A stretch of 64,000 bases of DNA. It comes from an uncultured Flavobacteriaceae bacterium. GTDB taxonomy: Bacteria > Bacteroidota > Bacteroidia > Flavobacteriales > Flavobacteriaceae. The notes below the pieces were generated by a model. The model searched no databases. It was not told the origin of the DNA and saw only the letters and a program-made list of their open reading frames with translations. Of this stretch, positions 1 to 64,000 are shown in pieces; the stretch's first letter is position 1, and every line of letters starts with the position of its first letter. The position numbers and the translations under genes are program-made. The stretch is from the NCBI GenBank assembly GCA_947487895.1, contig CANKYF010000014.1, positions 62,001-126,000 of the forward strand. The letters are read 5' to 3'.

Positions 1-1
1 T

Positions 2-1786
2 GTTGCTTTTGAAAACCTCAATAATTTTAATTCCTTTGAAGCTGGTGAAAGTTGGTATGGAATATCTGGAGATCTTAAGTGTTTTGCACTTTTAAAACCA
101 GATGTAAAAAAAGAAAATTTAGCAACCGCTCTTTTAGAATTTCCAAAAAAATATAGATCTGAAGACCCTACAACCAAACACGTTTACAAATTACATGCCT
201 TAACCGATATTCACTTTATTAAAGAGTACGGAGGTGTAGATACTACATTTCTCATTTTATTTGGAATTATAGGTTTGTTTTTAATAGGAATAGCTGCTAT
301 TAATTTTATAAATATTTCAACAGCCTTATCTACTTATCGTTCCAGAGAAATAGGCATCCGTAAAGTTTTAGGCAGTATTAAGCAACATTTGTTTTGGCAA
401 TTTATTGTTGAAACTTTCTTAATCACTTTAATGGCCGTTTTATTAGGATTGTTAATGGCAGCCATTTTTCTTCCAGTATTCAACTCATTGTTTGACCTTG
501 AATTATCTTTAAAAACACTGTTAAATGTTCAGTTTTTCAGTATGATACTACTACTTTTAGGAGTAGTTACATTTATGTCGGGTTCTTACCCTGGCATTCT
601 AATGTCTCGTATTTTGCCAGTGTTAGCTTTAAAAGGATCGTTTCTTCAAAAACACACAAAAGGCGTATCTACACGAAAAGTTCTTGTTGTAACACAGTTT
701 TCAATATCAATAATTCTTATTGTAGCTACTATAGTTCTCTCTAAACAGATTGATTATGCTGTAAATAGTGATTTGGGGTTTGATAAAGATCAGGTTGTCA
801 TGTTAAGCCTTCCTAAAACTATTGATGGGGTGCAACAGCAAAGTTTAAAAGGACGTTTAAAAAATATTTCTGGTGTTGAAGACGTCGCTATGTGTTTAAG
901 TAGTCCATGTGCGGCTACTAACAATTGGTATTCTGGTGTTAATTATGACAACAGGCCAGAGGCGGAAAAGTTTCAAATTTCGTTAAAGCCCGGAGATGAA
1001 GATTATTTAAAATTGTATGACGTCTCTTTTGTTGCCGGTAGAAACTTTTTCAAAAAAGAACACTCTAATGAAATGATTGTGAATGAGCAATTTGTTAAAA
1101 ATATAGGAGTTAACTCAGAAGCAATTTTAGGTAAAAAGTTAAGCGTAAATGATGTTACTGGAAATATTGTAGGAGTAATTAAAGATTTTCATAATGAAAA
1201 ATTCACCAATGGTATAAGTGCTATAGTTATTACCCCTAATACTGAATGGTATAGTGAAATATCGTTAAAAATAAGTCCTTTAGATACAAAAAGTACTTTA
1301 GCTAATATTGAAAAAGAGTGGTCTCAAATGTTCCCGAATCATATTTTTGATTACCGCTTTTTAGATGATAGAATTAACCAACAGTATAGAACAGAACAAC
1401 GTTATCTTTTTCTATCAAAAATATTTTCTGGATTAGCCATATTAATAGGTTGTTTAGGTATATATGGGTTGATACTCTTTTTTGCACATCAACGTATTAA
1501 AGAAGTTGGCATCCGAAAAGTTCTAGGGAGTAGTGTAAGCCATATATTGAGTTTGTTCTCTGTAGATTTCCTCAAGCTTATCTTAATAGCAGGGATCATA
1601 GCTACACCAATTGCTTGGTATGTAACAGAACAATGGTTGCAAGGGTATGTGTATAGAACTAAAATACACTGGTGGTATTTTGTCATTGCTATTGTATCTG
1701 TAATGTTAATCACGCTCATAACCATAAGTTATCAAACCATAAAAGTTGCAATTGCTAACCCTATTAAAAGTTTACGAACAGAATAG
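2..1786 (+). CDS. MacB/FtsX-type ABC transporter permease, 5'-truncated (permease 1)
   Basis: The reading frame is open from base 2, so the gene starts upstream of the window; the visible part is about 594 residues. It shows the second half of the first periplasmic (MacB_PCD-like) domain, an FtsX membrane block with the EIGIRKVLGS motif, a second periplasmic domain, and a second FtsX block with KEVGIRKVLGS, ending in NPIKSLRTE. This two-times-repeated permease of about 800 residues is usual in Bacteroidota. It is an inner-membrane subunit of a type VII (mechanotransmission) ABC system, presumably energised by the ATPase at 19878. A 27-base gap separates it from the next permease, so they are probably cotranscribed. 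The substrate cannot be told. Confidence 0.9.
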   Translation, partial: VAFENLNNFNSFEAGESWYGISGDLKCFALLKPDVKKENLATALLEFPKKYRSEDPTTKHVYKLHALTDIHFIKEYGGVDTTFLILFGIIGLFLIGIAAINFINISTALSTYRSREIGIRKVLGSIKQHLFWQFIVETFLITLMAVLLGLLMAAIFLPVFNSLFDLELSLKTLLNVQFFSMILLLLGVVTFMSGSYPGILMSRILPVLALKGSFLQKHTKGVSTRKVLVVTQFSISIILIVATIVLSKQIDYAVNSDLGFDKDQVVMLSLPKTIDGVQQQSLKGRLKNISGVEDVAMCLSSPCAATNNWYSGVNYDNRPEAEKFQISLKPGDEDYLKLYDVSFVAGRNFFKKEHSNEMIVNEQFVKNIGVNSEAILGKKLSVNDVTGNIVGVIKDFHNEKFTNGISAIVITPNTEWYSEISLKISPLDTKSTLANIEKEWSQMFPNHIFDYRFLDDRINQQYRTEQRYLFLSKIFSGLAILIGCLGIYGLILFFAHQRIKEVGIRKVLGSSVSHILSLFSVDFLKLILIAGIIATPIAWYVTEQWLQGYVYRTKIHWWYFVIAIVSVMLITLITISYQTIKVAIANPIKSLRTE

Positions 1787-1813
1787 AGTGTATTTATCAA
1801 AAAAAGAATAATT

Positions 1814-4255
1814 ATGATACGAAACTATTTTAAAATCGCGTGGCGAAACTTATTAAAGAATAAAGGTTTTTCATTTATAAATATTTTCGGTTTAAGTATT
1901 GGTGTAGCAGCTTGTATTTTGATTAGTATATACATTTTGCATGAAAGTAGTTATGATAAACATGTATCAAACGCTGAGAATATTTACAGGATGACTACAG
2001 ATTATTCTAAGGTTCGTGGTTTAAATGGTACTGGAATCTTTTTTTCTGCCAATACAGCACCGACAGTACTTAACGATTTTGAAGACGTAGAAAACACAGG
2101 AAGGCTAATGGCCGTACAATCATTTTACGGTGCAGGAAGTAATGACATACGATTTGATGGCGAGGCAACACAACATTATGAAGAAGGTTTTGCCTATGCA
2201 GACCAATCTATAATTGATATTATGGATGTTCAAATGATATATGGAGATGCTAAAAAGGTATTAACGACCCCTAAAACCATTGTTATTTCAAAAAAAATAG
2301 CAAATAAATACTTCAAAAATCAAAATCCAATTGGACGTTCCATGTATTTAAATGGTAATAATCAAGACCCGTTTAAGATTAGTGGTGTCATGAAGGACTT
2401 TGCCACTAACTCGCATATGGATTACGATTTTTTAATGACGTTAAAAGATGTAGAGTTTGGTGAAGGGACACTAAACGATTGGAGTTTTTGTGCCTATTTC
2501 ACCTATGTATTGCTCAAACCAGATATAGATATAAAAGCTTTTGAGCAAAATATGAATACTATCTTAATTAAGAGGTATTTGAAGCCGGCATATAAAGCGG
2601 CTGGATTTCCTAGTTGGGTTCATTTGGAAGAGCGCATGAAAATAGGATTGCAGCCCCTAACCGATATTAACTTATACTCTTCACATATTTTTAGTCAATT
2701 AAATTTTAGTAATGATATAAAGACCATTTGGATTTTTGGTATAGTGGCGTTGTTTATTCTTATAATCGCTAGTATTAATTTTGTAAACTTATCTACCGCA
2801 AAATCAGCTAATAGAGCTAAGGAAGTTGGGTTAAGAAAAGTAGTAGGGTCTACACGTAGGCAACTTATAGGTCAGTTTTTGGCCGAATCTATACTAATTT
2901 CACTTATAGCCTTTAGCATAGGTATTGTGTTATCTGCATTATGTATGCCTCTATTTAGAAGCATGTGTGGCATCCATTTAGTAATGCCTTGGTCAAGTGT
3001 TATGTTTATAGCTACCACCCTATTAACTTCTCTTATAGTTGGCATATTAGCAGGGTTATATCCTTCATTTCACCTTTCAAAATTTAATCCAGTTAATGTA
3101 CTTAAAGGAAGACTTAGCATAGGAAATAAATCAAATGCATTAAGAGGAGGGTTGGTCGTATTTCAATTTACCATTTCTATTGTTTTAATTGTAGGAACGC
3201 TTATAGTTGATAAGCAATTACAATTTATTTTGAATTCTAAAATAGGGTTTGAAAAAGATCAGGTAGTGCAACTATACAGTACCAATCTGTTAAATTTTAA
3301 AACAAAATCATTCAGAGATGAGTTAAAAACAATACCTGGAGTCGCAAATGCAAGTATTAGTGATTTTTTACCTCTCAAAGGATCCAATAGAGGCGGAGAA
3401 TACTTTGTAAAAACAGAAAAGATTGGTATTGATGAAAGCATATATGCGCAATTATGGAGTATTGATGAGAACTATATTGAAACATTAGGAATACAACTAC
3501 TTGAAGGGCGTAACTTTTTCAAAAAAGATAAAGCGGATAGAGAAACCATCATTATAAATCAAGCTCTGGTAAAAGCATTACATCTGGAAAATCCTATAGG
3601 GAAAAATATTTCAAGGGAAGGCGGAAGAACCTGGGAAATAGTAGGTATAGTAGAAGATTTTAATTATGATGACATGAAACAAACGATAAAACCGCTTTGT
3701 TTCGTTAACAACATGAGTAATAGTGTGATGTCTGTAAAATTAAATACTACAGATGTATCTGCGACTCTTGCTGCTATTGCCGGGAAATGGAAAGCGTTTG
3801 TCCCTAATATGGCATTTCGTTATAAGTTTATGGATGCTTCATTTGCTAACATGTATGAAAATGTGAGTAGGATAAAAGCCGTCTTTACTACATTTGCCAT
3901 TTTAGCGATTCTAGTGGCGTGTCTTGGTCTGCTTGCACTTTCAGCATATATGGTGGAGCAACGTAATAAAGAGATGAGTATTCGTAAGGTCTTAGGGGCT
4001 TCTGTACAAACCATATTTAAATTACTAACAAAGAACTTTCTGGTACTCGTTATCATTGCACTTGCTGTAGCTATTCCTGTCGCCTATTATCTCATGCAAA
4101 CATGGTTGCAAGATTACGAATACAAAATTGATATGTCTTGGTCTGTATTTGCTATTGCAGGCCTTATTGCCTTAGCTATTGCTTTGCTTACCATTAGCTA
4201 TCACGCCATGAAATCTGCTTTAATAAATCCCGCTAAAGTGTTAAGAACAGAATAA
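1814..4255 (+). CDS. MacB/FtsX-type ABC transporter permease (permease 2)
   Basis: 813 residues. Topology by eye: an N-terminal membrane helix (about 20-42), a periplasmic domain (45-285), three helices of the first FtsX block (about 290-430) with KEVGLRKVVGS, another helix near 435, a second periplasmic domain, then three C-terminal helices with KEMSIRKVLGA. It ends NPAKVLRTE, a variant of the NPIKSLRTE tail of most neighbours. The start, MIRNYFKIAWRNL, is shared with permeases 3 and 4 almost base for base. Inner-membrane subunit of the array; role in export or periplasmic mechanotransmission is inferred from the family only. Confidence 0.93.
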   Translation: MIRNYFKIAWRNLLKNKGFSFINIFGLSIGVAACILISIYILHESSYDKHVSNAENIYRMTTDYSKVRGLNGTGIFFSANTAPTVLNDFEDVENTGRLMAVQSFYGAGSNDIRFDGEATQHYEEGFAYADQSIIDIMDVQMIYGDAKKVLTTPKTIVISKKIANKYFKNQNPIGRSMYLNGNNQDPFKISGVMKDFATNSHMDYDFLMTLKDVEFGEGTLNDWSFCAYFTYVLLKPDIDIKAFEQNMNTILIKRYLKPAYKAAGFPSWVHLEERMKIGLQPLTDINLYSSHIFSQLNFSNDIKTIWIFGIVALFILIIASINFVNLSTAKSANRAKEVGLRKVVGSTRRQLIGQFLAESILISLIAFSIGIVLSALCMPLFRSMCGIHLVMPWSSVMFIATTLLTSLIVGILAGLYPSFHLSKFNPVNVLKGRLSIGNKSNALRGGLVVFQFTISIVLIVGTLIVDKQLQFILNSKIGFEKDQVVQLYSTNLLNFKTKSFRDELKTIPGVANASISDFLPLKGSNRGGEYFVKTEKIGIDESIYAQLWSIDENYIETLGIQLLEGRNFFKKDKADRETIIINQALVKALHLENPIGKNISREGGRTWEIVGIVEDFNYDDMKQTIKPLCFVNNMSNSVMSVKLNTTDVSATLAAIAGKWKAFVPNMAFRYKFMDASFANMYENVSRIKAVFTTFAILAILVACLGLLALSAYMVEQRNKEMSIRKVLGASVQTIFKLLTKNFLVLVIIALAVAIPVAYYLMQTWLQDYEYKIDMSWSVFAIAGLIALAIALLTISYHAMKSALINPAKVLRTE

Positions 4256-4264
4256 AAAACTATT

Positions 4265-6673
4265 ATGATACGCAACTATTTTAAAATCGCGTGGCGGAGC
4301 CTTAAAAGACAACCGTTTTTTACGTTTCTAAATATTTTTGGACTTACTATTGGTATTGCAGGAAGTTTATTAATCGGTCTTTACATATACGATGAGCTGA
4401 GCTTTGACAAAATGTTTACTGATGCCGACAGAATTCACAGGGTTAATGCAGATATAAAGTTTGGAGGCGTAACTCATGATATGTCTAAAGTACCTGCGCC
4501 AATGGCTCAGACTATGTTAAACGATTGTCAGCAAGTAGAAATGGTGACTAGAATTAGAGATGAAGCTGGAGTACTCATTAAGAAAAAGAATTCTCAAAAT
4601 AATATAAAAGAAAAACATGCAACTTATGTTGACGCTAATTTTTTTGACATGTTTGGTGTTGATTTACTAGCTGGTCAGACACATGCATTAAAAGAACAAA
4701 ATACTTTAGTATTAACAAAGACTACTGCTCTTAAACATTTTGAAACCATACATAGCGCTGTAGGACAACAACTTATTATAAATAATAACAAATTATATAC
4801 CGTTACTGGTATTGTAAATGATTTTCCTAAAAATTCATTTCTTAGAAATCATACTGTACTTGTATCAACATCGGGTTATAGCATAGCACAGGAAAACCAA
4901 TGGGGAGATTTTAATTTTTACACCTTCGTCAAACTATTGCCTAATGCAAATATCGATAATTTGGAAACCGTTCTTAAAGGGTTTGTAGGCAAATATCTTG
5001 TCCCGTGGATGCAGACTTTTTTCCCAGGGATGACGGAAGAAAGCTTTTTTGCTTCTGGTAATTATTTATACTATGAGACCATACCGTTAACAGATATTCA
5101 TTTATCAGGAAATAAGGAAGAAGAATTGAGCCCTAATAGCGCCATGCAGAATGTGTATATCCTTTCGTGCATTGGCCTATTTTTAATTGTACTGGCTAGC
5201 GTTAATTTCATTAACTTATCTACAGCATCTTCTTTAAAAAGAGCCAAAGAAGTAGGTATACGCAAAACATTGGGGTCAAATAGACTTAGCCTTATCAAAC
5301 AATTTCTTACAGAGTCTGGTTTAATTTCATTTATAGCGCTTTTAGTAGCTATAGGTGTAGCTGCATTGACCCTTCCTTTTTTTAATACATTGGTAGATAA
5401 GACCATAGAGATACCTTTTGGTAATCCTATTTTTTGGTTGATTTTGATTGTATGTACAGTACTATTAGGTAGTTTTTCAGGAATGTATCCTGCATTTTTT
5501 ATGTCTCGGTTTATACCCGTCCATGTACTTAAAGGAAGCACCAATAGCAGTACTAAAGGAGGAGGTCTTAGAAATTCATTAGTAGTATTTCAATTTTCTA
5601 TTTCGGTAGTTTTAATTGCAGCTACAATAGTCGTGTACCAACAATTAAATTTTATTCAAAACAAAGATTTAGGCTATACTAAAGATCAGGTTTTAATTAT
5701 AGATGATGTTCATGGGGCTGGAGATAGAGTACAAGCTTTTAAAGCTGAGGTGCAAAAACTATCTAACGTTAAAAGCGCATCGGTAAGTGGCTATCTACCA
5801 ACACCATCACTAAGAAGAGACCGAACTTATCGAAGGTCAAGGAATACAGACCAAGACAACCCAGTAAACATGCAATCTTGGGAGGTGGACTATGATTACA
5901 TATCTACAATGGGTATGGAAATAATTGCAGGTAGAGGGTTTGACAAACAGTTTACCACAGATATACAATCTATTGTTTTAAATGAATCGGCTATTGAATT
6001 GTTGGGCGTAACACCAGAAGAAGCCATTGGAATGAACCTTTCAGAAAAGGTTAAAATAATAGGAGTTGTTAAAAATTTCCACTTTGAATCTCTAAAAGAT
6101 AAAGTTGGGGCTTTGGGACTTACAATAGGTAATTCAAATAACTCAATGGCGGTATTATTAACAGCAGGTGATTTTTCAAATACTATTTCAAAAATAGAAA
6201 GTATATGGAATGACATAGCTCCAGGAGAGCCTTTTGCCTATAATTTCATGGAAGATTCTTTTAATACGGTGTACAAAGAAGAACAAAAATTAGGAGTAAT
6301 TTTTATGATATTTACCATACTATCTATTCTTATTGCTTGCCTAGGTTTGTTTGGTTTAGCGGCGTTTAACGCTCAAAAACATTTTAAAGAAATTGGTATA
6401 AGAAAGGTTTTAGGAGCTACAGTAAATCAAATTACGTTAAAACTCGTTTTCACCTTTTTAAAACTTGTAGGTATTGCCATTTTAATTTCATTACCAATTA
6501 GCTGGTATGCTATGAATGTGTGGCTTCAAGATTTTTCATACCGTATAGACATAAGTTGGCAAACATTTGCTTTTACAGTACTAATCGTATTGGGAGTGGC
6601 CGTTTTAACCATAAGTTTTCAAAGTATAAAAGCAGCTATTGCTAACCCTATTAAAAGTTTAAGAACAGAATAA
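4265..6673 (+). CDS. MacB/FtsX-type ABC transporter permease (permease 3)
   Basis: 802 residues with two MacB_PCD-FtsX units; the motifs KEVGIRKTLGS (first unit) and KEIGIRKVLGA (second) mark the cytoplasmic loops that contact the ATPase in this family. It is closely related to permease 5 along its whole length, for instance in the ALLVAIGVAAL and YPAFFMSRFIPV segments, while permease 4, which lies between them, is more distant. It begins 9 bases after the previous stop and stops 2 bases before the next start, so it is inside a tight operon. Ends NPIKSLRTE. Confidence 0.93.
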   Translation: MIRNYFKIAWRSLKRQPFFTFLNIFGLTIGIAGSLLIGLYIYDELSFDKMFTDADRIHRVNADIKFGGVTHDMSKVPAPMAQTMLNDCQQVEMVTRIRDEAGVLIKKKNSQNNIKEKHATYVDANFFDMFGVDLLAGQTHALKEQNTLVLTKTTALKHFETIHSAVGQQLIINNNKLYTVTGIVNDFPKNSFLRNHTVLVSTSGYSIAQENQWGDFNFYTFVKLLPNANIDNLETVLKGFVGKYLVPWMQTFFPGMTEESFFASGNYLYYETIPLTDIHLSGNKEEELSPNSAMQNVYILSCIGLFLIVLASVNFINLSTASSLKRAKEVGIRKTLGSNRLSLIKQFLTESGLISFIALLVAIGVAALTLPFFNTLVDKTIEIPFGNPIFWLILIVCTVLLGSFSGMYPAFFMSRFIPVHVLKGSTNSSTKGGGLRNSLVVFQFSISVVLIAATIVVYQQLNFIQNKDLGYTKDQVLIIDDVHGAGDRVQAFKAEVQKLSNVKSASVSGYLPTPSLRRDRTYRRSRNTDQDNPVNMQSWEVDYDYISTMGMEIIAGRGFDKQFTTDIQSIVLNESAIELLGVTPEEAIGMNLSEKVKIIGVVKNFHFESLKDKVGALGLTIGNSNNSMAVLLTAGDFSNTISKIESIWNDIAPGEPFAYNFMEDSFNTVYKEEQKLGVIFMIFTILSILIACLGLFGLAAFNAQKHFKEIGIRKVLGATVNQITLKLVFTFLKLVGIAILISLPISWYAMNVWLQDFSYRIDISWQTFAFTVLIVLGVAVLTISFQSIKAAIANPIKSLRTE

Positions 6674-6675
6674 TC

Positions 6676-9105
6676 ATGATACGTAACTATTTTAAAATCG
6701 CATGGCGAAGTTTTATAAAAGATAAAAGTTTTACAACGATTAACTTATTAGGGCTAGCAACAGGATTTGCCATAGCCTTATTAATTATTCAATATGTAAG
6801 GTTTGAATTGAGCTATGAAAACACACATGAAAAAGCTGATAGAATCGTAAGGTTGACCTATGATATCATGGATGGCGAAACAGTAAGTTCGCAAGACTGT
6901 GAAACAAACCCACCATTAGGAGCTAGGTTAAAAAGAGAATTAACCGAAGTTGAAAGCTATACAAGAGCCTATCAAATAGGTGAGCCAACAGTAACTATAA
7001 AGGTTGATAATAAACAGTTTATTGTAGAGAAAGTGTATGCTGCAGACCCTGCTTTCTTTGATGTATTTACATACCCTTTACTCTATGGTAATGATGCCCA
7101 TCTTTTTAAAAAACCCAATCAAGCTGTTGTTACAGAATCTACAGCATTAAAATATTTTAACCGAAAAAATGTAATTGGAGAAATAATTGTATTACCAGCA
7201 GCAGGAAAGGAAATGCTGTTAGATATTGTTGGTGTTGTAAAAGACAGTCCATCAAACACACATTTAAAGTTTGATATGTTGATGTCTTATTCTACCATGT
7301 TAAAAGACCCTATTATGCAAGCTTTTTATGGAGAAACCGAAGACAACTGGAATGGGAATAATACCTATACTTATGCATTATTGAACGATAAAGCTGCTTA
7401 CAAAAATTTTACAGATAACCTGGTAGGGTTTAATGAAAGATTGAGACTTGAAGACAAGATGCTAACCGATAGAGTGATTGGTCAAAACATAAAAGACATC
7501 CATTTATATTCTAATAAACCTTTTGAACCAGAACCCAACGGAAGTGCTTCTACGGTATTTTTCTTGTTAGGTGTTGCTTTTTTAGTGATAATTAGTGCCT
7601 TTGTAAACTATGTGAATTTGGCAACGTCTAAAGCTTTAGATAGAGCTAAAGAAGTAGGCGTTAGAAAAGTAGTAGGTTCAACGAAAAGCCAGTTAAGAGT
7701 TCAGTTTTTAACAGAATCGCTATTAATGAACTTATTAGCAGCGTTGTGTGCTTTGGTTATTATCTTTTTTGTTAAAGAACACTTTATCAAGATAGCTGGA
7801 TTACCTATACGTTTTAGTGTTTTTTCAGATGTGTTTTTCTGGGGAATTCTTGGAGTATTTTTAATATTAGGAGTGTTGTTTTCCGGTGTATATCCAGCTT
7901 TGGTGTTATCGTCTTTTAAACCTTCACTTATTTTAAAAGGAAACTTTACGCATTCATTTAAAGGTGTGTTGTTACGTAAATCATTGGTTGTATTTCAGTT
8001 TAGCGCAACTATTGTCTTGCTAATATTGGTGTTTACCATTACAGAACAATTGAGTTTTTTGAGAGATATGGAATTGGGTGTTGAAACAGAAAATACCATA
8101 ATTGTTGAAGCCCCGGTACAAAGTAATTTGGGAGAGAAGTATGCTGTTTTTAAACAGCAATTATTAGCAAACGCCAATATAGAGAATGTATCCTTATCTG
8201 AAGCTGTACCTGGAGAATTGGCTAATGAAATGAGTACAACTACTGGAATTAATTTTTTGGAATCTCCCAAAGAATATAACCATAATTTTTACATTACAAC
8301 TATTGATGAAAATTTCATTCCAATAATGAACATGCAATTATTGTCAGGTTCAAATTTTGATGCAACCAGTACACAGAAAAAGAAAGAAATCATTGTTAAT
8401 GAAAGAGCGCTTAGTCTTTGGGGTGTTCGTGATTACGAATCGGTTATAGGGAAAAAGATAAAGATGTGGGGAGGTGAGTGGACAATAAAGGGTGTACTCA
8501 AAAATTACCACCAAGAGTCTGCCAAAGTACCATTTGTACCAATTATCCATCGATTTTCAAATTCCTTTGATGGTTTAGCAACAGTTAAATTTCACAGCGG
8601 TAACGCCAAAGAACAATTAGCGCATTTGGAAGCAGTTTATAAATCGGTATTTCCAGAAGCACCGTTTTCATACTTTTTTATGGATACCGAGTTTGACAAA
8701 CAATTCAAAGCAGACAGACGTTTTCAGGCTGTATTTAATGTGTTAACAGGATTTGCCATATTAATAGCATGTCTTGGGTTATTTGGTTTGGCGTCATTTA
8801 CAGTTTTAAAGCGTAAAAAAGAAATAGGGATTCGAAAAGTAATAGGTGCTAGCGTAACGAATATTTTGGTATTACTATCAAAAAACTTTGTAAAAACGGT
8901 GTTGTTATCTATGTTAATTGGGGCGCCTATAGCATATGTATTAGCAAATAATTGGCTGGAAAACTTCGCAACCAGAATACACTTAAACGTATGGTTATTT
9001 GGAGTACCAGTGTTATTGGTCATGGTACTTGTTATTTTTTCAATTAGTGTGAAAACAATTAATGCAGCTTTAGTGAACCCAGTAAAATCACTAAAGCAAG
9101 AATAG
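6676..9105 (+). CDS. MacB/FtsX-type ABC transporter permease (permease 4)
   Basis: 809 residues, the same double MacB_PCD-FtsX plan: N-terminal helix near 20-40, first FtsX block with KEVGVRKVVGS, second with KEIGIRKVIGA. The tail is NPVKSLKQE. The start codon is two bases past the preceding stop; the first 12 codons are nearly identical at DNA level to those of permeases 2, 3 and 5, suggesting recent duplication or gene conversion at the 5' ends. Its periplasmic domains differ from those of permeases 3 and 5, so it may see a different ligand or partner. Confidence 0.93.
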   Translation: MIRNYFKIAWRSFIKDKSFTTINLLGLATGFAIALLIIQYVRFELSYENTHEKADRIVRLTYDIMDGETVSSQDCETNPPLGARLKRELTEVESYTRAYQIGEPTVTIKVDNKQFIVEKVYAADPAFFDVFTYPLLYGNDAHLFKKPNQAVVTESTALKYFNRKNVIGEIIVLPAAGKEMLLDIVGVVKDSPSNTHLKFDMLMSYSTMLKDPIMQAFYGETEDNWNGNNTYTYALLNDKAAYKNFTDNLVGFNERLRLEDKMLTDRVIGQNIKDIHLYSNKPFEPEPNGSASTVFFLLGVAFLVIISAFVNYVNLATSKALDRAKEVGVRKVVGSTKSQLRVQFLTESLLMNLLAALCALVIIFFVKEHFIKIAGLPIRFSVFSDVFFWGILGVFLILGVLFSGVYPALVLSSFKPSLILKGNFTHSFKGVLLRKSLVVFQFSATIVLLILVFTITEQLSFLRDMELGVETENTIIVEAPVQSNLGEKYAVFKQQLLANANIENVSLSEAVPGELANEMSTTTGINFLESPKEYNHNFYITTIDENFIPIMNMQLLSGSNFDATSTQKKKEIIVNERALSLWGVRDYESVIGKKIKMWGGEWTIKGVLKNYHQESAKVPFVPIIHRFSNSFDGLATVKFHSGNAKEQLAHLEAVYKSVFPEAPFSYFFMDTEFDKQFKADRRFQAVFNVLTGFAILIACLGLFGLASFTVLKRKKEIGIRKVIGASVTNILVLLSKNFVKTVLLSMLIGAPIAYVLANNWLENFATRIHLNVWLFGVPVLLVMVLVIFSISVKTINAALVNPVKSLKQE

Positions 9106-9120
9106 GAAATATTTAAAACT

Positions 9121-11553
9121 ATGATTCTTAATTATTTTAAAATCGCATGGCGAAATCTTAAAAAACAACCGTTTTTTACATTTCTAAACATCTTTGGACT
9201 TACCATTGGAATGGCTGGTAGTTTATTAATTGCATTATATATCTATGATGAATTGAACTATGATAATATGTATCCTGATACAGACCGTATTCACCGCGTT
9301 AACTTGGATATTAAGTTTGGAGGAGATGTAAGCAATTTTGCTGAGGTTTCCAGTCCAGTGGCTGAAGTATTGGAAAACGACGTACCTCAAATTGAGTTAG
9401 TCACACGTTTTCGTAACAGCGGTAATATGCTAATAAAGAAAAGAGCAACCGATATCAATGTAAAGGAAATGCAGGTAAGTTATACAGACCCTAGTTTCTT
9501 TGAAATGTTTGGGATTGATGTATTATTTGGTGATCGTGCATCTGCTTTAAATGAACCCAATACTTTAGTTTTAACTAAAACAGCTGCAGAAAAACATTTT
9601 AACATAGAAGAAGCTGTTGGGAAAAGCCTTATTTTAAACAATAGTGATACTTATGTTGTAACAGGAGTTATAGAGGATTTACCAAAAAACTCACTTTTAA
9701 GAGACCATAGTGTGTTTTTAGCTATGGTAGGTAACCAAGAAGAAAAAGAGAACAATTGGGGAAGTAACAATTTCCCAACATTTATAAAACTTTTACCTGC
9801 AGCTAATATTCAAGATGTTCAAACTGCCTTAGATGGGTTTTTTAGAAAATATTTTATTCCATTTGCCCAACCTTATATGCCTGGTATTACAGAAGAACAG
9901 TTTTTAGCATCAGGTAATTATTATAATTTCAGTACCATTAAGTTGCAGGATATTCATTTGCATTCTAATAGATTTCCAGAAATGAGTGCTAACGGAAGTA
10001 TTCAAAATATTTATATTTTATCATTTATAGGGCTTTTTCTTATCATACTGGCAAGTGTTAACTTTATGAATTTGTCTACAGCACATTCTCTTAAACGTGC
10101 AAAAGAAGTTGGCATTAGAAAAACATTGGGGTCTGGTAAATCTGCTTTAGTAAGTCAGTTTTTAGCAGAATCAGGCTTAATAACATTTATAGCATTATTG
10201 GTGGCTATCGGAGTTGCAGCTTTGGCACTTCCTTTTTTTAATGCACTTGCAGATAAGACTATGGAAATCCCTTATGGGAAGCCATTATTTTGGTTGGTTT
10301 TAGTTATATGCACATTGGTGCTTGGTCTTTTATCGGGAATATACCCTGCGTTTTTCATGTCACGCTTTATTCCTGTTAAAGTGCTTAAAGGAGGTGCTAA
10401 TGATAGCCGTAAAGCAGGTGGTATTAGAAGTTCATTAGTCGTGTTTCAATTTGCTATTTCGGTGTTTTTAATCATTAGTACGTTGGTGGTTTTTCAGCAG
10501 TTACAATACATTCAAAATAAAGATGTAGGCTATGCAAAAGATCAGGTTTTAGTGATTCAAGATATGGGCATTTTAGGCAGCCAACAACAGGCATTTAAAC
10601 AACAAGTAAAGCAATTAGCAAGTGTAAAACAAGCCAGTTTGAGTAGTTATTTACCTATTCCGTCTTATAGAAGAGACAGAGGTTTTTATGAAGAAGGAGC
10701 AATAAGTCAGGAGAACGCTTTGCAAATGCAAAGTTGGGATGTTGATATGGATTATTTGTCAACACTAAATTTAGAACTGATAGCCGGCAGGGATTTTAGT
10801 AAAAAGTTTGGTAGTGATTCTCTTAGTATCATAATAAATGAAGCGGCTGTAAAAGTATTAGGTATGACGCCTGAGGAAGCTTTAAATAAACGATTTACTT
10901 ATGAGTTAGGAGAAGAAAACCCAAGGTTCTATACCGTAATTGGTGTTGTTAAAGACTTTCATTTTGAGACATTACGAAATGATATAGCCGCATTAAGTAT
11001 GCATATTGGTGGTTCTGCCAACGATTTGGCAGTGAAAATTAGTGGAAGTGATTATGCTACAACTGTAGCTAATATTGAAAACATATGGGGAACAATGGCG
11101 CCTGGGCAAATGTTCAATCATTATTTTATGGAAGACTCTTTTAATACTACCTATAATGCTGAACAACGTTTAGGACGCATTTTTATAACCTTTACTATTC
11201 TATCTATTTTTATTGCTTGCCTTGGACTATTTGGATTAGCCGCTTTTAGTGCTGAAAAGCGCGCCAAAGAAATAGGCGTTCGTAAAGTACTAGGAGCTAG
11301 TGTGGGGCAAATTACTTATAAACTTTCTATAGACTTTTTAAAACTAGTAGGTATCTCTATTGTAATAGCATTGCCAGTAGCTTGGTATGCTATGAATAAG
11401 TGGTTAGAAGACTTTGAGTATAGCATAACTGTAGGATGGGGTGTGTTTGCTTTGGCTGTAGTTTTAGCACTACTCGTTTCAATTTTAACTATAAGTTTTC
11501 AAAGTATAAAAGCAGCTATAGTTAATCCTATTAAAAGTTTAAGAACAGAATAA
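9121..11553 (+). CDS. MacB/FtsX-type ABC transporter permease (permease 5, paralogue of permease 3)
   Basis: 810 residues; the N-terminus MILNYFKIAWRNLKKQPFF parallels permease 3 and the similarity continues through both periplasmic domains and both FtsX blocks (KEVGIRKTLGS, KEIGVRKVLGA). Ends NPIKSLRTE. Fifteen bases separate it from permease 4. The alternation 3-4-5, with 3 and 5 the closest pair, implies duplication of a two-gene unit or later insertion of permease 4. Confidence 0.93.
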   Translation: MILNYFKIAWRNLKKQPFFTFLNIFGLTIGMAGSLLIALYIYDELNYDNMYPDTDRIHRVNLDIKFGGDVSNFAEVSSPVAEVLENDVPQIELVTRFRNSGNMLIKKRATDINVKEMQVSYTDPSFFEMFGIDVLFGDRASALNEPNTLVLTKTAAEKHFNIEEAVGKSLILNNSDTYVVTGVIEDLPKNSLLRDHSVFLAMVGNQEEKENNWGSNNFPTFIKLLPAANIQDVQTALDGFFRKYFIPFAQPYMPGITEEQFLASGNYYNFSTIKLQDIHLHSNRFPEMSANGSIQNIYILSFIGLFLIILASVNFMNLSTAHSLKRAKEVGIRKTLGSGKSALVSQFLAESGLITFIALLVAIGVAALALPFFNALADKTMEIPYGKPLFWLVLVICTLVLGLLSGIYPAFFMSRFIPVKVLKGGANDSRKAGGIRSSLVVFQFAISVFLIISTLVVFQQLQYIQNKDVGYAKDQVLVIQDMGILGSQQQAFKQQVKQLASVKQASLSSYLPIPSYRRDRGFYEEGAISQENALQMQSWDVDMDYLSTLNLELIAGRDFSKKFGSDSLSIIINEAAVKVLGMTPEEALNKRFTYELGEENPRFYTVIGVVKDFHFETLRNDIAALSMHIGGSANDLAVKISGSDYATTVANIENIWGTMAPGQMFNHYFMEDSFNTTYNAEQRLGRIFITFTILSIFIACLGLFGLAAFSAEKRAKEIGVRKVLGASVGQITYKLSIDFLKLVGISIVIALPVAWYAMNKWLEDFEYSITVGWGVFALAVVLALLVSILTISFQSIKAAIVNPIKSLRTE

Positions 11554-11562
11554 CCATTTTAT

Positions 11563-13986
11563 ATGAAAAACAATTTTTTTAAACTATATATCAGATTTTT
11601 ACTTAAAAACAAGCTATTTACATTTATCAATGTTTTTGGTTTGGCAATAGGGGTTGTAACATGTGTAATGCTCTTAAAGTATGTTGATTATCAAACAAGC
11701 TATGACAGTTTTTATCCTGATTATAACCAAGTATATAGAATTAATACAGATGTTTTTAAAAATAATCAAATAGTAGACAAAACAGCTAAGTCTTTTAGTG
11801 CTTTGGCACCAACACTAGAAGCAGAATTAGTAGAAGTAGAAGCTACAACTCGATTTGAACATGAGAAATGCTTAATGGATTATCGAGAAAAGGATTTTAA
11901 AATTAATGATAGAGATGTTTTATGGGTAGATAATACTTTTTTTGATGTCTTTAAATTTAAAATTTTAAAAGGTGATAAAACAACCCCTTTAACTCGACCA
12001 TTTACAACAGCTATATCTTCATCTACAGCAAAACTCTATTTTAAAAATGAAGATCCAATTGGTAAAATCGTTAATCTTAACGGTACCGATTACCCTATGG
12101 AAGTTACAGCTGTTTTTGAAGATGTTCCTAAAAACTCACATATTAAATGTGATTTTTTGACATCAATAGCCACAGGTTATAGTAAAGGATGGGATTCACC
12201 AAATGGAAACTGGAAAAGGACTAGCAAGTATACATATGTTAAGTTGAAAAAGGGCATTACTACCGAGGATTTCCAAAGTAAACTTGAAATACTGTTAAAC
12301 AAATACTATGATTCAAAGACTCCTGAAATTAGAGTTTCGTTGAATATAATACCAGTTAAAGACATTCATTTAAAAGCACATTTTAAGGATGAAATAACAC
12401 CATCATCGGGAGTTAGTATAACACGTATTAATTTTCTTTTCATTATTGCTATAATTATAATAGTTGTTGCTTGGGTGAATTTTATAAACCTAACAATTAG
12501 TAAATCAATGACCCGGACTTTAGAGATTGGCATTAAAAAAACACTTGGAGCAGTGAAATTCAGTTTGATGGGTGATTTTTTACTAGAATCTATTTTTATG
12601 AGTGTACTGGCTTTTATAGTAGCTGTTTTTCTAATTACAACGGGGACTTTATTTATTGATCAATTTACAGAATTTGATTTTATACGTGATATATGGACAA
12701 ACGTTTCTTTTTGGGTGCAAATTTTATTGTTTATGCTTTTAGGAGCTATAATAGCAGGATTGTATCCAGCAATTAATTTATCTAAGTTATTGCCATCTAA
12801 AACACTAAAGGGTATTTTACCTCATCAAAATATGTTGTTGAAAAGGGGGTTGGTTACGTTTCAATTTATTGTAGCAATTGGGCTCATTTTTGGAACACTT
12901 ACAATTTATGACCAATTAACTTTTATGAAAACAAAAGAACTAGGATTCAATGCTGCAAATAAGTTGATTATTAGAGCACCAAAGTCTATGAATTCTCATA
13001 AGTTGGCTTTTTCTAATATGCATTCGTTTAAGAATACTGTTTCAGAATTATCTGGAGTTAATAGTATTTCTGCTTCTAGAAGTATTCCTGGACAACAAGT
13101 CTTATATACAAGCCCATATTTTAAACAAAAAAGTAAAGATAAAATATCAGAAAGCAATTATCAAATGGCAATTATTGACCATGATTTTTTCGATACTTAT
13201 AATATTCCTTTAATTGCTGGTAGAAATTTTACATCAAATTATGAGAATCATATATCTGATATTATTCTTAATGAAAAATCCGTAGAGCTTTTAGGGTTTG
13301 AGTCTCCTGAAGAAGCCTTAAATCAGCAGGTAATTGGTCCAGAAAATAAGGAGTATACTGTAATTGGTGTTAATAAGAATTATCATCAACATGGTTTAAA
13401 ATCAGATTTACAACCTACAATTTATAAATATGTTTTAAAGTACAATTATATTCATGGGCATTATTCCATAGCTGCTAATAAAGAACTTTTAGAAAGTTTA
13501 GTTCCTAAGGTAAAAGCTATTTGGAGTGAAATCTATCCTGAAGATACATTTGAATATTTTTTTATGGACGAATATTTTAATAAACAGTATGAGCAGGAAG
13601 ATAGTTTTATGCAGATTTTCTTAATAGCATCTATGATTTCTATTCTAATTTGTTGCCTTGGTCTTTATGGTTTATCTGCTTACACAGCTTTACAGCGAAA
13701 AAAAGAAACTGCTATTAGAAAAATAATTGGGGCTTCTGTAAAAGACATCTTTATCTTGTTTTTCAAAGAATATGTTTACCTCGTCATATTTTCTTTATTG
13801 ATAGCATTACCCATAAGTTACTATATGTTAGAATCATGGTTGTCAAACTATGTGTATAGGGTAAGTATTAGTCTGCTATTGGTGGTTTTATCTGTTCTAA
13901 TACTGTTTGCTGTGGTATTAATAGCAGTATTGAAACATACTATTAGTTTAATAAAAATTAATCCTTCTGATAATATAAAAGTATAA
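11563..13986 (+). CDS. MacB/FtsX-type ABC transporter permease, divergent (permease 6)
   Basis: 807 residues. The double MacB_PCD-FtsX layout is kept, but the loop motifs are changed (LEIGIKKTLGA, KETAIRKIIGA) and the tail is INPSDNIKV instead of the NPIKSLRTE of most neighbours. The N-terminus MKNNFFKLYIRFLLKNK is also unlike permeases 2-5. It is followed by the esterase and then by permease 7, the other divergent copy, so permease 6, the esterase and permease 7 may form a separately acquired unit. Confidence 0.92.
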   Translation: MKNNFFKLYIRFLLKNKLFTFINVFGLAIGVVTCVMLLKYVDYQTSYDSFYPDYNQVYRINTDVFKNNQIVDKTAKSFSALAPTLEAELVEVEATTRFEHEKCLMDYREKDFKINDRDVLWVDNTFFDVFKFKILKGDKTTPLTRPFTTAISSSTAKLYFKNEDPIGKIVNLNGTDYPMEVTAVFEDVPKNSHIKCDFLTSIATGYSKGWDSPNGNWKRTSKYTYVKLKKGITTEDFQSKLEILLNKYYDSKTPEIRVSLNIIPVKDIHLKAHFKDEITPSSGVSITRINFLFIIAIIIIVVAWVNFINLTISKSMTRTLEIGIKKTLGAVKFSLMGDFLLESIFMSVLAFIVAVFLITTGTLFIDQFTEFDFIRDIWTNVSFWVQILLFMLLGAIIAGLYPAINLSKLLPSKTLKGILPHQNMLLKRGLVTFQFIVAIGLIFGTLTIYDQLTFMKTKELGFNAANKLIIRAPKSMNSHKLAFSNMHSFKNTVSELSGVNSISASRSIPGQQVLYTSPYFKQKSKDKISESNYQMAIIDHDFFDTYNIPLIAGRNFTSNYENHISDIILNEKSVELLGFESPEEALNQQVIGPENKEYTVIGVNKNYHQHGLKSDLQPTIYKYVLKYNYIHGHYSIAANKELLESLVPKVKAIWSEIYPEDTFEYFFMDEYFNKQYEQEDSFMQIFLIASMISILICCLGLYGLSAYTALQRKKETAIRKIIGASVKDIFILFFKEYVYLVIFSLLIALPISYYMLESWLSNYVYRVSISLLLVVLSVLILFAVVLIAVLKHTISLIKINPSDNIKV

Positions 13987-14045
13987 TAGATTTATAAAAT
14001 AAAAAATTTATGAGATTAAAAAAATCATCTAAATGGAGAACAAAA

Positions 14046-14876
14046 ATGAGAAAATCGTATAATAAAATATTTTTTTATACAGCTTTTATTGCATTATGTA
14101 CATCTAATGTAACGATAGCGCAACAAAATAAATATGAAATCCAAGACTCTATTTTTTCTAAAACATTAAACGAGTACAGAAATTACCGTGTTGTTTTACC
14201 TGCAGATTATAGTTATGATTTGAATGCAGATAAAAGGCATGATGTTATCTATGTTTTAGACGGAGAAACCGTAGTCAATGTAGTGTCTCCAACACACCGA
14301 ATTGCATCAAATTGGCAGGCAATACCAAGATGTATTATTGTTGGTGTCGATAATAAATTTGTAGATGGTGTAGTGATGCGAGATAGAGATTTATTACCTA
14401 CTCATGATAAGCGTTCACCACTATCAGGAGGCGCCGATAATTATATCAAATTCATTAAAGAAGAGTTAATGCCACATATCAATAAAACCTATGCTACATC
14501 AAAATACAATACACTTTTTGGACACTCCCATGGTGGCACATTTGCTATTTATAGTATGTTAAAAGCCCCTAATCTATTTAGCGCTTATATCTCAGCAGAT
14601 CCATCATTATGGTGGGATGAAAGATATGTGACTAAACTGGCGAAAGAGACATTACCTAATCTATCAAATTTAGATGCAAAACTATTTATAAGTGGTCGTG
14701 AAGGTATGCCATATAGGGGTATGGGGATTGAAGCTTTAGATACTATTTTAAAAGAGAATTCACCTAATAATCTCTATTGGAAAAGTGTAGCTTATAAAAA
14801 TGAAACACACATTACCATTCTATTAAAAACCGTATATGATGGTTTAAAATTTGTATATCCGAATTTTAAGAAATAA
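14046..14876 (+). CDS. secreted alpha/beta-hydrolase, esterase D/IroE-like
   Basis: 276 residues from the Met at 14046, chosen over an ATG 36 bases upstream (14010) because it places a clean signal peptide (about 1-25, ending TIAQ) at the N-terminus. The fold family is the putative esterase group (Fes/IroE/esterase D). The nucleophile elbow GHSHGG has Ser161, and the candidate catalytic His is His255 in NETH; an acidic residue lies between. Expected activity is hydrolysis of an ester or acyl bond in the periplasm; some relatives cleave siderophores, but nothing here fixes the substrate. It sits inside a permease array, 59 bases from permease 6 and 7 bases before permease 7, so is probably cotranscribed with them. 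Confidence 0.85.
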   Translation: MRKSYNKIFFYTAFIALCTSNVTIAQQNKYEIQDSIFSKTLNEYRNYRVVLPADYSYDLNADKRHDVIYVLDGETVVNVVSPTHRIASNWQAIPRCIIVGVDNKFVDGVVMRDRDLLPTHDKRSPLSGGADNYIKFIKEELMPHINKTYATSKYNTLFGHSHGGTFAIYSMLKAPNLFSAYISADPSLWWDERYVTKLAKETLPNLSNLDAKLFISGREGMPYRGMGIEALDTILKENSPNNLYWKSVAYKNETHITILLKTVYDGLKFVYPNFKK

Positions 14877-14883
14877 AAATAAT

Positions 14884-17322
14884 ATGTTTAAGAATAATTT
14901 AAAGTTTGCATTAAGAGTATTTAGTCGTGAAAAGTTTTTTACAGCTATTAATATTGGGGGTTTAGCGCTAGGTTTTGCAGTGTGTATTCTTATTTTGGGG
15001 TATGTAACCTTTGAGTTTTCTTATGAAGATCATATTGATAATAAGGCAAACGTATACAGAGTTACAACTACTAGGTATGTGCATGATAAAAAGGTGTTTG
15101 AAGGTACTAAGGGGCCATCAATATTAGAACAAATTGTTCCTGTAGAAATACCAAACATTGAATATGCAACAAGAGCTTACTATGAACCATGTTTAGTGAG
15201 GACAGATGATAAAAAATATGCTAAACAAAAAGTATATTGGGTAGATAAAGATTTTCTAAAAGTGTTTAAAGGTTTACTTATTTCAGGAAACCCAGATACA
15301 GCTTTAGATGCGCCTTTAAAAATGGTACTTACCGAATCTAGAGCCTATGCCCTTTTTGGTAATAAAGACCCAATAGGAAAAGAGGTAAAGGTTAATGAGG
15401 GTATGCCTTTTAAGGTAACAGGCGTTGTAAAAGATCCGCCATTAAATACGCATTTTAAATACGAATATTTAGCTACGCTGGACACTTGGGTGCATTATGG
15501 ATGGATACAGAAAAAAGGAAATTGGCATTGGAATTTTAGTCAGAATTATATATCAATATCAAATCAAGGCTCAAAAGATAAAATTCAAAAGGCATTAAAT
15601 AATTTAAGTTTATTACATGTAAATCCAGAAAAAAGTGAAGGAAAAAAGATAGAATTTGGCTTGCAGCCTATTAAAGATATTCACTTAACGTCTAATTATA
15701 ATGATGAATTAGAAGCCAACGGCAATCTAAGTCAGGTTTATATTATAATGGGAGTAGGTATTGCTATTTTAATTATAGTTTTTATCAATTTTATTAATTT
15801 AAGTACAACGCTTTCTCTACGAAGGTCAAAAGATACAGGTGTTAGAAAAACGTTAGGAGCATCAGCCTTACAATTAAGAATTCAATATTTTATTGAAGCC
15901 TTTTTACTAAATGTTACTGCATTAATAATTGCTACGCTTATTGTGTTGATTAGTTCTTCATTTATAGAAAGCTATTTTAATATCTCTCTAAGTTTTAAGG
16001 TGTTTACTAACCCTTTGTTCTGGTTTTTAGGGATTCTAATTTTTAGTATATGTGTATTAGTGGTTAGCTTTTATCCTGCTTTTGTATTAACTTCTGTAGC
16101 TATAAATACAGCTATAAAGGGAAAAATTGTTAAAGGAAGAACAAGTCATGCTTATGTTAAACAAGGTCTCTTGGTAGTACAGTTTTGTGCATCTATATTT
16201 CTTACCATAGCGGCTTATGTGGTATATCAACAAGTAGACTTTATGCAAAATTACGATTTAGGTATAAATACCAATCAAGTACTTGTTTTACAGGCACCAA
16301 CAAGTTTAAATGCCGGTGGGTGGCGCTCTTACGATGAAATAGCTATTAAAAATGATAAGTATAATGTGTTTAGGCAGCAACTTATACAGAATCCAGCATT
16401 AAAAGAAGTGGCGTCATGTTACAGCATACCAGGAGAAGAAGCAGAGCTTTTGCGACATAGCGTAAAACTTAAAAACAGTGGAGAAGCTATACAAACCCAA
16501 GTCGAAGAACGTCTTATAGATGAAAACTTTTTTCCATTATACGAAGCGAAAATTTTGGCTGGAGAAAATTTTAAAATAGATCCTACACAACAAAAAATAG
16601 AAACGATTATTAATGAAAAAACGCTTAAATTATTAGGATTTGAACACCCCGAAGATGCTATAGGACAAGAAGTTTTTTTAGAAAATCACCTATGGAAGAT
16701 AAGAGCTGTTGTAGCAGACTTTCATATAAAATCTCTATCAGACCCAATAGTACCTACGTTTTATGCCAATAGACATCCTTTTGCATTTGGACATTATTTG
16801 GTGAAATTAAGTCCTCAAAACTTAAAAACTCAAATGGATTTCATAGAATCTAAGTGGCATACTATGTACCCAGAAGATCCTTTTTTAGCACATTTTTCAG
16901 ACAGTTTTTTTAATGAACAATATAACCAATACAAGCAATTTGGAAACATCTTTAATGCGTTGACCATATTAGCCATTTTAATAGCTAATCTAGGGCTTCT
17001 TGCTATGGTCTCTTTAACAACAGTAGAGAATTTAAAAGCTATTGCTGTTCGACGTGTATTAGGGGCAGATAATAAAGCAGTTTTTATGCTAATGTCTAAA
17101 GGCTACATAATGCTCATCATTATTGCGGCAACTATTGCTATTCCGCTAACCTATTATTTCTTAATGAACTGGCTTAACAATTTTGCATATAGAATAGAAA
17201 TTCAAAGTTTAGTTTTTGTTAGTGCTGTTTTGTTAATACTAATAGTGGCAGTATGTAATATCATGTATTATGTGTTAAAAGTTTTAAAGTTAAACCCAGC
17301 TGTTATTATTCGAGAGGAATAA
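14884..17322 (+). CDS. MacB/FtsX-type ABC transporter permease, divergent (permease 7)
   Basis: 812 residues from the ATG at 14884. A longer frame from a TTG at 14851 would overlap the esterase and add residues with no counterpart in the family, so I reject it. Double MacB_PCD-FtsX plan; the first loop reads KDTGVRKTLGA and the second is degenerate (KAIAVRRVLGA). Tail LNPAVIIREE. With permease 6 it is the least typical member of the array. Inner-membrane protein, substrate unknown. Confidence 0.92.
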   Translation: MFKNNLKFALRVFSREKFFTAINIGGLALGFAVCILILGYVTFEFSYEDHIDNKANVYRVTTTRYVHDKKVFEGTKGPSILEQIVPVEIPNIEYATRAYYEPCLVRTDDKKYAKQKVYWVDKDFLKVFKGLLISGNPDTALDAPLKMVLTESRAYALFGNKDPIGKEVKVNEGMPFKVTGVVKDPPLNTHFKYEYLATLDTWVHYGWIQKKGNWHWNFSQNYISISNQGSKDKIQKALNNLSLLHVNPEKSEGKKIEFGLQPIKDIHLTSNYNDELEANGNLSQVYIIMGVGIAILIIVFINFINLSTTLSLRRSKDTGVRKTLGASALQLRIQYFIEAFLLNVTALIIATLIVLISSSFIESYFNISLSFKVFTNPLFWFLGILIFSICVLVVSFYPAFVLTSVAINTAIKGKIVKGRTSHAYVKQGLLVVQFCASIFLTIAAYVVYQQVDFMQNYDLGINTNQVLVLQAPTSLNAGGWRSYDEIAIKNDKYNVFRQQLIQNPALKEVASCYSIPGEEAELLRHSVKLKNSGEAIQTQVEERLIDENFFPLYEAKILAGENFKIDPTQQKIETIINEKTLKLLGFEHPEDAIGQEVFLENHLWKIRAVVADFHIKSLSDPIVPTFYANRHPFAFGHYLVKLSPQNLKTQMDFIESKWHTMYPEDPFLAHFSDSFFNEQYNQYKQFGNIFNALTILAILIANLGLLAMVSLTTVENLKAIAVRRVLGADNKAVFMLMSKGYIMLIIIAATIAIPLTYYFLMNWLNNFAYRIEIQSLVFVSAVLLILIVAVCNIMYYVLKVLKLNPAVIIREE

Positions 17323-17339
17323 CGTAATCTAAAAACATT

Positions 17340-19730
17340 ATGATTAAAAATTATTTCAAAATAGCGTTAAGAAACCTTTTTAAGAATAAAGGGTATACAT
17401 TGATAAATATAGGAGGATTATCTCTAGGTATGGCCATAGTTTTATTAATAGGTCTTTGGGTTCATGACGAATTAACATTTGATAAAAATCATGATAATTA
17501 TGATAATATATCCCAGGTCATGATGTGGAGAACACGTAACGGTAAAAAAGCAATTCGTTATGCTATGCCTTATCCTTTGGGAGATGAATTAAGAGAAAAA
17601 TATGGTGAAGATTTCAAACATGTTGTGATGAGTTCATTTCATGGTGATAATATCCTCTCTTTTAAAGATAAAAATTTGTCATTACGAAGTGGTTTCATGG
17701 AATCTGGTGCACTAAGTATGTTCTCTTTAGATATGATTTATGGCAACTGGGATGGGTTGAATAATCCAAATTCTATTGTGTTATCTGAAACCGCTTCTAA
17801 AGCATTTTTTGGAACCGAAAACCCCTTAGGGAAAACCATGAAAGTTAACAACGAGCTTAATGTGTTAATTACAGGGGTATATAGAGATATAGCAGATAAT
17901 GCCACATTAAAAGGCCTCGATTTTATAGTGCCTTGGGAGTTGTATTCAATGTTATATCCTTGGGTAAAAACTGCCAAAGATAACAACCTTTGGGGTAATA
18001 ATTCTTATCAATTATACGTGCAGGTTGCTGATGGTTCAACAATGACTTCAGTAAATGGAAGGATTAAAGATGTAATATATAATAACGTATCTGAATATAG
18101 TAGAAAGAGTCAGCCAGAATTGGTTTTACACCCTATGAAAAACTGGCATTTGCGTTCAAACTGGAAAAATGGAGTTAATGCAGGAGGTTTTATTCAGTAT
18201 GTTTGGCTATTTGGAATCATAGGGCTATTTGTATTGCTTTTAGCCTGTATCAATTTCATGAATTTAAGTACAGCCCAATCAGAAAAAAGAGCCAAAGAAG
18301 TTGGTATTAGAAAAACGGTGGGGTCATCAAAATATCAATTAATTAATCAGTTTTTAAGTGAATCGTTTTTAGTAGTATTAGTAGCGTTTATAGTAGCTAT
18401 TATTATGGTTTTTATGGCTATGCCTTGGTTTAATCAATTGTCAGATAAACAAATAGTGTTCCCTTTTAAAAGTGTTGCATTTTGGGTTATGAGTATCGCT
18501 TTTATTTTATTTACCAGTATTCTGGCAGGAAGTTATCCAGCGTTATACTTATCTTCATTTCGTCCAGTTAAAGTATTAAAAGGAACCTTTAAAACAGGTA
18601 AATCAACAACGTCGTTTCGTAAAGCATTAGTAGTCGTTCAGTTTACAGTGTCTGTTATATTGGTTATAGGAACTATTGTAGTAGAAAAACAGGTAGACTA
18701 TTCAAAAAATAGACCTATTGGTTATAATATGAATAGTTTAATAATGATTGAAAAGACTACTAATAATTTTGAAGGAAAGTATAATGTTATTCGTAATGAG
18801 CTTATAAACAGTGGGGCAGTTGTGGAAATGGCTGAATCGTCAAGCCCTTTAACAGATGTTTGGAGTACTAATGGTGGATTTGAATGGAAAGATAAAGACC
18901 CTAATTTTATAACTAGTATAGCAACTAATAGTGTGTCTCATGATTATGGGAAAACAGTAGGTTGGGATTTGGTTAAGGGACGAGATTTTTCAAGAACTTT
19001 TGCTACAGATTCTACAGCATTTATCCTTAATGAAGCGGCTGTAAAATACATGGGGTTAGAAGATCCTGTTGGAAAAACCATAAGATGGAATAATGAAGAA
19101 CATCAAGTCATTGGAGTGGTTAAAGATATTTTGGCTGTATCTCCCTTTGAACCTGTATTGCAAACCGTTTACATGATTAATTATCCTAATACTAATTGGA
19201 TAGAATTAAAATTAAATCCAGAAAGAAGTATTACATCATCTTTGTCTACTGTAGAAACAATATTATCGAAACATGTTCCTAATGTACCTTTTGATTACCA
19301 ATTTGTTGATGATACGTTTGCTGAAAAATTTGAAGCCGTAGAGCGTATTAGAAAGTTGTCAACCATATTCGCGATTTTCGCCATTTTTATCAGTTGTCTA
19401 GGGCTTTTTGGTTTAGCATCTTATGTTGCAGAACAACGCACTAAGGAAATAGGAATAAGAAAAGTAGTAGGAGCTTCTGTATTTAACTTGTGGCAATTAT
19501 TATCTAAAGATTTTGTAAAGCTGGTAATGCTATCAATTATTGTTGCAACGCCTTTAGCTTATTATGGCGTTATCAAATGGCTAAATAATTATACATATAG
19601 AACAGAGGTATCCTGGTGGGTTTTTGCAATTGCAGGAATTGGAGCCATTGGAATTACATTGTTCACTGTAAGTTTTCAGGCTTTGAAAGTAGCAATTACA
19701 AATCCTATAAAAAGTTTAAGAACAGAGTAA
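17340..19730 (+). CDS. MacB/FtsX-type ABC transporter permease (permease 8)
   Basis: 796 residues, the last permease before the ATPase. N-terminal helix about 20-40; first FtsX block with KEVGIRKTVGS; second with KEIGIRKVVGA; tail NPIKSLRTE as in permeases 1, 3 and 5. It starts 17 bases after permease 7. A 147-base gap separates it from the ATPase gene; this gap carries a hairpin (19806-19829), so expression of the ATPase and channel may be partly uncoupled from the permeases. Confidence 0.93.
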   Translation: MIKNYFKIALRNLFKNKGYTLINIGGLSLGMAIVLLIGLWVHDELTFDKNHDNYDNISQVMMWRTRNGKKAIRYAMPYPLGDELREKYGEDFKHVVMSSFHGDNILSFKDKNLSLRSGFMESGALSMFSLDMIYGNWDGLNNPNSIVLSETASKAFFGTENPLGKTMKVNNELNVLITGVYRDIADNATLKGLDFIVPWELYSMLYPWVKTAKDNNLWGNNSYQLYVQVADGSTMTSVNGRIKDVIYNNVSEYSRKSQPELVLHPMKNWHLRSNWKNGVNAGGFIQYVWLFGIIGLFVLLLACINFMNLSTAQSEKRAKEVGIRKTVGSSKYQLINQFLSESFLVVLVAFIVAIIMVFMAMPWFNQLSDKQIVFPFKSVAFWVMSIAFILFTSILAGSYPALYLSSFRPVKVLKGTFKTGKSTTSFRKALVVVQFTVSVILVIGTIVVEKQVDYSKNRPIGYNMNSLIMIEKTTNNFEGKYNVIRNELINSGAVVEMAESSSPLTDVWSTNGGFEWKDKDPNFITSIATNSVSHDYGKTVGWDLVKGRDFSRTFATDSTAFILNEAAVKYMGLEDPVGKTIRWNNEEHQVIGVVKDILAVSPFEPVLQTVYMINYPNTNWIELKLNPERSITSSLSTVETILSKHVPNVPFDYQFVDDTFAEKFEAVERIRKLSTIFAIFAIFISCLGLFGLASYVAEQRTKEIGIRKVVGASVFNLWQLLSKDFVKLVMLSIIVATPLAYYGVIKWLNNYTYRTEVSWWVFAIAGIGAIGITLFTVSFQALKVAITNPIKSLRTE

Positions 19731-19805
19731 AGCCTACAAAGAATGCTGTTCTATAATAGTACAGTATTGTATCAATTTCGAACACACCCTAATAATTAAA
19801 TTTTT

Positions 19806-19829
19806 ATAACCTGTTGTTTTACAGGTTAT
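19806..19829. other. inverted repeat between permease 8 and ATPase gene
   Basis: A perfect 9-base stem (ATAACCTGT / ACAGGTTAT) with a 6-base loop. It has no T-run on either strand, so it is not a convincing intrinsic terminator; it may be an mRNA processing or stability element in the polycistron. Confidence 0.45.
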
Positions 19830-19877
19830 TGTTAAGTGGCATGGTATTAAATACATTTTATAATAAATATAAGAATA

Positions 19878-20552
19878 ATGATATTACAACTTAAAGATAT
19901 TTTTAAATGGGTTAATTCTGGGGGAAATAGAATATTTCTGTTAAACAATGTAGACTTAACTGTTAAAGAAGGAGAGTTTATCTCTATTATGGGGGCTTCA
20001 GGTTCAGGAAAAACCACTTTACTTAATGTTATTGGAATGTTAGATAATTTCGATGAAGGCGAGTATACTTTTTTAGATGAATCTGTACACGATTTAAAAG
20101 AAAAACATCGTGCTAACTTATACAAAGAGTATATAGGTTTTGTATTTCAGGCATATCACTTAATAGATGAACTTACCGTTTATGAAAATATAGAAACCCC
20201 TCTGTTATATAAAAAGCATAGCAGATCTGAAAGAAAAGCTATGGTTGCCGATATGTTAGATCGCTTTAATATTGTTGGTAAGAAAGATTTGTTCCCATCC
20301 CAATTAAGTGGTGGTCAGCAGCAATTAGTAGGGATAGCAAGAGCTTTAATTTCTAATCCAAAACTCATTTTAGCCGATGAACCAACAGGTAACCTAAATT
20401 CAGAACAAGGTGAAGAAATTATGCAGTTGTTTAAAAAATTGAATGATGAAGGTGTGACTATTATTCAGGTAACACATTCTGAATCTAATGCTGCTTATGG
20501 TTCTCGTACTATTCATTTAAAAGATGGTATGGTAGTTAATAACCAATCTTAA
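19878..20552 (+). CDS. ABC transporter ATP-binding protein, MacB/LolD class
   Basis: 224 residues. Walker A GASGSGKTT (39-47), signature LSGGQ (143-147), Walker B LILADEP (163-169) and switch His200 are all intact, so it should hydrolyse ATP. The length and the NL after ADEPTG are typical of the LolD/MacB/FtsE class that pairs with FtsX-type permeases. It is the only ATPase seen for eight permeases and most likely serves several or all of them. The stop is one base before the start of the TolC-like gene, implying translational coupling. Confidence 0.95.
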   Translation: MILQLKDIFKWVNSGGNRIFLLNNVDLTVKEGEFISIMGASGSGKTTLLNVIGMLDNFDEGEYTFLDESVHDLKEKHRANLYKEYIGFVFQAYHLIDELTVYENIETPLLYKKHSRSERKAMVADMLDRFNIVGKKDLFPSQLSGGQQQLVGIARALISNPKLILADEPTGNLNSEQGEEIMQLFKKLNDEGVTIIQVTHSESNAAYGSRTIHLKDGMVVNNQS

Positions 20553-20553
20553 A

Positions 20554-21966
20554 ATGAGACATACAAAAGTTTTTTTTATTGCCTTTTTTACAATTTACAT
20601 AGGTCTAGTTAATGCTCAGAAACGTTTTACTTTAGAAGAATGTATTTCTATAGCTCTCGAAAATAACTTAGACCTAAAAAATGTTGAACTATTAAAGAAT
20701 TCTTCAAAAGTAAATTATAAACAATCATTAAATCAATTGCTGCCAAGTCTTAATGCAAATTATAACTTGGGTGTCAATGATGGGCGTAGTATAGATCCAT
20801 TTACTAATAGTTACATTAATCAAGAACTAACGTTTTCTAATTTAGGAGTAAATTTGAATACTACTATTTTTAATGGTTTTAGAATTTTAAATAGCATTAA
20901 ACAAAACACGTTTAATCTAAGAGCTTCAGAAATGGAAGTAGAAGAAGCAAGGCAAAATCTAAAATTACAAGTTACTTTAGGGTATATACAGATTTTAAAT
21001 AATGCAGACTTAATTGAATTGTCTAAGTCTAGATTAAAGAGTACAGAATCTCAATTAAAAAGGCTGAAAAGATTATACGAGCAGGAATCTGGAAATCCTA
21101 GTAATTACACAGATATGCAAGGGCAATATGCTACAGATAAGATAGGGATTATAAATTCTGAAAATAACTATAAATCGGCTATTTTAAACCTTTTAAGTCT
21201 GTTGAATTTGGATGATGTTTCAGAAAAAGAATTTGATAATATATCTGGTCTAATAGAAGCTAATAAATATCAGTTTTCAGCAGCAGAAGTATATAATGAA
21301 GCTCTAAATAATCTGGCTACATTTAAATCTAGACAATATAGAATTGAGGCCTCTAAAAGTGGTGTTAAGGCAGCAAGGTCTAATTATGTTCCTGAAGTGT
21401 CTTTATTTGGACAGTTAAATACTAATTATTCAAGTTTAGCCGAAGTATTTACAGAAACAGGTAATACAGTTATAGAAACAGGTAACTATGTCTCAATTGA
21501 TAATCAAGATTATCCAGTGTTAAAAAATGAAACCCAGTTTTCGGGATCAAAAATTAGCTATGAAGATCAATTTGAAAATAACTTAAATACAGTAGTAGGG
21601 GTGGCTGTTAGAGTTCCTCTGTTTAACGGGTTTAGAGCTAAAAATGAAGTGAAGCTTCAAAAAATACAATTAGAGAGAAATAAAACAGAGTTAGAAAGTA
21701 CTAAACTACTATTTAAGCAATCTATTGAAAAAGCTTACAACAGTATGGATGCAGCTTATAATAGGTATCATCTTTTAGTAGAACAAGTAACCGCTTATGA
21801 GGAATCTTACCGTATACAAGAGATTAGATTTAATAATGGTGTTTCTAATATTGTAGATTATATAACGGCTAAAAATAATCTAGATAGCTCTAGAATAAAT
21901 TTGAATAATGCCAAGTACGAATATTTATTACGCGTGAAAATACTGGATTTTTACAGAGGTGTTTAA
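20554..21966 (+). CDS. TolC-family outer-membrane efflux protein
   Basis: 470 residues with a signal peptide (about 1-21, ending VNAQ) and two outer-membrane efflux protein repeats: LEECISIALENNLDLK opens the first, and the C-terminal GVSNIVDYITAKNNLDSSRINL is the usual helical-barrel end. It forms a trimeric outer-membrane exit duct with a periplasmic tunnel. Cotranscribed with the ATPase upstream, it gives the array a route across the outer membrane. A periplasmic adaptor (HlyD/MacA-like) is needed by known systems and is absent between the visible genes; it may lie upstream of the window. Confidence 0.93.
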   Translation: MRHTKVFFIAFFTIYIGLVNAQKRFTLEECISIALENNLDLKNVELLKNSSKVNYKQSLNQLLPSLNANYNLGVNDGRSIDPFTNSYINQELTFSNLGVNLNTTIFNGFRILNSIKQNTFNLRASEMEVEEARQNLKLQVTLGYIQILNNADLIELSKSRLKSTESQLKRLKRLYEQESGNPSNYTDMQGQYATDKIGIINSENNYKSAILNLLSLLNLDDVSEKEFDNISGLIEANKYQFSAAEVYNEALNNLATFKSRQYRIEASKSGVKAARSNYVPEVSLFGQLNTNYSSLAEVFTETGNTVIETGNYVSIDNQDYPVLKNETQFSGSKISYEDQFENNLNTVVGVAVRVPLFNGFRAKNEVKLQKIQLERNKTELESTKLLFKQSIEKAYNSMDAAYNRYHLLVEQVTAYEESYRIQEIRFNNGVSNIVDYITAKNNLDSSRINLNNAKYEYLLRVKILDFYRGV

Positions 21967-21995
21967 AATTATAAATTTCAGCGTTTAGTTAGCTT

Positions 21996-22029
21996 AAAAG
22001 CTCCGAAAATGTATATTTTCAGAGCTTTT
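21996..22029. terminator. bidirectional terminator between TolC gene and DUF2911 gene
   Basis: Stem AAAAGCTC+GAAAAT against ATTTTC+GAGCTTTT with one C/A mismatch and a GTAT loop. It lies between two converging genes and can end transcription from both sides. Confidence 0.7.
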
Positions 22030-22041
22030 ATATTAGATTTT

Positions 22042-22587
22042 TTATTTAGTAAACGGAACAGCTACTCTTGTTGTTCCCCAACCTAAATACATGTTTACTC
22101 CATTATCAGCTTTGTCAAAAGCAATAGAGAAAGCCTCTAAAGATTCACTATCTGAAGAAACGGGAACAGATAACCTTGCTACATCGTTAGCTTCATCGTA
22201 AAAATAAGATCCCCATACATTTAAGTCTTTGCTAATTATTGCAGTCCATTCTTTATCACCAGGAATTGTATAAAATGTATAAGTTCCAGCTTTTACATGT
22301 GTACTTCCTAATTTCATGTCTTTATATAGCGTAAGTTCAGCAGCTTCGTTAGCGCCTAATCGCCATACTTTTCCATTTGGAGCTAACGTTGAAAGATCTC
22401 TACCTTTAAGTTGAGGTCTGCTATAAATAATCTTGATTAGCTTATTTGATTCTTTATAGCCAGTTGGAAACGCAGCTGCGTCCATAGGGCTTTTGTCTAA
22501 GTCTTTAAATTTTTGTGCGTTTACGTTTGTTGAAGCTAGTAAGATGAAAGCAAAAGCTAAAACCGAAAGAAATGATAGTTTTTTCAT
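22042..22587 (-). CDS. exported DUF2911 domain protein
   Basis: 181 residues with a signal peptide (about 1-24, ending NVNAQ). The rest matches the DUF2911 family, common in Bacteroidota: the segments IIYSRPQLKGRD, VWRLGANEAAELT and AGTYTFYTIPG are its conserved features. No activity is established for the family. It is a single gene convergent with the efflux cluster and tail-to-head with the T9SS cargo gene, from which it is separated by 131 bases. Confidence 0.88.
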   Translation of the reverse strand: MKKLSFLSVLAFAFILLASTNVNAQKFKDLDKSPMDAAAFPTGYKESNKLIKIIYSRPQLKGRDLSTLAPNGKVWRLGANEAAELTLYKDMKLGSTHVKAGTYTFYTIPGDKEWTAIISKDLNVWGSYFYDEANDVARLSVPVSSDSESLEAFSIAFDKADNGVNMYLGWGTTRVAVPFTK

Positions 22588-22718
22588 GATTTTAATTTTA
22601 ATAAATTATGTTAAGGTACTAAGGTCTTAAGCTTACAACAAAACTTACCGTTAGTGATGTTAAAGTTTATATAAAATATGTTAAGCCTTTTAACACATAA
22701 TTTACTATGAAAAGAAAA

Positions 22719-23996
22719 CTAGAACTTGATGAATTTTTTTGAAAGTCTCCCTAAGTTGTTATGAAATTCTATAATGTAAGTGCCTTTAGCTAAATAATCT
22801 ACATTGAAAGTATATTCTTTTTTAACAGCCGCTGTTACAATTTCTCTTTTTAATTTCTTTAATTGTTTTCCGTTAATGTCGTAGAGGTTAATTAGAATAT
22901 TGTCAGAGCTTTTAAAGTCGATCGTTAGTTTTAGAACGTCTTCAACGGGGTTTTTACTAAAATGAATTTCCAAAGGATTTTCAGTGTAAGTATCTTCAAA
23001 ATTAGTAACGTCTAATGTTTCTGAAGTGAATTTATAAATGGAAGTTCCTGAAGCGTAAGCTAACGAAGAATTAATAATGAAAATTCTATTTAAGTTGCTG
23101 CCAACATTAATATTTGTCCAAGATTGTCCACCATCATTGGTTTCATAAAAACCAGTGGTGTGTCCTCCCATCCAACCTCTATTCTCATTAATAAAACCTA
23201 AAGCTTGAATTTTACTTTCGGGGGCATTATAACTAGTCCAGTTTACGCCACCATCAGTAGTTTTAATTAACTGCCCTTGATTAGGAGCGGTAGTATCAAT
23301 TGAGCCAAAAATAACATCATTATCACTGTCTAAAACTTGAAGTTTCCAAACATATTGACCTGCAATATTAGAGTTGAAGATTTCAGTCCAAGTAGTACCC
23401 CCATCAGTAGTTTTTAATACAATAGCACCTGTTGAACTTTGTCCACCTACATAACCAAGAGTTTCTGTTAAAAATTTAATTTCAACTAATGCATCAGCAT
23501 ATGTAGACATATCAATGTATTCCCAAGTTGAACCGCTGTTTGTAGATTTAATAATGTGAGCTGGTCCAAAAAAAGCACCACAGCCATAAACTGTAGAGCT
23601 GCCAACTGTATCTAAACCACAAATAGCATTAGGGTTGGTAGAAATGTTAGTTACAGCAGTCCAAGTATCTCCTCCATCAATTGTTTTAAAAAAAGTATCA
23701 TTTAAAGTTCCTAAAAAACCTATGTTTTCATTTAAGAAATTAATGTTTCTAAAATAAAAATCACCTGTTAAATCAGCTTCATCAAGTTGTTCTGTCCAAG
23801 TTAATCCTCCATCAGTAGTTTTAAAAACTGAAGCGTAATAACCATTAGCTGCCCAACCTGTATTTTCATCTAAAAAATAAACATCATCAAATCTTTGATT
23901 GTTAATATTAGGAGTAATATTTGGAAGCGTTTTCCAATTAGGCTGACCAAAAGTAATTAAGCCAAAACTAAAAATTAAAAGTTTTACCAATCTCAT
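22719..23996 (-). CDS. T9SS-exported BNR/YCF48-like repeat protein
   Basis: 425 residues: signal peptide (about 1-17), then several repeats of the type 'TTDGGLTWTE' (for example near 67, 109, 194, 248, 287) which match BNR/Asp-box or photosystem II stability factor-like beta-propeller blades. The last 85 residues (from about 340; FSKNPVEDVLKLTI, YDINGKQLKKL, KGTYIIEF, KKFIKF) form a type A C-terminal sorting domain, so the protein is expected to leave the cell, or become surface-attached, through the type IX secretion system. Function unknown; a propeller scaffold is the safe description. Confidence 0.88.
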   Translation of the reverse strand: MRLVKLLIFSFGLITFGQPNWKTLPNITPNINNQRFDDVYFLDENTGWAANGYYASVFKTTDGGLTWTEQLDEADLTGDFYFRNINFLNENIGFLGTLNDTFFKTIDGGDTWTAVTNISTNPNAICGLDTVGSSTVYGCGAFFGPAHIIKSTNSGSTWEYIDMSTYADALVEIKFLTETLGYVGGQSSTGAIVLKTTDGGTTWTEIFNSNIAGQYVWKLQVLDSDNDVIFGSIDTTAPNQGQLIKTTDGGVNWTSYNAPESKIQALGFINENRGWMGGHTTGFYETNDGGQSWTNINVGSNLNRIFIINSSLAYASGTSIYKFTSETLDVTNFEDTYTENPLEIHFSKNPVEDVLKLTIDFKSSDNILINLYDINGKQLKKLKREIVTAAVKKEYTFNVDYLAKGTYIIEFHNNLGRLSKKFIKF

Positions 23997-24041
23997 AAAA
24001 CAAACTTAGCTAAAATAGATTAGAATAAATTTAAGCTAAAT

Positions 24042-27000
24042 CTATTTCTTAATAACTTTAACATTCATCTCTTCAACCTTTTTATCAGATAAAGGAGATG
24101 GTGCACCAAATAGTAAGTCTTCACTAGTTCCTGTTTTTGGGAATGCCATAACTTCTCTAATAGAAGCTTTTTTCTCTAAAATCATCATTAAACGGTCTAC
24201 ACCCCATGCAATACCACCATGAGGAGGTGCTCCATAATGAAATGCTTTGTACATAGTACCAACACTCTTCATCATTTCTTCTTTGTTGTAGCCCATGTTT
24301 TTGTACGTAGCTTCTAATATTTCTGGTTTATGAGCACGAACAGAACCACCACCAATTTCATAGCCATTCAATATCAAATCGTATTGTTGCGCTATTATGG
24401 AACCTATTTCTTTTTCTTTACCATTTATATGCTTCTCAATATCGTAAGTAGCTGGCATAGAGAATGGGTTATGCGTAAAAGTCCAATTACCCTCATCTGT
24501 TTTTTCAAACATTGGGAAATCAACTACCCATGCAGGTCTTAGTTCTTTGGCATTAATTAGCCTTAGCATTTTACCCATTTCCTGTCTAACCGCATCAAGA
24601 GCTTTATTTGCAGTGGCATAATCTGCAGCAGAAAAGAATACAATATCGCCTACTTGAGCATTTGTAGCTTTTATAATATTAGCTGCAATATCTTCGCCTA
24701 AGAATTTAATAATAGGTGATTGTAAATCGTTTTCATTTACAATAATATATGCTAGCCCACCTAAACCATGATCTTGGGCAATAGTAGTTAATTTTTCTAT
24801 TTGCCCTTTAGACATACGTTTCTTACCTTGTTCTTCAGCAGATACTTTAATGCATTTTACAATACCACCTTCATCAATTGGTTTGCTAAATACTTGGAAG
24901 GTTGTATCTTTTACAATATCTGTAATGTCTTGCATTTCTAATCCAAAACGAAGATCTGGTCTGTCACAACCATACTTATCCATGGCTTCTTTATAAGTAA
25001 GCACTTCAAATGGTTTTAAAATCCATTTTTTGCCATAAATTTTCTTCACAATGTCATTGAACATATTCGTGTTCAAATCTATAATTTGTTGCATACTAGC
25101 ATAAGCCACTTCAATATCTAGTTGCGTAAATTCAGGCTGACGATCACCACGGGAATCTTCATCTCTAAAACAACGTGCTATCTGGAAGTACTTTTCATAA
25201 CCACTCACCATAAGCATTTGCTTAAACTGTTGAGGTGCTTGTGGTAAGGTGTAGAATGAGCCTGCTTCTTTACGCGTAGGTACAATAAATTCGCGTGCAC
25301 CTTCATCTGTTCCAGCACTTAAAATAGGGGTTTCTATTTCAAGGAAATCTTGTTCATCTAGAATGTCTCGCATGAGTTTAATGACTCTATGTCTGTTTCT
25401 AATAACGCGATGAACATCTTGATTTCTATGATCTAAGAATTTATATTGAAAACGTGTTGTTTCGTTTGTTTTAGTGGCTCTTTTTATTTCAAAAGGCAAT
25501 GTTTTAGAAAGATTAAGAATTTCTAATTCTGATGTTTCTAATTCGATAGTACCGCTTCTCAATCCAGGATTGAAATCATCTTCTTTACGCTTTACAATTT
25601 CACCTGTTACAGTAATAACCGATTCTGGTTTTAGTTTTACAAGATCATCTAAGTCTCCAAAAGATTCGCTACTTAAGCGTACTTGAAAAATTTCATTACT
25701 AGAATCACGTAAGTCAATGAACATTAATTCTCCATGGTCACGTACACTAGATACCCAGCCAGACAATGTTACTTTTTTAGAAATAAAGTCTTCTGATAAT
25801 TGTGAAGCAATATGTGTTCTGTATTCGTCTTTTACAACTAAAGGAATTTCAGGTAATACCTCTTCTTCTGTAGTAGTTGATTGTTGTGTACTACCAGTTT
25901 TTTGTTTATTGCTTTGATCTTCAGTCTTCGGGTTTTCATTTTTACCAGAAAGAGCTTCTAAAATACTTTCACGAATTACTTTTCCTGAAGCACCCTTACC
26001 AATTATGCCAATAACTTTACCAACTAAAATACCTGCTTTTCCTTGATTCCCTCCTTTTATATCATTTGCTACAGCTTCGTTTTCAGAAATAACCTTTGCA
26101 ATAGCATCATTTATAGAATCTTCTGAAATGGTGTTTTCTTTGAAATAAGTAATATAATCAAAAGAAGTCTCTCCTAGTAGATTTTTAATAGCATTTTGGG
26201 CTAAAACAGGAGTGACTTTATCGTCTTTAAATAAGTTGAAAATTTCAATAAAGTTGTCAATATTATCAATTTTATTATAATCTTCAGGTTTTAAGTTGTT
26301 AGATAACGTTTTTGCAACAAATGAAGGTTCATTTATAACATTGTTAATAGTTATAAAAGTTTCAGAACGTAAAGAATCACCAGTAAAAAATTTAGCATCT
26401 TGAGGTAATACGCCTCCTTTTATTAAAATACGTTCTACAGCATAAGGTAATGCACTTGTATCTACATCAATAGATTCAACAACCTCTTTTATATTTACAA
26501 ACGGTAAATCTGGTTCAGAGATGAAACGATAATCTGCTTCAAACTCTTTTTTACGCATGGTTTTAGTCTGCTTTAAATCTGCATCAAATAAAACCGTGGT
26601 TTGATCTGGTCTAAACCCTTTGTATTCTATATAATAGTTAAGTTGTTTTTCAATTTCTTCTTTTAAAGCCTCTATCATAAACTTAAACGAGTTTAAGTTT
26701 TTTATTTCGGTACGAGGATTTAGTTGGCTGCTTCCTTTTTTTCTAAGCGATACAGAAACATCAGATTTAAACTCACCTTTTTCAAGATTTGCTTCAGATA
26801 TTTTTAAATTTTGTACAATACGTTGCAAGTATTGCGCATATGTTGATGCGTCTTCAATATAACGAATGCAAGGTTCTGTTACAATTTCAATTAATGGTAC
26901 ACCAGCTTTGTTAAAATCAACTAAGGATACTGTTTTTTCATGCATTAATTTTGCAGCATCTTCTTCAATATGAACTTGGGTAAGCTCAACAGTAAATTCA

Positions 27001-27377
27001 GAACCATCATTTCTAAAACAAGATACTTGTCCATCAGGAATTACAGGATTATGAAACTGTGTAATCTGTATATTCTTTGGATTGTCAGGGTACTCGTAAT
27101 GCTTTCTATCCCAGGAAATAACTTCGTTTTTAAAAGATGATTCCACCGCTTTTCCAAAGTAAATAGCTTTTACAATAGCTTCTTTATTTACGGCTGGTAA
27201 TACACCCATTTGTCCAGTACAAACCGAACAGATATTCTCATTAGGTATATCAATCTCTTGATTAGGACAAGAACAAAATAGTTTGGTTTTTGTATTTAAT
27301 CGGATATGAGTTTCCAGTCCGATAACCAATTCTAAATCGTGGGCTTCAAGCGCCTTATTTAATTGCTCTAAATCCAT
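24042..27377 (-). CDS. gatB/aspS: fusion of Asp-tRNA(Asn)/Glu-tRNA(Gln) amidotransferase subunit B and aspartyl-tRNA synthetase
   Basis: 1111 residues in one uninterrupted frame. Residues 15-475 are GatB: GLETHIRLNTKTKLFC, zinc ligands Cys35, Cys37, Cys50 and Cys53, kinase-like core, helical domain, and the YqeY-like tail (about 420-475) that grips tRNA. A Ser/Thr/Gln-rich linker (478-515) follows. Residues 520-1111 are a bacterial-type AspRS: OB-fold anticodon domain (535-625), class II motif 1 near 645-690, motif 2 (CFRDED, 736-741), GAD insertion (about 810-925) and motif 3 (GVDRLMMIL). His548 in RDHG sits where E. coli has Leu and Pseudomonas His, a mark of non-discriminating AspRS as I recall. 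Inferred role: charge tRNA(Asn) with Asp, then amidate it. Its start overlaps the gatA stop by one base. Confidence 0.95.
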   Translation of the reverse strand: MDLEQLNKALEAHDLELVIGLETHIRLNTKTKLFCSCPNQEIDIPNENICSVCTGQMGVLPAVNKEAIVKAIYFGKAVESSFKNEVISWDRKHYEYPDNPKNIQITQFHNPVIPDGQVSCFRNDGSEFTVELTQVHIEEDAAKLMHEKTVSLVDFNKAGVPLIEIVTEPCIRYIEDASTYAQYLQRIVQNLKISEANLEKGEFKSDVSVSLRKKGSSQLNPRTEIKNLNSFKFMIEALKEEIEKQLNYYIEYKGFRPDQTTVLFDADLKQTKTMRKKEFEADYRFISEPDLPFVNIKEVVESIDVDTSALPYAVERILIKGGVLPQDAKFFTGDSLRSETFITINNVINEPSFVAKTLSNNLKPEDYNKIDNIDNFIEIFNLFKDDKVTPVLAQNAIKNLLGETSFDYITYFKENTISEDSINDAIAKVISENEAVANDIKGGNQGKAGILVGKVIGIIGKGASGKVIRESILEALSGKNENPKTEDQSNKQKTGSTQQSTTTEEEVLPEIPLVVKDEYRTHIASQLSEDFISKKVTLSGWVSSVRDHGELMFIDLRDSSNEIFQVRLSSESFGDLDDLVKLKPESVITVTGEIVKRKEDDFNPGLRSGTIELETSELEILNLSKTLPFEIKRATKTNETTRFQYKFLDHRNQDVHRVIRNRHRVIKLMRDILDEQDFLEIETPILSAGTDEGAREFIVPTRKEAGSFYTLPQAPQQFKQMLMVSGYEKYFQIARCFRDEDSRGDRQPEFTQLDIEVAYASMQQIIDLNTNMFNDIVKKIYGKKWILKPFEVLTYKEAMDKYGCDRPDLRFGLEMQDITDIVKDTTFQVFSKPIDEGGIVKCIKVSAEEQGKKRMSKGQIEKLTTIAQDHGLGGLAYIIVNENDLQSPIIKFLGEDIAANIIKATNAQVGDIVFFSAADYATANKALDAVRQEMGKMLRLINAKELRPAWVVDFPMFEKTDEGNWTFTHNPFSMPATYDIEKHINGKEKEIGSIIAQQYDLILNGYEIGGGSVRAHKPEILEATYKNMGYNKEEMMKSVGTMYKAFHYGAPPHGGIAWGVDRLMMILEKKASIREVMAFPKTGTSEDLLFGAPSPLSDKKVEEMNVKVIKK

Positions 27378-28777
27378 TATATCGTATCTTTTAAGAAGTT
27401 AGCAAACTTCAAAACAAGTTCGTCGTTGTCTTTTGCGGCTGTAATTTGTAAGCCTGTCTCTGTGCCTTGAGGCACTGTTAAAGTTGGTAATTGTCCTAAA
27501 CTAAATCCTACCGTATAAGCATCTGATAAATACATAGCCAGCGGATCTTTTAAGCTATCTCCAATTTTTGGAGGAACACTAGGAGTTACAGGGGAAATAA
27601 TGATATCAACTTCGTTAAAATCGTTTTCAAAATTCTGAGAAATTTGATCTCTTAGTGCTAAGCCTTTTAAATAAATAGCGTCACTAAACCCTTGAGATAA
27701 TACTTGGTTACCACCAACAATTCTACGTTTGGTTTCTTCTGAAAATTTTTCAGAACGTGTTACAGAATAACTTTCTTTTAAGTTATCTGCTTCAATTCTA
27801 TCTCCATAATTTGTACCATCTAAACGTGATAGATTAGAAGCAGTTTCGGCCATTGCCAAGGTATAATATGTAGAAACCAAAGTATCAGATTTAAAGAAAT
27901 CTAGTGCTTTTACTTTAATACCTTTGGCTTTTATTTTTTCAATTGTTGATAAGAAATCATTTTTTATAGTCTCATCTATAGCTTCACTTTCAATAAAGTT
28001 TTTGAAGTATCCAATGGTTTTAATGTTGTCTGCGTTTAAAATTGAAGGAGCTTCTATTTCCGCGGAAGCGTAACTGGTTTGATCTTTTACATCTTTACCG
28101 CTCATAGTGTTTAATACAATACGAATATCCTCAATAGATTTAGCAATAGGTCCTACACAATCTGTAGATGATGCATAAGCCATTAATCCATATCTAGAAA
28201 TGCGGCCGTAAGTTGGCTTTAAACCATATATGGCATTGTATCCTGCTGGTTGACGTACAGAACCACCTGTATCGCCTCCAATAGAAAATATAGTAAAATC
28301 TTTAGCAACATTTACAGCTGAACCGCCACTAGAACCACCACCAACTAACTCAGGGTTATGAGCATTTTTAACAGCTCCGAAAATAGTATTCTCACTAGAT
28401 GACCCATGACCAAAACTATCGCAGTTTTCTTTAACTAATGGAATAGCACCGGCATCCAATAATTTTTGAATGGCTGTAGCAGTGTAAGCAGATTTATAGT
28501 TTTTTAATAAATCTGAACTTGCTGTTGTATAGGTGCCTTCAACCATATAGACATCTTTAATGCCAAACGGAATCCCTTCCAGTAATCCAATAGTTTCACC
28601 AGAGGCTATTTTTTTGTCAACTTTGGTAGCTAATTCTAAAGCAGTATTTTCAAGAAGACTATTTACCGTATTGTGAGTGTTAGATTTTAATAAAGCTAAC
28701 TTCCCTTTTACTAGATCAACACAAGAAATCTCTTTTTTGACCAATTGTTGGTGTAATGAGTGTATTTGAGATTCCAT
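27377..28777 (-). CDS. gatA: Asp-tRNA(Asn)/Glu-tRNA(Gln) amidotransferase subunit A
   Basis: 466 residues, an amidase-signature enzyme. The Ser-cisSer-Lys triad is visible: Lys in FGIKDVY, the glycine-serine stretch GGGSSGGSAV, and GGDTGGSVRQPA. GatA hydrolyses glutamine and passes ammonia through a channel to GatB, which amidates activated Asp-tRNA or Glu-tRNA. It lies between gatC (2-base gap) and the gatB::aspS fusion (1-base overlap), so the three polypeptides of GatCAB are made from one mRNA with tight coupling. Confidence 0.96.
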   Translation of the reverse strand: MESQIHSLHQQLVKKEISCVDLVKGKLALLKSNTHNTVNSLLENTALELATKVDKKIASGETIGLLEGIPFGIKDVYMVEGTYTTASSDLLKNYKSAYTATAIQKLLDAGAIPLVKENCDSFGHGSSSENTIFGAVKNAHNPELVGGGSSGGSAVNVAKDFTIFSIGGDTGGSVRQPAGYNAIYGLKPTYGRISRYGLMAYASSTDCVGPIAKSIEDIRIVLNTMSGKDVKDQTSYASAEIEAPSILNADNIKTIGYFKNFIESEAIDETIKNDFLSTIEKIKAKGIKVKALDFFKSDTLVSTYYTLAMAETASNLSRLDGTNYGDRIEADNLKESYSVTRSEKFSEETKRRIVGGNQVLSQGFSDAIYLKGLALRDQISQNFENDFNEVDIIISPVTPSVPPKIGDSLKDPLAMYLSDAYTVGFSLGQLPTLTVPQGTETGLQITAAKDNDELVLKFANFLKDTI

Positions 28778-28779
28778 AT

Positions 28780-29049
28780 CTATTCTTCTATAACTTTAGA
28801 AACTACTAAATACCCTTTCTTTTCTCTAGGGAAGTTTTCTTTTATGATTGCTTTTTCAGTTGTAGAACTTTCAATTACAATATCGTCTCTTAAATTATTC
28901 ACAGAAACAGCATTAATGCTACTTGTATTAAAAGTGTTGTCATTTGAAGTGTGCGCATTTTTAATTACATCAAATAATTGGCTCACTGCTTCAGAGGGTT
29001 CAGCGCCTTTAATACTCGACAGAATGTCGACTGTCATAATTTTACTCAT
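28780..29049 (-). CDS. gatC: Asp-tRNA(Asn)/Glu-tRNA(Gln) amidotransferase subunit C
   Basis: 89 residues. Only the C-terminal REKKGYLVVSKVIEE strongly resembles GatC (family pattern RED/GYFxVPKVIEE); the N-terminal helical part is divergent, lacking the usual LSPEE-like beginning. GatC is a belt that wraps around GatA-GatB and stabilises them. Position (first of three) and length agree with the assignment. A 114-base leader remnant separates its ATG from the attenuator stem upstream. Confidence 0.85.
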   Translation of the reverse strand: MSKIMTVDILSSIKGAEPSEAVSQLFDVIKNAHTSNDNTFNTSSINAVSVNNLRDDIVIESSTTEKAIIKENFPREKKGYLVVSKVIEE

Positions 29050-29065
29050 TCTTCTGTTTTTTTAG

Positions 29066-29109
29066 ATTCCCGTTTTCACTTCGACTAGCTCAGCGTAACA
29101 CACGGGAAT
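29066..29109. repeat. dispersed intergenic palindromic repeat, copy 1
   Basis: Eight-base inverted ends ATTCCCGT / ACGGGAAT enclose a core CTTCGACTAGCTCAG. A related core occurs near 40987 and 55545, always between genes. Similar 'CTTCGACnnGCTCAG' fragments are common in flavobacterial genomes as I recall. This copy lies in the transcribed leader between the attenuator and gatC. Confidence 0.6.
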
Positions 29110-29162
29110 GACAATTTCATTTGAAACCCCGATGCGGAGCATTGGAAATTCTTTTTTTAATT

Positions 29163-29194
29163 AAAAAAAGCCTTCCGTGATTTGGAAGGCTTTT
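29163..29194 (-). terminator. attenuator terminator of the gatCAB-aspS leader
   Basis: Read on the minus strand: an 11-base perfect stem AAAAGCCTTCC (29194-29184) / GGAAGGCTTTT (29176-29166), 7-base loop, and a run of seven T (29169-29163). It lies between the Asn-rich leader ORF and gatC. The same GGAAGG recurs at 29220-29215, just past the leader stop codon, and can pair with the 5' CCTTCC arm to prevent this hairpin. Confidence 0.85.
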
Positions 29195-29214
29195 CAATAT
29201 TTTTAAACAATAAA

Positions 29215-29239
29215 CCTTCCTGATCCTACATGTTAGGAT
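29215..29239 (-). promoter_or_regulatory. anti-antiterminator hairpin and antiterminator arm of the Asn attenuator
   Basis: Minus strand: ATCCTA / TAGGAT (29239-29234 with 29228-29223) can form a 6-base hairpin that spans the end of the leader ORF. Directly after it comes GGAAGG (29220-29215), complementary to the CCTTCC arm of the downstream terminator. Pairing GGAAGG with CCTTCC would be the antiterminator (2:3), and the ATCCTA hairpin the 1:2 structure of a classical attenuator. Pairings are by eye; no folding was computed. Confidence 0.7.
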
Positions 29240-29273
29240 TATTGAAATTATTATTGTTAGTATTATTTCTCAT
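29226..29273 (-). CDS. asparagine-rich leader peptide of the gatCAB-aspS operon
   Basis: A 15-codon ORF, ATG to TAG, encoding MRNNTNNNNFNNPNM: nine of fifteen residues are Asn (seven AAT, two AAC). An in-frame TAA two codons before the ATG limits the start. It is followed by overlapping hairpins and an intrinsic terminator in front of genes that make Asn-tRNA(Asn). The expected job is regulatory: when charged tRNA(Asn) is scarce the ribosome stalls in the Asn run and lets the antiterminator form. No function of the peptide itself is expected. Confidence 0.82.
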   Translation of the reverse strand: MRNNTNNNNFNNPNM

Positions 29274-29287
29274 GGTTTAAAGCGCCT

Positions 29288-29295
29288 CAAAGATA
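29288..29295 (-). promoter_or_regulatory. candidate promoter -7 element for gatCAB-aspS leader
   Basis: TATCTTTG on the minus strand fits the Bacteroidota consensus TAnnTTTG. It ends 14 bases before the leader ATG, so the leader mRNA would have a very short 5' UTR. No clear TTG is seen at the -33 distance. Confidence 0.55.
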
Positions 29296-29672
29296 TACAG
29301 AATATACATAGTACACCTATTTTTTTTTATGTGTGGTTTCATTATTGCTAATTTGATAAAAAAAATGATTTTAAATTATAAGGTTTTTAATTAAAATGTG
29401 TAATTCTTTGTTTTATTATGTTATTTAAGGCTAACAGATTATTATTAAGTAGAAGTTAGAAGAAGCTTCTAATCTTAAAATTTTTATTTGAATGCATATA
29501 AGGCGATATAAGCGGCTCTCTAATATTTTTTAATTTCAAAACAGGAATTTAATGTTTTAAATCTATTTTAAAGTGTTTTTAAAGCAATTTAAGCAGTTTT
29601 TATGTAATTAACAATTGTTGATAATTTTTAAACAAACTCTTTTAAAAGCTTTAAAAAGGCGTCTTTATTTCG
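29296..29672. other. AT-rich intergenic region between divergent gatC leader and gyrB
   Basis: I find no coding frame, RNA gene or strong repeat in this AT-rich stretch. It presumably holds upstream promoter sequence for both directions. Confidence 0.5.
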
Positions 29673-29680
29673 TATATTTG
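29673..29680 (+). promoter_or_regulatory. candidate gyrB promoter -7 element
   Basis: TATATTTG fits TAnnTTTG. Transcription from here would include a 5' leader of about 145 bases with two hairpins before the gyrB ATG. The -33 element is weak. Confidence 0.5.
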
Positions 29681-29691
29681 TTATAGGTGAG

Positions 29692-29716
29692 AATGATGCT
29701 TATGCGTCATTTTTTT
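29692..29716 (+). promoter_or_regulatory. terminator-like hairpin in the gyrB leader
   Basis: AATGATGC / GCGTCATT (one G-T pair) with a TTAT loop followed by seven T. It lies just downstream of the candidate promoter, so it would act as an early terminator or attenuator of gyrB if the promoter call is right. Confidence 0.5.
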
Positions 29717-29730
29717 ATGTTAATGAAATT

Positions 29731-29766
29731 CTGTTTTTTCAAAATTCTTAATTGCAGAAAAAACAG
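29731..29766 (+). promoter_or_regulatory. second hairpin in the gyrB leader
   Basis: A perfect 10-base stem, CTGTTTTTTC / GAAAAAACAG, with a 16-base loop, 65 bases before the gyrB start. Its role is unknown. Confidence 0.45.
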
Positions 29767-29825
29767 TTAGTTGAATTAATCCGTCTGAAAAGCGGAATCT
29801 AACTAAACAAGTAAAAAATAAATAA

Positions 29826-31772
<1,947 letters not shown>

Positions 31773-31797
31773 AACCATAACTAAATAAGATAGTGCG

Positions 31798-31830
31798 AAA
31801 TCCTCATAATTTTTATTATGGGGATTTTTT
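31798..31830. terminator. terminator after gyrB
   Basis: Near-perfect stem AAATCC-CATAAT / ATTATG-GGATTT followed by T on the plus strand. It also lies just past the 3' end of the LacI-type gene and may serve both. Confidence 0.75.
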
Positions 31831-31843
31831 GTTTTAAATACTC

Positions 31844-32881
31844 TTAGTAAGCATCCATATTTTCTTTGGTAACAATGGTAATAGGAGAGTGGTATTTTGC
31901 TTCTGGGGTTTTATTCATAATCAAATAATCACTTAAAAGCTTTATACCATTGAATCCTTGTAAGTAAGGATTTTGGCTTATTAAAAAATCAATACTATCT
32001 TTCTTTAGATATTGTAGGTTCTTTAGGTTGGTATCATAACCTATAAGTCTAACACCTTGTTTATTGGTTGCTTCTAAATATTTAGATATTAAATAAGTAT
32101 TACTAGAAGGTACAAAAATACCATCAAATTCAGCATTGCTAAACTCTTTATTTAAAGCAGAAGTTATAGCTTCAAAATTTTTAACGTCTGGAATAACAAC
32201 ATCAGTAATTTTAATAGTAGGTCTTTTGTCTTCAAAATAAGATTTAAAACCGTTAATTCTTTCGTTAATACCAAGGTAATTACCTGTATTTAACCTAAAA
32301 ACAGGAATCAATATTTCATTTGAGTTTTGAAGCATTACACTCATTAGCTTAGCTGCTAAATAACCACTTTTAAAAGAATCTTGTCCAATAAAAGAAAGTG
32401 CCTTTAAGTCTTCAATTTCAATATTAATAAATATATAAGGTATTTTGCTTCGTCCTAGCTGCTTCACCAATTTAGATGTTTCTTTGTGAAAAACAGGCGC
32501 GATTAAAACGGCGTCAAAATCTTGTTTTAATAAGTCTTTAAAAGCTTTTACATATGAAGCACTGTCAAACTGATTAAATAAAAAGAAAGACGTAGAAATT
32601 TTTAAGTTTTTAACCTCTTCAGTAGCAATTTCAATCCCTTTTTTAGGTTCAGACCAGAATTCGTTCTCTGTAGTAGTTTCAGGAATTAATACAGCAATAT
32701 CATAGCTCTTGTTAAGAGCTAAAGTGCGGGCAATAGTATTAATTTGAAAATTATGCTCTTTAATAATCTTTTGAACATGAGCTTTCGTTTTTTTTGAAAC
32801 GCCTGGTCTATTATGAATAACCCTATCTACAGTTCCAGTTGAAACGTTGGCTTTTTTTGCAATGTCTTTAATTGTGGTCAA
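31844..32881 (-). CDS. LacI-family transcriptional regulator
   Basis: 345 residues. The N-terminal helix-turn-helix (TTIKDIAKKANVSTGTVDRVIHNRPGVSKKT, residues 2-32) and hinge are followed by a periplasmic-binding-protein-like sensor domain (about 60-345). The TVDRV version of the recognition helix, with D in place of the usual S of TVSRV, is common in Bacteroidota members. It is divergent from the DUF1080/oxidoreductase cluster and most likely represses it until a sugar ligand binds. A CG-rich palindrome at 32975-32988 is the candidate operator. Confidence 0.9.
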   Translation of the reverse strand: MTTIKDIAKKANVSTGTVDRVIHNRPGVSKKTKAHVQKIIKEHNFQINTIARTLALNKSYDIAVLIPETTTENEFWSEPKKGIEIATEEVKNLKISTSFFLFNQFDSASYVKAFKDLLKQDFDAVLIAPVFHKETSKLVKQLGRSKIPYIFINIEIEDLKALSFIGQDSFKSGYLAAKLMSVMLQNSNEILIPVFRLNTGNYLGINERINGFKSYFEDKRPTIKITDVVIPDVKNFEAITSALNKEFSNAEFDGIFVPSSNTYLISKYLEATNKQGVRLIGYDTNLKNLQYLKKDSIDFLISQNPYLQGFNGIKLLSDYLIMNKTPEAKYHSPITIVTKENMDAY

Positions 32882-32942
32882 TGTACTAGAGAATAAAAAT
32901 TATAGTTCTATGGATACAAAATAACATAAAAAAGTCTATTTA

Positions 32943-32974
32943 TTTGATATACTAAAAGTAAATTTATAATTTTA
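32943..32974 (+). promoter_or_regulatory. candidate promoter of the DUF1080/oxidoreductase cluster
   Basis: TTTG (32943-32946), a 20-base spacer and TAATTTTA (32967-32974), close to the Bacteroidota -33/-7 pattern. It points to the gene at 33026. Confidence 0.45.
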
Positions 32975-32988
32975 CGTGCACGCACACG
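32975..32988. promoter_or_regulatory. candidate LacI-type operator
   Basis: CGTGCACGCACACG, a CG-rich island in AT-rich sequence, containing the 8-base palindrome CGTGCACG and a wider CGTG...CACG inverted repeat. It directly follows the candidate -7 box and lies between the regulator and its presumed target. Confidence 0.5.
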
Positions 32989-33025
32989 AAAAACTAAACA
33001 AATATTTAATTAATTATTTCTCAAA

Positions 33026-34426
33026 ATGAATATAAAACTTAAACGAGTTGGTCTTATTGCTTTATTTATTACTATAATTCAGCCATCTAATGCTATAGCA
33101 CAATCAAACAAAGATGGTTGGAGATCTCTTTTTAATGGTGAAAACTTAAAAGGTTGGAAACAGTTAAACGGAAAAGCAGAATATAAAGTTGAAAATGGTG
33201 AAATTATTGGTGTTTCTAAAATAGGTACACCTAATAGTTTTTTATCTACCAAAGACATGTTTTCAGATTTTATTTTAGAATTTGAGGTCATGGTAGACCC
33301 AATATTAAATTCGGGGGTACAATTTAGGTCTAATAGTATAAAAAGCTATAATGATGGCAGGGTACATGGTTATCAATTTGAATTAGACCCAAGTAGTAGG
33401 GCTTTTAGTGGTGGTATTTATGATGAAGCGAGAAGAGGCTGGATGTACCCTTTATCTCTAAATCAAAAAGGAAGAAGTGCTTTTAAAAATGGTACTTGGA
33501 ACAAATGTAGAATAGAAGCTATTGGTAACTCTATAAAAACATGGATAAACGGCATCCAATGTTCAAATTTGGTAGATAATAAAACAGCTTCAGGTTTCAT
33601 TGCTCTTCAAGTACATAGTATTGGAAGTAAAGCAAAAGATGGCAAGCAAATTAAATGGCGAAATATTAGGGTTAAAACAGATAATTTAGTTTCTAGTACT
33701 TGGACTCAAGACCCTGAAGTTCAGGAAGTGAGTTTTCTTAAAAATGAATTAACTGATACTGAAAAGAGAAATGGTTGGCGTCTTTTATGGGATGGAAAAA
33801 CAAGTAATGGTTGGCGAGGCGCTAAGCGAGATGATTTTCCAAAGTCTGGATGGGGAATGAAAGATGGTATTTTAACTGTTTTGGCAACAGACGGAGGGGA
33901 GTCAACTGGTCCTGGAGACATTGTAACCACAGATGTGTTTAGCAATTTTGAGTTAGAGTTAGAGTTTAAAATAACAGAAGGTGCCAATAGTGGTATTAAA
34001 TATTTTGTAGACCCTAATTTAAATAAAGGAGCAGGTTCAGCTATTGGTTGTGAATTTCAAATCTTAGATGATAAAAAACATCCAGATGCTAAAAAAGGAA
34101 CTAACGGAAATAGAACAATAGGTTCTTTATACGATTTAATGACAGCTGAAGGACATACTATTGCAGGGCGCGGAAAACAATTTAAAGGGATAGGGAAATG
34201 GAATAAAGCTAGAATAATTGTAAATGGCGGAAACGTAGAACATTGGTTAAATAATGAAAAGGTTATTGAGTATGACCGATTTTCGCATATGTTTAGAGCG
34301 CTTGTAGCTTATAGTAAATATAAAAAATGGGACAATTTTGGTCAGTGGCCTGCGGGGCATATTTTATTACAAGATCATGGTGATACCGTTCATTTTAGAA
34401 GTATAAAAATTAGAGAATTCAACTAA
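33026..34426 (+). CDS. secreted protein with two DUF1080 (3-keto-disaccharide hydrolase) domains
   Basis: 466 residues with a signal peptide (about 1-25, ending AIAQ). Two DUF1080 domains follow, about 31-215 ([14 protein letters not shown]) and 248-464 ([14 protein letters not shown]), each a concanavalin-like jelly roll. The family has been linked to cleavage of 3-keto-glycosides made by Gfo/Idh/MocA dehydrogenases. The two dehydrogenase-like genes that follow at 13 and 8 bases fit that pathway. Which of the two domains is catalytic is not clear from sequence alone. Confidence 0.87.
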
Positions 34427-34439
34427 AAAGACATAAATA

Positions 34440-35765
34440 ATGAAACCGACTAGACGACAATTTATAAAGAAAGCATCAGCAGGAGCGTTAGGAGCTACAA
34501 TACTTCCTAACCTAAGTTTTGGTAACACAAGTGTTTTTGGTGCTAATGAAAAATTGAATGTAGCTGTTATAGGTGTGCGTAGTAGGGCAAAATCTTTAAT
34601 GCAAGCTATTAACAAATGTGAAAATGCTAAAATTATTTTTACTTGCGACGTAGACGATACTATTATTGAAAAGAATAATGAATGGATGGTGAAAACCATA
34701 GGGTATAAGGCTAAGGTTGAAAAAGATTTTAGAAAAGTATTAGAAGATAAAGATGTTGATGCTGTTTTTATAGCCACACCAGAACATTGGCATGCACCTA
34801 TGGCAATTTCAGCATTACAAGCAGGAAAGCATGTGTATGTAGAAAAACCATGTAGTCATAATCTTTTTGAAAATGAATTATTAGTTAAAGCTCAAAAAAA
34901 GTATAATAAAGTAGTTCAAATGGGAAATCAGCAGCGTTCTGCTGAAACTAGTCAATTAGCCGTTCAAGAAATAAAAGATGGTATTATAGGAGAGGCCTAT
35001 AAAGGAGAAGCTTACTATTCAAATAATAGAGGATCTATAGGGGAAGGTAAAATTGTAGATGTTCCAAATACCTTAGATTGGGAATTATGGCAAGGACCAG
35101 CTCCAAGAGAAGTATACAGAGATAACATACATCCGTATAACTGGCATTGGTTTAAAACTTGGGGTACAGGAGAAGTACACAACAATGGAACTCATGAAAT
35201 AGATATTTGTCGTTGGGCATTAGGTCTGGGGCTTCCAAATAAAGTAACATCTTTTGGTGGTAAATATACATATGATGATGATTGGGAGTTTACAGATAAT
35301 CAAGAAGTGTTTTATGAATATGACGATGGTAAACATATTAAGTGGGTTGGACATAGTCGTGGAAAAATAATTCCTAATCAACCTGGTAGAGGGGCAACCA
35401 TTTATGGAAGTAAAGGCACTATAACTTTAAGTAGAAATAGTTATCATTTGTACGGTTTAGATGGAAAATTAATTAAAAAAGTTGATGAAAAGCAAAAAAG
35501 TGCTACATTGAACACAGCTGGAGCAGGTTTTTTAGATGTAAACCATATAGAAAACTTTTTCAATGCTATTAGAAAAGGAGAAAAACAAAATTCGCCAATT
35601 GCTGATGCTAGTATTAGTACCGCATTATGCCATTTAGGGAATATTGCTCAAGAAGTAGGTAGAACAATAAATTTAGATACTAAAACTGGTAAGATTTTTG
35701 ATGATGATGAAGCCATGACGCACTGGAAGCGTGAATATGAAGAAGGTTGGGAGCCTAAATTATAA
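34440..35765 (+). CDS. Gfo/Idh/MocA family oxidoreductase, Tat-signal type (1)
   Basis: 441 residues. The N-terminus TRRQFIKKASAGALGA is a twin-arginine signal. A Rossmann fold (NVAVIGVRSRA, about 41-51) and the family EKP motif (VYVEKPC) bind NAD(P); the His in GTHEIDICRWALG is the usual catalytic residue. Predicted exported or membrane-tethered sugar dehydrogenase. In the 3-keto pathway such enzymes oxidise the C3 hydroxyl of a glycoside or reduce the 3-keto product. It has the same orientation as, and a 13-base gap from, the DUF1080 gene. Confidence 0.88.
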   Translation: MKPTRRQFIKKASAGALGATILPNLSFGNTSVFGANEKLNVAVIGVRSRAKSLMQAINKCENAKIIFTCDVDDTIIEKNNEWMVKTIGYKAKVEKDFRKVLEDKDVDAVFIATPEHWHAPMAISALQAGKHVYVEKPCSHNLFENELLVKAQKKYNKVVQMGNQQRSAETSQLAVQEIKDGIIGEAYKGEAYYSNNRGSIGEGKIVDVPNTLDWELWQGPAPREVYRDNIHPYNWHWFKTWGTGEVHNNGTHEIDICRWALGLGLPNKVTSFGGKYTYDDDWEFTDNQEVFYEYDDGKHIKWVGHSRGKIIPNQPGRGATIYGSKGTITLSRNSYHLYGLDGKLIKKVDEKQKSATLNTAGAGFLDVNHIENFFNAIRKGEKQNSPIADASISTALCHLGNIAQEVGRTINLDTKTGKIFDDDEAMTHWKREYEEGWEPKL

Positions 35766-35773
35766 GATTATTT

Positions 35774-36958
35774 ATGAAAAGAAGAGAATTTGTAGTTAAG
35801 AGTGGTTTAGCTTCAGCGGGTGTTATAGCCACTACATCTGTTTTAGGAGCTACGTCTTTTAGCAGTCTTAGTACAAAAGAGATTAATCTTGCGGTTATAG
35901 GAACAGGAGGCCGTGGTTGTGGATTAATTCCATTTATTAATGATATTAAAGGTTTAAATGTTACTGCGGTTTGTGATGTATTACCATTTAGATTAGAAGA
36001 AGGATTAGCTAAAACTAATCATAAAGCAAAGGCCTATAAAGATTATAAGAAGCTATTAAAAGATACATCTATAGATGCAGTTCTAATAGCTACTCCTTTT
36101 AGTACCCATTATGAGATAGCCATGGCCGCTGTTAAGGCAAAAAAACATGTGTACTGTGAAAAAACATTAGCAAAGGGACTTAAAGAAATTGATAATCTAG
36201 TTGCTGCGGTATCTGCCTCAAATATTACTTTTCAAACGGGTCACCAGTATCATAGTTCAAAGTTATATACGCATGTTGTAGCTCTTCTTAAAAAAGGTGA
36301 AATAGGTAATATAAAATCTTTTGAGTGCCAATGGTATAGAAATGGAAATTGGAGAAAACCTGTACCAGAGCCTAAATATGAAAAAGCCGTTAATTGGCGT
36401 ATGTATAGAGAGTTTTCTGGAGGTATGACAGCAGAATTAAGTTCACATCAAATAGATTTTGTTAATTGGGTTTTAGATGAAACACCAAAAAAGATAATGG
36501 GAACAGGAGGTATTGATTTTTGGGACGATGGTAGGGAAACTTATGATAATACACATTTAATTTTTGAATACCCAAGTGGTGTTAAGGCACAGTTTAAATG
36601 TTTAACTAGTTATATTCCTGGAGGCTATCAAATAAAAGTAATTGGAGATAAAGGTACTATAACGCTTTCAACCCTTAAAGCTTGGATAAATTTTTATAAA
36701 AAACCACAAAAATCTAAACATGTAGAAGTAGATGGCGTTTCTGGAGCTACAGCGCCTTCAGATTATATACCAGAAAAAGGAACTCCAATAAAAATTCAGC
36801 ATCTGAATCCTAGTAAACAGGCATTAGTAGATTTCAAAGATGCTATTTTAACAGGAAAACAACCAATTTCTAATCTTGAAACAGGAGCAAATACAGCTAA
36901 AGCAGTTCAGCTAGCTTTAGATGCTATGTACAATGAAAAAGTACAATATTGGGAATAA
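35774..36958 (+). CDS. Gfo/Idh/MocA family oxidoreductase, Tat-signal type (2)
   Basis: 394 residues. A Tat-like N-terminus (KRREFVVKSGLASAG) precedes a Rossmann fold (NLAVIGTGGRG, about 38-48). The cofactor motif is VYCEKTL, with Thr where most members have Pro; the candidate catalytic His is in SSHQIDFVNWVL. Last gene of the cluster, ended by a strong terminator. It probably works with the first oxidoreductase as oxidising/reducing partners in a 3-keto-glycoside route; which does which is not visible. Confidence 0.88.
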   Translation: MKRREFVVKSGLASAGVIATTSVLGATSFSSLSTKEINLAVIGTGGRGCGLIPFINDIKGLNVTAVCDVLPFRLEEGLAKTNHKAKAYKDYKKLLKDTSIDAVLIATPFSTHYEIAMAAVKAKKHVYCEKTLAKGLKEIDNLVAAVSASNITFQTGHQYHSSKLYTHVVALLKKGEIGNIKSFECQWYRNGNWRKPVPEPKYEKAVNWRMYREFSGGMTAELSSHQIDFVNWVLDETPKKIMGTGGIDFWDDGRETYDNTHLIFEYPSGVKAQFKCLTSYIPGGYQIKVIGDKGTITLSTLKAWINFYKKPQKSKHVEVDGVSGATAPSDYIPEKGTPIKIQHLNPSKQALVDFKDAILTGKQPISNLETGANTAKAVQLALDAMYNEKVQYWE

Positions 36959-36980
36959 AATAGAAAAAATAGAAATTTTC

Positions 36981-37015
36981 AATAAGCCGTAATCCTTGAT
37001 TATGGCTTATTTTTT
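36981..37015 (+). terminator. terminator of the 3-keto-glycoside cluster
   Basis: 14-base stem AATAAGCCGTAATC / GATTATGGCTTATT (one G-T pair) with a CTT loop, then T. Stem 36981-36994 and 36998-37011. Confidence 0.85.
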
Positions 37016-37057
37016 GCTAAAAAACACGATGAAGAGTAAATTTTTATCGATAAAGTG

Positions 37058-37087
37058 TTGTTTTGTTCAAATATTTAACTACATTTG
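37058..37087 (+). promoter_or_regulatory. promoter of the DUF6588 gene
   Basis: TTG (37058-37060), exactly 19 bases, then TACATTTG (37080-37087): a full match to the Bacteroidota primary-sigma consensus. It places the transcript start after the upstream in-frame ATGs and so supports the start at 37107. Confidence 0.75.
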
Positions 37088-37106
37088 TAATATCCAAATT
37101 AAAGTA

Positions 37107-38138
37107 ATGAAAAAAATAACCTTACTTATGTTATTGTGTTTTATAACACAATTTTCAAAAGCCCAAGAATTAGAATCTATTTTACTGGCGGCACGAGAAG
37201 ATGCAAATAAACTTACTGAAGCTTATTTAAATCCTTCAATGAAAGGTTTTATATATGGTATGAATGGTGGTTGGTATCATACAGCGAAGGTTCACAAAAA
37301 GTTAGGTTTCGACATAACAATAGGCGCAAATTTATCGACTGTTCCTTCTAAAGATGAAATTTTTAACTTAACAGCTTTAAATTTAACTAGTGTTTCATCC
37401 TCTTCTACAACAAGTCCAACTGTTGCAGGTTCTGGTGATGGGGCTATGTTAAATGTTTCTACAGAAATACAATATCAAGGAAATACTCAAACAGTCTCGA
37501 CAAGTTTTGAAATGCCTTCTGGCGTAAAAGATGATTTACCATTAAACGCAGTGCCTACACCTGCTGTTCAAGTAAGTATAGGTTTGCCTTTTAAGTTAGA
37601 TGCTACAGTAAGGTTAGTTCCTGAAGTTGGAGGTGATGACGTTAAAGGAAAACTATTTGGTATTGGTCTTAAAAAAGAAATCACAAGTATTTTTGGTCCA
37701 TTAGATAAATTACCACTACATGTATCTCTATTAGGAGCTTACACAACTATGGATGTGAATTATACTATGAATCAACAATTTTTTACTGGAAATAATCAAA
37801 TATCAGAATTTCAACTAAATGCATTCACAGCCCAAGCTATAGCATCTCTTAATTTTCCAATTATAAATGTATATGGAGGTGTGGGTTATAGTGGAGGAAA
37901 ATCAACATTAAAGATGTTAGGAGATTATAATTTACAATATACAGTTAATGGTGGAGCGTTAGATGGACAACAGATTGAAGTAGAAGTTACAGATCCAATA
38001 AATATGGATTTTAAAACAAGTGGTTTTAGAGCAACATTAGGAGCAAGATTGAGTTTAGGGTTCTTTAAAATCTTTGGAGATTATACATTACAAGAGTACA
38101 ATACTATTTCAGCAGGAATCGCATTTAGTTTTAGATAA
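37107..38138 (+). CDS. DUF6588 outer-membrane-type protein
   Basis: 343 residues from the ATG at 37107. An in-frame extension to 36996 overlaps the previous terminator and lies upstream of the promoter, so I reject it. A signal peptide (MKKITLLMLLCF..., ending SKAQ) is followed by a beta-rich protein with alternating hydrophobic strands, glycine-rich turns and a C-terminal Arg after an aromatic (AFSFR), as in outer-membrane barrels. It resembles the DUF6588 family of Bacteroidota. Function unknown. Confidence 0.75.
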   Translation: MKKITLLMLLCFITQFSKAQELESILLAAREDANKLTEAYLNPSMKGFIYGMNGGWYHTAKVHKKLGFDITIGANLSTVPSKDEIFNLTALNLTSVSSSSTTSPTVAGSGDGAMLNVSTEIQYQGNTQTVSTSFEMPSGVKDDLPLNAVPTPAVQVSIGLPFKLDATVRLVPEVGGDDVKGKLFGIGLKKEITSIFGPLDKLPLHVSLLGAYTTMDVNYTMNQQFFTGNNQISEFQLNAFTAQAIASLNFPIINVYGGVGYSGGKSTLKMLGDYNLQYTVNGGALDGQQIEVEVTDPINMDFKTSGFRATLGARLSLGFFKIFGDYTLQEYNTISAGIAFSFR

Positions 38139-38215
38139 AATTTACATGCAATTTTTGAATAGTTTTCAAAATAGAAGTTTTAATTTTAGTTAGTTTATAT
38201 TTAGTTTTTTGTTTT

Positions 38216-38249
38216 AAAAAAGTACAAGATTTAATCTTGTACTTTTTTT
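38216..38249. terminator. strong terminator before mdh
   Basis: Perfect 15-base stem AAAAAAGTACAAGAT / ATCTTGTACTTTTTT with a TTA loop; works for the DUF6588 gene on the plus strand. Confidence 0.85.
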
Positions 38250-38375
38250 ATTTAGAGCATTTTAATTCTTAATTTTGTCTGACTTAAATCATGAAATATT
38301 TCTTTTTAAATTAAGAATTTCGTTCTGTAAATTCAATTAAAGAGAATCATTCTAATAATATAACAAACAAAAAAC

Positions 38376-39302
38376 ATGAAAGTAACAGTAGTAGGAGCAG
38401 GAGCAGTAGGTGCAAGTTGTGCTGAGTATATTGCTATAAAAGATTTTGCTTCAGAAGTAGTTTTATTAGACATTAAAGAAGGTTATGCTGAAGGTAAAGC
38501 CATGGATTTAATGCAAACAGCATCATTAAACGGGTTTGACACTAAAATAACTGGTGTTACCAATGACTATAGTAAAACTGCAGATAGTAATATTTGTGTG
38601 ATTACTTCTGGAATTCCAAGAAAACCTGGAATGACTCGCGAAGAGTTAATTGGTATTAATGCAGGAATTGTAAAATCTGTATCAGCTAGCTTAATAGAGC
38701 ATTCTCCAAACACAATTATTATTGTGGTTAGTAACCCTATGGATACAATGACCTATTTAGTTCATAAATCTACTAACTTACCAAAAAATAGAATTATTGG
38801 TATGGGAGGGGCTTTAGATTCTGCACGTTTTAAGTACAGATTAGCTGAAGCTTTAGGAGCACCAATTAGCGATGTAGATGGTATGGTAATTGGAGGTCAT
38901 AGTGATAAAGGTATGGTTCCATTAACAAGTCATGCAACTAGAAACAGTATTAGAGTATCTGAATTTTTAAGCGAAGAAAGGTTAGAACAAGTTGCTGCAG
39001 ATACTAAAGTTGGAGGAGCTACTTTAACTAAGTTATTAGGTACTTCTGCTTGGTATGCACCAGGTGCAGCTGTTAGTGGTTTAGTACAAGCTATTGCTTG
39101 TGACCAAAAGAAAATATTTCCATGTTCAACATTTTTAGATGGTGAGTACGGTTTATCAGATATTTGTATAGGTGTTCCTGTTGTTTTAGGAAAAGATGGT
39201 ATTGAAAAAATAGTTGATATTCCTTTAAGTGAAGCTGAAAAAGATCACATGAAAGCTAGTGCTGAAGGTGTAAGGAAAACAAATGGTTTATTAGAGGCAT
39301 AA
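38376..39302 (+). CDS. mdh: malate dehydrogenase, LDH-like type
   Basis: 308 residues. Glycine-rich NAD loop VGAGAVGAS at the N-terminus, substrate Arg loop SGIPRKPGMTREEL, second Arg in SARFKYRLAEALG, catalytic His in GGHSDKGMVP. These fit the LDH-like MDH of Bacteroidota, the citric-acid-cycle enzyme making oxaloacetate and NADH. Single-gene unit between two terminators. Confidence 0.96.
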   Translation: MKVTVVGAGAVGASCAEYIAIKDFASEVVLLDIKEGYAEGKAMDLMQTASLNGFDTKITGVTNDYSKTADSNICVITSGIPRKPGMTREELIGINAGIVKSVSASLIEHSPNTIIIVVSNPMDTMTYLVHKSTNLPKNRIIGMGGALDSARFKYRLAEALGAPISDVDGMVIGGHSDKGMVPLTSHATRNSIRVSEFLSEERLEQVAADTKVGGATLTKLLGTSAWYAPGAAVSGLVQAIACDQKKIFPCSTFLDGEYGLSDICIGVPVVLGKDGIEKIVDIPLSEAEKDHMKASAEGVRKTNGLLEA

Positions 39303-39337
39303 CCCTGAACTTAGTAAACTATTTTAAATTATATTAG

Positions 39338-39363
39338 AGCCACCAATTTAGGTGGCTTTTTTT
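39338..39363 (+). terminator. terminator after mdh
   Basis: AGCCACC / GGTGGCT stem, 6-base loop, followed by T. Confidence 0.85.
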
Positions 39364-39371
39364 ATGTAATT

Positions 39372-40304
39372 ATGATGAGATTTATATCGTTTATTTTTTG
39401 TTTAAGTCTGTTTTCTTGTGGTGAATTATTTCAAAAAGAAGAACATACTTTTATTTATGCTTTAGAAAATCAAAAGCATATATCTTCTAGACAGTTTAAT
39501 GTTACTATCAACGTACTAAAGAAAAGACTAAACGGCTTTGGCTTGAAGAATGAAATAAACAGGTTTGAGGGTAATAAAGTTAAAGTCTCAGTTTGGTCTA
39601 ATGAATTAGATAAAGACAGAGTAAATAGATTGCTTTTAAATAGAGGGAAACTTGAGTTTTGGGAAGTGCGCAAAGGAGTAGATTTTTTCACTTTTTTAAC
39701 TGAATTAAATAGTAATCTCGTAAACGAAAAAGAAACGGATAGTACAAAAATGAATCCTTTGTTAGACTTAATAGCAGCTCCTGGTTATAACGGAGGTCCA
39801 GTAATTTGTCAATTTAAAACAAAAGATACAGCCACAGTTAATACTATGCTAAATAAAAATGAGGTAAAATTTATGTTGCCTTCTGAATATATATATACTA
39901 AATTTTTATGGGGAAAAGCTAATGATGGGCTCCATCCGTTATATGCTGCGAGTTCAAATAGAGAAAATAAAGCACCACTTACAGGAGATGTTATAACAGA
40001 CGCTAGAACTAATTTTGGTATAACTGGAAAACCTGAAATTGCTATGCAAATGAATGAAAAAGGAGCAATAATATGGGAACGTTTAACAGGGAAAGCTTTT
40101 GAAAACCAAACAAACATAGCAATTACGTTAAATAATATCGTGTATTCTGCACCAGGAGTTACCTCAGGGTCAATAAGTGGAGGTAGATCGAGTATTTCGG
40201 GTAATTTTACAATAGAAGAGGCGCAAGACTTAGCTATAATTTTATCATCTCAACAAAGCATCCCAAAATTAAAGCTAATTGACTACTTAAAAGTTAAAAA
40301 CTGA
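39372..40304 (+). CDS. lipoprotein paralogue of the SecD periplasmic P1 domain
   Basis: 310 residues starting MMRFISFIFCLSLFSC, a lipoprotein signal with Cys16. The remainder aligns by eye with the P1 domain of the SecDF encoded downstream: residues 44-100 (VLKKRLNGFGL, LEFWEVR) with SecDF 196-252 (base), and 128-290 (NPLLDLI, GGPV, NRE, DAR.NFG.TG.PE, YSAPGVTSG, SSISG) with 316-487 (head). The membrane part of SecD is missing. It is therefore a membrane-tethered, free-standing P1 module; it might assist or modulate SecDF, but no function is known to me. It starts just after the mdh terminator. Confidence 0.85.
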   Translation: MMRFISFIFCLSLFSCGELFQKEEHTFIYALENQKHISSRQFNVTINVLKKRLNGFGLKNEINRFEGNKVKVSVWSNELDKDRVNRLLLNRGKLEFWEVRKGVDFFTFLTELNSNLVNEKETDSTKMNPLLDLIAAPGYNGGPVICQFKTKDTATVNTMLNKNEVKFMLPSEYIYTKFLWGKANDGLHPLYAASSNRENKAPLTGDVITDARTNFGITGKPEIAMQMNEKGAIIWERLTGKAFENQTNIAITLNNIVYSAPGVTSGSISGGRSSISGNFTIEEAQDLAIILSSQQSIPKLKLIDYLKVKN

Positions 40305-40342
40305 TTTGTAAAAGTCTTTTAGTAATAAACCCTTAATTTTTA

Positions 40343-40350
40343 TATATTTG
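40343..40350 (+). promoter_or_regulatory. candidate -7 promoter element for the gene at 40355
   Basis: TATATTTG (TAnnTTTG) ends only 4 bases before the ATG at 40355, so a transcript from here would be leaderless or nearly so. Confidence 0.5.
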
Positions 40351-40354
40351 GCGC

Positions 40355-40966
40355 ATGAACGCAAAATGGTTCTTTAGCACCTTTTTAATATTATTAGCAT
40401 TTTTTGGAGTATTCCATGAGGAGGTTTCTGCGCCTAATCAGGAGATTATTCTAGAATTTGTTGATGTTGAAGTTCCCGAAAATGATGTTCAAAAAGCCAT
40501 TGAAAATGTTAAGCAGCAACTACTAGATGTAGGAGTAACAAACATTAAAGTTCAAGAAGCTAAAAATGGAACTTTAAAAATTTCCTATTACAGCACGGTT
40601 ACCGTAGATAACATTAAAGAAGCGCTTTCGCTTTCTAATGAGAATGATTTAGTTCTTAATTCTACTTCAAAAAAACAAAAAGACCATAGTAATTCTTCTA
40701 GCGAACTTTCAGAATACAATCTTGATATTTACGAGCTAAACAAGGGAACTGATATTTCTGGTTTTGATGGTAAGTATGTATTAGAAATTAAGTCTGATAT
40801 AGATAGACTTAGTAATCCAAATAGTTATGTTTCATCAGGACATATTACTATTGATAAAACAGATCAACTTTTTAAAACAGCATATAGAGTTAACAAATAT
40901 GTTGTTGTTACAATAGACAATACCTCACACAAAGAGCCAGAAGTTAGAGCTGGACCAATATCCTAA
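40355..40966 (+). CDS. small exported protein resembling the SecD P1 base
   Basis: 203 residues. A hydrophobic N-terminus (about 5-18) could be a signal peptide or anchor. Residues 42-95 (VQKAIENVKQQLLDVGVTNIKVQ...LKISYYSTVTVDNIKEAL) recall the P1 base of SecD (ALEVLRKRIDGLGVTSPTIQ...ILIELPGV), with the same helix-turn-strand order. The rest is unfamiliar. Its place between a SecD-P1 lipoprotein and secDF supports a link to the Sec system, but this is inference from weak likeness and position. Confidence 0.6.
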   Translation: MNAKWFFSTFLILLAFFGVFHEEVSAPNQEIILEFVDVEVPENDVQKAIENVKQQLLDVGVTNIKVQEAKNGTLKISYYSTVTVDNIKEALSLSNENDLVLNSTSKKQKDHSNSSSELSEYNLDIYELNKGTDISGFDGKYVLEIKSDIDRLSNPNSYVSSGHITIDKTDQLFKTAYRVNKYVVVTIDNTSHKEPEVRAGPIS

Positions 40967-40971
40967 ATTAA

Positions 40972-41043
40972 TTATCATTCAGAGTCCTTCGACTGCTTTC
41001 AGGGCAGGTTCTAGCGAAGCATCTATTTTCCTCAGAATGATAA
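40972..41043. repeat. dispersed intergenic palindromic repeat, copy 2
   Basis: Ends TTATCATTC-A-GAG / CTC-A-GAATGATAA are inverted repeats (12 of 13 paired) around a core CTTCGACTGCTTTCAG. Related to copies near 29066 and 55545. It may also act as a transcription stop before secDF. Confidence 0.6.
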
Positions 41044-41189
41044 ATAAAAACCCCACAATTTATAATGAAAAAAGCGTTATTATATACGCTTCAATTTCAA
41101 AATATATCATTTCAAAAAAATAATTGTCAAAATATACGAGAAACAATACATTAGCTCGTTTTTAAAAAAATGACACAAATAACATAACA

Positions 41190-44100
41190 ATGCAAAACAA
41201 AGGATTAGTAAAATTGTTTGCTTTATTATTTGGTTTGGTAAGTATCTATCAATTATCATTCACATTTAAAGCAAACTCTATAGAAGGAGAGGCAGAAACT
41301 CAAGCTATTGAGCAAATTGCTGAAACTGAAGACGATTACCGTACTAAAAGAAGTCAGGAAGAAGCAAATTATTTAGAAGAAATAGCAAAAGATACCGTTT
41401 ATAATATAGGTATCGCTAAATATACATACGATGATGTAAAATCTAAGGCTATGAACTTAGGTTTAGATTTAAAAGGAGGTATTAACGTTATTCTTCAGGT
41501 GTCAGTAAAAGACATCTTAAAAGGATTAGCTAACAATACTAAAGACCCCGTTTTTAATACAGCTTTAGAAACTACTTCAGAAGTACAAAAAAACAGTCAG
41601 AATACATTTTTAGAAGATTTCTTTACAGAGTTTGATAAAATTAAAGGAGATACTAAGTTAGCATCACCAGATATTTTTTATACCAGAGATCTTGATGGTG
41701 AGATTGATGGTAGTATGACCGATGAAGAGGTTCAAAAAATTATAGAAACTAAGATTAACGAATCAGTAGTATCCGCATTAGAAGTATTACGTAAACGTAT
41801 TGATGGCTTAGGGGTAACATCTCCTACAATTCAACGTTTAGGAACCTCTGGTAGAATTTTAATTGAATTACCAGGTGTTAAAGACATTGAAAGAGCAGAG
41901 CGCAATTTTACAACAATGGCGCAGTTACAATTCTGGGATGCTTATAGAGGTGATCTTTTCTTTAACTTTTTAGGACAAGCTAATGAAGTTTTAAAACCTT
42001 TAGTTGAAACTAAGCAAGACGACACTCAAGAAGTTGTTGAAGTAAATGATTCTGAAGATGCAACAGCAGATGATACTGTAGATGAACTTTTAGGAGAAGC
42101 TACTACAGATTCAACTGAAGTTGCTAGTGCTGTTAACCCGTTATTAGATCTAATTAGAGGACCTGGTTACCAAGGTGGACCAGTAATAGCTCAGTTTAAT
42201 ATTAAAGACAAAGAAAAAGTTCTTAAATATTTAAATGATACTAAAGAAGTTAGAGCTTTATTACCAGCACAACAACGTTATGCAAAATTTGCTTTTGGAA
42301 AGCCAAGTAAAGATTCTGAAATAGTAGGTTTATATGCTTTGGCTGGAAATAGAGAAAATGTACCTCAATTAAGTGGAGCGGTAGTAACAGATGCTCGTGT
42401 TAATTTTGGACCAACTGGCAGACCTGAAGTATCTATGCAAATGAATGCTAAAGGGGCAAAGTTATGGGAAAAAATGACAGGTGAAGCTTATAATAAGCAA
42501 AGTCAAATAGCAATTATACTTGATGATATTGTATACTCTGCACCTGGTGTAACTTCAGGACCTATTGCAGGAGGAAATTCTTCTATATCAGGTGATTTCT
42601 CTGTAGCTGAAGCAGATGATTTAGCAAATGTATTACGTGCAGGTAAATTACCAGCATCAGCAGATATTATTTCTAGTGAAATTGTAGGACCATCATTAGG
42701 TCAAGAAGCTATAGATAGTGGTACTATGTCTTTCATTATTGCTTTAATAGTGGTATTACTTTGGATGATTTTCTACTACGGAAAAGCTGGTGGATTTGCA
42801 GATATAGCTATGTTGTTTAACATCCTTTTAATCTTTGGTATCTTATCTGGTTTAGGAGCAGTATTAACATTACCAGGTATTGCAGGTATCGTATTAACAA
42901 TTGGTATGTCGGTTGATGCCAACGTACTTATTTTTGAGCGTATTAGAGAAGAGCTTGCAAAAGGAAAAGGATTAAAAGACTCTATTAAAGACGGATTTGG
43001 AAATGCTTTATCATCTATTTTAGATGCCAACATAACGACTGGTTTAACAGCATTGATCTTATTCATTTTTGGTACAGGACCAATTAAAGGGTTTGCAACT
43101 ACCTTATTAATTGGTATTGGAACATCATTATTTACAGCTATTTTCATTACAAGATTATTAATAGATTGGTATGTAAACAGAGGAGGTCAATTATCATTCT
43201 CTACACCAATTACTAAGAATCTTTTTAGAAATATTAATATAGAATTCTTAAAGAAACGTAAGATTGCTTTTATTGTTTCAGGAGTTTTAATCGCAGTAAG
43301 TTTAGGATCATTATTTACTAATAAGTTAGATCAAGGTGTAGATTTTGTAGGAGGTAGAACCTATCAAGTGCGTTTTGCTAACGATGTAAATGCTTCAGAA
43401 ATTTCAGGAGCATTATCTAATGCAGATATTTTTGGTAGTGCAGAAGCTAAAACGTTTGGTGAAGCAAATCAGTTAAAGATTACTACTAAATACAAAGTAA
43501 ACGAAACTGGTGCTGAAGTTGATGAAGAAATCAGGCAAAAACTATTTAAAGGGTTACAACCATATTTTGAAGGTATGGACTATGCCAAGTTTATTGACCT
43601 AAGTGATGAAAACAAACAAATAGGTTTAATGCAGTCTGATAAAGTAAGTCCAACAATTGCTGATGATATTAAGCAAGCATCTGTTTGGGCAGTATTAGGG
43701 TCTTTGATTGTAGTATTCCTTTATATTTTAATTCGTTTTAAGCGTTGGCAATATTCTCTTGGTGCAGTTGCTGCAGTTTTCCATGATGTATTAATTGTAT
43801 TAGGGATTTTCTCTTTAACATACAAGTTCATGCCATTCAACATGGAAATTAACCAAGCATTTATTGCAGCAATACTAACTGTAATTGGTTACTCATTAAA
43901 TGATACGGTGGTTGTATTTGATAGAATTCGTGAATTCTTCAATGAACATACCAACTGGAAGTTTGATCGTGTTGTAAACGAATCATTAAGCAGTACATTA
44001 AGTAGAACATTAAATACTTCTTTAACTACATTAGTAGTATTATTAGCTATCTTTATTTTTGGAGGCGATTCTATTAGAGGATTTATGTTTGCATTAATTG

Positions 44101-44195
44101 TAGGTGTTATTGTAGGTACGTATTCATCGTTATTTATTGCAACACCAATTATGTATGATACAGTAAGTAAGTTAGACGATAAAAAGAAAAGCTAA
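41190..44195 (+). CDS. secDF: protein translocase SecDF fusion
   Basis: 1001 residues. SecD half: N-terminal helix (6-24), D1 segment LGLDLKGGINV (90-100), P1 periplasmic domain (about 160-490) with an acidic insert (275-312), five helices and MSVDANVLIFERIREE. SecF half from about 690: VDFVGGRTYQV, the P4 domain, and LNDTVVVFDRIREFF. SecDF uses proton flow to pull exported proteins from the SecYEG channel into the periplasm. The SecD/SecF fusion is usual in Bacteroidota. Preceded by two small genes with P1-like sequence. Confidence 0.97.
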   Translation: MQNKGLVKLFALLFGLVSIYQLSFTFKANSIEGEAETQAIEQIAETEDDYRTKRSQEEANYLEEIAKDTVYNIGIAKYTYDDVKSKAMNLGLDLKGGINVILQVSVKDILKGLANNTKDPVFNTALETTSEVQKNSQNTFLEDFFTEFDKIKGDTKLASPDIFYTRDLDGEIDGSMTDEEVQKIIETKINESVVSALEVLRKRIDGLGVTSPTIQRLGTSGRILIELPGVKDIERAERNFTTMAQLQFWDAYRGDLFFNFLGQANEVLKPLVETKQDDTQEVVEVNDSEDATADDTVDELLGEATTDSTEVASAVNPLLDLIRGPGYQGGPVIAQFNIKDKEKVLKYLNDTKEVRALLPAQQRYAKFAFGKPSKDSEIVGLYALAGNRENVPQLSGAVVTDARVNFGPTGRPEVSMQMNAKGAKLWEKMTGEAYNKQSQIAIILDDIVYSAPGVTSGPIAGGNSSISGDFSVAEADDLANVLRAGKLPASADIISSEIVGPSLGQEAIDSGTMSFIIALIVVLLWMIFYYGKAGGFADIAMLFNILLIFGILSGLGAVLTLPGIAGIVLTIGMSVDANVLIFERIREELAKGKGLKDSIKDGFGNALSSILDANITTGLTALILFIFGTGPIKGFATTLLIGIGTSLFTAIFITRLLIDWYVNRGGQLSFSTPITKNLFRNINIEFLKKRKIAFIVSGVLIAVSLGSLFTNKLDQGVDFVGGRTYQVRFANDVNASEISGALSNADIFGSAEAKTFGEANQLKITTKYKVNETGAEVDEEIRQKLFKGLQPYFEGMDYAKFIDLSDENKQIGLMQSDKVSPTIADDIKQASVWAVLGSLIVVFLYILIRFKRWQYSLGAVAAVFHDVLIVLGIFSLTYKFMPFNMEINQAFIAAILTVIGYSLNDTVVVFDRIREFFNEHTNWKFDRVVNESLSSTLSRTLNTSLTTLVVLLAIFIFGGDSIRGFMFALIVGVIVGTYSSLFIATPIMYDTVSKLDDKKKS

Positions 44196-44215
44196 ATCTA
44201 GCTAATACATATAAT

Positions 44216-44257
44216 AAAAGCCTATCAACTTAAATGTTGATGGGCTTTTGTTTTTTT
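44216..44257 (+). terminator. terminator after secDF
   Basis: 14-base stem AAAAGCCTATCAAC / GTTGATGGGCTTTT, TTAAAT loop, followed by a T-run. Confidence 0.85.
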
Positions 44258-44295
44258 ATTACTAGCGAAGAGTCGTTGTTTTGTAATTGTTCTTT

Positions 44296-44790
44296 TTAAT
44301 TCAGTGAATGAAGTCCAATTTTATTTCCTTCTGAATCGTGGAAAATGGCAAAAAATCCACTTTCGTCAGCGTGAGGTGTTTTGGTAACAATTATTTTTCC
44401 GCCATTTCCTTCTACTTTATCAAGAATTGTTTGTAGATTATCTCCACCGTTTAGGTAAATAGTAACACCATTGGCAGAAGGTTCATAATCTTCTCCTTTC
44501 ATAATAACTCCTGTAACCATCTGGTCTTGGAATGGAAATAAGCCCATTTCCATTCCTGAGAAATCAAATTTCTCAATTTCTACTCCTAAAATTTCTTTGT
44601 AAAAGTTAATGGCTCGTGAAATGTTTGTGGCTGGAATCTCAAATATTGATATAAAACTGTTCATACTCTTATCGTTTTTGATTGATGTTTCTTTTGTTGG
44701 TTTTAATTCGGTAGTAGTAACCTTTTTATTGTTGCAGGATGCAATGCTAAAAGTCAAGGTGATAATTGTAATAAGTGTAATGTTTTTCAT
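44296..44790 (-). CDS. VOC (glyoxalase/bleomycin-resistance) domain lipoprotein
   Basis: 164 residues with lipoprotein signal MKNITLITIITLTFSIASC (Cys19) and a short linker, then a VOC domain from about residue 43 (MNSFISIFEIPATN...FYKEILGVE; closing FHDSEGNKIGLHSL). VOC relatives are normally cytoplasmic and start at that internal Met, so the lipid-anchored form is unusual. An internal start at 44664 would give the cytoplasmic version. Activity cannot be assigned. It pairs with the AraC-type regulator upstream. Confidence 0.8.
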   Translation of the reverse strand: MKNITLITIITLTFSIASCNNKKVTTTELKPTKETSIKNDKSMNSFISIFEIPATNISRAINFYKEILGVEIEKFDFSGMEMGLFPFQDQMVTGVIMKGEDYEPSANGVTIYLNGGDNLQTILDKVEGNGGKIIVTKTPHADESGFFAIFHDSEGNKIGLHSLN

Positions 44791-44865
44791 TTTCCGTTTT
44801 TTGTTTATGGAACAAAATTAGGAATAGAAAGTCGCTTGAAATTGTAAAAATGCGACACCCTTAAA

Positions 44866-45681
44866 CTACTTGTAAAAAAGGGCAGAAAGAGCTAAGTTTT
44901 CGTTATTGATAAACTCTTTAGGGTTTGTTCCCGTAAATTCTCTAAAATCTTTTATGAAGTGTGCTTGGTCAAAGTATTCACTTTTATAAGAAATATCTGT
45001 TAGGTTTTCTGGCTTTGGGTCAAGTAACATTTTTAAAGCGGTTTGTAATCGAATTACTTTTCCCAATTGTTTAGGACTTACTCCAATTTGCTTTTTGAAG
45101 TTTCTTTCAAGTTGTCTTCGTTTTGATAAGTCGTTTTTGAGGATTGATTTTATTGAGATACCTCCGTTTGTGGATAGAAGGGAATCAACGGTGTCTTTTA
45201 CAATTCTATTAATCGTTTTTTCGTCATTAAGCCTTTCCAAAAGAAATTTTTCGATAATGTTTATTTGTTGTTCCGTGTTTTTCGCTTTGATTATCTTTTG
45301 TTCTAAATTATCTGCGGTTCCTTTTTCAAAAAGTTGGTCAATTGGCGTTTCTTTGTTTACCAAATTGTTAATTGGCTCTGAAATAAAATTAGCAAACCCA
45401 TAAGGGTAAAATCGGACAGCGAATGTATTGACAAATCCTGTTGGCTCAATGTAAAAAGGCTCAATTGTTTGTCCAAGTACCATTGCACGAGGTTGAATTA
45501 TAAATTCTTTTTCAGAAGTGTATCGTTTTATATCATCTCCGAGAATAAACGCCATTTCAACGCAGCCATCAGGCACAATTCGTTGTTTTTGAGGTTCAGA
45601 CTGTTTAGGTACTTCTAAAGTCCAATAACAACTAACAAGTGATTTTAAGTCAATATGTGGTTCAAATGTTTTATAGTCCAT
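44866..45681 (-). CDS. AraC-family transcriptional regulator
   Basis: 271 residues. The N-terminal part (SCYWTLEVPKQ...RIVPDGCVEMAFILGD) is of the DUF6597 type. The C-terminal AraC HTH (about 165-260) has the two helix-turn-helix units, with SPKQLGKVIRLQTAL and LTDISYKSEYFDQAHFIKDFREFTGTNPKEF. Probably controls the VOC gene 75 bases downstream. The two genes form a pair inserted between secDF and the DUF192-lgt unit. Confidence 0.9.
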   Translation of the reverse strand: MDYKTFEPHIDLKSLVSCYWTLEVPKQSEPQKQRIVPDGCVEMAFILGDDIKRYTSEKEFIIQPRAMVLGQTIEPFYIEPTGFVNTFAVRFYPYGFANFISEPINNLVNKETPIDQLFEKGTADNLEQKIIKAKNTEQQINIIEKFLLERLNDEKTINRIVKDTVDSLLSTNGGISIKSILKNDLSKRRQLERNFKKQIGVSPKQLGKVIRLQTALKMLLDPKPENLTDISYKSEYFDQAHFIKDFREFTGTNPKEFINNENLALSALFYK

Positions 45682-45940
45682 TTTTCAGTTTGGTAGTTCT
45701 CTTGAGTGACGCCAATACTAAGATAGGCTTCCGTTTTGATACTGAAACAAGTTCAGCACAAGTGAAGTTTATCGACTGTTAAACGAAGGTAGTTGAAAAA
45801 TTTTATAAAGCCAATATTGTATTTAACTGTTAATGACCACCAAATGAGAATACAAAGCAATGGTTGCAATTACAGCTGATAACCAAAAACAAAAGGAAAA
45901 TAAGTTATTCTAATCTTTAATTGATAAAGCCTAACTAATA
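45682..45940. other. intergenic region without recognised gene
   Basis: 259 bases upstream of the AraC-type gene and downstream of the DUF192 gene. I see no convincing frame or RNA; the content is likely promoter sequence and decayed DNA. Confidence 0.4.
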
Positions 45941-46411
45941 TTAAAAACTCAAACTATCACCAACTTTTAAATTCCATGAATCTACTAAACCAGCATTGAT
46001 TTCTAATACATATTTAGCAGGCGCGTTTGATGGTAAAGACGTTTCATCAAAAGGTTTCGTGTTTTTTTGAAAGCTTACTATAGTTTTACCGTTATTAACG
46101 TAAATGATATCTAGAGGTATTTTAGTGTTTTTCATATAAAAATACCTTTCAGATTCGTCTTCAAAAACAAATAGCATACCTTGGTTTTTTTCCATAGAGT
46201 TGCGATACATCAACCCTGTTTGAATATCAAAATCGGTATCGGCAATTTCAATGTCTAAAGAAACTGAAGTAGAATCAGATGTGATTTTATGAATTGTAAG
46301 ATATCCTTCTTTAGTAAAAGTAACCTGTGTTTGTTTTATAACCTTTTTATCTTCTTTACAAGCAAATATAGTTAGTAACAAAAAAGATGCTATTACAATG
46401 TTTAATTTCAC
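45941..46411 (-). CDS. DUF192 lipoprotein
   Basis: 156 residues, lipoprotein signal MKLNIVIASFLLLTIFAC (Cys18). The DUF192 domain has its hallmarks: QTGLMYRNSMEKNQGMLFVFEDE, YFYMKNTKIPLDIIYVN and APAKYVLEINAGLVDSWNLKVGD. No activity is established for the family. Its ATG overlaps the lgt stop by one base (TAATG), so the lipoprotein is cotranslated with the enzyme that starts lipoprotein maturation. Confidence 0.9.
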   Translation of the reverse strand: MKLNIVIASFLLLTIFACKEDKKVIKQTQVTFTKEGYLTIHKITSDSTSVSLDIEIADTDFDIQTGLMYRNSMEKNQGMLFVFEDESERYFYMKNTKIPLDIIYVNNGKTIVSFQKNTKPFDETSLPSNAPAKYVLEINAGLVDSWNLKVGDSLSF

Positions 46412-47340
46412 TATTTAACAACAGTTTTGGGTTTGTAGCCAAACATAAAATATAAACCAATAAGTACAAACGGAATACTTAACCATTGTCCTGTATTTAG
46501 CATCCAATCAGCACGTTCTTTATTTTGAGGTTCTTTAAAGAATTCAACAATAAATCTAACAGTCCACAATAAAATTAAAAATAGTCCAAATAAGAATCCT
46601 GTTTGATCTTTTTTAGGAGTTTTAGAATAGAAATACCAGAGTATTAAAAATACAAATACATAACAAAAAGATTCGTATAACTGAGCTGGGTGACGGTAAG
46701 GAACCTCTTCAACAAGATGAGCAAATTTAGAATCGTTGGTCAATGCTCTATATGCTTTTTGAGCATTATTTATACCTGTTTCACGAATGGCAACACTCTT
46801 ATGGTAAAAATTTTGAATAAAACGAACTCCTAAAGTAAAATCACCTGATACTTTTCCTATAATTTCAGAGTTGATAAAATTACCCAATCTAATAAATACA
46901 GCACCAGAAGCTACTGTTATTACAACTCTATCTAAGATCCATAGTAAAGATTTGTACTTGTATTTTTTTCGGTATAAATACATACCAATTATAATACCTA
47001 TAGCAGCACCATGACTTGCTAATCCTTGAAATCCTGTAAATTCAAAACCACCTTTAAATTTAAAGGGTAAAAATATGCTAAAGAAATCTTGACTTATTAA
47101 TTCAGATTGGTAAAATAACACATGTCCTAAACGTGCACCAAGCATAGTTGCTAATACTGTGTAGATAAATAAAGGGTCTAAATATTCTAAAGATACTTTT
47201 TCTCTTTTGAAAATACGTTTCATTATAGATAGCCCTAAAATAAAGGCAACTATCCACATGAGGCTGTAAAAGTGCAGTTTAAAATTGCCAACAATATCAA
47301 TGCCTGTTATAGGGTTCCAATCAAATTTTAATACGTGCAT
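46411..47340 (-). CDS. lgt: prolipoprotein diacylglyceryl transferase
   Basis: 309 residues with about seven membrane helices. Family motifs: GLASHGAAIGI with the essential His, the signature IRLGNFINSEIIGK, and HPAQLYESFCYV. It transfers a diacylglyceryl group from phosphatidylglycerol to the lipobox Cys, the first step of lipoprotein maturation. Several lipoproteins of this window (DUF192, GldI, cyclophilin-FKBP, SecD-P1, VOC) are its substrates. Confidence 0.96.
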   Translation of the reverse strand: MHVLKFDWNPITGIDIVGNFKLHFYSLMWIVAFILGLSIMKRIFKREKVSLEYLDPLFIYTVLATMLGARLGHVLFYQSELISQDFFSIFLPFKFKGGFEFTGFQGLASHGAAIGIIIGMYLYRKKYKYKSLLWILDRVVITVASGAVFIRLGNFINSEIIGKVSGDFTLGVRFIQNFYHKSVAIRETGINNAQKAYRALTNDSKFAHLVEEVPYRHPAQLYESFCYVFVFLILWYFYSKTPKKDQTGFLFGLFLILLWTVRFIVEFFKEPQNKERADWMLNTGQWLSIPFVLIGLYFMFGYKPKTVVK

Positions 47341-47404
47341 ACTTTTATTTTTTCACTGTAAATATAAGTGTTTGGGATCACTTAAATGTTAAAAAAATGT
47401 TGGG

Positions 47405-48523
47405 TTACTTTACTAATTCTAAAATTTCAACTTCAAATATTAAGTTTGATTTAGGAGGAATCCCTCTTGTACCAGCTTGTCCGTATGCCAAATAATAGGG
47501 AATGAATAACGTAGCTTTGTCACCAACTCTTAATTGTTGAAGTCCTTCTTTAAATCCAGAAATCATTTCAGCATCTGGACCAATATCAGATACCATAGGC
47601 TGATATCTATTAGCAGCTTTTCGTTTAGGGTTAACAGCATTTAGTTTTTCTGCTATTTCTAGACTGCTGGTTTGTAATAGTTTGCCGTTTTCAAAGTAAA
47701 CGGCGTAATGTGCTTTTACAGTAGCATCTATAGGAAGTTTATCTCCAGTCCCAATTTCAGATACATAATATTTTAGACCTGAAGCTAACGTTGTAGCTTC
47801 AGCTTTTTGTTGTTCAAACTTTGCTTTAGTGGCTTTTAGAATAGCTTCAGCTTTTTCTTTACGTTCTTTATCTTTTTTAAATTCCTCTTTAATGTAGGTT
47901 TCAAATATTAGAGGTGCATCAAAATTTTTAGCGTCTTCACCTTTTCTAATAATGTTTACTTCGCTTATAAAAACATCTTTTAGAGGTTTCTCATTTTTTG
48001 TTTCTACATTAGAAATACTGTCTTGAATATCAATACCAATTACTAACTCTCCAAAAACACAATAACCTTTATCTAAAACAGGTTTGGGAACTTCAGTAAT
48101 ATAAAATTGACTGCCATTGGTGTTTGGACCTGCATTTGCCATGGCTAAAATACCAGGTTTGTCATGCTTTAAATCTGGATGGAATTGGTTGTTAAATCTA
48201 TATCCAGGATTACCTTTTCCATTTGCAAGTGGATCTCCTCCCTGTATCATAAATTTGTCTACTATTCTGTGAAATTTAAGACCGTTGTAAAACTTCTTTC
48301 CTTTGTAAATACTATCAACCATGGTGTTGGTACCCTCGGCTAGAGATACAAAATTTGAAACAATAGCAGGTACTTTATCATAAGCTAGTTTAGCAACCAT
48401 TACACCTTTTGAAGTTTTAATTTCGGCATAAAGGCCATCTTCTAAATTTGAATAAGAGGATTTACAAGATGTTATAAGTAACAGAAAAATGAATCCTGTT
48501 AAGTTACTAAAAAGATGTTTCAT
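47405..48523 (-). CDS. cyclophilin-FKBP double peptidyl-prolyl isomerase lipoprotein
   Basis: 372 residues, lipoprotein signal ending ITSC (Cys20). Residues about 30-195 are a cyclophilin (FHRIVDKFMIQGGDP, NGSQFYITEVP); a charged helix (210-240) leads to an FKBP domain (about 245-372; GFKEGLQQLRVGDKATLFIPYYLAYG, IPPKSNLIFEVEILEL). Two unrelated proline-isomerase folds on one periplasmic lipoprotein suggest a folding factor for exported proteins. It follows gldI by one base. Confidence 0.92.
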   Translation of the reverse strand: MKHLFSNLTGFIFLLLITSCKSSYSNLEDGLYAEIKTSKGVMVAKLAYDKVPAIVSNFVSLAEGTNTMVDSIYKGKKFYNGLKFHRIVDKFMIQGGDPLANGKGNPGYRFNNQFHPDLKHDKPGILAMANAGPNTNGSQFYITEVPKPVLDKGYCVFGELVIGIDIQDSISNVETKNEKPLKDVFISEVNIIRKGEDAKNFDAPLIFETYIKEEFKKDKERKEKAEAILKATKAKFEQQKAEATTLASGLKYYVSEIGTGDKLPIDATVKAHYAVYFENGKLLQTSSLEIAEKLNAVNPKRKAANRYQPMVSDIGPDAEMISGFKEGLQQLRVGDKATLFIPYYLAYGQAGTRGIPPKSNLIFEVEILELVK

Positions 48524-48524
48524 C

Positions 48525-49067
48525 TTAATTTATTTGTTTTTGGGTAATAGAATTAACGGTAACTTCACACACTATAGGGATATTAGTGCCAATTTTATTT
48601 TCGTCACCATAGTAACCATATGCTTTTTGTGAAGGAAATAAAAATGTAACAGTTTCTCCTGTTTTCATAAGTTTTAAACCTTCACGAAGACCTGTGAAAA
48701 GTTCTTCTTTATCCATGGTGTAATTTTGTGTTTTGGTATCGTTTTTAGTGTAAATAACGTTTCCATTTAATGTTTTTACATTGTAGTTGTAATTCACAAT
48801 ATCTCCAAAAGCAGGTGTTTTTAAAGAATCTATTTCAGTTTTAGTATTATAGTAATACCAAAACCCAGATTTAGAAGCTATATAGTCTTGATTATTCTGC
48901 GTCATCACTTTCTCAATAGCAGCAGTCTCTTTAGCATTAAGTGCTTTATTACGTTCTATAGATTGGTTAATAAATGAGCCGGATGTAGAAGAAATAGGTC
49001 TTCTGGCTTCTGGAGCTTTACAACTAAAAACCAGCAAAATTATGGCAAGGATAGGTAATTTATTCAT
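48525..49067 (-). CDS. gldI: gliding motility lipoprotein GldI, FKBP-type isomerase
   Basis: 180 residues, close to the length of known GldI (about 180). Lipoprotein signal MNKLPILAIILLVFSC (Cys16). The FKBP domain occupies about 80-178 (GDIVNYNYNVKTLNG, GLREGLKLMKTGETVTFLFPSQKAYGYYG). GldI is needed for gliding in Flavobacterium johnsoniae, presumably by helping fold cell-surface or type IX secretion components. It overlaps the DHH phosphoesterase gene by 8 bases and precedes the double isomerase, an order I recall from other flavobacteria. Confidence 0.88.
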   Translation of the reverse strand: MNKLPILAIILLVFSCKAPEARRPISSTSGSFINQSIERNKALNAKETAAIEKVMTQNNQDYIASKSGFWYYYNTKTEIDSLKTPAFGDIVNYNYNVKTLNGNVIYTKNDTKTQNYTMDKEELFTGLREGLKLMKTGETVTFLFPSQKAYGYYGDENKIGTNIPIVCEVTVNSITQKQIN

Positions 49068-50085
49068 GATTTAGGGCGTTATTATATTGGGGTAAGATAC
49101 TAATAAATTTGTCAACAGTTTCCTGCAATGATAAAGTACTTCGTCCTCCAGCTGCATTGGTATGACCGCCACCGCTAAAATGGGCACGAGACATTTCGTT
49201 TACAGAAAAATTACCTTTAGACCTTAAAGAGATTTTAATGATACCTTCTTGTTTGTCTTCAATAAAAATAGCTGCAAGTACTACGCCTTCTAATGAAAGC
49301 CCATAGTTTACCACACCTTCTGTATCACCTTTGGTATAATTGTAACTGTTTAATTCATCTTGAGATAAAGTTATGTAAGCAGCTCTAGAGTTTGGAATAA
49401 CTTTTAAATTGTTTAGAGCACAACCTAACAGTTGAATTCTGTTATAACTATTAGTATCGTAAACATTATTATGTATTTCAGTATTATTGGCACCTTTTTC
49501 AATAAGGTCTGCAATAATTCTATGAGTTGTACTTGTGGTAGATAAAAACCTGAAGGAACCTGTGTCTGTCATGATACCCGTATACAAACAAGTCGCAATA
49601 TTTACATCTATTAAGTTGGTGTCTCCAAGCATTTCAATAAAATGATAAATCATTTCGCAGGTAGAACTCATGCTAACATCACTAAACATGTATGTAGCAT
49701 AATCATCTGGTGCTTGATGATGGTCTATCATTATTTTTATAGCGTCACTTTGTGCTAATACAGATTCCATATTACCAGTTCTGTGAAACGCATTAAAATC
49801 TAAAGTAAAAAGAATATCAGCTTCATGTATGAGAGCTTCGCATTCTTTGGTTTGAGAATCATGTTTTAAAATGGTGTTTTCACCCGGAATCCATTTTAAG
49901 AAATTAGGATAATCATTAGGTGTTAAAACAGTTGTGTTATGATTGCCTTTTAAAAGGTAATGATACAAACCAAGCGTAGATCCAATAGCATCTCCGTCAG
50001 GGTTTTTATGTGGAACAATTACTATGTTTTTTGGTGAAGATAGTAGTTGTTTTATGCTTCCAATGTCTTGTTTATTCATATACAA
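49060..50085 (-). CDS. DHH/DHHA1 phosphoesterase, NrnA-like
   Basis: 341 residues. Motif I HKNPDGDAIGS, the DHH motif in IDHHQAPDD, and the DHHA1 glycine motif SGGGHTNAAGG are present. Family members are nano-RNases (NrnA) and pAp or cyclic-dinucleotide phosphodiesterases needing Mn. A second Met two codons in is an equally possible start. First gene of the unit with gldI; divergent from ndk. Confidence 0.9.
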   Translation of the reverse strand: MYMNKQDIGSIKQLLSSPKNIVIVPHKNPDGDAIGSTLGLYHYLLKGNHNTTVLTPNDYPNFLKWIPGENTILKHDSQTKECEALIHEADILFTLDFNAFHRTGNMESVLAQSDAIKIMIDHHQAPDDYATYMFSDVSMSSTCEMIYHFIEMLGDTNLIDVNIATCLYTGIMTDTGSFRFLSTTSTTHRIIADLIEKGANNTEIHNNVYDTNSYNRIQLLGCALNNLKVIPNSRAAYITLSQDELNSYNYTKGDTEGVVNYGLSLEGVVLAAIFIEDKQEGIIKISLRSKGNFSVNEMSRAHFSGGGHTNAAGGRSTLSLQETVDKFISILPQYNNALNHE

Positions 50086-50194
50086 CGAAGATACAATTTA
50101 ATAATATAGGCTTAAAAAGAATTGCTGTACTTTTATTAAATTTTAAAAAAGCGTTAATACAAAATTATTAATGGCGTAAATAAATATAAAACAG

Positions 50195-50202
50195 TATTTT
50201 TG
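50195..50202 (+). promoter_or_regulatory. candidate ndk promoter -7 element
   Basis: TATTTTTG (TAnnTTTG), 21 bases before the ndk ATG. It contains the TTG at 50200 that opens a longer frame, so that longer start is not used. Confidence 0.55.
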
Positions 50203-50223
50203 CGCAAAATTTATTATAAACAA

Positions 50224-50643
50224 ATGGCAACAAATAGAACATTTACTATGCTTAAGCCAGATGCTGTTGAAAAAGGACACATTGGCGCAATTTTAGAGAA
50301 AATTTCAGCTTCTGGATTTAGAATAGTGGCTATGAAATTAACTCAAATGACAAAAGCCGATGCTGAAACATTTTATGCAATTCATAAAGAGCGCCCGTTT
50401 TTTACTGATTTAGTTCAATATATGACACGTGGCCCAATAGTAGCAGCTATTTTAGAAAAAGATAACGCTGTTGAAGATTTTAGAACGTTAATTGGAGCTA
50501 CAAATCCTGCAGATGCTGCTGAAGGTACTATAAGAAAGATGTATGCTGAATCTATTAGTGAAAATGCTGTTCATGGAAGTGACAGTGATGAAAATGCAGC
50601 TATTGAAGGCGCTTTTCATTTTTCTGGAAGAGAACAATTCTAG
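50224..50643 (+). CDS. ndk: nucleoside diphosphate kinase
   Basis: 139 residues from the ATG at 50224, the normal length; a TTG extension to 50200 falls in the promoter. Active-site His in [15 protein letters not shown] and the N-terminal [13 protein letters not shown] are diagnostic. It transfers the gamma phosphate from ATP to other nucleoside diphosphates. Single-gene unit with its own promoter and terminator. Confidence 0.97.
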
Positions 50644-50664
50644 TAAATTAGATTTAAATATAAG

Positions 50665-50700
50665 AAAGCCCGTAACTGATAGTTGCGGGCTTTTATTTTT
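50665..50700. terminator. terminator between ndk and the NTF2-like gene
   Basis: 13-base stem AAAGCCCGTAACT / AGTTGCGGGCTTT, GAT loop, then T; placed between converging genes. Confidence 0.85.
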
Positions 50701-50708
50701 TGCGCGTT

Positions 50709-51494
50709 TTAATATAGTTTTGTTATTTCTTCAACAACTTTACCGTTTTCTTTAACAATCATTTTGATTACTTTACCGTCCTTGTTTTTAATAAATTGAA
50801 ATGTTAGAGGAGCTTCTTTACTAAAAAATGTAGATTCAGATATTGGGAAAATGATAAAAGGGTTTTTATCTGTTTGTATAATTAGTTTTCCATCTTTAGA
50901 TGCAATGGATACATTGCCTGAGTTTGGAGCTTTATACTTACCAGTAAATGTTTTTAAAATTGAAGACGATAAGACAATCTCTTTTTTATCTATGTTAGCA
51001 GGTGGGGCTTTATGATCATAACTTAAAACGCGAGTCATTTTCCATACCCCATCTTTAAATTGCCAAAGATTGGTGAATTTTGAAATGCCATCAAGATATT
51101 CTGGAGTATTGTTTTCTGTGATGTAAAAAATATGATCTCCTGAAATGATGGCGCCATAATTATTAATAGGATATATTTTAATGCTTTCTTTTAATGCTTC
51201 ACGCCTTAATTTAAAATTAGGATTACTACAAAGGTTTTTCTTAACAGTTTTTATAAATGATTCTCTTCCTAGAGATACACCACTTTTATCGTGGTAAAAC
51301 TCTAAATCGTCTGAAACATATTTTTCCATAATTTCTAAATCGCAGGTGTTGTAACCTTGCCAAAATATGCTATCGTGATATTTTAGGGATTTTTCAATCT
51401 CTGGTACTGTATTATTTGAATGCTGGGCATTGATGAAATTGCAAATTGATAATTGAGCAATAATTACAAATAGAATGTATCTTTTTTTAGTCAT
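50709..51494 (-). CDS. exported NTF2-like (DUF4440) protein with a DUF3471-like tail
   Basis: 261 residues with a signal peptide (about 1-23, ending INAQ). Residues 30-155 are an NTF2-like DUF4440 domain (FWQGYNTCDLEIMEKYVSDDLEFYHDKSG, WQFKDGVWKMTRVLSYDH). The C-terminal 170-261 (LKTFTGKYKAPNSGNVSIASKDGKL...) looks like the small barrel found after beta-lactamase-like domains. No function can be named; a small-molecule binding or hydrolase accessory role is possible. Confidence 0.78.
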   Translation of the reverse strand: MTKKRYILFVIIAQLSICNFINAQHSNNTVPEIEKSLKYHDSIFWQGYNTCDLEIMEKYVSDDLEFYHDKSGVSLGRESFIKTVKKNLCSNPNFKLRREALKESIKIYPINNYGAIISGDHIFYITENNTPEYLDGISKFTNLWQFKDGVWKMTRVLSYDHKAPPANIDKKEIVLSSSILKTFTGKYKAPNSGNVSIASKDGKLIIQTDKNPFIIFPISESTFFSKEAPLTFQFIKNKDGKVIKMIVKENGKVVEEITKLY

Positions 51495-51553
51495 CTTTTA
51501 TTTTTTTGATTAATGAGTACATATAAAAGATGATTTAAGATATGTTTTGTTAC

Positions 51554-51584
51554 AAAAAAAGCCCGCAATTAAATTGCGAGCTTT
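51554..51584 (-). terminator. terminator of the cold-shock gene
   Basis: On the minus strand a stem with one mismatch (AAAGCTCGCAAT / ATTGCGGGCTTT) followed by T. Confidence 0.8.
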
Positions 51585-51619
51585 GTACTTGTAAATAAAA
51601 GTTAATTAAATAATATATA

Positions 51620-51811
51620 TTAGATTACTTTTACGTTTACTGCGTTTAAACCTTTTCTACCTTCCTGTAAGTCGAATTCTACTTCATCGCCTTGCTTAAT
51701 CTCATCAACTAATCCAGAAATGTGAACAAAATGTTCTTTGTTTGAACCTTCTTCTACAATAAAACCAAAACCTTTAGTGTCATTGAAGAATTTAACTGTT
51801 CCTTTACTCAT
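51620..51811 (-). CDS. cold-shock domain protein, CspA family
   Basis: 63 residues, single cold-shock domain. RNP1 KGFGFI and RNP2 HFVHI are intact. Such proteins bind single-stranded RNA and melt structure or act as antiterminators. Slightly shorter than E. coli CspA (70) but normal for Bacteroidota. A 13-base palindrome GGGCTTTAAGCCC lies upstream at 51908-51920. Confidence 0.95.
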   Translation of the reverse strand: MSKGTVKFFNDTKGFGFIVEEGSNKEHFVHISGLVDEIKQGDEVEFDLQEGRKGLNAVNVKVI

Positions 51812-51907
51812 GTTTTAATATATTAAATTATTATTGAGGGCTAAGTTAATATTAAAAATGCTTGAAAATCATTTATTTACGATTAATTTTTAAATATTTT
51901 TTTATTT

Positions 51908-51920
51908 GGGCTTTAAGCCC
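51908..51920. other. palindrome upstream of the cold-shock gene
   Basis: GGGCTT-T-AAGCCC, between the cold-shock gene and the DUF721 gene. Could be a protein-binding site or part of a structured leader. Confidence 0.35.
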
Positions 51921-51970
51921 TTTAAAACAGAGGGTTAAATAAGGTTGAAATTAAGATAATAAAATAGATT

Positions 51971-52267
51971 TTACCTCAAAATAAGCTTTTTTACTATGTC
52001 TTTGCCTAACTCTTCGTTAATCATAGTAATGATTTTTTGCTTTCCGTAACTAAGTTCTTCTCTTAAAACACTAGAACTTAATTGAACATAAAGTGTATCT
52101 CGTTCTAAAGTAATTGCTGTTGTATAATTGTTTACGCCATTACCCATAAGATTAGCCCAAGCATCTGCTACATTTACCTTATCTAAACCTTTATCTAGTT
52201 TGTTGGTTTCTACAAACTCTTTTAAGGCATCTTTTATACTTATATGTTCGTTATGGCGTTTAGGCAT
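51971..52267 (-). CDS. DUF721 (DciA-like) protein
   Basis: 98 residues: KLDKGLDKVNVADAWANLMGNGVNNYTT...LYVQLSSSVLREELSYGKQKIITMIN matches the DUF721 fold. DUF721 includes DciA, a loader of the replicative helicase in bacteria without DnaC or DnaI. Location next to recF, a replication/repair gene, supports a DNA-linked role. One base from the 2H gene upstream, so they are cotranscribed. Confidence 0.85.
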   Translation of the reverse strand: MPKRHNEHISIKDALKEFVETNKLDKGLDKVNVADAWANLMGNGVNNYTTAITLERDTLYVQLSSSVLREELSYGKQKIITMINEELGKDIVKKLILR

Positions 52268-52268
52268 T

Positions 52269-52955
52269 TTAGTTTTTTAAATTGAAGTCATGTAATTTCC
52301 TTACTAATTCTTCTCTTTGGTACCAATCGTTGTAAACTAACTCTAAATTGGTTATTTCAAATGTACCAAAATTATAATCCCTAAAGGCTTCTATTTCATT
52401 TAAAAAGTCATTTTTATTTTTAAATGCTTCTTTAAATCTTATTACGGTTGAATGTGCTGTTTGAATAGTATACCTCTTATCTATAGACTCCTTTAAATTT
52501 GAGTTTTTAAAGTTGATTCTTAGGTTATCTCGTAAGTTGTTTAGAGTATCGTCTTCTAAAAAGCCTTGAATCATTATACCTGAATTTGAAGCTGCTATGC
52601 CTTCAAAATTAATTTTAAAACTGTTGATGTTCTTTAGACTTACGTTGATGACATCTATATAATCTTGAATATTAATATTATGTAATTGAAAACCATCATA
52701 GCATGAAATAATTGACATTACTGTAATATGAATATCAGCGTTTTTATAATAGTATTGATTAGGCTCAATAGTTTTAACTTTATTTAAGAAATGTTGAATA
52801 CATTCTTTTACTTTAATTGGAGGTCTTGCCAATAATGTGATGCCTAATCTATTATCTAAAGAATCATCTATTAATTGATCAGTAACATAAGTGTCCTTTT
52901 TGATGCTTTCAATAGCATCATTATGTAAGCTATTATAATGTGCTTTTAAACTCAT
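52269..52955 (-). CDS. 2H phosphoesterase (2'-5' RNA ligase-like)
   Basis: 228 residues with two HxT motifs about 90 residues apart: His76-Ile-Thr78 (ADIHITVM) and His168-Ser-Thr170 (TAHSTVIRF), each on a hydrophobic strand, the hallmark of the 2H fold. Members hydrolyse 2',3'-cyclic phosphates or 2'-5' bonds; which applies here is unknown. Overlaps the end of recF by 4 bases and precedes DUF721 by one base, so it is translationally coupled inside a recF-DUF721 unit. Confidence 0.75.
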
Positions 52956-54031
52956 AACTTAAAAACCTCATAAGATTGATGCACCTGTTTTACAGCATTT
53001 TCAGTACGTTCTGCATGGGTGTCACTTATAAATAACTGACCAAAATTTTCATTATCAACCAGTTTAATAATTTGAGATACGCGTTGTTCGTCTAGTTTAT
53101 CAAAAATATCATCAAGCAGTAAAATAGGGTTTACGCCACTTTGTGCTTTTATAAAATCAAACTGAGCTAATTTTAAGGCTATTAAGAATGATTTTTGCTG
53201 ACCTTGACTTCCAAATTTTTTAATAGGATGCGTTTCAATATTAAAGTTTAAGTCGTCTTTATGAATACCAACATTAGTGTATTGTAATGCTCTATCTTTA
53301 CTTAAGGTATTTTCTAAAAGTGTCGTTAAATTATCTTCAAACAGATGACTTTTATAAACTAAATCAACAGTCTCGTTACCATTACTAATGGCATCATATC
53401 GCTCTTTAAAAATTGGAATGAATGTTTCTAAAAAAGCGTGGCGTTTTTCAAAAATATGAGTGCCGTATTCTGTTAATTGGCCGTTGTAAACTTCTAAAGT
53501 ATCAGCGTTGAAAGTATGATTTAAGGCAAAATACTTTAGTAGAGCATTACGTTGGGCTAATACTTTATTGTAATTTATAAGATGATTTAAATACGTTTTA
53601 TCGCTTTGCGAAATAACACTATCTATAAACTTCCGTCTGGTATCACTTCCTTCAATAATTAGATTCCTATCTGCTGGAGAAATAATAACAAGAGGTAAAA
53701 AACCAATGTGTTCACTAAATTTCTCATAAGCTTTACCATTGCGTTTAATTACTTTTTTTTGTCCACGTTTTAAACTAACAACAATTTTTTCTAGCTTATC
53801 TTCTTTAGCGTATTCACCATTAATAACAAAGAACTCTTCACCATGTTTTATATTTTGACTAGCAACTGGATTAAAGTAGCTTTTACCAAAGGATAAATGA
53901 TAAATAGCATCTAAGACATTAGTTTTTCCAATGCCATTATTACCAACAATACAATTTATTTTTTCGTTGAAAGTAAAAGATTTACTGTCAAAATTTTTAT
54001 AGTTAAGTAATGAAACAGATTTTAAAATCAT
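52952..54031 (-). CDS. recF: DNA replication and repair protein RecF
   Basis: 359 residues. Walker [10 protein letters not shown] (30-38), the NxxL-rich N-terminus ([12 protein letters not shown]), signature [15 protein letters not shown], and Walker [14 protein letters not shown] are all present. It is an SMC-like ATPase that loads RecA at single-strand gaps together with RecO and RecR. First gene of the minus-strand unit; divergent from the TPR membrane protein. Confidence 0.97.
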
Positions 54032-54139
54032 TTACTAAATGCTATTTTTTGAACCGATTTAATGGGGAAACCTTTAAAAAGAAGTGCAAATTATTGAAAA
54101 ATATCAAATAAATAGCCTTTTAGTTATGAAGAAAAATTA

Positions 54140-54147
54140 TATTTTTG
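54140..54147 (+). promoter_or_regulatory. candidate promoter -7 element for the TPR gene
   Basis: TATTTTTG (TAnnTTTG), 21 bases before the ATG at 54169, the same spacing as at ndk. Confidence 0.55.
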
Positions 54148-54168
54148 CCCCGCATTAATTTTTTATAT

Positions 54169-54939
54169 ATGGCAACTTACAAGAAGAGAGGATATAAACC
54201 AAAAACTAAGGTAGAGAAGCAAGTAGAGGTTGAAGAAGAATCTACAACTGCTGAGGTTTTTAATACCCTTGATGAAGGTGCTTCTAAAACAGAAGCATTT
54301 GTTGAGAGAAATCAAAAATACATATTCATAATCATAGGAGTTGTAGCCGCTGCGGTTTTAGGTTCAATAGGTTATAGAGAGTTCATTTCTGGACCTAAGC
54401 AGACTACTGCAATGAATGATATGTTTCAAGCTCAAAAATACTTTGACCAAGCAACTACAGCTGTGGCTAAAGATTCACTATATAATTTAGCATTAAATGG
54501 AGGTGAAGGTAAATTTGGAATGCTAGATATTATTGAAGAATATAGCGGTACAGATGCTGCTAATTTAGCAAGTTATTATGCGGGTACTGCGTATTTAAGA
54601 TTAAAGAAATACAATGAAGCTATTGAGCATTTAAGCAATTTTAAAAGTGATGATGAAGTATTAGCTCCTTTAGCTAAGGGGAATATTGGTGATGCTTATG
54701 TACAAGGAAATCAACCAGAAGATGCTTTAAAAGCTTATGAAGATGCTGCTAATATGCGTAATAATGAGTTCACAACACCAATGTATTTATACAAAGCAGG
54801 TGCTTTAGCTTTAAAATTAGGAAATGCTGATAAGGCTTTGTCTTACTTTGAAAAGATTAAGTCAGACTATCCTAAATCTACACAAGCGTCAAATATTGAT
54901 GTATTTATAGGAAAAGCAACAGTTTTAGCCAATAAGTAA
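54169..54939 (+). CDS. membrane-anchored tetratricopeptide repeat protein, YfgM-like
   Basis: 256 residues from the ATG at 54169; a TTG extension to 54145 lies in the promoter. A charged cytoplasmic N-terminus (1-45) and one membrane helix (about 50-68, IFIIIGVVAAAVLGSIGY) lead to a periplasmic TPR region (about 85-255), with repeats such as ASYYAGTAYLRLKKYNEAIEHL. The layout is that of YfgM, a SecYEG-associated chaperone partner in E. coli, but this is structural likeness only. Followed by ribH after 23 bases. Confidence 0.8.
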   Translation: MATYKKRGYKPKTKVEKQVEVEEESTTAEVFNTLDEGASKTEAFVERNQKYIFIIIGVVAAAVLGSIGYREFISGPKQTTAMNDMFQAQKYFDQATTAVAKDSLYNLALNGGEGKFGMLDIIEEYSGTDAANLASYYAGTAYLRLKKYNEAIEHLSNFKSDDEVLAPLAKGNIGDAYVQGNQPEDALKAYEDAANMRNNEFTTPMYLYKAGALALKLGNADKALSYFEKIKSDYPKSTQASNIDVFIGKATVLANK

Positions 54940-54962
54940 TTCAAAATTAATTTTGGTATCAT

Positions 54963-55448
54963 ATGGCAACCGAAAATAAAAATTTATCAGAATACGATAA
55001 AGCAACAATCCCAGACGCGAGTAAATTTCGGTTTGGGATTGTTGTTTCAGAATGGAATGATACTATTACTGAAGGTTTGTATGAAGGCGCATATAGAGCA
55101 TTAATTGATAATGGTGTAGAAGAGAGTAATATTATTCGTTGGGATGTTCCTGGAAGCTTTGAGCTTATTTACGGTTGTAAAAAAATGCAGGAACAAATGG
55201 TAAATGCGGTTATAGCTATTGGAAGTGTTATTCAAGGTGAAACCAAACATTTTGATTTTGTTTGTGAAGGTGTAACTCAGGGTGTTAAAGACTTAAATGT
55301 AATGAGTGAAACACCTGTGATTTTTTGTGTACTTACAGATAACAATATGCAGCAATCCATAGAGCGTTCTGGAGGAAAACACGGAAACAAAGGTACTGAA
55401 GCAGCTATTGCCGCAATTAAAATGGCAGAGCTTAGAAATAATAGTTAG
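54963..55448 (+). CDS. ribH: 6,7-dimethyl-8-ribityllumazine synthase
   Basis: 161 residues. Substrate-contact segments FGIVVSEWND, VPGSFEL, GSVIQGETKHFDFV (catalytic His) and GVLT-like FCVLTDNN, then KGTEAA, are conserved. It condenses a ribityl pyrimidine with dihydroxybutanone phosphate, the step before riboflavin synthase, and forms a 60-subunit or pentameric shell. Confidence 0.96.
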   Translation: MATENKNLSEYDKATIPDASKFRFGIVVSEWNDTITEGLYEGAYRALIDNGVEESNIIRWDVPGSFELIYGCKKMQEQMVNAVIAIGSVIQGETKHFDFVCEGVTQGVKDLNVMSETPVIFCVLTDNNMQQSIERSGGKHGNKGTEAAIAAIKMAELRNNS

Positions 55449-55541
55449 TCTGTAACGTCACTGCGAGTATTACTTTTTTGTAAAACGTGGCAGTCTGTTT
55501 TATTATAAAAGATTACCACAGTCGTTCCTCATTTCGACAAT

Positions 55542-55610
55542 ACTTCGACAAGCTCAGAATGACAGCTCAATATAACACCTTCACAATGACAAATTACTTT
55601 CTGTCATTGT
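55542..55610. repeat. dispersed intergenic repeat, copy 3, with adjacent hairpin
   Basis: Core TACTTCGACAAGCTCAGAATGACA (given in part) near 55542, followed by a 9-base perfect inverted repeat ACAATGACA / TGTCATTGT (55583-55591 and 55602-55610). The core is related to copies 1 and 2. Confidence 0.6.
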
Positions 55611-55656
55611 TAACAATTTTTGGCTTTTTATAAGCTTAACTCTATCTATTTTTAAG

Positions 55657-55664
55657 TATTTTTG
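55657..55664 (+). promoter_or_regulatory. candidate promoter -7 element for the small membrane protein genes
   Basis: TATTTTTG (TAnnTTTG), 21 bases before the TTG start at 55686. Confidence 0.5.
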
Positions 55665-55685
55665 AAAGAATAAGCGTTAGAAATC

Positions 55686-55910
55686 TTGTTTAAGCAGCGT
55701 AAACATAGAACATTTAATTATCAACCTCGATTTTCTGATGAAAATCAGCCGGATTCTGATGAAAATCAGGAAAAAGACTTTGTTTCTAAATGGAAAAAGG
55801 CTAACGAAAGTAAACGAAAAGTAAAAGGCGTTTTACCAGTACGTACTCTAATTTTAGCTTTGGTATTATTATTGATTCTTATGTATGTATTAGAGAAAAA
55901 ATTCATGTAA
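55686..55910 (+). CDS. small membrane protein with F-x-Y-x-P-R motif, TTG start
   Basis: 74 residues. No ATG or GTG is available: the frame is closed by TAA at 55671, so TTG at 55686 is the likely start. Basic N-terminus with RKHRTFNYQPRF, an acidic middle, and one C-terminal membrane helix (about 51-68, VRTLILALVLLLILMYVL). The next gene has the same plan and motif. Relatives near ribH in flavobacteria have been labelled 'riboflavin synthase subunit beta', which I consider unfounded. Function unknown. Confidence 0.75.
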   Translation: MFKQRKHRTFNYQPRFSDENQPDSDENQEKDFVSKWKKANESKRKVKGVLPVRTLILALVLLLILMYVLEKKFM

Positions 55911-55928
55911 CTTAAAACATTAGAAACC

Positions 55929-56207
55929 ATGGGGATTTTAAAATTACGTAAGAACAAAAAATTTAGTTATGAACCTCGCTATTATAAAGGAGAGGGGAAT
56001 CCGTTTGAGATGAAACATAAGTTTGATGAGCACAGAACTACTGTTGGTAATAATTCTGGCTTGAAAACAAAATTTAATAACGCCGTAGATGATTTTAAAA
56101 ATAACCCAGATAGAGAGGCCAATAGGAGAGTGTTAATAATTGCCGTTGTTTTAGTAATAATCTTTCTTTTTATAATTGGTTTCGATTTATCTATTTTCTT
56201 TTCATAA
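55929..56207 (+). CDS. small membrane protein with F-x-Y-x-P-R motif
   Basis: 92 residues: LRKNKKFSYEPRYYKG at the N-terminus matches the motif in the preceding gene (RKHRTFNYQPRF); a charged middle and one C-terminal helix (about 67-88, RVLIIAVVLVIIFLFIIGF) follow. The two proteins look like diverged tandem duplicates. Starts 18 bases after its neighbour and ends 7 bases before mutL, so is cotranscribed with mutL. Function unknown. Confidence 0.8.
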   Translation: MGILKLRKNKKFSYEPRYYKGEGNPFEMKHKFDEHRTTVGNNSGLKTKFNNAVDDFKNNPDREANRRVLIIAVVLVIIFLFIIGFDLSIFFS

Positions 56208-56214
56208 ATAATAA

Positions 56215-58083
56215 ATGGCAGACATTATACAGCTTTTACCTGATCATGTTGCAAATCAAATAGCCGCTGGAGAAGTTGTACAACGTCCGGCTTCGGTAGT
56301 AAAAGAATTACTTGAAAATGCTATTGATGCTGGTGCATCAACCATAAAACTTATCATAAAAGATGCTGGAAAAACCCTAATTCAAGTAATTGATGATGGT
56401 AAAGGGATGAGCATAACAGATGCTAGACTAAGTTTTGAACGTCATGCCACTTCTAAAATAAGAAATGCCGAAGATTTATTTCAACTACACACAAAAGGAT
56501 TTAGAGGTGAAGCCTTAGCAAGTATAGCAGCCATTGCACATGTAGAATTAAAAACCAAACAAGAGCGAGATGATGTTGGTACTGCTATTGTAATTGAAGG
56601 AAGTAACGTCGCTTCTCAAGATGTAGTAGTAACACCTAAAGGGACATCGGTTTCGGTTAAAAATTTGTTTTATAATATACCAGCTCGCAGAAATTTTTTA
56701 AAATCCAATGCGGTAGAATTGCGCCATATAATTGATGAATTTCATAGAGTAGCTCTTGCGCATTGTGATATAAGTTTTGCCCTGTACAATAACGGAAGCG
56801 AAGCCTTTAATTTACCAGTTAGTAATTATAGACAGCGTATAGTAAATATATTTGGAAACAAAACCAATGAAAAATTAGTGCCTGTTGAAGAAGATACTGA
56901 GGTGCTTAAAATTTCTGGATTTGTAGGAAAGCCTGAGTATGCTAAAAAAACAAGAGGAGAACAGTATTTCTTTGTAAACAATCGTTTTATCAAGAGCGCT
57001 TATTTAAACCATGCCATTGCTTCAGCATTTGATGGTTTATTAAAAAGCGGTACACATGCGAGCTATTTTTTAAACTTAACTGTAGACCCGCAGACTATAG
57101 ATATTAATATTCACCCTACTAAAACTGAGATAAAGTTTGATGACGAGCATACATTGTATGCATTGTTACGTTCTGCAGTTAAACATAGTTTAGGACAGTT
57201 TAATATAGCTCCTGTATTAGATTTTGAACGAGATTCTAGTTTGGATACACCTTATAATTTATCTGATAAACAAACTAATGTACCAACCATAGAAATAGAT
57301 AGAAGTTTTAATCCGTTTAAAGATGATGCAGAACCTGTTAAAACCAAGTCTTATTCATCAGGAAATACTTTTAAAAAAGAACCAGCTACTAATTGGGAAA
57401 GTTTGTATGTAGGCTTAGAATCTAAAAGTAATGATGCGGTTGAAACTGATTTTAGCGAAGTTCATTTTGAAAGTGAAGAAACCACAGGTTCTATTTTTGA
57501 AGATGGTAAAGAAGTAGAAAAAACGAATACAACCTATCAGCTACATAATAAATACATTGTAAGTACTATTAAATCTGGTATGTTATTGATTGATCAACAT
57601 AGAGCGCACCAACGTATATTATATGAGGATTTCTTAAAGAATATGACCATTAAAGAAGCTATGAGTCAACAATTATTATTTCCTCTACAGCTTCATTTTT
57701 CGGTTCAGGAAATTCAAATTTTACAACAGTTAAAAGAAGATTTAGAACATACAGGTTTTGTGTTTTCTAACGTTTTAGAAGAGTCGGTAGAAATAACAGG
57801 TGTACCTGTAAGTGTACCAGAAAGTGAGGTGTCTATTATTTTAGAACAGCTTATTAGCGATGTAGAAAATGAAGTGCCAGATGCGCATTTTAGTGCTACA
57901 GATTTATTAGCAAAATCTATGGCGAAAAGTTTAGCAATAAAAACAGGGCAGTCTTTACAAAAAGATGAACAAGAACATTTAGTAAACAAGTTATTTGCTT
58001 GTAAAGAACCTAATGTAACACCAACTAACAAAACAACATTTATTACAATGAGTGTTGACGAATTAGATAAAAAATTTATTTAG
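56215..58083 (+). CDS. mutL: DNA mismatch repair protein MutL
   Basis: 622 residues. GHKL ATPase motifs are intact: ELLENAIDAGAS, DDGKGM, FRGEALASI. The C-terminal dimerisation domain begins near 435. Its DQHRAHQRILYE (460-471) differs from the endonuclease motif DQHAxxExxxxE by A to R and E to Q, and the usual CPHGRP near the end is TPTNKT (602-607). By sequence this MutL may lack nuclease activity or place metal differently. It links MutS recognition to downstream repair. Confidence 0.96.
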   Translation: MADIIQLLPDHVANQIAAGEVVQRPASVVKELLENAIDAGASTIKLIIKDAGKTLIQVIDDGKGMSITDARLSFERHATSKIRNAEDLFQLHTKGFRGEALASIAAIAHVELKTKQERDDVGTAIVIEGSNVASQDVVVTPKGTSVSVKNLFYNIPARRNFLKSNAVELRHIIDEFHRVALAHCDISFALYNNGSEAFNLPVSNYRQRIVNIFGNKTNEKLVPVEEDTEVLKISGFVGKPEYAKKTRGEQYFFVNNRFIKSAYLNHAIASAFDGLLKSGTHASYFLNLTVDPQTIDINIHPTKTEIKFDDEHTLYALLRSAVKHSLGQFNIAPVLDFERDSSLDTPYNLSDKQTNVPTIEIDRSFNPFKDDAEPVKTKSYSSGNTFKKEPATNWESLYVGLESKSNDAVETDFSEVHFESEETTGSIFEDGKEVEKTNTTYQLHNKYIVSTIKSGMLLIDQHRAHQRILYEDFLKNMTIKEAMSQQLLFPLQLHFSVQEIQILQQLKEDLEHTGFVFSNVLEESVEITGVPVSVPESEVSIILEQLISDVENEVPDAHFSATDLLAKSMAKSLAIKTGQSLQKDEQEHLVNKLFACKEPNVTPTNKTTFITMSVDELDKKFI

Positions 58084-58086
58084 AGT

Positions 58087-58836
58087 ATGATGCGAATTTC
58101 AGAAACCGTTAAACATTTAATAATCATTAATGTGATTATGTTTGTTGGGACATTAAGTGTTGGTGGAGGACAACTATTTTATCAGTGGTTTTCATTATAC
58201 TTTCCAAATAATGAATCTTTTAAGCCTTGGCAAATAGTGACTCATATGTTTATGCATGGGAATACTTTACATTTATTATTTAATATGATTGGGGTATGGA
58301 TGTTTGGTAGTGCTATTGAGTTTTCACTTGGTAAGAATAAATTTCTATTTCTTTATTTTTCTGCTGGTTTGGGGGCTGTTTTACTCCATTTAGGATATTA
58401 TTATTTTCAGTATATACCAGGTTTTAATGCTTTAATTGAATCAGGATTAACTAATGATCAAATTATTCATATGATTTCAACTAATGAGGTTTTGGCAGGA
58501 ACTTCAGAGAGTCAAGTAACTTTACTTAAGAATATTTTTCCTGTTTATAATTCCTCTATGGTTGGTGCATCGGGATGTTTATTTGGGATTTTAGTCGCAT
58601 TTGCGGTACTTAATCCTAATGCTGAATTGATGTTAATTTTTTTACCAATACCAATAAAAGCTAAATATTTTATCTCATTGTATGTAGCTTATGATATAAT
58701 ATCAGGGTTTTTTGGTGGGGTTTCTGTTTTTGGATCAAGCGTAGCCCATTTTGCCCATGTAGGTGGGGCGTTAACAGGGTTCCTAATAATGTGGTATTGG
58801 CGGAAAAATCAGTTTAATAGTAATCGTTGGTATTAA
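58087..58836 (+). CDS. rhomboid-family intramembrane serine protease (1)
   Basis: 249 residues with about six membrane helices. The N-terminal MFMHGNTLHLLFNMIGVWMFG is the family loop; the catalytic Ser is in VGASGCLFG and the His in AHFAHVGGALTGF. It cleaves membrane proteins within the bilayer. A long loop with IESGLTNDQIIHMIS (about 117-150) is an insertion. Starts 3 bases after mutL; the stop overlaps the next rhomboid start (TAATG). Confidence 0.92.
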   Translation: MMRISETVKHLIIINVIMFVGTLSVGGGQLFYQWFSLYFPNNESFKPWQIVTHMFMHGNTLHLLFNMIGVWMFGSAIEFSLGKNKFLFLYFSAGLGAVLLHLGYYYFQYIPGFNALIESGLTNDQIIHMISTNEVLAGTSESQVTLLKNIFPVYNSSMVGASGCLFGILVAFAVLNPNAELMLIFLPIPIKAKYFISLYVAYDIISGFFGGVSVFGSSVAHFAHVGGALTGFLIMWYWRKNQFNSNRWY

Positions 58837-59687
58837 TGACATCTTTAAGTCAAGACATAAAAAACAAGTTAAGTAGATTAAATGTTCTAGAGAAAATCAT
58901 TGTCATTAATGTAGTGGTTTTTGTTATTGAACATTTACTAAGGTTGAATTTAGGATGGTTTAAATTGCCAAGTGGTTTTTCAGATTTTATATTAAAACCA
59001 TGGAGTATTGTTACATATGCTTTTCTTCATGGTGATTTTCTACATATACTATTTAATATGCTTTGGCTCTACTTTATTGGGCGTATTGTTTTAAACCTAT
59101 TTAATCCCAAAACAGCATTAAATATCTATTTTCTTGGTGCAATTTTTGGTGGATTACTTTTCATGTTGGGGTATTGGTTATTTCCTGGTTTTTTTGGTAT
59201 TAGAAGTACATTAGTAGGCGCATCAGCAGCGGTAAGGGCTTTGTTAATTTTTGTTTGTGCTTATATGCCAAACCAAGAAGTGAGACTTATTGCTTTTAAC
59301 ATTAAACTTTGGTATTTGGCTATAGCAATTGTTGTTATAGATGTTATTGGATTGTTTGGAGGAAATGCAGGAGGGAATTTAGCACACTTAGGAGGTGTGC
59401 TTTTAGGTTACATTTATGCTAAACAATTAGTTAAAGGTAAAGATATAGGCAAAGGTTTTGAACGTTTAATGGATGCTCTAGTTAGCATGTTTAAGCCTTC
59501 AAAAAAGAGTCCGTTAAAAACAGTACATAAAAACAAAAGTAAGGTTGGCGGATATACTAAAGCCGATTTTAATGAGTTTAATAATCAGAAAAAAATTGAT
59601 GTTATTCTCGACAAAATAAGTAAAAGTGGTTATGATAGTTTAACTACAGAAGAAAAAGACTTTCTATTCAGGGCAGGAAAGAAATAA
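58836..59687 (+). CDS. rhomboid-family intramembrane serine protease (2)
   Basis: 283 residues from the ATG at 58836, which overlaps the stop of the first rhomboid by one base; a TTG extension to 58827 is unnecessary. FLHGDFLHILFNMLWLYFIG, catalytic Ser in VGASAAVRALL and His in NLAHLGGVLLGY are visible, so both tandem rhomboids appear active. The C-terminal 80 residues (after about 200) are a charged cytoplasmic tail ending LTTEEKDFLFRAGKK, absent in the first. Confidence 0.92.
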   Translation: MTSLSQDIKNKLSRLNVLEKIIVINVVVFVIEHLLRLNLGWFKLPSGFSDFILKPWSIVTYAFLHGDFLHILFNMLWLYFIGRIVLNLFNPKTALNIYFLGAIFGGLLFMLGYWLFPGFFGIRSTLVGASAAVRALLIFVCAYMPNQEVRLIAFNIKLWYLAIAIVVIDVIGLFGGNAGGNLAHLGGVLLGYIYAKQLVKGKDIGKGFERLMDALVSMFKPSKKSPLKTVHKNKSKVGGYTKADFNEFNNQKKIDVILDKISKSGYDSLTTEEKDFLFRAGKK

Positions 59688-59694
59688 GGGAATA

Positions 59695-59733
59695 ATGTTT
59701 AATTTATTTAAACCTAAGAAAGATAATAAATGA
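59695..59733 (+). CDS. possible 12-residue micro-ORF coupled to the next gene
   Basis: ATG to TGA encoding MFNLFKPKKDNK. The TGA overlaps the ATG of the following gene (ATGA), a layout of translational coupling. May be a chance frame or a remnant of a small protein. Confidence 0.3.
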   Translation: MFNLFKPKKDNK

Positions 59734-60767
59734 AGAAGCTTAGTGCAATAAATAAAGTTATTTACTTCTTCAATGTAATATTTGCTCTGGTTTTACTTTT
59801 ATCATTTATTCTTCCGTTTTTACCCCCTAAAGCATTTGCAGTTTTATCAGTTTTAAATTTAGGAGTTTCACTGTTAATTATAGCTAATGTTATTTTCGCT
59901 TTATACTGGGGTATCAGATTAAAAAAACAGTTCTTTTTGTCTTTTTTGATTTTATTCCTAGGGTATTTATGGTTTGGATCGCTTTATAAGTTTTCATCTG
60001 CTAAAAATATAGACATTGATGATAACATTAAAGTAATGAATTACAATGTGAGATTGTTTAATCTTTACAATTGGATTAAAGAAGAAGGTGTTGAAACTAA
60101 AATAATAGATTTTATAAAAACCGAATCTCCCGATGTTTTAAGTGTTCAAGAGTACCATCCACATAAAAATATTAATTTATCTTTTTTTAAGTATAAGTTT
60201 GAAAAACTATCTGGAAAAAAAACAAAATACGGACAGGCTATTTTTTCTAAGTTTCCTATTGTAAATTCTGGTTCTATTGAATTTCCAGATACTGGTAATA
60301 ACGCCATTTTTGCAGATATTTTAAAAGGGGAGGATACTATAAGAGTTTATAATATTCATTTAGAGTCATTACGTATCAATACCAATGTAGAAAATTTAAA
60401 AAATGAAGATTCTGAACGATTATTAAAAAGAGTAGGGAATACATTTAAAATGCAACAATTTCAGACAGAATTGTTTCTAATGCATAAAAATCAATGTAAA
60501 CATAAGATGATTATTTGTGGAGATTTTAATAATACAGCGTTTTCATATGTTTACAGAAAAATTAAAGGAGATATGCAAGATGCTCATGATGTTGCAGGCA
60601 CAGGTTTTGGACGTACACATGAATTTAAATTTTTCCCTATAAGAATAGATTTTGTGTTTGCAGATGAAGCTTTTAATGTGAATAGCTTTAAATCTTATGC
60701 TGAGCATTACTCAGATCATTTCCCCGTGATGGCTAAACTCTCATTAAAAAATAAACTACATAAATAA
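59730..60767 (+). CDS. membrane-anchored endonuclease/exonuclease/phosphatase family protein
   Basis: 345 residues: two or three N-terminal membrane helices (about 8-85), then the EEP fold with MNYNVRLFN, SVQEYH, YNIHLES, CGDFNNT, RIDFVFAD and SDHFPV, which supply the metal and catalytic His/Asp residues. Substrate may be nucleic acid, phosphoinositide-like or sphingomyelin-like phosphodiesters; not decidable. Its 3' end overlaps the converging DUF6122 gene by 12 bases. Confidence 0.9.
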   Translation: MKKLSAINKVIYFFNVIFALVLLLSFILPFLPPKAFAVLSVLNLGVSLLIIANVIFALYWGIRLKKQFFLSFLILFLGYLWFGSLYKFSSAKNIDIDDNIKVMNYNVRLFNLYNWIKEEGVETKIIDFIKTESPDVLSVQEYHPHKNINLSFFKYKFEKLSGKKTKYGQAIFSKFPIVNSGSIEFPDTGNNAIFADILKGEDTIRVYNIHLESLRINTNVENLKNEDSERLLKRVGNTFKMQQFQTELFLMHKNQCKHKMIICGDFNNTAFSYVYRKIKGDMQDAHDVAGTGFGRTHEFKFFPIRIDFVFADEAFNVNSFKSYAEHYSDHFPVMAKLSLKNKLHK

Positions 60768-61064
60768 GCAGTCTACGACATCTGAAATAATATGAATGAC
60801 TAACCCTAAGCCAATTAGTCTTGTTGTCTTCGGAAATAATAAAATTACATACATAATAATTGAATAAATGGAATGTAATGGATGAAAATTAATGCTACAC
60901 CTATTAGGGTCAAAAACAGGATTTGCTAATAAGTGATCTAAATCTATTAGCATTCCTAAAACCATTATTAAATAAGCTATTTTCCATTGGGATTTATACC
61001 ATATTAAAGCAACAATTAACGGAATTAAAAAATGACAACCATAATGGGCTATAGGCTGTAACAT
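60756..61064 (-). CDS. DUF6122 small membrane protein
   Basis: 102 residues with about four hydrophobic segments. LIDLDHLLANPVFDPNRCSINFHPLHS and the C-terminal HIISDVVDCLFM recall the DUF6122 family and, more distantly, YdjM-like metal-dependent membrane hydrolases (HxxDxD-like acidic/His sites). No activity known. Its ATG overlaps the wbqC-like stop by one base. Confidence 0.78.
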   Translation of the reverse strand: MLQPIAHYGCHFLIPLIVALIWYKSQWKIAYLIMVLGMLIDLDHLLANPVFDPNRCSINFHPLHSIYSIIMYVILLFPKTTRLIGLGLVIHIISDVVDCLFM

Positions 61065-61696
61065 TATTGAGGTTTAATGGTTTGAGATTCTAAATAATTG
61101 AGGGTGTTTGGACCTTCATTAAACAATACATCTAAAATGCTCAGATTATTTATAAACCCATGTTTGTTAGAAAAAACCTGAGTGTAAGGTTCAAAATCAT
61201 GAGACTGTTCTTGTTTGGCATTTACTAAAAACCTAAAATCAGCCTTATCTTCTGGATTTTTTTCAAAAGTTGAGGTTTTAGAAATATTTACATCTACCTG
61301 TAGACATTCACTAATAACTTCAAAACATTTTAAATTATGATCTAATATAAAATTAGCTTTTTTAGTGAATAAAGGTTGAAGTTCATCTTCATAATATTCA
61401 AAAAAAGGAGATGTTCTATAAGCTGATAATAAAGATTTCCAATGATTAGATTGCCACTTTTCTTCATTAAAGATTTTTACATCTTTATATTGTTGTCTAT
61501 TTTTTTGTGAATAAATAACAGGGATATTTAAAGTCTGTTTACCATTAGCACCATAAATATAAGTTCTGTTTCTAAAAGTCTGCTTTACAAAATTGTCTTC
61601 AACTTCCAAAAACACATTGTCAGCTTTAAGCATAGCAACAAAATGAGCTATACTTGGGAAATATGTTGGATGGATGACAATGTTATCATATTCCAT
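61064..61696 (-). CDS. WbqC-family protein
   Basis: 210 residues. HPTYFPSIAHFVAMLKAD, FRNRTYIYGANGKQTLNIPV and SAYRTSPFFEYYEDEL are the family's conserved parts (WbqC-like pattern QPxYFPWxGYF near the N-terminus). Family members occur in polysaccharide and surface-glycan gene sets, with no proven reaction. Placed between lepB (9-base gap) and the DUF6122 gene as in other flavobacteria. Confidence 0.88.
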   Translation of the reverse strand: MEYDNIVIHPTYFPSIAHFVAMLKADNVFLEVEDNFVKQTFRNRTYIYGANGKQTLNIPVIYSQKNRQQYKDVKIFNEEKWQSNHWKSLLSAYRTSPFFEYYEDELQPLFTKKANFILDHNLKCFEVISECLQVDVNISKTSTFEKNPEDKADFRFLVNAKQEQSHDFEPYTQVFSNKHGFINNLSILDVLFNEGPNTLNYLESQTIKPQ

Positions 61697-61705
61697 TTAA
61701 TAGCT

Positions 61706-63697
61706 TTATTTTTCAATTACTACTGAATTAGCAGCTGCATCATGAATAGCTTTTCTCTTTTCATTACCAGTTACGGTTAATAAAGAAATCCAACCCAATA
61801 ATGATTTAAGAATGAACCTAATTAAAGCGCTAGGAAAAGAGATGAATTTTTCTGTATCACCATCTCTTCTTACAGAAATGTTTGATAAAGAATGTCCAAT
61901 TGTACCACCTTTAAAACTTGTCATTAATGGATCGTAAAGTAAAAATATAGCAACAAAAACAATAATTTTAATGAAATTAGGGATAAAACCAAATAAAGCG
62001 AATAGTTCTGAAACCAAATACATAGATCCCATTATAATAAATGAATCAATGAAAACAGCTTTAATTCTAGGCTTTACAGAAGCATATTTTACTTTAGCAC
62101 CATAAGATATCTTTGAACTTTCTTGCCCTGATTTCTTTTTCTTAAAGAATTTGCTCAATAAAATAAAGCCAAACAATAAAATTAAGAAAGGGATAAAAGA
62201 GGAGTTAGCTTCACCACTACCGCTTACAGTGGTAAAGAAACGTTCCCATCTTGGGCTTAATCCGTCCCAACTCATCCATACAAAAACAGGTTTTCCTAAA
62301 ACATGATCAAATGGTACAAACCCCCAACGTCTGGCATCAATAGAGTTGTGTCTGTTATCTCCCATCATCCAGTAATAGTTTTGCTTAAAAGTATAAGTAC
62401 TGACTAATTCATCATTAATATAAATCTGATTGCCTTTTACCTGTAGCTTATTATGTTCATATTCTTCTATAATACGTTTATATAACGGTAAAACGTCTAA
62501 GTTTAAGTCTATAGTTTTGCCTTCTTCAGGGATGTATAAAGGACCGAAGAAATCTCTATTCCATTGATAATTTGGGTCATGAGGAAATATTTCAGCAGGA
62601 TTACCTTCTCCTTTCTTTTTCTTATTAGGAGTTATGCTAACTACATTAGGATGGTTTTTAAACTTGTCTAAAGCATCATCTGATATTGCAGAGAAATAAT
62701 AAGTATTTTGCCTATTCATTATTCCAAAACCATCAGTAATGTCATATCTGTCTTTTACATTTTTTGCACTAAATGTTTTAGATTTGGGTTGTACAAAATA
62801 ACTAAACTGTAATTTAGCTCTATCTGGTAATTCGTTTTGTTTACCATTAATATATACATAACCATCTCTAATTTCTAAGGAGTCTCCTGGTATAGCTACG
62901 CAACGTTTTACAAGGTTGGTTTTCTTATCTATTGGTTTGTAATAATTTCTATCAGGAGTGAAATCATTCATATCCTTAAGCGTATCTGCTGGTTGATTAA
63001 AGACAACAATCTCATTTCGTTTAATTTTTTGAAAACCAGGAATTCTTAAGTATGGTAATTGTAATTTATTTATCCAAGATTTACTGTCTTTATGATCATC
63101 AAATAGATAAGATTTAGTTCCTAATTTAGGAATAGTATCATGTACCATTGGAGCAGCTACAGTGGTCATAGGTACTCGGGCACCGTAATGAAACTTACTT
63201 ACAAATAAAAAATCTCCAACCAATAACGATTTTTCTAAAGATGAAGACGGAATGGTAAATGGCTGCATGAAATAGGTGTGCACTATAGTAGCAGCAACGA
63301 TTGCAAATAGAATAGAACTGGTCCATTCGCCAGAAGCTGATTTTGGGTTTATATCTCTATTTTCTACATAACTTACATCGGCTACATAGTTCAAATAGTA
63401 ATTATAAAAACCTAGACTAACAACAGCTAAAAACGTATCTATATGCTGATTTTTACCAAAACTTCTGGCAGTTTCTACCCAAATTACAATAAACATGAAT
63501 AGGTTTACAATTGGCAAAAACAATAAAGGAACCCACCACCAAGGTCTATTAATTATTTTCATTAAAACAACAGCATTATAAACAGGAATAAAAGCTTCCC
63601 AAGCTTGTCTACCAGCTTTAATATATAATTTCCAAGTACCTAAAGCATGGATAACTTGAATAATTAGAATTAATATAAACCATTGCGATAGTGTCAT
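61706..63697 (-). CDS. lepB: signal peptidase I with a C-terminal RDD domain
   Basis: 663 residues, longer than the about 510-560 I expect for flavobacterial LepB. Residues 1-100 hold membrane helices of the DUF5684 type. SPase I follows: catalytic Ser153 in IPSSSLEKSL (Leu replaces the usual Met), catalytic Lys264 in LVKRCVAIPGD, MMGDNRHNSIDARRWGFVP. After a helix near 502-518 comes an RDD domain (about 540-663) with Arg544, Asp551, Asp589, GGTIGHSLSNISV and AIHDAAANSVV. It removes signal peptides at the periplasmic face. Upstream neighbour is dapB. Confidence 0.93.
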   Translation of the reverse strand: MTLSQWFILILIIQVIHALGTWKLYIKAGRQAWEAFIPVYNAVVLMKIINRPWWWVPLLFLPIVNLFMFIVIWVETARSFGKNQHIDTFLAVVSLGFYNYYLNYVADVSYVENRDINPKSASGEWTSSILFAIVAATIVHTYFMQPFTIPSSSLEKSLLVGDFLFVSKFHYGARVPMTTVAAPMVHDTIPKLGTKSYLFDDHKDSKSWINKLQLPYLRIPGFQKIKRNEIVVFNQPADTLKDMNDFTPDRNYYKPIDKKTNLVKRCVAIPGDSLEIRDGYVYINGKQNELPDRAKLQFSYFVQPKSKTFSAKNVKDRYDITDGFGIMNRQNTYYFSAISDDALDKFKNHPNVVSITPNKKKKGEGNPAEIFPHDPNYQWNRDFFGPLYIPEEGKTIDLNLDVLPLYKRIIEEYEHNKLQVKGNQIYINDELVSTYTFKQNYYWMMGDNRHNSIDARRWGFVPFDHVLGKPVFVWMSWDGLSPRWERFFTTVSGSGEANSSFIPFLILLFGFILLSKFFKKKKSGQESSKISYGAKVKYASVKPRIKAVFIDSFIIMGSMYLVSELFALFGFIPNFIKIIVFVAIFLLYDPLMTSFKGGTIGHSLSNISVRRDGDTEKFISFPSALIRFILKSLLGWISLLTVTGNEKRKAIHDAAANSVVIEK

Positions 63698-63764
63698 AAT
63701 CGTAAAATTTAAATCATTTAGTAAGTAGCTAACATATTGTTATTGTTGCAAAATTGTGCGAGGA

Positions 63765-64000
63765 TTAACCTATATTTAACACATCTTTCATAGAAAAAAC
63801 ACCTGTTTTATCTGCTAACCATTCTGCTGCAACAACCGCTCCTAGAGCAAACCCTTGTCTATTGTGAGCAATGTGTTCTATATTTATAGTATCAACGTCA
63901 CTTGCATAGTTAACAGAATGTGTACCAGGTACATCTTCAATACGTTTTGCAACAATAGGGATGGTTGTGTTATTATCAGTTTTGTCAAGCTCCCAAGCAT
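63765..64000 (-). CDS. dapB: 4-hydroxy-tetrahydrodipicolinate reductase, C-terminal part
   Basis: The last 78 residues of a minus-strand gene that continues past the window. VPGTHSVNYASDVDTINIEHIAHNR, GFALGAVVAAEWLADKTGVFSMKDVL is the conserved end of DapB, the reductase of lysine and diaminopimelate synthesis. It is followed by lepB after 67 bases, the order usual in flavobacteria. Confidence 0.9.
   Translation of the reverse strand, partial: AWELDKTDNNTTIPIVAKRIEDVPGTHSVNYASDVDTINIEHIAHNRQGFALGAVVAAEWLADKTGVFSMKDVLNIG

Follow-up and report, generated by a model that had tools for sequence, protein, structure and literature searches.

Why would an operon predicted to make a charged tRNA begin with a minute reading frame of asparagine codons followed by a transcription terminator? 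The question is raised by the window, a 64,000-nucleotide stretch of a contig from an uncultured Flavobacteriaceae bacterium, in which a first-pass annotation had proposed that a gatC-gatA-gatB::aspS operon is governed by a leader peptide and induced when Asn-tRNA(Asn) is scarce. Our analysis, which rests on comparative support and includes neither experiment nor expression data, indicates that an Asn-specific, ribosome-mediated attenuator likely controls an operon predicted to make Asn on tRNA(Asn).

Anatomy of the leader region

The whole leader region is housed on the minus strand, in the intergenic span between gatC (from 29049) and the divergent gyrB (plus strand, from 29832).

29288-29297, minus strand: promoter -7 box TATATCTTTG of the TAnnTTTG type (TATCTTTG at 29295-29288), from the sequence
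29226-29273, minus strand: leader ORF MRNNTNNNNFNNPNM, nine Asn among 15 codons, stop TAG (sequence, conservation, frame bias)
29251-29258, minus strand: segment 1, AACAATAA inside the Asn codons (fold, consensus helix 1)
29223-29239, minus strand: inner 1:2 hairpin, ATCCTA (29239-29234) with TAGGAT (29228-29223), across the stop codon (fold)
29215-29220, minus strand: segment 2, GGAAGG, the antiterminator arm (sequence, stall modelling, 2:3 pair check)
29206-29213, minus strand: TTATTGTT, complement of the Asn codons AACAATAA, giving the outer 1:2 stem (fold, alignment)
29184-29194, minus strand: segment 3, terminator 5' arm AAAAGCCTTCC (terminator stem analysis)
29163-29176, minus strand: segment 4, terminator 3' arm and T run (terminator stem analysis; a 12-pair stem in another analysis)

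The anatomy that had been claimed, namely a promoter, a 15-codon ORF with nine Asn codons, the ATCCTA/TAGGAT hairpin, GGAAGG, an 11-base terminator with seven T and then gatC, held in every part. The terminator stem is a perfect 11-bp helix (29194-29184 with 29176-29166) followed by seven T, the last at 29163. The first-pass annotation had missed the outer AACAATAA/TTATTGTT stem and the distance to gatC: the T run begins 120 nt ahead of the gene in the window, leaving a gap of 113 nt, versus 21-29 nt in most relatives. This anatomy exceeds chance, as judged from the fold z-score of the leader RNA (-3.41, with equal stability in 0/200 shuffles), from its recurrence in 49/79 loci and from the separation obtained with the leader model R1 (see below). 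The promoter box matches a published TAnnTTTG consensus (PMC7366714), and a scan for sigma-70 promoters was uninformative (9 sites found vs 6.8 expected). The long terminator-gatC stretch of the window also contains a dispersed-repeat-like sequence, CGCTGAGCTAGTCGAAGTG (29077-29095), a second copy of which lies at 55541-55559 with 3 mismatches; such dispersed repeats are common in Bacteroidota.

Conservation of the leader

A contig scan with the fusion protein, of which the best 80 loci were kept (gatC being present in 79), showed that the leader ORF recurs in related genomes: an Asn-rich mini-ORF lies upstream of gatC in 49/79 loci and is missing from 30/79, and all six same-genus genomes have it (6/6). 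Scanning all loci collected to that point for mini-ORFs yielded just two further ORFs, different in kind. Alignment A1 comprises 49 leaders; L081, L088, L089, L102, L112 and L115 were left out despite having leaders (the row-selection expression did not match them), and L090 (without gatC), L114 and L120 (contigs identical to L031 and L064) were dropped. In L112 and L115, from two genomes of the window's genus (G003 and G001), a Ser replaces the otherwise constant Phe of the leader. L103, a record titled as a Lentimicrobium MAG, carries a fusion that groups inside Flavobacterium and is probably a misbinned contig.

Within the 49 leaders, Asn codons occupy 401 of 588 positions in the leader frame, versus 6/588 and 0/588 in the other two frames, and Lys codons occupy 10/588. 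The Asn positions are conserved despite alternation between the two codons, with AAT/AAC counts of 14/7, 34/9, 24/19 and 6/43 at codons -7 to -4, so that the conservation check proposed for these codons was passed. This frame bias is shown; that selection acts on asparagine itself, beyond the RNA sequence alone, is our inference from it. Outside the ORF, GGAAGG and the TTATTGTT-like segment are near-invariant in A1.

Searched against 349 family-level genomes, R1 gave one match in each of 34 genomes, at 102.9-130.5 bits, and everything else scored at most 47.9 bits. The fusion was found in 55 of the same 349 genomes (full length in 54) and in 33 of the 34 leader genomes, the exception being G153, where the leader lies close to the end of an 8-kb contig and no fusion was found. 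The leader-fusion association is strong (Fisher p 2e-30), with the caveat that Fisher values throughout disregard relatedness. The leader state of G169 could not be determined, its contig stopping 38 nt upstream. The weak R1 matches (≤47.9 bits) were considered as further gat leaders and rejected, since none of the eight examined has an Asn-run leader; another weak match, in G269, is an asnA leader. Among 246 genomes drawn from the order, the window's genome (G000) was the sole R1 match at E ≤ 1e-6, so that this sample gave no leader in other families. In a set of 59 relatives, the fusion was present in 11.

Leader and leaderless operons differ in their promoters. A TAnnTTTG box lies 10-23 nt upstream of the leader start in 50/50 leader loci, consistent with a transcript that includes the leader; the start itself remains unmapped and is inferred. 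In leaderless regions, a plain promoter motif is found 29-55 nt upstream of gatC in 50/51, without any Asn leader near it, and this motif is present in 0/50 leader loci. The 51 regions are not 51 species, because some G loci duplicate L loci. A quick tree built from 80 fusion proteins requires 8 changes of leader state, versus a shuffled mean of 24.3, and has leaders in both large clades, a pattern compatible with repeated leader loss, the direction being unproven.

Predicted pairings and the proposed switch

The pairing of GGAAGG with CCTTCC as an antiterminator, claimed at the outset, is supported by modelling. On the assumption that the ribosome covers 12 nt beyond the A site, GGAAGG is free with the ribosome stalled on any Asn codon in 49/49 modelled leaders, and in that state, with segment 4 not yet made, the 2:3 pairing has a mean probability of 0.67-1.0. 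With the ribosome at the leader stop, 4-6 of the 6 GGAAGG bases are masked, and the terminator is then predicted at 0.86-1.0; in RNA without a ribosome, the predictions are 0.86-1.0 for the terminator and 0.62-0.88 for the 1:2 stem. The pairings 1:2, 2:3 and 3:4 are thus predicted to be mutually exclusive, and stall and stop to differ in outcome. In 11/49 leaders, including that of the window, only 4 of the 6 segment 2 bases are covered at the stop. The remaining two keep a high predicted probability of pairing with segment 3 (0.96-0.99), which makes the outcome in these leaders dependent on the true footprint. Folding in both states gave a geometry that fits trp-type attenuation; in the full-length RNA at equilibrium the terminator prevails, and the switch must therefore operate during transcription, as in trp. 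The geometry and the predicted pairings are shown, and the kinetic switch is inferred.

The alignment agrees with these helices without proving them. Standard pairs fill 98.7% of cells in 1:2 and 3:4 and 98.6% in 2:3, in line with the retention of the GGAAGG/CCTTCC/GGAAGG triple; the inner hairpin (consensus helix 3) is paired in 99.6% of cells and terminator pairs are kept in 97.4%. Changes on both sides affect 2/23 pairs, none of them in 2:3. Covariation, which the first-pass annotation had recommended looking for, is accordingly weak, and we gave it up as the chief proof because the sequence variation is too small for it to prove helices.

Our working model is as follows. The AspRS fused to GatB would charge tRNA(Asn) with Asp, which GatCAB would then amidate. 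With ample Asn-tRNA(Asn), the ribosome would pass the Asn codons, halt at the leader stop and cover most of GGAAGG, leaving CCTTCC to build the terminator and turning the operon off. Under a shortage of Asn-tRNA(Asn), it would instead stall in the Asn run and disrupt the AACAATAA/TTATTGTT stem, GGAAGG and CCTTCC would pair ahead of the synthesis of segment 4, and RNA polymerase would continue into gatC. An untranslated leader would form the 1:2 stem and the terminator. The induction under scarcity that had been claimed is supported by comparison only, and the response to asparagine is inferred, not shown.

The operon and asparagine supply

The genes downstream of the leader are as follows.

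28780-29049, minus strand: gatC, divergent from gyrB (TIGR00135, E 1.2e-4, 22 of 47 bits, below cut-off)
27377-28777, minus strand: gatA (TIGR00132, 433 bits, below the cut-off of 481; Pfam Amidase)
24042-27377, minus strand: gatB::aspS fusion, 1111 aa (TIGR00133 and TIGR00459, above NCBIfam cut-offs)

The fused AspRS has His at the RDxG site in 80/80 proteins, as does a solved Asp/Asn enzyme (4wj3), while one solved Asp enzyme has Leu. Seven stand-alone AspRS have five Leu, one Phe and one Lys at this site, whose residue we take to bear on whether an AspRS is non-discriminating; the window genome's own stand-alone AspRS was unresolved. The tRNA-Asn of the same genome (in L191) has U1-A72, as read by eye, a pair stated to be required in tRNA(Asn) for tRNA-dependent Asn biosynthesis (PMC4206432).

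What the operon is for was addressed in a set of 80 genomes of our choosing (34 with leader, 22 with the fusion and no leader, 24 without the fusion). GlnRS is present in 78/80 and AsnRS in 76/80, and GatCAB is therefore unneeded for Gln and mostly unneeded for charging. Usual-type AsnB, defined post hoc from the hits as a first match covering profile positions 1 to 384-389, occurs in 22/24 genomes without the fusion and in 0/56 with the fusion or leader, and AsnA occurs in exactly the two fusion-less genomes that have no usual-type AsnB. Taken together, usual-type AsnB or AsnA is present in 24/24 genomes without the fusion versus 0/56 with the fusion or leader, a link that the first-pass annotation had not foreseen: the operon tracks the loss of usual-type asparagine synthetases. 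By our count, 58 of a further 60 fusion-less genomes have usual-type AsnB or AsnA (two of the matches begin at profile positions 14 and 16), and G127 and G203, also fusion-less, have AsnB-family matches of other types only. From this distribution, the gat operon seems to serve Asn biosynthesis in place of asparagine synthetase. The link is shown; the role and the enzyme activities are inferred from sequence alone.

No AsnB or AsnA family match was obtained, at the thresholds used, in 33/56 fusion or leader genomes. The other 23/56 retain other AsnB-family paralogues, possibly Asn-making, and the window's genome has two, so that its sole dependence on the gat route is unproven. Three complete fusion genomes (listed 99%) have no AsnRS above cut-off (G209, G256 and G265, corresponding to L159, L161 and L162), and all three are leaderless, which is what a need for constant expression of the route would predict. 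A tie between leader loss and AsnRS loss was nevertheless not retained (Fisher p 0.062, uncorrected for relatedness).

Asn leaders before asnB and asnA

A further finding that goes beyond the first-pass annotation is that leaders of this type also stand upstream of asnB and asnA. We scanned 93 regions upstream of these genes, nearly all from fusion-less genomes, for at least 5 Asn in the last 18 leader codons and a terminator 40-130 nt further. Asn leaders with terminators were found in 23/93 regions, that is, 18/87 for asnB and 5/6 for asnA, and the same scan with K, I, L, F, T, S, Y, E, D or Q gave 0/93; on the reverse strand it gave none for Asn and one for Leu. These fractions are not prevalences, because seven genomes (G381, G315, G383, G302, G307, G287 and G269) were picked on purpose as congeners of ones in which a leader had been seen. 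The asnB leader match in G043 is doubtful, and the asnB regions of G203 and G127 lay outside the scan. Asn-rich leaders with strong terminators were observed before asnB in L176, L192, L193, L194, L204, L210, L222, L223, L225, L229, L230, L233, L237, L243, L250, L252 and L270. The asnA loci L213, L214, L218 and L220 seem, by eye, to carry a tandem pair of leader-terminator units (4/5), and a profile of gat leaders detects these loci. Upstream of asnS, no Asn leader was found in four regions (0/4).

A segment containing CTTG, in most cases as AACTTG, lies 5-9 nt past the first base of the stop codon in 17/18 asnB leaders and pairs with the terminator arm in an antiterminator-like manner. Singly these matches are weak, with 1-105 of 200 shuffles equally good (151 in G043). 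For asnA, the corresponding counts are 1 (G287), 3 (G062), 19 (G082) and 25 (G013) of 200, and no match was found in G269.

When a gat-leader profile was searched against 97 upstream regions, the nine best matches were all asnA (E 5e-9, 8e-7, 1.6e-5, then 4e-4 to 0.015), versus 0.03 for the best reversed-sequence control and 0.28 for the best asnB leader, and asnA leaders took the top five places of R1 across 48 of the regions. Since both searches favour asnA, the gat and asnA leaders are perhaps of common descent, a possibility that low complexity or like function could mimic. An in-place swap of asnA or asnB for gat was considered and rejected: window proteins of at least 100 aa from 12-50 kb, compared with seven 20-kb neighbourhoods, gave no matches at E 1e-15, and no gene neighbourhood common to gat and asnA/asnB loci was found.

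Alternative explanations

One could argue that the terminator belongs to an independent short transcription unit, encoding a small RNA or a micropeptide, and that gatC has its own promoter downstream. The strong terminator ahead of gatC, the 113 nt to spare in the window and the leaderless relatives, which show that a close promoter motif is possible for gatC, speak for this reading. It is nonetheless very unlikely, given that the plain motif of the leaderless regions is absent from leader loci and that, with T runs beginning 21-29 nt before gatC, most of these loci have no room for a promoter. It could also be that the attenuator is genuine and its enzymes chiefly serve Gln-tRNA or fidelity instead of Asn supply, since GatCAB enzymes are able to serve both tRNAs and AsnB-family paralogues persist in part of the genomes. 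Against this stand the near-universal GlnRS, the identity of the GatB partner in the fusion, which is AspRS, and the complementary occurrence of the gat operon with AsnB and AsnA, and we consider this reading scarcely probable.

A portion of the Asn run pairs within the 1:2 stem, so the run might be a mere by-product of RNA constraint in an A/T-rich hairpin, without any asparagine sensing. This we can all but exclude: an RNA constraint does not account for the bias towards one frame (401, 6 and 0 of 588) nor for the scarcity of Lys, AAT and AAC are mixed at four codon columns, and asnB leaders of unlike sequence use Asn too, with ten other amino acids at 0/93. An attenuator that reads asparagine codons and serves asparagine supply thus remains our preferred reading.

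Relation to known systems

The mechanism is of a known kind. Like trp-, his- and phe-type attenuators, the gat leader combines a short ORF enriched in end-product codons with alternative 1:2, 2:3 and 3:4 pairings and a terminator upstream of the operon; it differs from these and from the Bacteroid-trp leader (RF01692) in its Asn codons and in the tRNA-dependent pathway. RF01692, an instance of leader-peptide attenuation already known in Bacteroidota, was also matched in a Polaribacter locus (L073, 9912-10028), downstream of its gat operon. No Rfam family reached its gathering score in the window, the best sub-threshold matches being Phe_leader (35.6 of 55 bits) and Thr_leader (26.1 of 55), and no T-box was among Rfam matches up to E 1. 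In Clostridium acetobutylicum, tRNA-dependent amidation is under riboswitch (T-box) control (Saad et al. 2012, 2013); the target is reportedly gatCAB, with tRNA(Asn) as one ligand. That element likewise governs an amidotransferase route to Asn-tRNA(Asn), but it binds tRNA directly, whereas the window has a translated leader.

In Bdellovibrio, Deinococcus and Thermus, AsnRS and GlnRS are present, Asn synthetase is missing, and AspRS with GatCAB makes Asn on tRNA; the same survey already includes Bacteroidetes in its list of genera that show the pattern (PMC4206432). In comparison, the AspRS of the window is an additional one and fused to GatB, and the parts of that paper bearing on the pathway give no leader-peptide control. 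Hints of leader-peptide attenuation before amino-acid biosynthesis operons exist for Flavobacterium psychrophilum, of the same family (PMC9723704), the relevant section naming neither Asn nor asnA, asnB or gat. The first-pass annotation knew of no Asn leader over a tRNA amidotransferase. In the open-access literature searched (titles and abstract starts), we found no description of an Asn leader peptide for gat, asnA or asnB; subscription papers were mostly uncovered and absence from print is unproven. Within these limits such leaders appear to be undescribed, and to our knowledge no leader-peptide attenuator sensing Asn as end product has been reported.

A bolder joint reading has four parts: Asn attenuators would be a Flavobacteriaceae module placed before AsnA, AsnB and GatCAB-AspRS, which are non-homologous routes to Asn; the gat and asnA leaders would stem from one ancestor, the switch having been kept as the enzyme was exchanged; the gat leader would have been shortened by a new stop codon; and leaders would have been lost repeatedly. 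We see about as much reason to doubt this combination as to accept it. In the gat operon, the leader would control a pathway that yields a charged tRNA, making the molecule sensed and the molecule made identical. This provides a rule, open to testing, for when Asn is made on tRNA across a large marine group. The presence of one kind of switch before three unrelated enzymes may also allow one to ask how regulation outlives the replacement of the enzyme it controls.
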